Shown piece by piece: positions 1 through 36,886 of a stretch of 36,886 nucleotides of DNA. The position numbers were made by a program, and so were the translations under genes. Numbering within the stretch: the stretch's first letter is position 1; the number at the start of each line of letters is the position of its first letter. The notes beneath the pieces are model-generated. The model was not told the DNA's origin and did no database searches. It saw nothing but the letters and a program-made list of their open reading frames with translations. Source of the DNA: Gemmatimonadota bacterium (GTDB taxonomy: Bacteria > Gemmatimonadota > Gemmatimonadetes > Gemmatimonadales > Gemmatimonadaceae); contig DAHUXM010000029.1 in assembly GCA_027307165.1 (NCBI GenBank), positions 1-36,886 of the forward strand. Direction: 5' to 3'.

Positions 1-312
1 CGCTTTCGCGGGAATGACGCGTGGTTAACGCCGCCCCCACACCATGGATTCCCGCTTTCGCGGGAATGACGCGTGGTTAACGCCGCCCCCACACCATGGA
101 TTCCCGCGTTCGCGGGAATGACGCGTGGTTAACGCCGCCCCCACACCATGGATTCCCGCTTTCGCGGGAATGACGCGTGGTTAACGCCGCCCCCACACCA
201 TGGATTCCCGCGTTCACTGGAATGACGCGTCGCTAACGCCGCCCCAACACTGTGGATTCCCGCTTTCGCGGGAATGACGAAGGCCCCAATGGATTCCCGC
301 TTTCGCGGGAAC
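1..312. repeat. 52-bp tandem array of dRS3-like palindromes
   Basis: Seven palindromic cores of the form ATTCCC-N8-GGGAAT are seen. The first is truncated by the left edge; the others start at 48, 100, 152, 204, 256 and 293. Spacing is 52 bp until the last step, which is 37 bp. The core at 204 is degenerate in its right arm, and the last core ends GGGAAC. Each core is followed by GACGCGT and a segment matching the last codons and stop region of gmhA. The array continues left of the window. The core formula is that of the neisserial dRS3 repeat; any relationship by descent is not shown. On RNA the palindromes could fold and act as the gmhA transcript end. Confidence 0.93.
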
Positions 313-321
313 GACGCGTCG

Positions 322-906
322 CTATCGCCGCCCCAACACCGCCGCGTCGATCTCGGCGCACCACGCGTGCAGCAGCATCAGATGCACCTCCTGAATGTGC
401 GCCGTGACACTGCTCGGGACCGCGAGGACATGATCGGCACTGCATCCAACCAGTCCGCGCTCGCCGGTGAGCGCAATCGTTATCGCGCCTTTCTTTCCTG
501 CCATGGCCAGCCCGCGAACGACGTTCTCGGACGAGCCACTGGTGGTGATGCCGAGCGCGACGTCCCCGGTGCCCGCGAGTCCCTCGATCTGGCGCTCGTA
601 CAATGCGCCGTAACCGAAGTCATTGGCTATGCACGTGACCGATCCGACGTCGCCGCCGAGTGCGATGGCAGCGTAGGGGCGACGGGTCTCCTTGAAGCGG
701 CCGATGAGCTCGCCCGCCATGTGACTCGCCTGAGTCGCGGAGCCGCCGTTTCCGAAGCAGAGAATCTTCTTTCCGCCCAGAACCGCTGCTACCAGCGCGT
801 CACCTGCCGCGCCGGCCGCGTCCGCGAGGATCGTTGCGCTTGCCTGCACCGTGCGGATGCTTTCCGCGAAATGGGCGGCGATCATGTTGCGGCTTTCTGT
901 CGTCAC
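322..906 (-). CDS. gmhA: phosphoheptose isomerase (GmhA-type SIS protein)
   Basis: The product should convert sedoheptulose 7-phosphate to D-glycero-D-manno-heptose 7-phosphate, the first step of ADP-heptose synthesis for LPS core, in the cytoplasm. It is 194 aa, the usual GmhA length. The sugar-phosphate loop GNGGSA lies at residues 52-57, a metal/active-site region HMAGEL at 62-67, STSG-like TTSGSS at 121-126, and the C-terminal helix IQEVHLMLLH at 171-180 keeps the conserved histidines. The start is GTG at 906; an in-frame ATG at 885 is the alternative. Both lie inside the upstream helicase gene, and the N-terminal helix aligns with known GmhA proteins, so the overlap cannot be avoided. 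The last codons (AVLGRR, stop TAG) fall in the first unit of the neighbouring repeat array. No other heptose gene is present in the window. Confidence 0.93.
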   Translation of the reverse strand: MTTESRNMIAAHFAESIRTVQASATILADAAGAAGDALVAAVLGGKKILCFGNGGSATQASHMAGELIGRFKETRRPYAAIALGGDVGSVTCIANDFGYGALYERQIEGLAGTGDVALGITTSGSSENVVRGLAMAGKKGAITIALTGERGLVGCSADHVLAVPSSVTAHIQEVHLMLLHAWCAEIDAAVLGRR

Positions 907-3463
907 GTTTTCTCTCTTGTGCGATCTCGTCCTGCGACCACGGTCGGTCGAGAAGCTCCTGAAGCTCGTCCAATGTATCGGCCTTCACGGCACCCCGCTG
1001 CCCGCGCACGACGCTGAATCGGAGCGGACGGTCCAGCACCGGCAGCTCGGCCTCGGTGAGCGTGCGCGCTATCTTTTCCGGCAACCTCAGGCGCGCGACG
1101 CCCGTGCGCGATCCATCGGCATTCTCCTCGACGTCGTAATCGATCCACGCCTCGCGATCGCGCACCAGAACCATGTCGGGCAACAGCGACAGTCGCGCGC
1201 GTTCTTCCGGCGACACGAATTCGTCCGGATCGACCGTCAGCCTGGCGTTGCGAAACTCCTCGACAGAATTCACATCCGCGAGCTGATTTTCGTACAGCGC
1301 CGTCAGCTCGTCGAATCCCAGCCGTGGCGTTGCGCCACCCGATCGTCGATACGCCTCACGCACTGCGTTTATCGCTGCGTGGTTGCGTTTGACCGATACC
1401 TGCCGAGCCTCCTCGCGCGCGGCTGCCTGTGCGAGGATGTGGCGCGCCTCGGCAGCCAGCTCGGGCGGAAACTCGCGCACGGGCTCGATCTCGCGGTCGA
1501 GCTCGAATCCGAAATATTCCACGCGGCTGAACAGCACCAGCTGGTCGTGCTTGCGGCGCGCATCGTACATCAGCTGCGGCTTGCTGCGCGTGGCGTACTT
1601 CCGGATGAGACTGTCCGGGATCTGCGTCCCCTCGATTCCGGCGCGCGGCTCGCCATTCTTCCCTGCGAAGTAGCGCAGACTGCCGGCAATGGCGCCCCAG
1701 CTCCCGCACACACTCGTCTTGGAGACGCGCGCATTGCCTCCGTCGCGCGTCTGCTCGTCGATCACGAGATCGAACGGCATCGTGCGCGCCAACAGCTCGG
1801 CGAATTGCTTGTAGGTGTGATCGCGCGCGAATGGCAGCTTGGCCGGCAGCGGCATCCCGAGACTGCGATACACACTGGCCAGTCCGAGTGCGGCGTCCTC
1901 GATCGACTTCACGAGCACGCCGCGCCGCTCGGCCCATTCCAGCAGCGACTCGTCGAACTGGTGCCTCGGGAGGCCGTACACCTCGCCTGTGAAGCCGCAT
2001 TTGGACAAGGCTTCGGCGTACACGTTATATGCAGTGAGATGATCGCTTCCCGGCACGAGGAGTCCCTCGAGATCGCGCTCCTCGCGCGTCATGCGATGCA
2101 GCGACTCGATGCCGCTGATGACGGCGACACATGGAATGAGATCGTCGTCGGCATTCACGAGCAGCTCCGCCCACGGACGATCCACAGGCAGAGCTTCGAC
2201 CGACTTTCCGTAAGTCGTCAGCTTGCCGTTCTCTACTATTCCGCGATCATCGAGCAGCGCCAGCGCCTTGCGGTACGAGACGCGATCGAGGGGAACCGGA
2301 AGATCCAGCGCATCCGCGCGCACTCCGAGTGCCGCACACGTGAGCGCAACGCGCTCTGAATCACCGGCGAGCTGAAACTCGGGCGCAGTCGGTTGCAGCG
2401 ACTTGAAGTCAATTGCGCGATCGCTCAGTATGAACACGCGCCCGCCATCAACACGCCCGTGTACGCGCCCCGCCATCTGCAATATCTCGTTGCTGCCGAG
2501 GTGGAGCTTACTGAGCACGTTCTTGCCGCGCTCGATAATGTTGGTGAAGCGAGTATCGTCGATCACGACGGTATCCAGTCCGCGCACGTTGAGTGCGCTC
2601 TGGCCCGCAGCCGTCATCGCGAGCACGTACGGTTTCTTCTCCGTTCCTTCGAGGAACGGGCGAATCACGCGGATCGGCTCACCGCCGTGGTAGAACGCAG
2701 TATTGATCCGTGGAAACGCCGCGTGCACCGTCTCGGCCGCCTGCTCGACACCAGCGCGCGTGGGAAGAAACACTCCAACGCCTCGCCGTTCCTTGAACAC
2801 CGCGCGCAGAAACTTCTCGTCCAGGAATTCGAGCGGGTCTCTGTTGATGACCTTGACCGTCGCCGCCTTGGCAGGATCGAATGCGCTGCTCTCGATCACC
2901 GAAGCGGAGCCGAGGTACTCGGCGTAGAAGGAAGGATCGACCGTCGCGGAGAGCCAGATGTAGCGGCATCCGACGCGTTTGCCGAGCGCGAGGCACAGCT
3001 CCAGCTCGGCGGAGGTCTGGTGGATCTCGTCGACGATCAGCGTGTCGGTGGCGCGAATGTCGTCGTCCTGGAACCAGCGGCGGGCGATGCCGGTGGTGAC
3101 GATTATGACGTTCCACGTCGGCGTTTCCGGAGTCGCCTCGCGCTCGCGGTTAACGACGCCGACGCGGAGATCTTTCGTCTTGAGGATCGTCTCGGCGATC
3201 GGCCGGATCGAGAGCGTCTTGCCGGTTCCCGTTCCGGCAACGATTCCGAACCCCGCGCCGCTCGCGGCCAGTTGCTGGATCTCCGCACCGTGCTCGCGCT
3301 CGAGCACTGTCTCCAGATGGAGCGCCAGCGCCAGCTCGATCGTCTCGCAGGCCGCGCGCGTGGGTGCGATGACGATCACCCGCCCATTGGGCGGCTCGGC
3401 AGCCACGAACGCTTCGTGGTCCGGCGGCAGGTAGCGGTCATGGACCGCGCGCGGAGAGGTCAC
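800..3463 (-). CDS. DEAH-like superfamily 2 helicase (HrpA/HrpB-like)
   Basis: This is an 887-aa predicted ATP-dependent nucleic-acid helicase. Walker A (AGTGTGKT) is at 76-83, the Walker B box reads DEIH at 145-148 in place of DEAH, and motif III is SAT at 172-174. The second RecA-like domain contains VFLPTR near 231 and a motif VI of the form QMAGRVHGR at 329-337, where the family usually has QRxGRAGR. A long unclassified C-terminal half follows, ending in an Arg/Gly-rich basic tail of about 35 residues that is encoded entirely in the overlap with gmhA. A stretch resembling motif Ia (VIAPTRAAC, about 31-39) lies before Walker A, which is unusual. The start is GTG at 3463, 33 bp after bioB, so co-transcription with the biotin operon is likely. 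Whether it acts on RNA or DNA cannot be told. Confidence 0.85.
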   Translation of the reverse strand: MTSPRAVHDRYLPPDHEAFVAAEPPNGRVIVIAPTRAACETIELALALHLETVLEREHGAEIQQLAASGAGFGIVAGTGTGKTLSIRPIAETILKTKDLRVGVVNREREATPETPTWNVIIVTTGIARRWFQDDDIRATDTLIVDEIHQTSAELELCLALGKRVGCRYIWLSATVDPSFYAEYLGSASVIESSAFDPAKAATVKVINRDPLEFLDEKFLRAVFKERRGVGVFLPTRAGVEQAAETVHAAFPRINTAFYHGGEPIRVIRPFLEGTEKKPYVLAMTAAGQSALNVRGLDTVVIDDTRFTNIIERGKNVLSKLHLGSNEILQMAGRVHGRVDGGRVFILSDRAIDFKSLQPTAPEFQLAGDSERVALTCAALGVRADALDLPVPLDRVSYRKALALLDDRGIVENGKLTTYGKSVEALPVDRPWAELLVNADDDLIPCVAVISGIESLHRMTREERDLEGLLVPGSDHLTAYNVYAEALSKCGFTGEVYGLPRHQFDESLLEWAERRGVLVKSIEDAALGLASVYRSLGMPLPAKLPFARDHTYKQFAELLARTMPFDLVIDEQTRDGGNARVSKTSVCGSWGAIAGSLRYFAGKNGEPRAGIEGTQIPDSLIRKYATRSKPQLMYDARRKHDQLVLFSRVEYFGFELDREIEPVREFPPELAAEARHILAQAAAREEARQVSVKRNHAAINAVREAYRRSGGATPRLGFDELTALYENQLADVNSVEEFRNARLTVDPDEFVSPEERARLSLLPDMVLVRDREAWIDYDVEENADGSRTGVARLRLPEKIARTLTEAELPVLDRPLRFSVVRGQRGAVKADTLDELQELLDRPWSQDEIAQERKRDDRKPQHDRRPFRGKHPHGAGKRNDPRGRGRRGR

Positions 3464-3496
3464 TACATGGAAGATATCATGATACGGCGACTCGGT

Positions 3497-4579
3497 TCAC
3501 GATCCGTGCGGCCCCTCGACCGCGGCGTAGCCGACGGCCGGCATCGCGGCGAGATAATCGTCCAGTCCGGCCAGCGGATCACCCTGTAGTACCGTGCCGT
3601 CGGGCGCCTCCAGCACGAAGCCGGCGTCGCGGATCATCTCCAGATCGGCTCTGGCTTCCTGACCGGCGGTGGTGAGATAGTCACCGATGAACAGGGAGTT
3701 CGCCGGATACAACCCGAGCGGCTGCAGCGATCTCAGGTGCACTTCGCGGCCGCCAGCGATGCGGATCTTCTTGCTCGGCAACAGAAACCGGTAGAGACAG
3801 AGAACTCTGAGACAGCGGCGCGGATTGAGCTCGTTGATTCCGGCAAGCGGTGTCCCGTCGATCGGGATCAGAAAATTGACCGGGACGCTCGATACGTCCA
3901 TCTCGCGCAGTGACAGCGCCAGGTCGATGATGTCATCGTCGCTCTCGCCCATGCCGATGATACCTCCCGAACAGCTCGAGATGCCCGCATCGTGCACATT
4001 CCGGATCGTCGTCTTGCGATCCTCGAACGTGTGAGTCGTGCAGATCTCGCCGTGGTAGCTCTCGCTGGTGTTGAGATTGTGATTCACCGTATCGACGCCG
4101 GCGGCCTTGAGACGATGAGCCTGATCGTCGTTCAGAAGGCCGAGACACGCGCACACTCTCAAGTCGTGATTCGCCTTTATCTCACCCACTGCGTCGAGAA
4201 TCTTGCCGAACACGCGCTCGCCCGGCGCCCTGCCGCTTATCACGAGACAGAAGGTCCCAGCCTTGAGGGTCGCTGCACGCTCCGCTGCATCGAGGATCTT
4301 CTCACGCGCGAGCAGCGGATACTTCTCGATGTCCGCAGTGGAAATTTTCGACTGCGAGCAGTAATGGCAGTCCTCAGGGCAGAGTCCGCTCTGCGCATTC
4401 AGGAGAAAGTGCAGCCGTACCTTGTTGGACCAGTAATGCCGGCGCACGCGGTACGCAGCCGCCAGTTGCGACAGCAGCTCGTCGTCATGCGCTGCAAGCA
4501 CTGCACGCGCTGATTCGCGCGATATGATTCGTCCGTCGAGCGCTTCGTCGGCGAGGGCGTTCCAATCATGGTGCATCAT
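3497..4579 (-). CDS. bioB: biotin synthase
   Basis: This radical-SAM enzyme inserts sulfur into dethiobiotin as the last step of biotin synthesis. From ATG 4579 it has 360 aa, with the [4Fe-4S] motif CxxxCxxC at C67, C71 and C74. The candidate [2Fe-2S] ligands are all present: C111 in TFC, the VCACLG cysteines at 143/145, the cysteine of SSCSGG, and the arginine of IRIAGGRE. The protein resembles the Bacillus-type BioB. I chose ATG 4579 because it reproduces the expected N-terminus ([14 protein letters not shown]); an in-frame ATG at 4618 would add 13 residues and lengthen the overlap with bioD from 14 to 53 bp. It is the last bio gene of the operon. Confidence 0.96.
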
Positions 4580-5228
4580 CGAGTCCAAGACTTGTAAGTG
4601 ATATGTTCGATGCGTCATCCGGAGCCAACGTGTAGGCGAATGGAATGACGCGAATGTTCGGCAACAATTCCCTGAGCAATCCCAGATTGGTACGCTCCGG
4701 CATGCCGTCTGGTTGATCCGTAATCGTGTTCAGCACGACCGCGCGAATCCGGATACCGAACTCCCGCGCGGCACGCACGGTCAATAACGTGTGATTCACA
4801 GTACCGAGCCGATTTGGCGCGACTATCACGAGATCCAGGCGCCAGCGCCTGAAAAGCGTGGCGTACGACTCATCCTCGGTGATCGGTACGAGCAAACCAC
4901 CCGCACCCTCCACGATAATGGCGTCGCTATCGGCGCATAGACGCTCGAATGCGTCGTCGATCACGCCGAGATCGACCGGAGTATTCGCACGCCGCGCTGC
5001 AACCAGTGGCGCCAGAGGCTCGGCGAGTGAAACTGGGCCGACGCGCTCCATGGGATACACCATCCCCGTCGCACGCCACAGCGATTCCGCGTCCTCAGTA
5101 CCGCCGCTCTCAACCGGCTTCATCGCCGCGACTCGCGCGAAGCTGCCGCGCAATGCCGCCACTATCGAGCGAGACACGATTGTCTTGCCGATCCCTGTAT
5201 CGGTTCCCGTCACGCCTATGCCGATCAC
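4566..5228 (-). CDS. bioD: dethiobiotin synthetase
   Basis: This ATP-dependent enzyme closes the ureido ring of dethiobiotin from 7,8-diaminopelargonate and CO2. It has 220 aa, near the family's usual length. The P-loop GTDTGIGKT is at 8-16, MKPVESGG follows at about 36-43, and [10 protein letters not shown] is the conserved acidic/glycine loop. The start is GTG at 5228, overlapping the bioA stop as GTGA, so translational coupling is likely. Its 3' end overlaps the start of bioB by 14 bp. Confidence 0.96.
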
Positions 5229-6499
5229 AGCGATTCCAGAAACTGGCCGATCACGGAATAAACCGCGCCGAGATCTGTCGGAGTCGCGCAGAACGGGGGG
5301 AGCACGTACACCACATTGCCGAGCGGTCGCAGCAGGATGTCGTACTGGAGCGCGAATGCTGCGAGGTCTCTGCCGATCGGACTCAGATAGCCGCTGCCGA
5401 CAGCCAGATCGAACGCGGCTACTGTGCCGATGGCCCGTGGATTTCGAACCAGCGGATGTGACGCCACGCTGGCGATTCCGGCGAGATGCGCATCATGAAT
5501 CGCCTGACGCCGGCGCGCGCAATGGTCATCCAGCAACGCGAGCGATGCCCGGCCTACCGCGCACGCGATCGGATTCGCCGTGTACGAGTGTCCGTGAAAC
5601 AACGTGCGATGTCTGTCCTCGCTCAGGAACGCATCGAATATCTCGTCGGTAGCGACAGTCCCGCCAAGCGGCAGCGTGCCGCCCGTCAACCCCTTGCTCA
5701 GACAGATGATGTCAGGTGCAATCCCGGCCCGCTCGCACGCGAACAGCGGCCCGGTGCGGCCGAACCCGGTGAGCACTTCGTCGGCGATGAAAAGGATGCC
5801 GTTGTCGCGCGCGCGGTTCCTCAGCGCGGCGAGTGTTGCTTCATCATACATCAGCATGCCGCCCGCACCCATGAGCAACGGCTCGACTATCAGCGCGGCG
5901 ATGGATCTTCCCTCCCGCTCCAGCAGCGCATCGAATGCCGCAACCGTATCGCCAGTCGTCGGGTCCGGTAGCCGCCTGACGTCGAACAGGAGAGAGCTGA
6001 ACGGGTCCGTAAACGTTCCGCGGCCGCTCACGCTCATCGCGCCGAAAGTATCGCCGTGATACGCATTCTCGAGCGCGACGACGATCGAGCGCTTGCTACC
6101 GCGATTCGCGTGATACTGCAGCGCCATCTTCACCGCGACTTCAACAGCAGTCGATCCATCGTCCGAGAAGAAGACGCGGTTCAACCCCTCCGGCAGGATC
6201 GCGACGAGATCGCGCGCGAACAACGCCGCCGGCTCGTGCGTGAACGACGTGAAAATTATCTGATCCAGCATCGCGGCCTGTCGGGTAATCGCATCCACGA
6301 TCGCCGGATGCGAGTGACCGTGCAGCGTCACCCACCACGATGATATGGCGTCGAATATCCTGCGTCCGTCCGCTGTATGGATGAATGCGCCGGACGCACT
6401 GGTTGCGTGAATTGCCGGCAGCGCACCCAGGTGCTGAGTGTATGGGTGCCAGATATGCCGCGCGTCCGCGGCGACGACGTCTGAAAATCGCGTCGTCAA
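5225..6499 (-). CDS. bioA: adenosylmethionine-8-amino-7-oxononanoate aminotransferase
   Basis: This PLP enzyme transfers the amino group of SAM to 8-amino-7-oxononanoate (KAPA), giving 7,8-diaminopelargonate. It has 424 aa, typical of BioA. The BioA-like N-terminus contains HIWHPYTQ (15-22) and SSWWVTLHGH (53-62). The PLP-binding aspartate is in FIADEVLTGFGRTG (237-250) and the Schiff-base lysine is K269 in CLSKGLTGG. The start codon is TTG at 6499, overlapping the bioF stop as TTGA; no ATG or GTG is better placed. The gene sits between bioF and bioD with 4-bp overlaps on both sides. Confidence 0.96.
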   Translation of the reverse strand: MTTRFSDVVAADARHIWHPYTQHLGALPAIHATSASGAFIHTADGRRIFDAISSWWVTLHGHSHPAIVDAITRQAAMLDQIIFTSFTHEPAALFARDLVAILPEGLNRVFFSDDGSTAVEVAVKMALQYHANRGSKRSIVVALENAYHGDTFGAMSVSGRGTFTDPFSSLLFDVRRLPDPTTGDTVAAFDALLEREGRSIAALIVEPLLMGAGGMLMYDEATLAALRNRARDNGILFIADEVLTGFGRTGPLFACERAGIAPDIICLSKGLTGGTLPLGGTVATDEIFDAFLSEDRHRTLFHGHSYTANPIACAVGRASLALLDDHCARRRQAIHDAHLAGIASVASHPLVRNPRAIGTVAAFDLAVGSGYLSPIGRDLAAFALQYDILLRPLGNVVYVLPPFCATPTDLGAVYSVIGQFLESL

Positions 6500-7596
6500 T
6501 TCAGCACCGCAGCAATCGCACTGACCAGCCCGTCGATGTGACTGGCGTTGTGTGAGACACTCACCGTGATGCGAAGACGCGACTGACCCATGGGAACCGT
6601 TGGTGGACGGACAGCTCCGACGAGATATCCAGCTTCGCGCAGCGCATTGCCGACCGATGTCGTACGGTCGGACTCACCCAGCACTATCGGCACGATGTAG
6701 CCGTCGTCTTCACCCATTGAAGAATGCCCGATTTCACGCAGTCTGGCGCGCAGATAGCGAGCGTTGCTCCGCAGCATGGTCCGCCGCTCCGGCTCCGAGC
6801 CTACGATGCTCAGCGCTTCGAGTGTCGCCGCCGCGAGCGCCGGCGGCGACGCGGTGGTGAAGATGAACGAGCGTGCACGATTCATCAGGTATTCTATCAA
6901 CACATTGGATCCGCAAACGAAAGCACCGATCGTACCCACTGCCTTCCCCAGCGTCCCCATGATCACGTCGATCTCACCTTCCACACCACAGTGCTCCGCC
7001 GAGCCTCGTCCGTTGACGCCGAGCACGCCGCTTGCATGTGCGTCATCGACGTAGGTCCACGCACTGAATTCCCGCGCGATCGCGACGAGCTCGGCGAGCG
7101 GAAAGATGTCGCCGTCCATGGAGAACACACCATCGACCACGATCAGCCTGCGGCGAAAGGCGTTGGCGTCGGCCGCGAGCATCATACGCAACGCAGCCAG
7201 ATCCATGTGTGGAAAGACCCGCACTTCGGCTCTGGAGAGACGCGCGCCGTCGATGAGCGAGGCGTGGTTGAGCTGGTCGGCGTAGATGACGTCGCGACGT
7301 CCGGCAATTGCCTGGATGGTTCCGATGTTGGCAGCATACCCACTCGGGAAAAGGAGTGCCGCTTCAGTGCCCTTGAATCTGGCGATCTCGCGTTCGAGCT
7401 CGACGTGAGCGGCCTGCGTGCCGGAAATGAGGCGTGCCGCAGCAGCACCAGTGCTGCCGGTCGTCAATGCCTGGACGGCAGCGCGCGCGATACGTGGATC
7501 TCCCGCCAGTCCGAGATAATCGTTGGATGAGAAGTCGACGACGCGCCTGCCGTCCTGCAGCAATTCGACGCCATCTCCACGCGTAACCGTGCGCAT
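6496..7596 (-). CDS. bioF: 8-amino-7-oxononanoate synthase (true start probably upstream)
   Basis: This PLP enzyme condenses pimeloyl-ACP or pimeloyl-CoA with L-alanine to give KAPA, the first gene of the biotin operon. The secure part, from ATG 7596, has 366 aa. It contains FSSNDYLGL (22-30), the aspartate in VDDAHASGVLG (183-193) and the PLP lysine K218 in GTLGKAVG. The reading frame stays open upstream and encodes a BioF-like helix (LDEALARELSTIERAGLTRV) just before the ATG, so the ATG start drops about 20 family-typical residues. No ATG, GTG or TTG exists in frame between 7597 and the terminator at 7714-7737. The best-placed alternative is an ATC at 7696-7698 preceded by CAGGAA, which would give 400 aa. 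Confidence 0.93.
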   Translation of the reverse strand: MRTVTRGDGVELLQDGRRVVDFSSNDYLGLAGDPRIARAAVQALTTGSTGAAAARLISGTQAAHVELEREIARFKGTEAALLFPSGYAANIGTIQAIAGRRDVIYADQLNHASLIDGARLSRAEVRVFPHMDLAALRMMLAADANAFRRRLIVVDGVFSMDGDIFPLAELVAIAREFSAWTYVDDAHASGVLGVNGRGSAEHCGVEGEIDVIMGTLGKAVGTIGAFVCGSNVLIEYLMNRARSFIFTTASPPALAAATLEALSIVGSEPERRTMLRSNARYLRARLREIGHSSMGEDDGYIVPIVLGESDRTTSVGNALREAGYLVGAVRPPTVPMGQSRLRITVSVSHNASHIDGLVSAIAAVLN

Positions 7597-7695
7597 GACG
7601 CGCGTGAGTCCAGCGCGCTCGATCGTGCTCAGCTCGCGCGCGAGCGCTTCGTCTAGCGATGGAAGCGTGGAGTTCGCGGCGTTGTCGATCGAAGC

Positions 7696-7715
7696 GATGT
7701 TGCGATTCCTGTCAA
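7696..7715 (-). promoter_or_regulatory. bioF: candidate bioF translation or transcription start signals
   Basis: On the minus strand, CAGGAA (7706-7711) is a Shine-Dalgarno-like site 7 nt before an in-frame ATC codon (7696-7698). The same stretch contains TTGACA (7710-7715), a perfect -35 hexamer, but the best -10 at 16-17 bp spacing (TTCGAT or TCGATC) is poor. If it is a promoter, the transcript would begin after the ATC and force use of ATG 7596. Both readings are inference. Confidence 0.35.
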
Positions 7716-7737
7716 AAAAAAGGACCCTGTCGGGTCC
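7714..7737 (-). terminator. Rho-independent terminator
   Basis: Read on the minus strand, a 6-bp stem GGACCC/GGGTCC with the tetraloop GACA is followed at once by eight T. It lies 24 bp past the stop codon of the small secreted-protein gene and just before the bioF leader. It therefore isolates the biotin operon from upstream transcription. Confidence 0.92.
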
Positions 7738-7761
7738 CCGTGGCTGATGCGACTGACTGGA

Positions 7762-8085
7762 TTACCGGTGGTGTACGAAGGAAGCGAGCGCAAGTTGAAT
7801 CTCACGCTGGCCAGCGATGTCGTTCTCCACGTAGAACTCCGTCTCCCACGGCTGATCGGGCCCGTAGCGGGAACGTGGCTGAACTGGAACCACCTGGCGC
7901 GCCTTCAACTTCTTTTTTGGAGCCGCTGCGGGACGCTCGCCCTTGGCCTTGTCCAGCTTTGTCAGCGTATCGGAGGGCGTCTTGACCGTAACAGGGCCGG
8001 GTTCTTCCGCATGGGAAGTGAGCGGAAGGGCGAAGGTGATGAGCGTACCCACCACAGCCAGCCTTGCGAGGTTCAGCCGAGTCAT
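7762..8085 (-). CDS. small secreted or periplasmic protein of unknown function
   Basis: A 107-aa protein. Residues 1-26 form a clear signal peptide: basic MTRLNLAR, then a hydrophobic core ending in TSHA with cleavage likely before EEPG. The mature part is Lys/Pro/Ala-rich (PAAAPKKKLKARQVVPVQP), then ends WETEFYVENDIAGQREIQLALASFVHHR-like, possibly a small folded tail. The reading frame extends upstream to 8511, but that part overlaps the bactofilin-like gene and reads as non-coding. I chose ATG 8085 because the signal peptide begins there. An intrinsic terminator follows. I recognise no family. Confidence 0.7.
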   Translation of the reverse strand: MTRLNLARLAVVGTLITFALPLTSHAEEPGPVTVKTPSDTLTKLDKAKGERPAAAPKKKLKARQVVPVQPRSRYGPDQPWETEFYVENDIAGQREIQLALASFVHHR

Positions 8086-8168
8086 TCTTTGAATATATGA
8101 CGAGGTACTCGCAATGGCTACAAACTTGCGTTTTGGGGCCGGTTTTGGTGGGTCGGACCCCGGCCGCA

Positions 8169-9296
8169 TCACACGAACGCCTCGCCAGCGATGCTGGTCC
8201 GTAAGGTGTGGACCCGGACGAGAAGCGCCCCGAGCCCGAGTACAGTCGCGATAAACAGCACGATCGAGCCGATGACCGGGAACATCCCGATCAGGAGCAG
8301 GAGGACCCCGCCGGTTCCAAAACTCAGGAGCGTTCCGGAGCGTCCGGCCCGTGCGCGCGCCCCGAGCACGTGCTTGCCCAGCCAGATCGCGAGCGTCACC
8401 CGGCCGATGTACAGTGAGATCCCGTACACAATGGCAGCCAGCAGCGCGAGCGGCAAGCCGATGATCGTGCACGCCACCAGGACGACGGCAATTGGCAATA
8501 GTATGATCCATCCCAACCCAACGATCGCCGACCAGCCCGGCCGCACACCGATAACGTCCGCCGCGTCATCCATCAACCGCGGCAGCAACGCGACGATCAC
8601 GGCCCCCACGACGAGGAAGCCAAACAGCCAGAGCAGCCCGACGACGTACGCGCCACGCCCGCCCGTCACAGCCGGAAGTGCGGTGGTCGGCCCCGTTACG
8701 CGTGCGTGAGGATCGACATGAACCTTGCCGGCCGGGACACGATAGCGCAGGCCGCCCGCGATGGCTGCGCCCGGCCCCAGCATGAGCTCGTCAGCGATGA
8801 CCTCGACATCGGCGCCGATCGGCCCGTTCAGGACAACGGTGCCTCCGGAGACGAAGACTCCCCCGCGCACGGCGCCATCGACGCGGACCGATCCGCCGGC
8901 GAGGTACGCGTTTCTGTCGATTACCGCGTCGCGGTCTATCGTGAGCGCTCCGCCAGCCATTGTAGCATTCCGCGCGACCCCTGCGGTCAGATGAATCCGA
9001 CCACCGACAGCCCGGAGCGCGCCATGGACGCGCCCGTTTATCGTCTGGCGTCCCCCGATTCCCAGATAGTCGCCGCCGGCCTCTCCCGAGAACCGCACCT
9101 CGCCGCCCGCGAGCATGACGTCGCCCGCAACGCTGTCGATCACCTCCGGCGTCGATCCGGAACCCAGCACGTCGTCGCCCCGTCGCACGATTTCATTCTG
9201 AGATTGTTGGCGACTGCAGGCAAGGAGAGCAGCGAGCGCTGGAGCGACAAGCGCAAGACCAAGCACGCCAACACGAGCATGATCGCGGACCATCAT
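8169..9296 (-). CDS. bactofilin-like repeat domain fused to a membrane domain, putative lipoprotein
   Basis: A 375-aa protein. Residues 1-27 look like a lipoprotein signal (hydrophobic run ending ALLAC, C27). From about 40 to 200 there are short repeating beta-helix-like segments rich in GG, V/I and polar residues (AGGEVRFSG, IGGRQTINGRV, GGALTIDRDAV, AGGSVRVDGAV), as in polymer-forming bactofilins. The C-terminal half has about five hydrophobic helices (YVVGLLWLFGFLVVGAVIVALL, WIILLPIAVVLVACTIIGL, GGVLLLLIGMFPVIGSIVLF). A role as an envelope-anchored scaffold is inference. The start ATG 9296 follows GGGAG by 6 nt; a longer frame to 9677 overlaps the divergent ppsA gene and is rejected. It is probably co-transcribed with the small secreted-protein gene. 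Confidence 0.78.
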   Translation of the reverse strand: MMVRDHARVGVLGLALVAPALAALLACSRQQSQNEIVRRGDDVLGSGSTPEVIDSVAGDVMLAGGEVRFSGEAGGDYLGIGGRQTINGRVHGALRAVGGRIHLTAGVARNATMAGGALTIDRDAVIDRNAYLAGGSVRVDGAVRGGVFVSGGTVVLNGPIGADVEVIADELMLGPGAAIAGGLRYRVPAGKVHVDPHARVTGPTTALPAVTGGRGAYVVGLLWLFGFLVVGAVIVALLPRLMDDAADVIGVRPGWSAIVGLGWIILLPIAVVLVACTIIGLPLALLAAIVYGISLYIGRVTLAIWLGKHVLGARARAGRSGTLLSFGTGGVLLLLIGMFPVIGSIVLFIATVLGLGALLVRVHTLRTSIAGEAFV

Positions 9297-9561
9297 TCGA
9301 GTCTCCCGCAAAAAGGGGGCAGCGCGCGACGAAACGACACTTGAATGTTCCCAATCGTTGGCGGTTTCACTATCCGGAGATTGCCTGTATGTGTGTCCGG
9401 GAAAGGGATGGCGTGTGCCGTCCATTCGCCCACCGACGCGATAGTTGCAAGCAGTCAGGGATTCTCTGGCATTAGAGACACCGGATGACTGACAGACACG
9501 CCCACGGGGCGGGCCTATTATGGGATGACAAGTACATCTCCCGACTGCTCGAGGATTCTCG
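9297..9561. promoter_or_regulatory. divergent intergenic region
   Basis: This 265-bp gap separates the divergent bactofilin-like gene and ppsA, so promoters for both must lie here or just outside. For ppsA, GAGGA (9551-9555) is a good ribosome binding site and TATTAT (9516-9521) is a possible -10. The nearest -35-like CTGACA lies 21 bp away, which is too far. I see no clear operator. Confidence 0.4.
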
Positions 9562-11973
9562 ATGTCGACACTCACACTCCCGCACGCGGAACAATCGCTG
9601 GAAGTCCAGAAGGCGATTCGCGACCTCACCGAAGTCACGCGCGCTGACTTGCCGATGGTCGGCGGGAAAGGCGCCAATCTAGGTGAAATGATTCACGTGG
9701 GATTGCCCGTCCCAACAGGCTTTGTCATCACCGTCGACGGTTACGCCCACTTTCGAAACGCATCCGGCATCGCTGGCCAGCTGGATGCGCTTCTGCGATC
9801 GGTGCCGGTAAATGACCCCTCCGCCCTGCAGGAGCTGTCGACGCGGCTTCGAGGTCTCGTGCTGCGAGCGGCAATTCCTGACGACATGGCCGGCTCGATC
9901 CATGACGCATATGAGCGACTGAGCGCTGCCGCACAATCGCATGCAACCGGAACACCGGATGTCATAGTCGCCGTGCGCTCCTCGGCGACTGCAGAGGATA
10001 CCACTGCCTTCTCGTTCGCGGGAATGTTCGAGAGCGTGCTCGGCGTGCAGGGCTTTACGGCACTGGCTGATGCCATCCGCGTCTGCTGGGCCTCGACATT
10101 CGGGGCACGAGTGCTGTATTACCGCCTGACGCGCGGCATGCCTTCAGAAATGCCTGTTGCGGTGATCGTGCAGCAGATGATTGCGTCCGAAAAGTCCGGC
10201 GTGCTCTTCACAGTCGACCCCGCAACCAGAGACGCCACGCACGTAGTGATCGAGGCCGCGTGGGGAGTTGGCGAGGTTGTGGTGGGTGGCCAGGTCACGC
10301 CGGACCATTACGTGGTCGACAAGGCCACGGGCCGAGTGCTCGAGCGGAGCACGCCGCGAAAGGATTTTCTGATCGAGCCGCTGCCGACAGGCGGCATGCA
10401 CCAGGTCGATCTCTCCACCGATCCTCGAATGAACGCGCCGGTTCTCGGTGACGCCGAGATTGCCGAGCTGGTGTCGCTTGCGCGCAAGAGTGAAACGCAC
10501 TACGGAGCACCGCAGGACATGGAGTTCGCAATCGCCAACTCGCGAATCTATCTCACGCAGACGCGGCCGATTACCACACTGACACCGGCTGCAACGCCAT
10601 CTGTCGCGGCGACGCCGGCCGCGCCAGCATCCGGTCCAGCGCCCATGCTGCATGGATTGGGCGCAAGCCCCGGAATGGGAACGGGACCGGTCAGGATTCT
10701 GCAGACGGTGGGCGAGTCCGCCGCACTGCGTCCAGGTGAGATCCTGGTAACCCGGATGACGTCTCCAGATTGGGTCCCCCTCATGCGTCGCGCAGCGGGG
10801 ATCGTTACTGATGAAGGTGGCATGACGTCGCACGCCGCGATCGTGTCGCGCGAGCTCGGTATTCCATGCGTCGTGGGCACCCGCGACGCTACACGAATAC
10901 TGCATGACGGGATGGTCGTTACCGTCAATGGTCGCGAAGGAACGGTGACGGAAGGAGCCTCACGCGCGGCAGCAACTGCACCGCATCCGACGGCGCAAGA
11001 GGGAGTCATCTCCACGGGGGCGAGCGCGCCGATCGTGACGGCGACGCGGCTGTATGTGAATCTCGCGGAGCCCGAGCGTGCGGCCGACATCGCGCAACGT
11101 GACGTAGATGGTGTTGGGTTGCTGAGAGCCGAATTCATGATGCTGTCCGCGCTCGACGGGATGCACCCACGCGAGATGCTCGCGCGTGGTGGCGGTGACG
11201 ACTTCGTTCGACGGATGACGGAGAAGCTGCATCTCTTCGCATCTGCGTTCGATCCACGCCCGGTGATCTACCGTGCGATGGACTTTCGGTCCAACGAGTT
11301 TCGCAAATTGGCCGGCGGAGCGGCGCACGAGCCCGAGGAGGAGAATCCGATGATCGGTTATCGCGGGTGCTTTCGCTACACCCGTGAGCCCGACCTATTC
11401 GCGCTGGAGCTGCGCGCGCTGTCGGAAGTGCGCAAGGACTTCTCGAACCTGCATCTCATGCTCCCCTTTGTCCGCACCGGCTGGGAGATGACTGCGTGCC
11501 GCGCGCTGATCGACGCAAGCCCGCTTGGGAAAGATCGACGCATGCAGCTCTGGATCATGGCGGAGGTACCCTCGGTCGTGAGCTGGATGGAAGATTACGC
11601 GCGCGCGGGTGTAACCGGCGTGTCGATCGGTTCGAATGATCTCACGCAACTGATGCTTGGCGTCGACCGCGACAGCGCAATGCTGGCGCCATTCTATGAC
11701 GAGCGCGACCGCGCCGTGCTCGATGCCATCCATACGATCATTACAAGATCGCACGAGCTCGGGATGACGTGCTCGATCTGCGGACAGGCACCGTCGGTTC
11801 ATCCGGAGTACGCTGCACAGCTCGTGGAATGGGGTATCGACTCGATCTCGGTGAATCCCGACGCCATCGAACAGACGCGGCGAAATATCGCAGCCGCTGA
11901 GCAGCGGGTCATCCTTGCAGCCTCACGTCGTACACTACGCTCACCTGCTTCATCGTTTCCCACAGCGCACTGA
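9562..11973 (+). CDS. ppsA: phosphoenolpyruvate synthase (pyruvate, water dikinase)
   Basis: It catalyses ATP + pyruvate + water to PEP + AMP + phosphate, a cytoplasmic step of gluconeogenesis. It has 803 aa, close to the PpsA length. The N-terminal ATP-grasp-like domain has VGGKGANLGEM (33-43) and VRSSATAED (138-146). The swivelling phosphohistidine domain has GGMTSHAAIVSRELGIP with catalytic H424. The C-terminal TIM-barrel has RAEFM, RAMDFRSNE, GSNDLTQL and the catalytic cysteine in CSICGQAPS. A Pro/Ala/Thr-rich linker (about 338-362) joins the first two domains. The stop at 11973 lies 19 bp before the next gene, suggesting one operon. With pfkA facing it, the locus carries enzymes for both directions of lower and upper glycolysis. 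Confidence 0.94.
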   Translation: MSTLTLPHAEQSLEVQKAIRDLTEVTRADLPMVGGKGANLGEMIHVGLPVPTGFVITVDGYAHFRNASGIAGQLDALLRSVPVNDPSALQELSTRLRGLVLRAAIPDDMAGSIHDAYERLSAAAQSHATGTPDVIVAVRSSATAEDTTAFSFAGMFESVLGVQGFTALADAIRVCWASTFGARVLYYRLTRGMPSEMPVAVIVQQMIASEKSGVLFTVDPATRDATHVVIEAAWGVGEVVVGGQVTPDHYVVDKATGRVLERSTPRKDFLIEPLPTGGMHQVDLSTDPRMNAPVLGDAEIAELVSLARKSETHYGAPQDMEFAIANSRIYLTQTRPITTLTPAATPSVAATPAAPASGPAPMLHGLGASPGMGTGPVRILQTVGESAALRPGEILVTRMTSPDWVPLMRRAAGIVTDEGGMTSHAAIVSRELGIPCVVGTRDATRILHDGMVVTVNGREGTVTEGASRAAATAPHPTAQEGVISTGASAPIVTATRLYVNLAEPERAADIAQRDVDGVGLLRAEFMMLSALDGMHPREMLARGGGDDFVRRMTEKLHLFASAFDPRPVIYRAMDFRSNEFRKLAGGAAHEPEEENPMIGYRGCFRYTREPDLFALELRALSEVRKDFSNLHLMLPFVRTGWEMTACRALIDASPLGKDRRMQLWIMAEVPSVVSWMEDYARAGVTGVSIGSNDLTQLMLGVDRDSAMLAPFYDERDRAVLDAIHTIITRSHELGMTCSICGQAPSVHPEYAAQLVEWGIDSISVNPDAIEQTRRNIAAAEQRVILAASRRTLRSPASSFPTAH

Positions 11974-11992
11974 CACCTTACTGGAGATGACC

Positions 11993-12781
11993 ATGCCGCG
12001 CAAGAGCATAGCACAACTCTTCGATCTGACTGGCAAGACAGCGGTCATCACCGGCGGATCGATGGGTATAGGCCACGGCATTGCACAGCGCCTTTCCGAA
12101 GCTGGCGCTACCGTCGTCATCGCCGACGTCGCCGAGCAGCAGGGAAATGCGTGTGTGGCGGAACTCACGACAGCGAAGCGGCAGGCGTATTTCGTCAAGG
12201 CCGATGTAAGTTCCGAAGCTGACGTCCAAAACCTCGTCCGCGAGACGGTCAGGCTCACCGGACGGATCGACATCTTCGTGAGCAACGCGGGGATCTATCC
12301 GCAAACGTCGGTGCTCGAGATGGACGTTGCACTCTGGGACAAGGTGCAAGCTGTCAATCTGCGTGGTCTGTTCCTGTGCAATCGCGAAGCGGCGCGATCG
12401 ATGGCGGCGACCGGCGGCGGCGTCATCATCAATATCGGATCGGTCGATTCCGTGCATCCGAGCATGATCGGGCTCGCCGCCTACGATGCATCCAAGCATG
12501 GTGTGTGGGGGTTTACCAAGAACCTTGCGCTCGAAGTGGCCAAGCGGGGGATTCGCGTGAACGCCATCGCGCCGGGCGGCATCGCGACCGAAGGGCTGAA
12601 GCAATCGATGGGACAGGAAAAGCTCCGCGACAACATCGAAGCCTTCGAAGCCAGCGTTCCGATGGGACGACTTGGCGAGCCCGACGATATCGCGACGGTC
12701 GCGCTCTTTCTCGCCAGCGATGCCTCGTCGTACATGACTGGCGCGCTGGTCGTGGTCGATGGCGGAGTGCTGTTGCGCTAG
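11993..12781 (+). CDS. short-chain dehydrogenase/reductase
   Basis: A classical SDR of 262 aa, NAD(P)-dependent. The dinucleotide motif TGGSMGIG is at 20-27, SNAG follows DIFV, the catalytic serine is in NIGSVDSV, and the tyrosine/lysine pair is in YDASK. The C-terminal PMGRLGEPDDIATVALFLASD and TGALVVVDGG are typical. The substrate cannot be predicted. ATG 11993 was chosen because CTGGAG lies 6 nt before it; ATG 11987 and an upstream frame from 11915 inside ppsA are less likely. It probably shares the ppsA transcript and ends before a palindromic terminator. Confidence 0.9.
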   Translation: MPRKSIAQLFDLTGKTAVITGGSMGIGHGIAQRLSEAGATVVIADVAEQQGNACVAELTTAKRQAYFVKADVSSEADVQNLVRETVRLTGRIDIFVSNAGIYPQTSVLEMDVALWDKVQAVNLRGLFLCNREAARSMAATGGGVIINIGSVDSVHPSMIGLAAYDASKHGVWGFTKNLALEVAKRGIRVNAIAPGGIATEGLKQSMGQEKLRDNIEAFEASVPMGRLGEPDDIATVALFLASDASSYMTGALVVVDGGVLLR

Positions 12782-12820
12782 CGCCCGTCGATGCGGCAGT
12801 TGCCGCGAGGAACCATCCCC

Positions 12821-12850
12821 ACCGCGGCGCGCCATATGGCGCGCCGCGGT
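12821..12850. terminator. perfect 30-bp palindrome between convergent genes
   Basis: The arms are ACCGCGGCGCGCCAT and its exact reverse complement, with no intervening loop. It lies between the SDR stop (12781) and the pfkA stop, which starts at 12852, so it can terminate both transcripts. It lacks a long T tract on either side, so Rho-independent action is less certain than its position suggests. Confidence 0.65.
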
Positions 12851-12851
12851 T

Positions 12852-13931
12852 TCAGTCGCCGAACGAGACCCCGGTGGCCCGAGCGGTCAACACTGTGTCG
12901 TGATTTGGATCCACGCGCTTCTGCTCGCGTAGCGCCTCTTCAATGGGAATAGTAACTATGTGTGGCGATTGCAGTGCTACCATGTGGCCCCACTTCGCGT
13001 CCGCAACCGCGCGAACTGCGGCGCCGCCAAATCGTGTAGCGAGCAACCTGTCGTATCCCGTTGGTTGTCCGCCACGCTGCAGGTGGCCGAGCACCATCGA
13101 GCGTGACTCCTTACCCGTGCGCTCCTGGATCAGTTCCGCGAGTTGCGCGGCGACGCCGCCAACGCGCACGGCCTGACCCGGTAGCGAAGCGCCGAGCACA
13201 CCTGCCGCGCGCCCCGCTTCGTGCGCACCCTCGGCCATCACGACGATCGAGAAATGCCGTCCTGCGAGATCGCGCGACACGATCTTCTCGCATACGCGCT
13301 CGGGATCGTATGGGATTTCCGGAATCAGGATCACATCAGCCGACCCAGCGAGACCCGCATGCAGTGCGATGAACCCGGTGTTACGTCCCATCACTTCGAG
13401 CACGAACACGCGATCGTGCGACTCTGCGGTTGTATGCAGCTTGTCGATCGCTTCCAGCGCGGTCTGCACTGCAGTATCAAAGCCGAACGTCGTGATGGTC
13501 CCGCTCACGTCGTTGTCGATCGTTTTGGGGACGCCAACCACCCGCATGCCCTTGTTCGTGAGCTGCTGGGCAATCGAGAGCGATCCATCGCCACCGATCG
13601 AGATCAGCGCCTCTATCCCGAGCTCGGATGCGCGCGCGATCAGCTCGTCCGACCGGTCGACGATCTTGTAGCTCCCGTCGCTCTGGAGCACCGGGTACGA
13701 GAAGGGATTGCCACGATTGGTAGTGCGGAGGATGGTGCCGCCGAGGTGTCCGATGCCGCGGACGGTCACGCGCGTCAGCGGGACGATATCTTCCTCGCCG
13801 AGCAGTCCGGCGTAACCCTTGGTGACACCCAGCACATCCCAGCCACGATCGATAGCGCCAAGGACCGCGGCACGGATCACCGCGTTGAGACCCGGCGCAT
13901 CTCCGCCGCCGGTGGAAAGAGCGATTCTCAC
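12852..13931 (-). CDS. pfkA: 6-phosphofructokinase
   Basis: It phosphorylates fructose 6-phosphate to the 1,6-bisphosphate. It has 359 aa. GGGDAPGLNAVIR is at 8-20, the phosphoryl-donor loop is GGDG (113-116), and the catalytic loop is PKTIDND (135-141). Sugar-binding EVMGRNTG and MAEGAHE follow. Glycine in GGDG points to ATP as donor, whereas PPi enzymes have GGDD. Lysine in PKTIDND instead of glycine is shared with the PPi/group-III lineage, so this is an ATP-type enzyme on that branch. The start is GTG at 13931, with AAAGG 5 nt upstream. The gene stands alone, 86 bp downstream of the M1 peptidase gene, and ends on the palindrome. Confidence 0.93.
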   Translation of the reverse strand: MRIALSTGGGDAPGLNAVIRAAVLGAIDRGWDVLGVTKGYAGLLGEEDIVPLTRVTVRGIGHLGGTILRTTNRGNPFSYPVLQSDGSYKIVDRSDELIARASELGIEALISIGGDGSLSIAQQLTNKGMRVVGVPKTIDNDVSGTITTFGFDTAVQTALEAIDKLHTTAESHDRVFVLEVMGRNTGFIALHAGLAGSADVILIPEIPYDPERVCEKIVSRDLAGRHFSIVVMAEGAHEAGRAAGVLGASLPGQAVRVGGVAAQLAELIQERTGKESRSMVLGHLQRGGQPTGYDRLLATRFGGAAVRAVADAKWGHMVALQSPHIVTIPIEEALREQKRVDPNHDTVLTARATGVSFGD

Positions 13932-14017
13932 TTTTGCCTTTCTAGCAGATTCACGATGTCTCGATTATGCATTGCGTCATGCGTGGGGCCAGCCGGCCGA
14001 GCGCGCGAGCCATGTCG

Positions 14018-16315
14018 CTACTTCGCGTATTTCTGGTATAGCTCGCGGGCCGCTTCACTCTGCATCCCCTTCAAGACGTTCATCGCGGGCGCGCGCAACA
14101 CGTTGCGCCACGAGGTCTCTGCCATCACCTCTCCCGCCAACGGCAGCGCGGCGTCACCAGCGACCTTGATGTAGGAAGCTAATGCGGTTCCGCGCACCAG
14201 CGGCGACGCATCGGCACGCGCCGCGCTTGCGAGCAGCGAATCGGTGGCAGCACCCGGAAAGCTCGCGAGCGATACCATGGCAATCTGGCGAACGGGCGAT
14301 GCAGTATCACGCGCCGCCAGGAACACTGCCGCGCGTGCGACCGAATCGGTCGGGAAGGCGGCAAGCGCAGTCACCGCGTGCCCGCGCAATCCTGTGAACG
14401 GATCGCTCGCGGCCGCGATTGCCAGAGCGCGAGCGGCAGATCGATCACCCTTCCGAGCAGAGAGCAAGCTGATGGCCTCGTCCCGGGCCGCGACGTCATC
14501 GCCGTGCGTCAGCTGATAGTCCAGCATCGCGGTGGATCGCGGAAAATCGCTCAACGCGAGAACCCACGAGCCTTTGTTCCACTCGATCGCGCGCGGCGCC
14601 GATGGCATAGCCATCGCGAGATCGCCCTTTCCGTTTCGTACGGACATTGTGCCTCGCACCGGCGCTCCGTCGGTCAGCACTTCCACATCGACGTCGGCGT
14701 CGAAAAACCCGGTCAACGAGTCGCGCGGCTGGATCTCGTCCGCATGCAACGACAACCGCGTGGCCGAAGTGTCGTACGACGCGGAGACCCTGAAGACGGG
14801 GAATCCGGCGCCGTAAACCCACTGGTCGAAGAACGTCTTGTAATTGCGGCCGGTGCTCTCCTCGAACGCATGCCTCAGATCCTCCGTCACGACGTTCTGA
14901 TACATGTGCGACTGCGCGTAATGGTGTATCGCCGCCCAGAATACGGAGTCGCCGAGCTGGTGCCGCAGCATCTGCAGCACCGTCGCGCCCTTGGGATAGA
15001 TGTGACCGCTGAAGAAGATCTCGAGCGGGTCGTTGACGTACCTGTCGTACACGATCGGCCGGCGATTTCGGCGGTCCGCCTGGATGGTCTCCTGCTCGGC
15101 CTCCATCCTGTCCCACATCCCTTCATCGACACCGCGCGATGCTTCGCGATACGTCTGCTCCATGAAGGTTGCGAAGCCTTCGTTGAGCCACGCATGCGAC
15201 CATTCCCGCGTCGTGAGCAGATCTCCGAACCACTGGTGCCCCAGCTCGTGCGACATCAACCCGTCGGCGTTGAACTGCGGCTCGGCCCACGCTGGATGCA
15301 GCATGCCGTCGTCATTCTGCGTTGTCGCGCTCACGTTCTCCATGCCGCCGAAGATGAAATCCGGCACAACGCTCTGCGCGTACTTGACCCACGGATACGG
15401 AATTCCGGTCTTGCGCGAGAATACGTCGATCGCATCGGGAGTCTTCCCGAACCCGCGCTTCGCAGCCTCGACCGAATCGGGATAGGTCCAGTACTCCACC
15501 GGAACGTCGTGCCAGTGATCCCGCACGACCGTGTATTTGCCGGTTACGACGCTCATCAGATACGTCGATGCCGGCTTGGCCTGTGACCAGCTCCACAACG
15601 TTCCACCCTTCACGGCACGCTTGCTGATGAGCTTGCCGTTGGACAGTACGCTCTCGCCCGGATCCGTGATGATGGAGATGTCCCAGGTCGTCTTGTCGTC
15701 CGGATGATCATAGGTGGGGATCCAGTACCGGTTGTCCTGCGCCTCGCCCTGCGTCCACAGGTAATGATTTCTGTCGATGAAATACGCGCCCTTCTTCGGC
15801 TTCAGAGCTTCGTAATCGACCGTGAAGGTCGCTCGCGCACGCGCCGCCAGCGGACGGCGCAGATGAACGGTCAGCGTCTCACCGTCGTAGTCGAACCTGA
15901 GCGGCTCGGATCCCATGGAGACTCGCCGGATCGTCATACCGACCGCGTCGAGCGGTACGGCCGTGATGGGATGATCGAGAGCCGCAACGCGCAAGGTCGT
16001 CGACCCAACGACCGCGTGACGCGACCAGTCGAATCTCACTCGCAGAGATTGATGCTGAAGATCGTATTCGTGCGGCGGAAGTGTGTGCAAAGTGCCCGCA
16101 GGCTCCGGCCCCCACACAATCAGCGCGGTATCCGAGAACGGCGGCACGGCGTTGGTGTCGCTCAACAGCCGCACGTTCGAAATGATTGTCGGCGGCGTTG
16201 GTTGAGGGACTTCTGGCCGTGCGGCTGGCGCAGGTGATGGTGTGGGCGCCGGGCGCCCCGCGCAGCCGAGTGCAGCCGCGCCGACGAGGATGGCGAGCCG
16301 ACGGATCATAGCCAT
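14018..16315 (-). CDS. M1 family zinc aminopeptidase, lipoprotein
   Basis: A 765-aa secreted metallopeptidase. A lipoprotein signal ends AALGC (C18), followed by a Pro/Ala-rich linker. The M1 signature is complete: GGMEN (323-327, the variant of GAMEN) and HELGH at 356-360 with the third zinc ligand E379 in WLNEGFATF. The region after about 610 consists of alanine-rich helical repeats resembling HEAT repeats, as in M1 enzymes with a C-terminal scaffold. It probably trims peptides at the outer membrane or in the periplasm. ATG 16315 was chosen because CGGAG lies 6 nt upstream; an ATG at 16348 would overlap the divergent promoter. It is divergent from the pseudopilin gene. Confidence 0.92.
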   Translation of the reverse strand: MAMIRRLAILVGAAALGCAGRPAPTPSPAPAARPEVPQPTPPTIISNVRLLSDTNAVPPFSDTALIVWGPEPAGTLHTLPPHEYDLQHQSLRVRFDWSRHAVVGSTTLRVAALDHPITAVPLDAVGMTIRRVSMGSEPLRFDYDGETLTVHLRRPLAARARATFTVDYEALKPKKGAYFIDRNHYLWTQGEAQDNRYWIPTYDHPDDKTTWDISIITDPGESVLSNGKLISKRAVKGGTLWSWSQAKPASTYLMSVVTGKYTVVRDHWHDVPVEYWTYPDSVEAAKRGFGKTPDAIDVFSRKTGIPYPWVKYAQSVVPDFIFGGMENVSATTQNDDGMLHPAWAEPQFNADGLMSHELGHQWFGDLLTTREWSHAWLNEGFATFMEQTYREASRGVDEGMWDRMEAEQETIQADRRNRRPIVYDRYVNDPLEIFFSGHIYPKGATVLQMLRHQLGDSVFWAAIHHYAQSHMYQNVVTEDLRHAFEESTGRNYKTFFDQWVYGAGFPVFRVSASYDTSATRLSLHADEIQPRDSLTGFFDADVDVEVLTDGAPVRGTMSVRNGKGDLAMAMPSAPRAIEWNKGSWVLALSDFPRSTAMLDYQLTHGDDVAARDEAISLLSARKGDRSAARALAIAAASDPFTGLRGHAVTALAAFPTDSVARAAVFLAARDTASPVRQIAMVSLASFPGAATDSLLASAARADASPLVRGTALASYIKVAGDAALPLAGEVMAETSWRNVLRAPAMNVLKGMQSEAARELYQKYAK

Positions 16316-16393
16316 TCGTTGCTCCGAAACGGTTTGATACTGCGCCATGAGACACGATACAGCCGCCAGGCGTTGCTCATGCTACCGTGTCTC

Positions 16394-16861
16394 ATGCGCC
16401 ATCCATCACACTGCACGCATCGTTCCCACAGAGCATCGAACCGGAAATCCGGATTTACGATTCTCGAGCTGCTTCTGGTAGTGACGATCATAGGCGTTCT
16501 CACGGGCGTCGCAATACCGCGAACGCGTTACGCACTCGACCGGATCGCCGTGAGCAATTCTGCGTCCGACGCCACCGCCCTTCTGGAGCTGGCTCGACAT
16601 CTCGCCATGACGCGCGGCGAACGCGTGAGCGTGGACATCGATTCAGCCCCCGCGCGGCTCACGTTGAGGGCAGGCGTGGACACGATTCGACGGCGCGATG
16701 AAAAGGCCATACACGGCGTTCGGTTCGCGCCGAGCCGTTCCCCCGTGGTTTTTTCACAGCTGGGGATGGGACTGGGTGTGTCGAATCTGACCCTCGTCGT
16801 CACCCGCGGCTCGGCCGCGGAAACTGTGACCGTCTCGAGACTCGGACGGGTACGCCGATGA
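16394..16861 (+). CDS. FimT/GspH-like pseudopilin
   Basis: From ATG 16394 it is a 155-aa protein. A basic leader (about 20 residues, ending RKSG) is followed by FTILELLLVVTIIGVLTGVAIP, the class III signal cleaved after glycine, with the conserved Glu at position 5 of the mature helix. The C-terminal beta-rich part fits FimT/GspH minor pilins of type IV pili or type II secretion. No other pilus or secretion gene is present, so it is an orphan. The start is uncertain: ATG 16379 and 16319 are also in frame, and none has a strong ribosome binding site. Confidence 0.8.
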   Translation: MRHPSHCTHRSHRASNRKSGFTILELLLVVTIIGVLTGVAIPRTRYALDRIAVSNSASDATALLELARHLAMTRGERVSVDIDSAPARLTLRAGVDTIRRRDEKAIHGVRFAPSRSPVVFSQLGMGLGVSNLTLVVTRGSAAETVTVSRLGRVRR

Positions 16862-16902
16862 CGCAGGAAATCGTCATTTCCACGAATGCAGTCTTGGAAA
16901 AC

Positions 16903-17006
16903 CGTCATTCCCGCGAACGCGGGAATCCATCTGCTGCCGACCAGCGTCCTGCCGTCATCGCATCCAGAGATCGATAACTTGGATTCCCGCTTTCGCGGGA
17001 ATGACG
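16903..17006 (+). repeat. 104-bp composite palindromic element, copy A
   Basis: Inverted dRS3-like ends (CGTCATTCCCGCG... and ...CGCGGGAATGACG) flank a spacer of about 50 bp that contains GAGATCGATAAC. It occupies the gap between the convergent pseudopilin and DEAD-box helicase genes. By hand alignment it matches the reverse complement of copy C at 96 of 104 positions and copy B at 82 of 104. It encodes nothing and may serve as a bidirectional transcript end. Confidence 0.93.
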
Positions 17007-17043
17007 AGCGCCCCCGGTGCTCCCTTATTACGCCGCTACGAGT

Positions 17044-18231
17044 CTACGCGGCCGTCGTACCGAAATCGTAGCCGGGAACGGAGATGCGTGGGATTTCCTG
17101 ACCGATCACGCGCTCGATGGTGCGTACCATCGCAATCTCGTCCGGTGACATCAGCGTATAAGCATCGCCACTCGACTCGGCGCGGCCTGTACGACCGATG
17201 CGGTGCACGTAATCCTCGGGCTCTTGCGGAACGTCGAAGTTGATCACGTGGGTGATGCCCGTCACGTCCAGGCCGCGCTGTGCCACGTCGGTCGCGACCA
17301 GAACGCGCATCGTACCGTCCTTGAAGTCGTCCAGCGCACGCGTGCGTTCCTTCTGCGTCTTGTCGCCGTGCATCGCAGTTGCCTGAATACCGGCCTGGCG
17401 CAGATCCCGCACGACGCGGTCGGCGCCATGCTTGGTGCGCGTGAAGATCAGAACCGAGTCCATCTCCTTGTTCTTGAGCAGCTCGGTCAACAGCTGAGTC
17501 TTCCGGATGCGCGGAACGGGATACACAGCGTGCGTGACGCCGGTCGCAGCCATCGAGCGCCGTCCAACCTGGATCACATGCGGCTTCCGCAAATACTTCC
17601 GCGAAAGCGCTTCGACCTCAGGCGGCATCGTCGCGCTGAAGAGCATCGTCTGACGGTATTTCGGGATCTCGGCGACGACCCGGTTGATCTGCGGAGCAAA
17701 ACCCATGTCGAGCATGCGATCCGCTTCGTCCAGCACCAGAATCTCGAGATCGTCGAACACCACGTTCTGGCGTTCGATATGGTCGAGCAGTCGGCCCGGC
17801 GTCGCGATCACTATGTCGATGCCCTTCCTCAGCGCCTTGGTCTGCGGCTCGAGCGCCACGCCACCATAAACAGCCAGCGTCTTGAGGCCCGAGCGCTCAG
17901 CGTACTTCCGGAAGTTCTCTTCCACCTGCACGCACAACTCGCGGGTCGGCGTCAGAATCAGCGCCCTGGCCCGATGCGGTCCACCCGTCAGCTGATTCAA
18001 AATTGGGAGCGCGAATGCCGCGGTCTTCCCTGTTCCCGTCTGGGCGAGGCCTATGAGATCTCTGCCTTCTAGCGCCAGCGGGATTGCCTGGGCCTGGATT
18101 GGTGTCGGATGTACATATCCAGCATCCTGAACCGCTTGCAGAACATCGGGGTTCAACCCGAGGTCCGCGAATGTGAGGGCGGTCTCCTCCAACGTGTTCT
18201 CTAAACTCATTTTGATACTAAATATAACCAA
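17044..18231 (-). CDS. DEAD-box ATP-dependent RNA helicase (RhlE-like)
   Basis: A 395-aa RNA helicase core with almost no C-terminal extension. The Q motif region is PTPIQAQAIP (42-51). Motif I is AQTGTGKT (63-70), Ia PTRELC, II DEAD, III SAT, V ATDVAQRGLD and VI HRIGRTGR. Such proteins unwind short RNA duplexes in ribosome assembly or mRNA decay. The start is either TTG 18231, which has AAGGGG four bases upstream and overlaps the hydrolase gene by 14 bp, or ATG 18210, which lacks a visible ribosome binding site. It is the last gene of a possible minus-strand operon. Confidence 0.93.
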   Translation of the reverse strand: MVIFSIKMSLENTLEETALTFADLGLNPDVLQAVQDAGYVHPTPIQAQAIPLALEGRDLIGLAQTGTGKTAAFALPILNQLTGGPHRARALILTPTRELCVQVEENFRKYAERSGLKTLAVYGGVALEPQTKALRKGIDIVIATPGRLLDHIERQNVVFDDLEILVLDEADRMLDMGFAPQINRVVAEIPKYRQTMLFSATMPPEVEALSRKYLRKPHVIQVGRRSMAATGVTHAVYPVPRIRKTQLLTELLKNKEMDSVLIFTRTKHGADRVVRDLRQAGIQATAMHGDKTQKERTRALDDFKDGTMRVLVATDVAQRGLDVTGITHVINFDVPQEPEDYVHRIGRTGRAESSGDAYTLMSPDEIAMVRTIERVIGQEIPRISVPGYDFGTTAA

Positions 18232-19081
18232 TTAGCCCCTTGATTGCTTGAGTTACCAGGTCCGGGGCCTCCTCTGGCACCACATGGCCGCAGCCATCGA
18301 TCACGGTCAGAGAGGCGTGCGGCAGCACCTCCACGTACCGTCGTACCCATCGCCGGATCACAAGATTGTCGTTCCGGCCATCCATTATCGCCGTCGGTGC
18401 AGAAATGGTTCCAAAGCCGCGGTCGGTTCCGGCGCTCCACTCGAATCGGTGCAGCAGGTCCCACATGGCCCGCACGAATCCGGGGAACTGGCTCGGCGCC
18501 CAGTACTCATCGATATCCTGCGCGGTGGGGCGATACAGACTCCCGTAGACCACGCTGAAGACGGCCGCGATCATGCATCTATGCAGCAGCCGCGGCAGGA
18601 CCGGCGCGACCGGGCGCGGGGTGAGCGTGCGGAGAATCCTGAGCTCCCACTCTGTGCCGAATCCTGCCGGCGCCAGCAGCGCGAGGGCCGTGACGCGGTC
18701 CGGTGCGAGCACCGCCGCCCGCGCGCAGATCGGGCCCCCCATCGAATGCCCCACAAGTATCGCGCGCCCGATCCCGAGCGAATCCATCGCCGACAGAACA
18801 CATTCAACCTGCGCATCGAGCGTGTAGAGACGCGCGTCGTCCGGCTTGTCGGAAAGGCCGTGACCGGGCAGGTCGATCGCGATCGCGCGCATTCCCGCAG
18901 CAGCCAGCAACGGCATCAACCTGCGGAACGAATAGACGGAGCACGCCCATCCATGCACGCAGATCACCACATCGGCGGCGTTCGCATCGCCGGTAGCGAT
19001 CGCACGAATCGTCGTCGCCCCCGTCTTCAGTGCGAGCGTGTGGTACGAGGTGGTGTAGCGCGAATCACCCGCCGGAAACAT
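18218..19081 (-). CDS. alpha/beta-hydrolase
   Basis: A 287-aa alpha/beta-hydrolase fold protein. The oxyanion region is HGWACS, the nucleophile elbow GHSMGG, the acid probably in MDGRNDN, and the histidine in GCGHVVPEE. It belongs to the broad family of esterases and C-C hydrolases; the substrate is unknown. ATG 19081 follows GGAG closely and comes 27 bp after the upstream stop; the frame is open to 19276 but would overlap the upstream gene with unlikely sequence. BioH is a member of the same fold, but the gene is far from the bio operon and nothing specific supports that name. Confidence 0.87.
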   Translation of the reverse strand: MFPAGDSRYTTSYHTLALKTGATTIRAIATGDANAADVVICVHGWACSVYSFRRLMPLLAAAGMRAIAIDLPGHGLSDKPDDARLYTLDAQVECVLSAMDSLGIGRAILVGHSMGGPICARAAVLAPDRVTALALLAPAGFGTEWELRILRTLTPRPVAPVLPRLLHRCMIAAVFSVVYGSLYRPTAQDIDEYWAPSQFPGFVRAMWDLLHRFEWSAGTDRGFGTISAPTAIMDGRNDNLVIRRWVRRYVEVLPHASLTVIDGCGHVVPEEAPDLVTQAIKGLIGYI

Positions 19082-19107
19082 TTTCTCCGGCGGGATTCTC
19101 CCCGGGA

Positions 19108-20241
19108 TCAGACCAGCTTTATCTGCCAACCAAGGAGTCGCGCGATGAGACCGATCCGGAACGTCACGTCGGTCCAACGCCCGTCTCCCTCCAGATTCGA
19201 CTCGAGTGGGAACTTGGGCCACGCATACGGATTGGTAGTGGTCGGCTCGCTCGTCCCCTTGTTGTGCGGCCGCCATACGCGATCACGCCCGCAGTCGTCC
19301 ACGAAACGCTCGAAGAGCTTGAGCCACGTTTCGTTGCGCTTGAGGAAGCCAAGCCGCGCCATGATCTCGAGCCACGTCAGCGCAAATGGAATGTCTGCAT
19401 CGACGACGTTCTTGTTGTGCAGGAGATCACCCATCACGAGATGCGGCTGCGTGACGATTTCCTTACCGTACATCTGCACGGCTTCCTGGGTCGGCTTGGG
19501 CTGCGACAGATATGCGTAGAGCCGCTCCATCTCCGGATAGTGTTCGCTTCGGAAGATGGGCATGTGTGCAACCATCATCAGCGCATATATCGACGGTGGC
19601 GACGCGTTCTCCGCCAGAACGTGCCGGTTTCCGATCCGGATCCACGGCTTCTCAGCGAGCGCCGAGTCGAGGTAGGCGTCGATGCGCTCCATCGCGCGAC
19701 GTGCGGAGCCGCGAAGACGCGGATCTGCTTCGTAGCCGGCGTGTGCGAGCGCAGCGGATGACGCCTCGCGCAGAATCTGGCGACCACGCAGCGCTATGTC
19801 GGGCGCCTTCGCGCTCGCACGCAGCTCGTAGAGAAAACGCGGATCCGTGTCTTCCGCCAGGAGACGAAAGAGCGGCCGCCGAGCTTGAGCCAGCGGTGGA
19901 GAATCGCGATGCCACCCGTATTCCAGCAGGCGCTCGACCGCCGGGATGGTGCCGAGCCCCTCGATTCCATCCTTGCCCGGCTTGGGAAGTGTGAGCATCC
20001 GCTCGCTCCACGTTCCGTCCAGCGATTGCGAAACGGCGATCCTGATTGCGTAAGGCGACGCCAGCGAGAGCGTTTCGAGCTTTGGCCCGGGCGGGAGACG
20101 TGCGACGTCCACGAACGCTCGATACTGGATCGGCGGCGCGGCGTGATCGAGAAGCCAATTGAGTGGAAACTCGATCGACGGCTCAGTTGGTTCAGTTGAA
20201 CCGGTTTCGGTTTCCGGGGCAGCGGACGTCAGCTCGGCCAT
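19108..20241 (-). CDS. conserved-looking protein of unknown function, helical repeat type
   Basis: A 377-aa, apparently soluble protein with no signal peptide. The first 20 residues are acidic and low-complexity (Thr/Glu/Pro). The rest is mostly helical with many Trp, Tyr and Arg: YGWHRDSPPL, GDLLHNKN, WLEIMARLGFL, WRPHNKGTSEP. This pattern recalls alpha/alpha-toroid proteins such as prenyltransferase or terpene-cyclase-like folds, but I see no catalytic motif and do not assign a function. It lies 26 bp upstream of the hydrolase gene and is likely co-transcribed with it. Element B lies between it and the glycosidase gene upstream of it in transcription. Confidence 0.72.
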   Translation of the reverse strand: MAELTSAAPETETGSTEPTEPSIEFPLNWLLDHAAPPIQYRAFVDVARLPPGPKLETLSLASPYAIRIAVSQSLDGTWSERMLTLPKPGKDGIEGLGTIPAVERLLEYGWHRDSPPLAQARRPLFRLLAEDTDPRFLYELRASAKAPDIALRGRQILREASSAALAHAGYEADPRLRGSARRAMERIDAYLDSALAEKPWIRIGNRHVLAENASPPSIYALMMVAHMPIFRSEHYPEMERLYAYLSQPKPTQEAVQMYGKEIVTQPHLVMGDLLHNKNVVDADIPFALTWLEIMARLGFLKRNETWLKLFERFVDDCGRDRVWRPHNKGTSEPTTTNPYAWPKFPLESNLEGDGRWTDVTFRIGLIARLLGWQIKLV

Positions 20242-20414
20242 ACGCGCTCACGAATTGGGGTTTGAGGGTCAGATGCATCCGCGCCTCGAACGTTCCGGCC
20301 GGTTAGCGCCCATATGCGTCCCGCGCGGCAATTATAGCGCCTTTTTCTGCAAATGCCAGGGGGTAGCATGCTATGTTCTTTACCGACAACGACTTACAGG
20401 TTTTGCGAGAACAC

Positions 20415-20518
20415 CGTCATCCCCGCGAAAGCGGTGATCCATTCGGTGCCGACGAACTTCGTGCTATCTGCTCGCCTGTAGATCGATAACATGGATTCCC
20501 GCTTTCGCGGGAATGACG
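20415..20518 (+). repeat. 104-bp composite palindromic element, copy B
   Basis: It has the same length and layout as copies A and C. The right end is intact, with the core ATTCCCGCTTTCGCGGGAAT; the left end has decayed to CATCCCC...GGTGAT. GAGATCGATAAC is kept as TAGATCGATAAC. It lies 12 bp past the glycosidase stop, in the 289-bp gap before the unknown gene. The rest of that gap holds nothing I can identify. Confidence 0.9.
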
Positions 20519-20530
20519 AGACGACTCTTT

Positions 20531-21718
20531 CTACCGCGGCTCCAAGGCGTCCGTATGGTACTTGCTGCCGGGATTCCAGAGGATCCAGCTATGGAATCCA
20601 TTGTCGTAACCGGCCTTGATCTGTGCTCTGACCTGTGATGCGCCATACGCAGGCGGCCCCAGCGTAAAGTCCTGATACCACGGCACTATCGCGGCCGCGT
20701 TCTTCAACCCAGCCGTTCGTCGCTTGACGTCCTTGAGCACGCGATCGATCGTCACGTACGGGTGCGCGTTCGGGCTGGCAAGTCCGTACGTGCCGGGCGC
20801 GAAGTGTGATGGATAGACCATGGGAAGCACGACGTCAGCGCGATCGATGAACATCTCCCAGCGCTGTCCGATTCCCATGTCGGTCGTGTCGGTCGCGGTA
20901 AGTCCGAAGACGTCGATGGTCATCGGCATGTCATCGGACTTGAGCGAATCGCGCACGACGCCCAGCTGATCATGAATCACCTGCGCACGCGTTCGGCCGT
21001 GCGCGAGCGGGAAGGACGCCTCGCGCACCATGCGATCGTCATCCGGAAAGCGCACGTAGTCGAACTGCACTTCACTGAAACCGATGTCGTGCGCTTCGCG
21101 CGCGAGATCGATTGCGTATTGCCACACCGCAGGCTGCGTCGGATCCAGCCAGGGATGTCCGTTCTTGTCGAGCCACGGCTTGCCGTCGGCGCGACGTTTT
21201 ATCGCCCACTCGAGTTTCCGGCCAGCCAGCAGCGGATCCTTCGCAACCACTATGCGCGCGATGGGATATATGTTGTTCGCTCGCAGCGAGTCGAACAGTG
21301 CGGCCATGCGCCGGTGGGACATGGGCCGGTTGGTGTCCGCGCCGATCTTCTGCGCGAGTGGTACGCGCGACTTGTACAGCACCAGGCCCCGATCGTCCTT
21401 CACATCTATGACGAGCGCGTTTACCTCGGTGCGCTTCGCGATGTCGATCAACTTCCACATGCTGTTGCCGAGCGCCGCCCATCGATTGACGTACAGGCCG
21501 CGCAGCGTATCGGGATGCGGCACGTACGTGACGGATGCTGGAACAGTGTCAGGACGCAGCACCGAATCCTTCGCGACACCGGTGTCGTGCGTGCGAGTTG
21601 CAGATCGGGGGGCAGAGACGGATTTACCGGTCGTTGCGGATTGCGCCGGCTCGCCGCAGGCGGCGAGCGATGCAAGCGCAAATCCAGCGATCACACCAAT
21701 TCCCGTCCGCGCATTCAA
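20531..21718 (-). CDS. putative glycoside hydrolase (DUF4015-type), lipoprotein
   Basis: A 395-aa protein. From TTG 21718 the N-terminus is a compact lipoprotein signal: LNARTG, then a hydrophobic run ending SLAAC with C21. The catalytic-like barrel has LYVNRWAALGN, VNALVIDVKDDRG, YPIARIVVAKDP, FSEVQFDYVRFPDD, MTIDVFGLTATD, VLPMVYPSH and the C-terminal WILWNPGS. This matches the putative glycosidases annotated as DUF4015, probably acting on envelope or extracellular polysaccharide. The frame is open to 21886, but that part overlaps the kinase gene. The TTG lies 25 bp after the kinase stop, so the two are likely co-transcribed. Confidence 0.85.
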   Translation of the reverse strand: MNARTGIGVIAGFALASLAACGEPAQSATTGKSVSAPRSATRTHDTGVAKDSVLRPDTVPASVTYVPHPDTLRGLYVNRWAALGNSMWKLIDIAKRTEVNALVIDVKDDRGLVLYKSRVPLAQKIGADTNRPMSHRRMAALFDSLRANNIYPIARIVVAKDPLLAGRKLEWAIKRRADGKPWLDKNGHPWLDPTQPAVWQYAIDLAREAHDIGFSEVQFDYVRFPDDDRMVREASFPLAHGRTRAQVIHDQLGVVRDSLKSDDMPMTIDVFGLTATDTTDMGIGQRWEMFIDRADVVLPMVYPSHFAPGTYGLASPNAHPYVTIDRVLKDVKRRTAGLKNAAAIVPWYQDFTLGPPAYGASQVRAQIKAGYDNGFHSWILWNPGSKYHTDALEPR

Positions 21719-21743
21719 TGAGAGAACGACGCCGCGGCGCCGG

Positions 21744-23702
21744 TCAGCTATCACGCCTGAGGACTCTCGCCATCTCGTCCTGCGCGTACAGCACGGCATC
21801 CACTTCCTTTCCGATCGCCACCGCCTGTTCCGCAACCTGCGTAACGCTGTCGTATGATCGGGTACCTGTCGAGAGACGGCCGACATCCATGCGGAGCTGC
21901 CGCATCGCGCTGATCGCGCGATTCAGCTTGTTGTCCGCCGCCGCGCGCCGATTGCGCATCTCGCGCAGCGACACACGCTGACGACGAAGCTGTACCAGCC
22001 TGCGCACACGCCCCTCGCTTGCCTCTTCGTCCAGCGGATTCGCCTCCGCTTCCAGCTCGCTGATCTCGCGCTCTATCGCATCACCCATTCCCGGCACGTT
22101 CGCGCGGTCCATGTTGTCGATCGCGGATACCAGCTGCTCGATGCGTACGTACAGTGAATCAGCGGATGACGCAACGTCCGGAACGAGCTTGCGCTCTTCG
22201 TCCGACAACCCGTTCATCATTCGCTGAATATCTGCGCGTGCGACCGCTGCTTCCTGCACGATCGGGTAGCGCTCGACGACGTCTGCAGAGATGGTGGTAT
22301 GAAACCCCGTCATTCCCTGCATCGAACCCGGTGCGAGTCCGGACGGCATCGGTGAAAAGGAGGTGAGACCACTTCCGTCACGCATCCGTGCGCGAAGCCG
22401 CTCACGCGCGACCTCGCGCTTCTGCGGATCGAACAGCGCACGCGCATCGTCGATCCGTTCGTTCACCACGTCGGCGAAGAGCGCATCGCGTGGCTGGCGA
22501 AACACGTCGCGCCAATCATAGCCGCGATTCCACAGCTTGGAGTAGCCGACTGCTATCGTCGCACCCCAGATGGCGTCGATGAAGAAGAACGAATGGTCAC
22601 CGAAAATGCCGAGCGGTATGAACGCGGCGCTGACGGCGAGCCATGTTATGACTTTCTTGCGATACGCACGAACGGGCTCTGCTTCCCAGCGCGCAAGCTC
22701 GACGGCACGCGATGGATTGTAGGTCGGCCGGGCCGGCGTTTGCGGCCGGCTCATCTGCTGCGTGCGGATCGGCTCCGCCGCAGGCCGCGGCTGGTATGGC
22801 GAATTGGACGGAACACCGAGCGTCTGTGTCCGGCCGTTGAGCGCATCCACCAGCGCTGTCGCTGTCGGAAACCGATCACTCGGCTCCTTTGCCAGGCAAC
22901 GCATGATGATCGCGCCAAGGTCTTCAGGCAGGCCCTGCACACGCTCGTTGATCGGACGCGGTTGTTCCGTGAGATGCTTCACGAACATGCCGGGCGTATT
23001 CGATGCGACGAACGGGAGATCACCCGACAGCATCTGGTAACCAACAACGCCCAGCGAATAGATGTCGCTACGCCCATCTACACCGCGATCGCCGGCGCAC
23101 TGCTCCGGGGACATGTAGGCCGGCGTTCCAATCGCGAGACCGGTAGTGGTCAGACGTGTATCATTGCCCTCGCTCACTGCGCGCGCGATTCCGAAATCCG
23201 TCACCAGTGCGCGACCGCTGTCGGAATCGAGCAGGATGTTGTCCGGCTTGATGTCGCGGTGTACGACATTGCGCGCGTTCGCGTATGCGAGTGCGTCGGC
23301 GACTTCACACAGGATCCGACGCGCTTCTTCCGGAGCCATCGGGCCGCGCTGCCGCAGGCGTTGCGCGATCGTGTCCCCGTTGACGTACCCCATGATGAAG
23401 AAGACGAGATTGTCGGCTTCTTCAACCGTGTAAATGGGAACGATCGACGGGTGGCTCAGTTGTGCAGATGTTTCCGCCTCGCGCAAAAAACGCGAACGGA
23501 TATCCGCGCGATACGCGAGCTCGGGCGGAAGGACCTTTACGGCAACAAGACGCTTGAGCCGGCGATCGCGAGCACGGTAAACAATGCCCATGCCTCCCCG
23601 GCCGATCTCCCGATCGAGCTCGTAGTTGGCCTCGAGCACACGACCCAACTGTGCGCGGAGCGCATCGTCAGGCCGGTTTGGCAGACTTTCGGGCTCGGTC
23701 AT
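21744..23702 (-). CDS. membrane-associated Ser/Thr protein kinase, PknB type
   Basis: A 652-aa Hanks-type kinase. The glycine loop is IGRGGMG (33-39), the ATP lysine K56, the catalytic loop HRDIKPDN (148-155), DFG at 169-171 and SPE at 198-200 in place of APE. After a Pro/Gln-rich linker (about 293-330) come two hydrophobic helices (about 352-388, WLAVSAAFIPLGIF and FFIDAIWGATIAVGY), as in 2TM-domain kinases. A long charged, coiled-coil-prone C-terminus follows (about 400-652). The sensor region is therefore not a PASTA domain, and its topology is uncertain. The start is ATG 23702. It is divergent from lon and leads the glycosidase gene. Confidence 0.92.
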   Translation of the reverse strand: MTEPESLPNRPDDALRAQLGRVLEANYELDREIGRGGMGIVYRARDRRLKRLVAVKVLPPELAYRADIRSRFLREAETSAQLSHPSIVPIYTVEEADNLVFFIMGYVNGDTIAQRLRQRGPMAPEEARRILCEVADALAYANARNVVHRDIKPDNILLDSDSGRALVTDFGIARAVSEGNDTRLTTTGLAIGTPAYMSPEQCAGDRGVDGRSDIYSLGVVGYQMLSGDLPFVASNTPGMFVKHLTEQPRPINERVQGLPEDLGAIIMRCLAKEPSDRFPTATALVDALNGRTQTLGVPSNSPYQPRPAAEPIRTQQMSRPQTPARPTYNPSRAVELARWEAEPVRAYRKKVITWLAVSAAFIPLGIFGDHSFFFIDAIWGATIAVGYSKLWNRGYDWRDVFRQPRDALFADVVNERIDDARALFDPQKREVARERLRARMRDGSGLTSFSPMPSGLAPGSMQGMTGFHTTISADVVERYPIVQEAAVARADIQRMMNGLSDEERKLVPDVASSADSLYVRIEQLVSAIDNMDRANVPGMGDAIEREISELEAEANPLDEEASEGRVRRLVQLRRQRVSLREMRNRRAAADNKLNRAISAMRQLRMDVGRLSTGTRSYDSVTQVAEQAVAIGKEVDAVLYAQDEMARVLRRDS

Positions 23703-23902
23703 CCGTCAGACCGGCATGCTACCATAAAGAATCCTGCCGTGCTGGCGTGGAACTTGGTGCTCGGAATATGCAATTTAGCGTCATCGGGGCCGTTGCGCGT
23801 TAGACACGCGATACGGCTCACGGTTTGCGCCAAATGGCAGAGTCGATCAGATCCCTCGATCGACTGCCACTCGGCGTCCACGACGAATCCGATAATTCCA
23901 TC
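23703..23902. promoter_or_regulatory. divergent region between the kinase and lon
   Basis: This 200-bp gap must hold promoters for both genes. I found no CIRCE (TTAGCACTC-N9-GAGTGCTAA) or heat-shock sigma consensus. The lon frame is open from ATG 23825, so part of the gap could be coding. Confidence 0.3.
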
Positions 23903-26437
23903 ATGGCACAACGTCAGACTATCCCTGTTCTTCCTTTGAGAGGAACGGTCATGTTCCCCGGCCTCACATCGCCCATATCGGCGGGTCGCCCGGGAACCTT
24001 ACGAGCAATCGAGTCGGCCCTCAAGGCCGACCGGCTCGTTTTCGCCGTCGCGCAGCGCGATAACAGCGACGAGCCGACGGCGGACATCCTTTACTCCATG
24101 GGTGTCATCGCCCGGATCGGGCAGATCCAGCGCGGCCTGGGCGGCGTCCAGCTCCTGCTCCAGGGCGAGCAGCGCGCCACTGCCCTGCAATACACCACGA
24201 CCGAGGGCTTCCTGAGCGCCGTGGTCGTTCCCGCCGAGGAAATGAATCCAGTCGACGAGAACGACGCCGCCTTCGAGGCTCTCGAAAAGGAGACGCGCGA
24301 GCGGGCCGGCGAGCTGGGTGAGAAGCGCGGCCTCCCCGAAGAGGTCGTCCACCAGGTCCTGGAATCGGTCACCGAGCCGGGGCGCTTTGCCGACCTCGTT
24401 GCCGGCTACATCGATTTGCCGGTGGCAGAAAAGCAGGGCCTTCTCGAGACACTGAGTGTCGAGGAGCGACTGCGCCGCGTGCTGGTTCAGGTGCAGCGCC
24501 AGATCGAGATGCTCGAGGCCCAGGAGGACATCAAGTCGCAGGTCCAGGAAGAACTGGGCGAGCGGCAGCGTGAGATGTATCTCCGCGAACAGATGAAGGC
24601 GATCCAGAAGGAGCTGGGCGACGGAGACTCGTCCAAGGAAGTCGAGGAGCTGCGGGAGAAGCTTTCCACGCTGCACCTTCCCAAGGAAGGCCGCGCGGAA
24701 GTCGAGCGCGAGCTGGGCAGATTGGAGCGGTCGGGCCGGGAGTCCATGGAGGCCCAGGTCATCCGCACCTACCTCGAATGGATCGCCGAGCTCCCCTGGA
24801 ACGAACGCTCGAACGACGACCTCGATCTCAAGCATGCGACCGAGGTTCTGGATGCAGACCACTACGGGCTTCAGGACGTGAAGGACCGCGTCCTCGAATT
24901 CCTGGCGGTTCGTCAGCTCAGGGCCCAGCAGCTGGCCGAAGAGGTCAAGGAAACTGGGGCTGTACCTGCCGAGAAGCTGCGCGTCGAAAAGGACGAGGCG
25001 ACCCCAGCGCTCGGCGAAGAGCCAGAGTCGGAGCCGATCACTGATGAGAAGGAGGTCAAATCTCGCGCGATGGCGAAAGGCCCGATTCTCCTGTTCGTTG
25101 GACCGCCCGGTACGGGTAAGACGTCCATCGCCAAGTCGATCGCACACTCGCTCGGCCGCGAATACGTGCGCATCGCGTTGGGCGGCGCGCGTGACGAGGC
25201 AGATATTCGCGGACACCGCCGCACCTACGTCGGCGCGATGCCCGGTCGAATTCTGCAGGGGATGAAGCAGGCTGGAACCAGGAATCCTGTCTTCCTGCTG
25301 GACGAGGTGGACAAGCTTGGCGTGTCGTATCAGGGCGATCCATCGTCGGCGCTGCTCGAGGTTCTCGATCCAGCGCAGAACGATTCGTTCACCGATCACT
25401 ATCTCAACATTCCGTTCGATCTCAGCGAGGTGTTGTTCATCGCGACCGCGAACTTCATTCAGAACATCCCGGGTCCACTGCTCGACCGCATGGAAGTCGT
25501 CGATTTCGCCGGCTACACCGAGCGTGAGAAGGCGGAGATCGCGAAGAAGTATCTGCTTCCGAAGCAACTGGAAGAGAGCGGCCTTAACGACAAGGGCATC
25601 GAGTTCACCGATGATGCGGTGATGTCGGTGGTGTCGAACTACACTCGTGAAGCTGGCGTTCGTCAGCTCGAGCGTCAGATCGGCGCGGTAGCACGGAAAC
25701 TTGCGCGCAAGATCGCGAGCAAGGACGAAGTGCCGAAGGTCGTGGATGCGGACGAAGTTCGTACTCTGCTCGGCAGACCGAAGGTGCATCCGGAGCACAT
25801 TCAGGCGCAGAACGAAGTGGGTGTCGCGACCGGGATGTACTACACGCCGATGGGCGGCGACATCATGTTCGTCGAGGCGTCGATCAGGCGCTTCTACGGC
25901 AACCGCTCGAACGACAGCGTGGAGACGGCAGGGCCGGGCGGCGCGGTGTCGCTCATCCTGACAGGTCAACTGGGCGACGTCATGAAGGAGTCGGCGCGTG
26001 CAGCGTTCACCTATGCAACGAACAACGCAGCGCGACTTGGCATTCCGAAAGACAGACTCGGTTCCATCGAAGCGCACATCCACGTCCCCGCGGGAGCAAT
26101 TCCAAAGGACGGACCGAGTGCCGGACTCGCCATTGCAACAGCACTCGTATCGGAGATGAGCGATCGTCCGGTTCGTCGCGACGTTGCGATGACGGGCGAG
26201 ATCACACTACGTGGTCGCGCGTTGCCGATCGGCGGATTGAAGGAGAAGGTGCTCGGTGCTCACCGCGCCGGCATCAAGCACATCATTCTGCCCAAGGCAA
26301 ACGAGCCCGACATCGAGGACATTCCCGAGGAAGTGAGGTCGCAGCTGACCTTCCATCCGGTGGAGACGCTGACCGAGGTGCTGCAATACGCACTGGAGCC
26401 GGCGAAGGAAGAGGCTCCATTATCGGTGGCGGTGTAG
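23903..26437 (+). CDS. lon: ATP-dependent Lon protease with a linker insertion
   Basis: A cytoplasmic AAA+ serine protease that degrades misfolded and regulatory proteins. From ATG 23903 it has 844 aa. The N-terminal LAN domain begins [14 protein letters not shown], followed by the coiled-coil region [18 protein letters not shown]. Walker A GPPGTGKT is at 400-407, Walker B is FLLDEVDK, and the protease domain has catalytic S739 in KDGPSAG and lysine K782 in GGLKEKVL. An acidic, low-complexity stretch (about residues 345-390, EEVKETG to KEVKSRA) sits just before the AAA module, where E. coli Lon has only a few residues. ATG 23825 would add 26 residues unlike other Lon proteins. Neither start has a strong ribosome binding site. 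Confidence 0.95.
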
Positions 26438-26447
26438 TAGACAAATT

Positions 26448-26507
26448 CGTCATTCCCGCTGTAGGGCGCGGATGCATCCGCGCCTCGGGAATCCATGTTA
26501 TCGAGCT
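26448..26507 (-). repeat. partial element with expanded core loop
   Basis: It begins CGTCATTCCC and continues GGGAATCCATGTTATCGAG, like the left end of copy C. The 8-nt core loop is replaced by 29 nt (26458-26486), which include a perfect 20-bp palindrome (26465-26484, half-site GGCGCGGATG). It stands 10 bp past the lon stop and directly before copy C. Confidence 0.8.
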
Positions 26508-26512
26508 AAAGT

Positions 26513-26616
26513 CGTCATTCCCGCGAAAGCGGGAATCCATGTTATCGATCTCTGGATGCGATGATACCAGGAAGCTGATCGGCAACAGATGGATTCCCGC
26601 TTTCGCGGGAATGACG
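26513..26616 (-). repeat. 104-bp composite palindromic element, copy C
   Basis: Both dRS3-like ends are intact. Its reverse complement matches copy A at 96 of 104 positions by hand alignment, so it is inserted in the opposite orientation. It lies between the convergent lon and small secreted-protein genes. Confidence 0.94.
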
Positions 26617-26631
26617 TGTCACATATACAAG

Positions 26632-27006
26632 CTACCGTACGTACTCGTACAGTCCCACCAACCCGACCGCGAGGCCACCGATCGCGATCGCCGTTCCGGC
26701 GTTGTCGCCGATCAACAGACCAGCGACGAGTCCTGCCCCGCCCACTGCCATCAGTGCAACGCCTTCGCCCTGGTGCAAACCTGCCGCGGCGGCCGTGTTT
26801 ACGGCGAGCGGGGCATTCGCATCGGCCTTGACGTTGATGCCGGCTACGTCCGGCCGGACCATCGACGGCGCGGTTGCCGGGGCCAACGCAACTACCGGGG
26901 CCGGCGACGCCGGCGCGAGCGTGGCTGGTCCAGAAAAGCTCTGGGCGGCTAGCGCAGCGGGAGCAAGTGCGACGGCTACAGCTAGCGAAGCGAACAGATG
27001 TCTCAT
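26632..27006 (-). CDS. small secreted or membrane protein of unknown function
   Basis: A 124-aa protein. Residues 1-21 form a signal peptide (MRHLFASLAVAVALAPAALAA). The middle is Ala/Pro-rich, and the end has two glycine-rich hydrophobic segments (VALMAVGGAGLVAGLLIG and TAIAIGGLAVGLVGLYEYV) separated by DNAG, resembling a small two-helix membrane hairpin. No family is recognised. It is divergent from the PHP gene and ends 15 bp after element C. Confidence 0.72.
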   Translation of the reverse strand: MRHLFASLAVAVALAPAALAAQSFSGPATLAPASPAPVVALAPATAPSMVRPDVAGINVKADANAPLAVNTAAAAGLHQGEGVALMAVGGAGLVAGLLIGDNAGTAIAIGGLAVGLVGLYEYVR

Positions 27007-27132
27007 TGGGTTCCTCTTTTCATTGTGGTGTGGCGTCCAAGTTACGTGGCGACCGGCCTCTTCGCTGTCACGGTGACGCGGATAGGCTTATCGCAATCGC
27101 CGCGCCGCGATCGTCAAAATAGATTTCCGGCA

Positions 27133-28413
27133 GTGATATCCTCAAAAAACTCGATCGGCTTCATCGCAGCTGGATTTGCCGGCATTCTCGTCCTCGCTAC
27201 CTCCATACTCGGGGGGACGCCCATCCTGAACGCCGAGACGGGCCTTCCGGTCGCCGACGCGACCCTCATCCACTCGGCGGCCTACACGATGCTCGCGCCG
27301 ATCTGCACGGTGCTGGACGCCCTGACCTTGCTGTCGCTGCAACAGCATGCGGCGGTGCTCGCGACCGCTGTCCTTTGCGTCATCATCTGGAGAGTGTTGC
27401 GCGCGCGGTCAGTACGCACATCAATTTTGCGTGAAGCCGGAGTTGCACTCGCGATGCTGGGGACGATCGTGATCGTTTACGGGGCCGGAGCGGTGATTCC
27501 GCGGCCGATGGCGGCGATCATGATGCACGATCCCAATGATGTCGTGATCGACTTTCACAGTCACACCAACTCTTCGTGGGACGGAAGGTCATGGTTCACG
27601 CCGGAGCGCAATCGCGCCTGGCACGCCGGCGCGGGATTCGATGTTGCATACGTCACCGACCACAAGAGTCTTGCAGGCGCGTTGGCCGGAATGCGACGCA
27701 ATCCTCCCCACGCTGGTGACGGAACCACGTTGCTGCCCGGCCTCGAAGCGCGCGACCAGTACGAGCACATAGTCGCTATCGGAATTGACTCGACGTTCCC
27801 GATCGATCCAAAGGGCAACTGGCACGATCCGGAACGCGATACGGCCCTTGCCGTGACCGCCGCGGCACCGCTGCTCATTCTCACGATTCCCGGTAACATC
27901 GACATGATCCCGGAGAACGAGAAGCATGGATTCGCGCGACTCTATGCTGTCGAACTGAGCGACGCAGCTCCGAAAGGGGTTGGCGTCATCCAGAAGCGGA
28001 GAGCGGCGATCATGCGATTCGCGGACACGCTGAACCTCGCCGTCGTTGCAGGATCTGACAATCACGGTTACGGCAGCACCGCCGCAGGCTGGAGCGTGAT
28101 GCAGATTCCAGACTGGCGCGCGATGAACGCGACACAACTCGATTCGGCGATTCAGCGCGGGATCAGGATCGAGCGGCGCCACGCGGTGCGCGTTTACGTA
28201 CGAGACACTCCGGATCCCGGCTCGTCCACTCTCGCAACGCTATTCACGGCACCACTCGTAATCTGGCGCGTACTCATCGATCTCGACTGGGCGGAGCGTA
28301 TCTCATGGCTCGGCTGGATCGTGCTTATCGCTTCGATTGCGACCATGCTGAGCTCGCGCGCGGCCCTCGATACGATTCCACCGGCAGCACGCAGGAATCC
28401 CGAGAAGACCTGA
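27133..28413 (+). CDS. membrane-anchored PHP-domain metal-dependent hydrolase
   Basis: From GTG 27133 it is a 426-aa protein. Three or four hydrophobic helices occupy the first 125 residues (IGFIAAGFAGILVLATSIL, VLATAVLCVIIWRVL, VALAMLGTIVIVYGAGAVI). A PHP-type domain follows, with metal-binding DFHSHTNSS (H142, H144), VTDHKS (D176, H177), the glutamate of LPGLEARDQ and SDNHG near the end. A last hydrophobic helix (ISWLGWIVLIASIATML) lies close to the C-terminus. The family hydrolyses phosphoesters; substrate and side of the membrane are not known. The last 220 bp overlap the UbiB-like gene on the other strand. The frame opens at 26998, but that part overlaps the divergent gene's start. Confidence 0.82.
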   Translation: MISSKNSIGFIAAGFAGILVLATSILGGTPILNAETGLPVADATLIHSAAYTMLAPICTVLDALTLLSLQQHAAVLATAVLCVIIWRVLRARSVRTSILREAGVALAMLGTIVIVYGAGAVIPRPMAAIMMHDPNDVVIDFHSHTNSSWDGRSWFTPERNRAWHAGAGFDVAYVTDHKSLAGALAGMRRNPPHAGDGTTLLPGLEARDQYEHIVAIGIDSTFPIDPKGNWHDPERDTALAVTAAAPLLILTIPGNIDMIPENEKHGFARLYAVELSDAAPKGVGVIQKRRAAIMRFADTLNLAVVAGSDNHGYGSTAAGWSVMQIPDWRAMNATQLDSAIQRGIRIERRHAVRVYVRDTPDPGSSTLATLFTAPLVIWRVLIDLDWAERISWLGWIVLIASIATMLSSRAALDTIPPAARRNPEKT

Positions 28414-29741
28414 ACTGGATCTCTCGCTTCGAGCCGATCCATCTCGCCGAGCGATGTCAGGATCTCGCGACGCATCTTGAGGGCGATTGGTGAGACAACC
28501 AGCAGCGCATTGAAGCGTGCATCGTACCGAGCCCCGAGCCCTTCGATGAGCGCGGCGGTGCGCGCGAAGTACACCATGTCGGGCGGGAGTATCACGGGGA
28601 AGTCGTACAGCGTTTCGAGCACCTGATCTGCCAGCAGTTCACGCTCGACGAACTCGATCCGCTCCTGTGCGGTGGTGCGCTCGAACGCGACGCCGAGCAG
28701 GGTTTCCACGAGTCGCACGATGACGTGCCGGTCGACACCTTCCTGAACCAGGCCGAGTGAGTAGAAGCCATCGACGACGCCTGACGCGTCCTTCTTGATT
28801 GCGGCGAAGACGGTGCGCACCAGCGCGAGGCGCGTCGATCGCGGAACGTCGACGACGAGTCCGAAGTCGAGCAGGACGACGCGTCCGTCGTCGCCCCACA
28901 GAAGATTTCCCGGGTGCGGATCCGCGTGAAAGAAGCCGTCGACCAGCATCATCTGCACGTACAGCTCCATCACCGTGCGCACCAGATATTCGGTATCGAC
29001 CTTGCCGCTCGCGATCAGCGGTGCAAGTGCATCGATACGCGTTCCAGCCATGTACTCGAGCACGAGAGTGCGTTGCCGCGTCATCTCGGCGAACACGATC
29101 GGCACAGCGACCTTGGGATTGAACGCGAAGTTGGTGCGAATGCGCTCGGCGTATTCGCCTTCCTTGCGGAAGTCCATCTCGTCACCGATTCTGCGCGCAA
29201 ATTCCGCGAGTATGGCGCGCAGCCCGAGCACGTGCGGATTGGGGAAGAAGCGCTCCGCGCACCGAAGGATGAAGTCGGACGCCTTGACGTCGGACGCGAC
29301 GGTTCGTTCGATGTGCGGACGCAGCACCTTCACGACGACGTCGATGCCTAGATAGCGTGCGCGATGGACCTGGCCGAGCGATGCGGAGGCGAGCGGAACG
29401 CGATGCCAGTCGGTGAAGATATCGGTTGCCGGACGCCCATAGCTTTCGAGAATTACCTGCTCTATCTGCTCGACCGGTACGGGCGGAACGCGGTCGGTTA
29501 GCGTACTGACAGCGCTCAGATAGGGCTCGGGCAGGAGATCCGCGCGGCCGGCGAAGATCTGGCCGATCTTGACGAAGCTGGGCCCGAGTTTCGCAATCGT
29601 CGCGACGAGGCGTTCCGCGCGGCGCGCATGAAACGACTTGCTGCGCTTCGCCGGGAGGCCGATCACGATCCAGCGCCTCACATCGCGCCGGAACGAGAGG
29701 ATGAATGGAAGCACGCGCGATAGCACGTACAGCGTGCGCAT
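28194..29741 (-). CDS. UbiB/AarF (ABC1) family atypical kinase
   Basis: A 515-aa protein of the UbiB family, which supports ubiquinone or related isoprenoid-lipid metabolism as an atypical membrane-associated ATPase/kinase. The hallmark KxGQ motif is K58-IGQ61 in KLGPSFVKIGQIFAGRADLLP. The alanine-rich loop reads ASASLGQVH (118-126), the nucleotide lysine is in VVVKVLRPHI, the catalytic loop is HADPHPGN, and DFG follows in LLDFGLV. The family's two C-terminal membrane helices are not obvious; the last 60 residues are a polar tail coded within the overlap with the PHP gene. No quinone-synthesis gene lies nearby. Confidence 0.9.
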   Translation of the reverse strand: MRTLYVLSRVLPFILSFRRDVRRWIVIGLPAKRSKSFHARRAERLVATIAKLGPSFVKIGQIFAGRADLLPEPYLSAVSTLTDRVPPVPVEQIEQVILESYGRPATDIFTDWHRVPLASASLGQVHRARYLGIDVVVKVLRPHIERTVASDVKASDFILRCAERFFPNPHVLGLRAILAEFARRIGDEMDFRKEGEYAERIRTNFAFNPKVAVPIVFAEMTRQRTLVLEYMAGTRIDALAPLIASGKVDTEYLVRTVMELYVQMMLVDGFFHADPHPGNLLWGDDGRVVLLDFGLVVDVPRSTRLALVRTVFAAIKKDASGVVDGFYSLGLVQEGVDRHVIVRLVETLLGVAFERTTAQERIEFVERELLADQVLETLYDFPVILPPDMVYFARTAALIEGLGARYDARFNALLVVSPIALKMRREILTSLGEMDRLEARDPVQVFSGFLRAAGGIVSRAARELSMVAIEAISTIQPSHEIRSAQSRSMSTRQITSGAVNSVARVDEPGSGVSRT

Positions 29742-29800
29742 ATATTTCTATGGTTCAGGTAGCATCGGGAAGACGCATCCGCCTTCGGGACAAACTAGCG

Positions 29801-30907
29801 ATGGGAACGGCCCAGCACACGCACGATCAGCACGATACCGGCCATAAGCATGGCCACGGGCACGACCATGGGCACGACCATGGGCACGGCCACGGCCACG
29901 GCGACCATGAACACTCCCACGGGGTGGTGGACCCGTCCATCGCCAGCTCCGAGCGTGGGTTGTGGGCGGTAAAGTGGTCCGGGATTCTCCTGCTGGCCAT
30001 CAGCATCGTGGAGCTCACCGTAGTCGCGATGTCGCACAGTACCGCGTTGCTCGCCGACATGATCCACAATTTCGGCGACTTCGCCACCGTGGTCCCGCTC
30101 TGGGTCGCGTTCGCGCTCATGCGTCGAGAGCCGGGCCGAGGCTTCTCGTTCGGCTACGGACGTGTGGAGGACCTGGCTGGCGTGCTCGTGGTGGCCGTGC
30201 TGTTCATGAATGCGTTGTTCGCGGGCTACGAGACGATCTCCCGCATCGTGAATCCGCAACCCATCGGTCACCTGGGAATCGTCGCTATCGCATCGATCGT
30301 GAGCTTCGTCGGTAACGAGAGCGTCGCGATAATTCGGATAAAGGTCGGCCGCGAGATCGCAAGCGCAGCACTCATCGCCGATGGCCATCACGCCCGCGCT
30401 GATGCCTGGACAGCGCTTGCCGTTCTGGCCGGTGCAACTGGCGTCTATCTCGGATTCCCGATCGCCGATCCGATTGCAGGCATCGTCATCACCATCGCCA
30501 TTTTTGGAATCGTGTGGACGAGTGCCAAGACGATCTTTACGCGCATACTCGACGGTGTCGATCCCGAGACGCTGGATCAGCTTCGCGCCGCGGCGCTGGA
30601 GGTGAGCGGAGTGAAGGACATCACCGATCTGCGTGCGCGATGGATGGGGCATCAGCTGTATGCGGAAGCGAGCGTCGTTGTTGCGTCATCGCTGAGCGTG
30701 GGAGAGGCACATACCATCGCTGCGGCGGTTGAGCATCAGCTCGTGCATCACGTGCCACATGTGAGTAACGCTCTGATTCACGTCTGTCCGGCGGGGAATG
30801 TCGGGGCGGAGTTTCACGCGGTCGATCCGGAGTGTGGGGATTGCGACACAACCGAGCAGCCTGATCTGGCAATCGCTACGCACTCGACCCCGGTCAGGGG
30901 GGTCTAA
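29801..30907 (+). CDS. CDF-family zinc/cation efflux transporter with His-rich N-terminus
   Basis: A 368-aa inner-membrane metal/proton antiporter. Residues 6-40 hold 16 histidines in HG/HD repeats, a metal buffer or sensor as in ZitB/CzcD and ZnT proteins. Six helices follow. The transport site is HNFGD in TM2 (H89, D93) and HARAD in TM5 (H197, D201); the H/D pair in TM2 is usual for Zn-selective members. The cytoplasmic domain has the CDF fold and ends with ECGDC (C345, C348), a possible extra metal site. ATG 29801 was chosen over upstream in-frame ATGs that overlap the divergent UbiB-like gene. Tandem copies of CATGGGCACGAC underlie the His run. Confidence 0.92.
   Translation: MGTAQHTHDQHDTGHKHGHGHDHGHDHGHGHGHGDHEHSHGVVDPSIASSERGLWAVKWSGILLLAISIVELTVVAMSHSTALLADMIHNFGDFATVVPLWVAFALMRREPGRGFSFGYGRVEDLAGVLVVAVLFMNALFAGYETISRIVNPQPIGHLGIVAIASIVSFVGNESVAIIRIKVGREIASAALIADGHHARADAWTALAVLAGATGVYLGFPIADPIAGIVITIAIFGIVWTSAKTIFTRILDGVDPETLDQLRAAALEVSGVKDITDLRARWMGHQLYAEASVVVASSLSVGEAHTIAAAVEHQLVHHVPHVSNALIHVCPAGNVGAEFHAVDPECGDCDTTEQPDLAIATHSTPVRGV
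30886..30904. terminator. possible hairpin at the end of the CDF gene
   Basis: GACCCC and GGGGTC arms with a 7-nt loop overlap the last codons of the CDF gene and precede the convergent regulator stop, which starts at 30925. There is no T tract, so this is only a candidate. Confidence 0.3.
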
Positions 30908-30924
30908 CAGCTTTCAGGGACCAC

Positions 30925-32421
30925 TTACGCACCCTGGCGCAATATCTCGCCGAGCACGCGCGTCGCACCGGTGATGACGGTCTCGTCGGATCCGCCGAAG
31001 CCAAGCAGCAATCCGGTCTGACACGCATCTCCTGCGTAGCAGGTCGACAGCGCGGCCCCTGATAGTCCTCTCGCGATCATGCGTCGAACGACATCACGAT
31101 CATCGACACCGTCGTGCAGCAGAGTCGAAATATGCAGCCCGGCGTCGGCGTTGTGGATCGTGAGATGATCAGCACAGTGCGCGGCGAGCCCTTCCAGTAG
31201 TGCGCCGCGCCGGCTCAGATACAGTGCGCGCATGCGACGAAGATGTCGGGCGAAGTGGCCCTCGCGTATGAAATCCGTGAGCGCCAGCTGATAAAGGGTC
31301 GGGGAAAATATGTCGAGCGCCTCGCGCGCAGCGAGGAATTCGTCCCGGAGCGAAGGCGGAACCACGATGTAGCCAACACGAATCGACGGGAACAGCACCT
31401 TGCTGAAGGTGCCTATGTAGATCACGCGCTCGTGTGCGTCCATTCCCTGCAGCGCACCCAATGGACGGCTCACATACCGGAACTCGCTGTCATAATCGTC
31501 TTCGAGGATCCACGCGGAATGTCGCGTCGCCCACTCGATAAGCTCCAGGCGGCGCGTTGCGGTCATCGCCGTTCCTATGGGATACTGATGCGACGGCGTA
31601 ACGTACGCCGCGCGTACTTTCGATCCAAGTGCGTTCAGCGAGTCTATCTGAATACCTTCATGATCGATGGGAACCGGCGCGATGACCGCTCCGCGTGTTG
31701 CGAGCGCGGAATGCGCACCAGGATATCCCGGCTCCTCCATAGCCACGATGTCGCTGCGACCGAGCAGCGCCGCCGCGCAGATGCACAACGCCGCTTGCGA
31801 GCCAGACACGATGAGCACCTGCTCGGCCTCGCATCGCACGGCGCGTGCGGTGCGCAGGTGCTCTGCTACCGCGGCCCTGAATGACGCTACGCCGGCGGGA
31901 TCACCATACGCCATTCGCGCCGGCGTGAGCGCTCTCGCGTGACGAGCGACCAGCCGCGACCAGATCGTGTGCGGGAACTGGTCGAGCGCGGGCAGACTGA
32001 CCCGAAACGGACGGAACCCGCCATCATCCCGGTGACGTGGCAGCGGATCGGCTAGATGCCGGCCCCGCCCGGTCCGCGCTGTCCGCGATGGCGAGTGTTT
32101 CGTGGATCGCCGGGACTGTATCGGAGATACGGAGCGGAGCGCATCATCCGGCACCGAGACGCTCACGAAGGTTCCGGATCCGATGCGACCCTCGAGATAC
32201 CCTTCGTGCAGCAGTTGATCGTAGGCCGTGAGCACTGGCAGCCGCGACACGCCGAGGTCAGTCGCGAGTGCGCGTGTGGAAGGCACGCGTTGTCCCGCGC
32301 GGAGCAGCCCTGCAAGAATGGCATTTCGAATCCCGTCGTAGATCTGCTGCTGGAGGGGAGTCGCCAATTCCCGATCGATGGGCAGGAGCGAAAGGATCTC
32401 AGGGCTCGCGGTGGTTTTCAC
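30925..32421 (-). CDS. MocR/PdxR-type GntR regulator with aminotransferase domain
   Basis: A PLP-dependent transcription regulator of 498 aa from GTG 32421. The GntR winged helix covers about 20-87 (QQIYDGIRNAILAGLLRAGQRVPSTRALATDLGVSR). An Arg/Ser-rich linker leads to a class I aminotransferase-like domain with VSGSQAAL, TPSHQYPIGTAM, EDDYDSEFRY and the PLP lysine K341 in GTFSKVLFPSIRVGY. Family members such as PdxR or GabR sense PLP or amines. No vitamin B6 or GABA gene is nearby, so the target may be itself or the divergent small gene. An in-frame ATG at 32499 would add 26 residues and overlap the divergent frame. Confidence 0.9.
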   Translation of the reverse strand: MKTTASPEILSLLPIDRELATPLQQQIYDGIRNAILAGLLRAGQRVPSTRALATDLGVSRLPVLTAYDQLLHEGYLEGRIGSGTFVSVSVPDDALRSVSPIQSRRSTKHSPSRTARTGRGRHLADPLPRHRDDGGFRPFRVSLPALDQFPHTIWSRLVARHARALTPARMAYGDPAGVASFRAAVAEHLRTARAVRCEAEQVLIVSGSQAALCICAAALLGRSDIVAMEEPGYPGAHSALATRGAVIAPVPIDHEGIQIDSLNALGSKVRAAYVTPSHQYPIGTAMTATRRLELIEWATRHSAWILEDDYDSEFRYVSRPLGALQGMDAHERVIYIGTFSKVLFPSIRVGYIVVPPSLRDEFLAAREALDIFSPTLYQLALTDFIREGHFARHLRRMRALYLSRRGALLEGLAAHCADHLTIHNADAGLHISTLLHDGVDDRDVVRRMIARGLSGAALSTCYAGDACQTGLLLGFGGSDETVITGATRVLGEILRQGA

Positions 32422-32505
32422 GTCCGGAGAGTCGTCAAAGTGGTCATGCCGAAAAGATAATAAATGGCGCTGGTGGACAGCCCAGTGGCGGGCAATCATC
32501 CGTCA

Positions 32506-33045
32506 ATGACGACCGCCCGTGAATTCGCCCCGCCGACGATTCCTACTCTATGTGACGGATCTCACGATTTCGACTTTCTGCATGGTCGATGGAAGGTTCG
32601 CCATCGGCTGCTGCGCAACCCACTTTCGGGCTCGAGCGAGTGGTACGAGTGCGCGGGGACGGCGGTGGAGCGGCCGCTGTGGAATGGCGATGTGAACGTC
32701 GAAGAGATCGACATCGAGGCGCCTGGTGGCCGGCTGCGCGTTCTCGTGCTGCGTATCTACAGTCCGCTATCGCGACAATGGGCAATACACCGCTCCACCG
32801 CCAGCAACGGCGCACTCGACCAGCCGATGATGGTCGGCGATTTCAGCAACGGGTATGGCGAATTCCACAATCAGGACGAATGCGGCATCCTCGTCCGATT
32901 CCACTGGCGAAAGATCACGCGAGACAGGTGTCGATGGGAACAGGCATACTCGGCGGACGAGGGCAGGACGTGGGAAACGAACTGGATAATGGATTTCACA
33001 CGTGAGCGGAACGGGGAGCATGCGAAGATATTTGCGCTACTGTAG
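32506..33045 (+). CDS. small DUF1579-like protein
   Basis: A 179-aa soluble-looking protein. DFDFLHGRWKVRHR near the start, repeated beta-strand patterns, RWEQAYSADEGRTWETNWIMDF and the C-terminal aromatic content recall DUF1579/calycin-like barrels, a family of unknown function. ATG 32506 is taken; an in-frame ATG at 32464 would add 14 residues. It overlaps the next gene by 26 bp and is divergent from the MocR-type regulator, which may control it. Confidence 0.72.
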   Translation: MTTAREFAPPTIPTLCDGSHDFDFLHGRWKVRHRLLRNPLSGSSEWYECAGTAVERPLWNGDVNVEEIDIEAPGGRLRVLVLRIYSPLSRQWAIHRSTASNGALDQPMMVGDFSNGYGEFHNQDECGILVRFHWRKITRDRCRWEQAYSADEGRTWETNWIMDFTRERNGEHAKIFALL

Positions 33046-33991
33046 TCTGCTCGTGATGTTGCTGCCATCACGCATGCTGGCTCAGGCCGGTTCCGATAGC
33101 ATTCGGCAGTCTCTCAGCGACGCGTGGTGGACTGGGCCCGTTGCGGCAGCAGGCGCGGGAACGTTACCGCCAGGACACCTCCTGTTCGAGCCGTATTTCT
33201 ATGACGTGCGCACCGCTCATGCACACAGCTATGGATCGAGCGCGTTCGTTGTATACGGACTCGCAGATCGTGTGGCGCTCGGGTTCATTCCCGTCGTTGG
33301 GTACAACAAACTGAATAAGGGTTCCAGCGGCGGACGGAGCAGCTCGCGTGTCGGGGTGGGGGATGTCAGCCTACTCACGCAGTACCGGCTCACACAGTTT
33401 CATGAAGGCAGCTGGATCCCGACCATTTCCGCCCTGGTCCAGGAGACATTTCCCACTGGCAAGTACGATCGACTGGGAGACCGGCCGAGCGATGGGTTGG
33501 GCCAGGGAGCTTACACGACGACGTTGTCGATCTACTCGCAGACGTATTTCTGGATGCCAACCGGCCGGATACTCCGTACGCGCCTCGATCTGTCGCAGGC
33601 GTTCTCGAATGCTGCGACGGTGCGAGACGTGAGCGTGTACGGCACAGAGGCTGGGTTTCGCGGACATGCGAAACCCGGAGGTTCGTTCTTCGCAGATGCA
33701 TCAGCGGAGTACAGTCTGACAACGAGATGGGTGTTGGCGCTGGACGTCAACTACGGACAGCGTGCCGGTACGAAAGTCAGTGGATATGACGTTTTGAGTT
33801 CAGTCAGCGGACAGAGCTCGCAAGGCATCACCACGAGATCTGGGTGGAGTGACGCAATCGGGTTCATACCGGCCGTGGAGTACAACTGGACTCCGAATCT
33901 GGGAGTGATCTTCGGAGTGCGCAGGATCTTGCCGGGCAGGAATTCGTCCGGGTCAGTAACGCCGGTGATGGCGATAAACTTCGTGCGCTAG
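33020..33991 (+). CDS. outer-membrane beta-barrel-like protein, possibly MetA-pathway type
   Basis: A 323-aa protein. A signal peptide (MRRYLRYCSLLVMLLPSRMLAQA) precedes a mature part of alternating amphipathic strands: HLLFEPYFYDVRT, FVVYGLADRVALGFIPVVGY, VGVGDVSLLTQYRL, ISALVQETFPTGKYD, and a C-terminal MAINFVR that ends in an aromatic-basic pair. This resembles the 'transporter' family grouped with the MetA pathway of phenol degradation. Substrate unknown. Start ATG 33020 is favoured for the signal peptide, although GGGGAG lies only 1 nt upstream; GTG 33002 is the alternative. The gene overlaps its upstream neighbour. Confidence 0.75.
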   Translation: MRRYLRYCSLLVMLLPSRMLAQAGSDSIRQSLSDAWWTGPVAAAGAGTLPPGHLLFEPYFYDVRTAHAHSYGSSAFVVYGLADRVALGFIPVVGYNKLNKGSSGGRSSSRVGVGDVSLLTQYRLTQFHEGSWIPTISALVQETFPTGKYDRLGDRPSDGLGQGAYTTTLSIYSQTYFWMPTGRILRTRLDLSQAFSNAATVRDVSVYGTEAGFRGHAKPGGSFFADASAEYSLTTRWVLALDVNYGQRAGTKVSGYDVLSSVSGQSSQGITTRSGWSDAIGFIPAVEYNWTPNLGVIFGVRRILPGRNSSGSVTPVMAINFVR

Positions 33992-34049
33992 ATGTGTACC
34001 GTCGAGTCGTCGTCGCTTCGCAGCCCGCGGGATAGGAATACCCCCTGAT

Positions 34050-34078
34050 GGAATAAATCGGCGGCCACCGAGGTCTTT
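34050..34078 (+). promoter_or_regulatory. candidate ECF-sigma promoter
   Basis: GGAATA (34050-34055), 17 bp, then GTCTTT (34073-34078), 30 bp before the metallophosphoesterase start. This fits the GGAA(C/T)-N16-17-GTC form recognised by many ECF sigma factors and suggests autoregulation of the cassette by its own sigma factor. A second GGAATA at 34035 has no matching -10. Confidence 0.5.
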
Positions 34079-34108
34079 ATGTAATCGCAACTCTCAACCA
34101 AAAGACCC

Positions 34109-35473
34109 ATGGCCATCATAAATAATCGTGCTCGAGACAATGTCGCGTCAACCGACTCTCGGGAGGAATCCGACCCGGTCAACGAGGAGTCGTCTTCGGA
34201 CGGGGTGGACCGTCGTCACTTTCTCAGCTGCATGGCGTGGGCGGGAACGGGCATGTTGTGGACGTTGAGCGGCGGCGTCCCACGATCCTCGCCATTGGGC
34301 GCCGAGTCGCTGCTGAAGGAAAGATCGAAGGGCGATCTCTTCTTCATGCAGATCAGCGACAGCCACATTGGATTCGACAAGGCTGCCAATACCGACGTTA
34401 CCGAGACGATGCGAGCGGCGATCGCGAAGATAAATGCGTTGCCGGTTCAGCCCGCATTCCTGCTCCACACCGGCGACATCTCGCATCTGTCCAAGCCTTC
34501 CGAATTTGATACCGCGGACCAGGTGTTGCTGGAGGCTCGCGCCGGCAAGACGTTCTTCGTACCCGGTGAGCACGACGTGAGCGTGGACGGCGGCGCGAGT
34601 TATCTGGACCGCTACGGCAAGGGAACGCAGCGCGGACGCGTCGGTGGTGGATGGTACAGCTTCGATCACAGCGGCGTCCACTTCATGGGTCTCGTGAACG
34701 TCCTCGATCTCAAGGCTGGTGGACTTGGCTCACTTGGCGCTGAACAGCTGGAATGGATAGAAAAGGATGTGAGGCACCTCTCCAGCAGCACACCGATCGT
34801 CGTCTTCGCCCACGTCCCGCTATGGAGCGTGTATCCTGCGTGGGGCTGGGGGACCGACGACGGTGCTCGCGCTCTCGGTCATCTGAAACGCTTCGGTTCC
34901 GTCACCGTACTGAACGGGCACATCCACCAGACCATGCAAAAGGTGGAGGGAAACGTGTCGTTCCACACGGCACTCTCCACCGCGTTTCCGCAGCCGCGTC
35001 CCAGCACCGCGCCGGCGCCGGGACCAATGACAGTTCCCGCAGGTCAGCTCCGCGACGTGCTGGGTGTGCGCGAGGTCCGTTACATTCCCGCACACCGGCA
35101 TCTGGCAGTGATCGATCATACCCTCTCCGGGAATTCACCTGATGCAGCGTTTGCGGCAGGAGAGGCCAATGCGCGTGCACACGCGACACAAACGGTTGGC
35201 GCCGCGTCAGCCGCGCCGGCTGGTGCGAACGAGATCGGCATCGACAATTTCGCCTTTGCGCCCAGGGTTCTGACCGTTCCGGTCGGCGCGAGCGTGACGT
35301 GGCGAAACAAGGACGACGTGCCCCACAGGATCCAGAGTGCCGACAAGCGTTTCGATCCGTCGCCGCTCCTCGATACGAAGGCAACGTACACCGCTCGCTT
35401 CACCAGGGCGGGAGAGTATCGCTATTTTTGTTCGCTACATCCTGTGATGCAGGGTACGATTATCGTTCAATGA
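34109..35473 (+). CDS. Tat-exported metallophosphoesterase fused to a C-terminal cupredoxin
   Basis: A 454-aa protein. A twin-arginine signal has R35-R36 in DRRHFLS, followed by a hydrophobic stretch. The calcineurin-like domain (about 75-345) has DSH (84-86), GD (122-123), GEHD (153-156, where the family has GNH and Asn is a metal ligand), H235 and GHIH (270-273). After an Ala-rich linker comes a plastocyanin-like domain (about 375-454) with the full type I copper set H406, C441, H444 and M447. The N-terminal region is unusually long before the RR pair. The gene is 13 bp upstream of the sigma factor gene, behind a candidate ECF promoter. Substrate and copper role are unknown; it should act outside the cytoplasm. 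Confidence 0.9.
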   Translation: MAIINNRARDNVASTDSREESDPVNEESSSDGVDRRHFLSCMAWAGTGMLWTLSGGVPRSSPLGAESLLKERSKGDLFFMQISDSHIGFDKAANTDVTETMRAAIAKINALPVQPAFLLHTGDISHLSKPSEFDTADQVLLEARAGKTFFVPGEHDVSVDGGASYLDRYGKGTQRGRVGGGWYSFDHSGVHFMGLVNVLDLKAGGLGSLGAEQLEWIEKDVRHLSSSTPIVVFAHVPLWSVYPAWGWGTDDGARALGHLKRFGSVTVLNGHIHQTMQKVEGNVSFHTALSTAFPQPRPSTAPAPGPMTVPAGQLRDVLGVREVRYIPAHRHLAVIDHTLSGNSPDAAFAAGEANARAHATQTVGAASAAPAGANEIGIDNFAFAPRVLTVPVGASVTWRNKDDVPHRIQSADKRFDPSPLLDTKATYTARFTRAGEYRYFCSLHPVMQGTIIVQ

Positions 35474-35486
35474 CCGCGTCGTATCC

Positions 35487-36080
35487 ATGATGAGACGCAA
35501 CGCCAATGTAGAACCGCCGACAGCAACCGACATTACGACGCGCGCTCCTGACCACGCACAGGAGTACGGGTTCGAACGCGTCGTGCTGCCGCACCTCTCT
35601 GCCGGATTCACCCTGGCACGATATCTCACCGGGAACGCTCAGGATGCAGAGGATGCGGTGCAGGACGCAATCGTTCGCGCGATGAGATACTTCCACACGT
35701 TGCGGGGCGACGATGCTCGGCCGTGGTTCCTCACCATCGTGAGACGGGTGTGTCTCACGAGCTACAGTGTCGACTATCGGGCAAGAGAGAACAGTCTTTC
35801 TGTGGACGAGCCGGCGCTTCAGTTGATCGACGGCGAAGAGACACCCGACACGGCACTGCAGCGCTCGCTCGTCCGCGATCGTGTCCGCGAGGCTGTCGAT
35901 CGGCTTCCACCTCTGCTGCGCGAGGCCATAGTGCTGCGAGAACTACAGGGCTGTGCGTACGGCGAGATCGCGATGATCACCGACGTTCCAATCGGCACCG
36001 TGATGTCGCGCCTGTCGCGCGCGCGCGAGCGACTGGCTGCATTGCTGCAGGGCGTCGTGGACATGGGAGATGTTGCATGA
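35487..36080 (+). CDS. ECF-type RNA polymerase sigma factor
   Basis: A 197-aa sigma-70 family protein. Region 2 lies around residues 40-95 (DAEDAVQDAIVRAMRYFHTLRGDDARPWFLTIVRRVCL, including the core-binding and -10-recognition helices). Region 4 (about 130-185) has LPPLLREAIVLRELQGCAYGEIA and the helix-turn-helix VPIGTVMSRLSRARERLAALL. It lacks region 3, as ECF factors do. The start is ATG 35487 or the next codon; no strong ribosome binding site is visible. Its stop overlaps the anti-sigma start as ATGA. Confidence 0.93.
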   Translation: MMRRNANVEPPTATDITTRAPDHAQEYGFERVVLPHLSAGFTLARYLTGNAQDAEDAVQDAIVRAMRYFHTLRGDDARPWFLTIVRRVCLTSYSVDYRARENSLSVDEPALQLIDGEETPDTALQRSLVRDRVREAVDRLPPLLREAIVLRELQGCAYGEIAMITDVPIGTVMSRLSRARERLAALLQGVVDMGDVA

Positions 36081-36787
36081 GCGATGAAACGACTGATCGT
36101 CCCGATCTGAGCACTGCGTTGCGCGGCGCACTCCCCACTTACGAAGCGCCGGCAGCGCTTTCAGCGTGGGCAACCGAGCAGGCGCGCCGATACGACACGG
36201 AGTCGCGCGGTGAATCTGCTCGCGTGCCCGAGCGTAACCGTGCCAGGACGTCCTCCGTTGCGCGCTGGCAGATGGCCGCGGCTCTTCTCTGTGCTGCGGC
36301 GCTCGGCTGGGCTGGAGCAACTCTGCGCACCGTCACGCACGGAATATCTGCATCGGATCAGACCGCCAGCGCGCTGGTCGACACGCACATCCGATCGCTC
36401 CTGCCCGGACATCTCATCGACGTCCAATCCAGCGACCGGCATACCGTGAAGCCGTGGTTCGCTGGCCGCATAGACATCTCACCACCGGTCATGGACCTGG
36501 CATCGAAAGGCTTTCCGTTGATCGGAGGTCGGCTCGACTATGTCCAGGGACATTCGGCGGCAGCGATCGTCTACGGTCGGCGGCTTCATATGATAAATCT
36601 GTTCGTGTGGCGCTCCCTTCCTGGCGAGCAGGCCGCAACGTCGACAGTAAGGGATGGATACGCAATACTTCACTGGACTACCGGGGATCTCAGCTACTGG
36701 GCTGTATCCGATGCAGCTCCTGCCGAGCTCGACGCGTTTCGGGCGGCGTATTTGGAGGAAGCGTCGCCACCACCTGCGTCACGCTGA
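36077..36787 (+). CDS. membrane anti-sigma factor
   Basis: A 236-aa protein whose ATG overlaps the sigma stop (ATGA), with GGGAGA 7 nt upstream. The N-terminal 60 residues are cytoplasmic, one membrane helix lies at about 65-87, and the extracytoplasmic part (88-236) carries HTVKPWFAG, FPLIGGRLDYV, GRRLHMINLFVW and YWAVSD, a pattern typical of membrane anti-sigma factors paired with ECF genes. The usual zinc-binding HxxxCxxC of the cytoplasmic domain is absent: there is no cysteine before the membrane helix. It presumably sequesters the sigma factor until an envelope signal releases it. Confidence 0.87.
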   Translation: MSDETTDRPDLSTALRGALPTYEAPAALSAWATEQARRYDTESRGESARVPERNRARTSSVARWQMAAALLCAAALGWAGATLRTVTHGISASDQTASALVDTHIRSLLPGHLIDVQSSDRHTVKPWFAGRIDISPPVMDLASKGFPLIGGRLDYVQGHSAAAIVYGRRLHMINLFVWRSLPGEQAATSTVRDGYAILHWTTGDLSYWAVSDAAPAELDAFRAAYLEEASPPPASR

Positions 36788-36801
36788 TCGATGCCAGTCA
36801 G

Positions 36802-36886
36802 CTAGAATACCAGCGCGCCACCCTTGAACGCAGTCCACGGATCCAGCTTCAGTGAATCCGGCTCGGTTCCTTCCACCCAGTACTCG
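36802..36886 (-). CDS. C-terminal end of an unidentified protein (partial)
   Basis: The minus strand reads EYWVEGTEPDSLKLDPWTAF followed by KGGALVF and a TAG stop at 36802-36804. The frame is open to the window edge. It is convergent with the anti-sigma gene, 14 bp apart. Too short to identify. Confidence 0.55.
   Translation of the reverse strand, partial: EYWVEGTEPDSLKLDPWTAFKGGALVF

Follow-up and report, generated by a model that had tools for sequence, protein, structure and literature searches.

The intergenic mosaic elements of Neisseria consist of repeat units flanked by dRS3, with inverted dRS3-type repeats bracketing a conserved spacer. In the survey of Di Nocera et al. (2013; PMC3733652) dRS3 was equated with the CGTC-1 REPs, a family defined by a CGTC tag, an 8-bp stem starting with AT pairs, a 4-nt loop and a CCA tail. 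According to the same survey, neighbours in the same orientation are negligible for CGTC REPs, while clusters of tandem units that carry flanking DNA are known for REPs generally. Tandem clusters including flanking sequence were also described for the REPINs of Pseudomonas (Bertels and Rainey, 2011; PMC3116915). As to possible effects on genes, reduced translation is reported for E. coli REPs at a distance below 16 nt from a stop codon, in a passage of PMC12306157 that cites earlier work.

Here we describe a tandem array from a bacterium of the family Gemmatimonadaceae (genome G000), in which a palindrome of this kind is combined with the 3' end of a gmhA-like gene. The window, i.e., the whole stretch of DNA analyzed, comprises 36,886 nucleotides (DAHUXM010000029.1, hereafter contig C36). 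The main comparisons were made with a sister species (G002) and a more distant congener (G001).

Results

The gmhA-like gene occupies window positions 322-906 on the minus strand (stop codon 322-324) and encodes a SIS-domain protein of 194 amino acids. The best NCBIfam model for this protein is the phosphoheptose isomerase PRK13936, with a match below its curated cut-off; the named relatives retrieved with the protein are nearly all Gemmatimonadota MAGs, one record being from an unidentified bacterium. If the gene starts at the GTG codon at 906, a helicase-like ORF (800-3463, minus strand) overlaps it by about 107 nt; the true start may be an ATG located further inside the ORF.

A 52-bp period extends over window positions 1-279 (no strand assigned; 5.4 units visible), with 94% matches and a score of 495 in TRF, and is cut by the contig end at position 1. 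The unit consists of a 27-nt palindromic core, TGGATTCCCGCTTTCGCGGGAATGACG, and a tail of 24-25 nt that matches the end of gmhA, which bears out the preliminary description of the locus as a 52-bp array made of the gmhA 3' end and a dRS3-like core. The cores are located at 1-19 (partial), 45-71, 97-123, 149-175, 201-227, 253-279, and 290-316, and the copied tails at 20-43, 72-95, 124-147, 176-199, and 228-251; including the last core, which is followed by the gmhA end, the array spans positions 1-316. The copied stretch comprises 16 coding nucleotides of gmhA, the stop codon and 5 nt of the 3' flank, and its native counterpart, T0, lies at 317-340 (minus strand).

The tails form a nested series outward from the gene. 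The nearest copy, T1 (228-251, minus strand), is 22/24 identical to the native gene end, so that the near identity noticed earlier for the unit around 225-260 is real; with the independent gene end of G002 as the query T1 matches at 20/24, the maximum in 20,000 shuffles being 18. The next copy, T2 (176-199, minus strand; 20/24 to the gene end), recurs in identical form at 20-43, 72-95, and 124-147 and twice more on contig C33. T1 and T2 share one change that is absent from both T0 and G002; tail changes of this kind would be expected after one first duplication and a later amplification. The core at 201-227, GCGTTCACTGG (no strand assigned), which adjoins T1, the most gene-like copied tail, is degenerate and looks the oldest. 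Between the two gene-proximal cores, 253-279 (no strand assigned) and 290-316 (minus strand), which have the same orientation, there is no tail but a gap of about 10 nt. The latter core, with its 8-bp stem and GAAA loop, starts 9 nt past the gmhA stop codon.

The layout of the core, CGTC-ATTCCCGC-GAAA-GCGGGAAT-CCA, fits the CGTC-1 REP class. The CGTC motif at one end is unpaired, the predicted fold, ....((((((((....))))))))... (-13.6 kcal/mol), has an 8-bp stem beginning with A-T pairs and a 4-nt loop, and the 3-nt CCA tail is present in all exact cores listed; the term "dRS3-like" is thus in line with the survey that equates dRS3 with these REPs (PMC3733652). At up to 3 mismatches, G000 contains about 180 copies of the core, 93 forward and 87 reverse. 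Exact core palindromes number 139 in G000 and 24-50 in its congeners; another genus of the family has a single one, and 15 further genomes have none. The gmhA gene is not the source of the core, which is a genome-wide repeat.

The arrangement of the cores was characterized on a sample of 57 loci. Head-to-head dimers (HH, with CGTC outside) were found in 47 cases, 38 of them with exactly 50 nt between the arms; no TT dimers occurred among these 57 loci, and further cores in the same orientation were present at 18 of them. The window itself harbors three more CGTC-1 head-to-head dimers (16903-17006, 20413-20518, and 26513-26616) with the conserved 50-nt-type spacer, the left arm of the dimer at 20413 being degenerate. 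A second palindromic repeat, GGCGCGGATNNATCCGCGCC, lies inside the REP-arm loop (CGTCATTCCCGC-TGTAGGGCGCGGATGCATCCGCGCCTC-GGGAATCCA) at window positions 26449-26496 and also at loci L010, L015, and L130; its exact copies number 40 in G000, 53 in G002, and 18 and 5 in other congeners, with none in 5 more distant genomes. A CGTC-1 REP is expected to lack a transposase gene of its own between copies of the repeat, a REPIN with a RAYT to have a cognate gene flanked by its REP. Three matches to Y1_Tnp were detected in G000 (C25:319323, C23:17007, and C23:172320), none of them near the core positions listed, which cover part of the cores.

Beyond position 1 of the window, the array continues on another contig. 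Elsewhere in the genome, the array unit occurs only on contig C33, at its right end (18914-19038 of 19038); here, two further complete units and an incomplete third core stand beside a gene whose identity as ispH was confirmed. Since ispH and gmhA are adjacent in both G002 and G001, the ends of C33 and C36 represent two ends of one array between these genes; the possibility that the C33 match is a second, unrelated locus with the 52-bp unit was accordingly rejected. The partial cores at the C33 end and at window positions 1-19 differ in the loop, and therefore at least 10 cores and at least 7 copied tails exist, these figures being a lower bound of the array size. Just before the first core on C33 stands GATCGATAACA, which in the dimers forms the conserved right-hand end of the 50-nt spacer (33/50 identity with the L010 spacer). 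This indicates that a head-to-head dimer was the origin of the gmhA array, which developed from its right arm, the left arm being gone. Near the ispH start, upstream of this gene, there is another palindrome, TTCGAACGACCGTTCGA (L002, about 1340-1365), conserved in G002 and loosely in G001, which looks like the operator of a putative regulator.

Neither congener, each species being represented by one genome, has an array at this place. The end of the G002 gene, CGCCGCTATCGCCGCCCCAGCACC (22/24 to T0), codes for VLGRR*, as does that of G000, the two proteins being 95% identical; the gmhA of G001 (80% protein identity) ends with VLGNR* at the same position. Since the array-free G002 has the same gene end, the tail is native to gmhA, and gmhA is its donor, in agreement with the initial suggestion that the array grew from the gene terminus together with an adjacent repeat. 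The 16-nt heart of the tail (up to 1 mismatch) is found across the G000 genome only at gmhA and in its array, at the C33 and C36 ends. The preliminary description held that occurrence of the 52-bp unit at many unrelated loci would mean that gmhA had picked it up; this is true of the core, but not of the tail or of the 52-bp unit, both of which are confined to the gmhA array. Hence, the core stems from a genome-wide repeat and the tail from gmhA. The reverse direction, from the array into the gene, appears not tenable in the light of these comparisons. AATGACG, the last 7 nt of the core, sits directly before the gmhA tail in G002, and the REP therefore probably predates the G000/G002 split, having expanded in one lineage and shrunk in the other. 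It may thus be that G002 once had an array and lost it, and such a loss would leave the identity of the donor unaffected.

Capture of flanks at REP loci was assessed by a comparison of two 9-nt stretches, one from between the last two core heads and the other from outside the last head, at a threshold of 7/9. The spacer between cores recurs in the outer flank at 8 of 63 locus sides (expected number 0.37; at most 3 in 2,000 shuffles), one of the eight being the C33 end of the gmhA array itself. A universal rule of flank capture was rejected, as 55 of the 63 sides are without it; flank capture is a recurring outcome at REP loci. At locus L022, G002 has the core and AGCCCTACAGCG, i.e., one core arm and the flank, and G000 has an extra core and AGCCCAACAGCG, a 36-bp tandem duplicate including 12 bp of the flank; the sister genome polarizes this duplication. 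A similar case of 27 bp was found at L134. The G002 counterparts of the REP dimers of G000 (L171, L178, L167, L189, and others) often consist of a single symmetric palindrome, CGTCATTCCCGC..GCGGGAATGACG, or of a short remnant, as though a deletion between the arms had collapsed the dimer. Another REP array, with a 35-bp period, at least 4 cores and the spacer CGCGCAAC, stands on contig C25 at its right end (L006/L013); it also ends the contig, so that assembly breaks may mark long REP arrays. On contig C21, near 86-190 (L148), the two flanks of a REP dimer form a long inverted repeat (tggttcggagctaggtagagcgc / gcgctctacctagctccgaacca).

Read as RNA in the direction of gmhA, the core hairpin (-13.6 kcal/mol) has a z-score of -3.6; for two units, the fold is better than that of every one of 200 shuffles (z -4.6). 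Neither the array nor the intergenic region of G002 yielded a site in the scans for intrinsic terminators and sigma-70 promoters, and an Rfam search on window positions 1-1000 gave no match.

Discussion

We suppose that the end of gmhA and the adjacent REP core were duplicated in tandem and that the resulting unit was then amplified, and we assign to this explanation as a whole a probability of roughly 0.88. The starting point would be a CGTC-1 REP, the right arm of a head-to-head dimer, that directly followed the stop codon of gmhA. This core would have been duplicated in tandem together with the adjacent 24 nt of the gmhA end, with the gene left intact; judging by the sequence, the first junction may plausibly have formed at the AACA microhomology shared by the gmhA end and the first core at its left edge. 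The 52-bp unit would then have multiplied to 7 or more copies, and the most likely agent is replication slippage or unequal recombination between repeats that form hairpins.

The opposite course of events, in which a pre-existing 52-bp repeat was inserted and became the last codons and the stop codon of gmhA, would be in keeping with the mobile-looking, genome-wide character of the core and with the fact that REPs elsewhere are known to give stop codons to neighboring genes (PMC3733652). It is nevertheless very improbable, considering that the array-free G002 has the same gmhA end (22/24 nt; VLGRR*), that the gene of G001 ends at the same position, and that the tail is absent from all other REP loci. 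An assembly artefact, namely a collapsed or chimeric repeat, comes to mind because the array stands exactly at two contig ends. However, the unit and its orientation agree at the two ends, which are flanked by ispH and gmhA, adjacent in two congeners, and the units differ by distinct substitutions; moreover, an artefact would sooner shorten an array than create gene-derived tails, which makes this explanation hardly credible.

The regularity of the palindromic repeats and the constant spacer length are reminiscent of CRISPR; yet the spacers are near-identical copies of the gmhA end and not unique sequences, and the repeat is dispersed at scores of loci, so that a CRISPR-like array has practically no chance of being the right interpretation. 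The array might also be a selected regulatory element, its tandem REP hairpins terminating or stabilizing the gmhA mRNA or uncoupling gmhA from ispH, with the copy number as a tuning knob. The stable core hairpin (8-bp stem, GAAA loop) and the two-unit fold (z -4.6) speak in favor of such a role, as does the first hairpin, which begins 9 nt after the stop codon and thus within the 16 nt for which reduced translation is reported in E. coli (PMC12306157, citing earlier work). Against it, the array has no site resembling an intrinsic terminator, the congeners do without the array, the copied tails have drifted, and similar arrays occur at unrelated loci; on balance, we regard selection for regulation as unlikely.

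No evidence of selection on the array was found in the sequences compared, and our guess is that tandem duplication and amplification left it mostly as a by-product of repeat instability. Still, with lowered translation reported for E. coli REPs near stop codons, gmhA may be affected: by analogy, the gene-proximal hairpin might slow down ribosomes at termination or stand in the way of 3' exonucleases, thereby modulating gmhA, to which further copies of the unit would probably add little. Effects on gmhA expression and variation in copy number seem plausible.

Like the intergenic mosaic elements of Neisseria, the loci described here have inverted dRS3-type repeats around a conserved spacer; unlike in those elements, the spacer is about 50 nt long and belongs largely to one family, and no large mosaic arrays of different units occur in the sampled REP loci. 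With the CGTC-1 REPs the repeats share the CGTC tag, the stem, the loop, the CCA tail, the head-to-head dimers, and the location in intergenic regions and next to gene ends. The differences from the CGTC-1 REPs surveyed by Di Nocera et al. (2013; PMC3733652), in whose text the name Gemmatimonadota does not occur, are the Gemmatimonadota host and the same-orientation neighbors at 18 of 57 sampled loci. As in the tandem REPIN clusters of Pseudomonas (PMC3116915), the units consist of a REP and adjacent non-REP DNA; in contrast to these clusters, the unit of the gmhA array contains a single REP arm instead of a whole dimer, and the captured flank is coding sequence with a stop codon, whose donor could be identified from a relative lacking the array. 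Searching the literature for REP arrays that had captured a gene end yielded nothing relevant. Since tandem REP units with flanking DNA are known, we view the gmhA array as a new and well-documented instance of an established process, unusual in that coding sequence and a stop codon were copied; the present analysis adds the captured coding end with its stop codon, the identified donor, the frequent same-orientation CGTC cores, and the Gemmatimonadota host. Such repeats have apparently not been described before from soil-bacterial Gemmatimonadota.

A much broader, genus-wide reading would regard REP arms as general seeds through which the host DNA beside them, coding ends and stop codons included, is time and again copied into short tandem arrays; the clusters would then be fossil records of the flank at the time of expansion, and the arrays might tune the expression of the source gene. 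We put this forward tentatively and consider it rather doubtful.

For the annotation of the genome, the REP array explains the assembly break at this point, and the ORFs that start or end in these repeats, such as the one giving ispH an extended start, are probably spurious. In general, the gmhA locus provides a bacterial tandem array whose donor, direction and order of events can be read from the sequence. It also extends the CGTC-1 REPs to a genus of Gemmatimonadota, in which they are numerous and, with 139 exact palindromes in this genome against 24-50 in its congeners, recently amplified.
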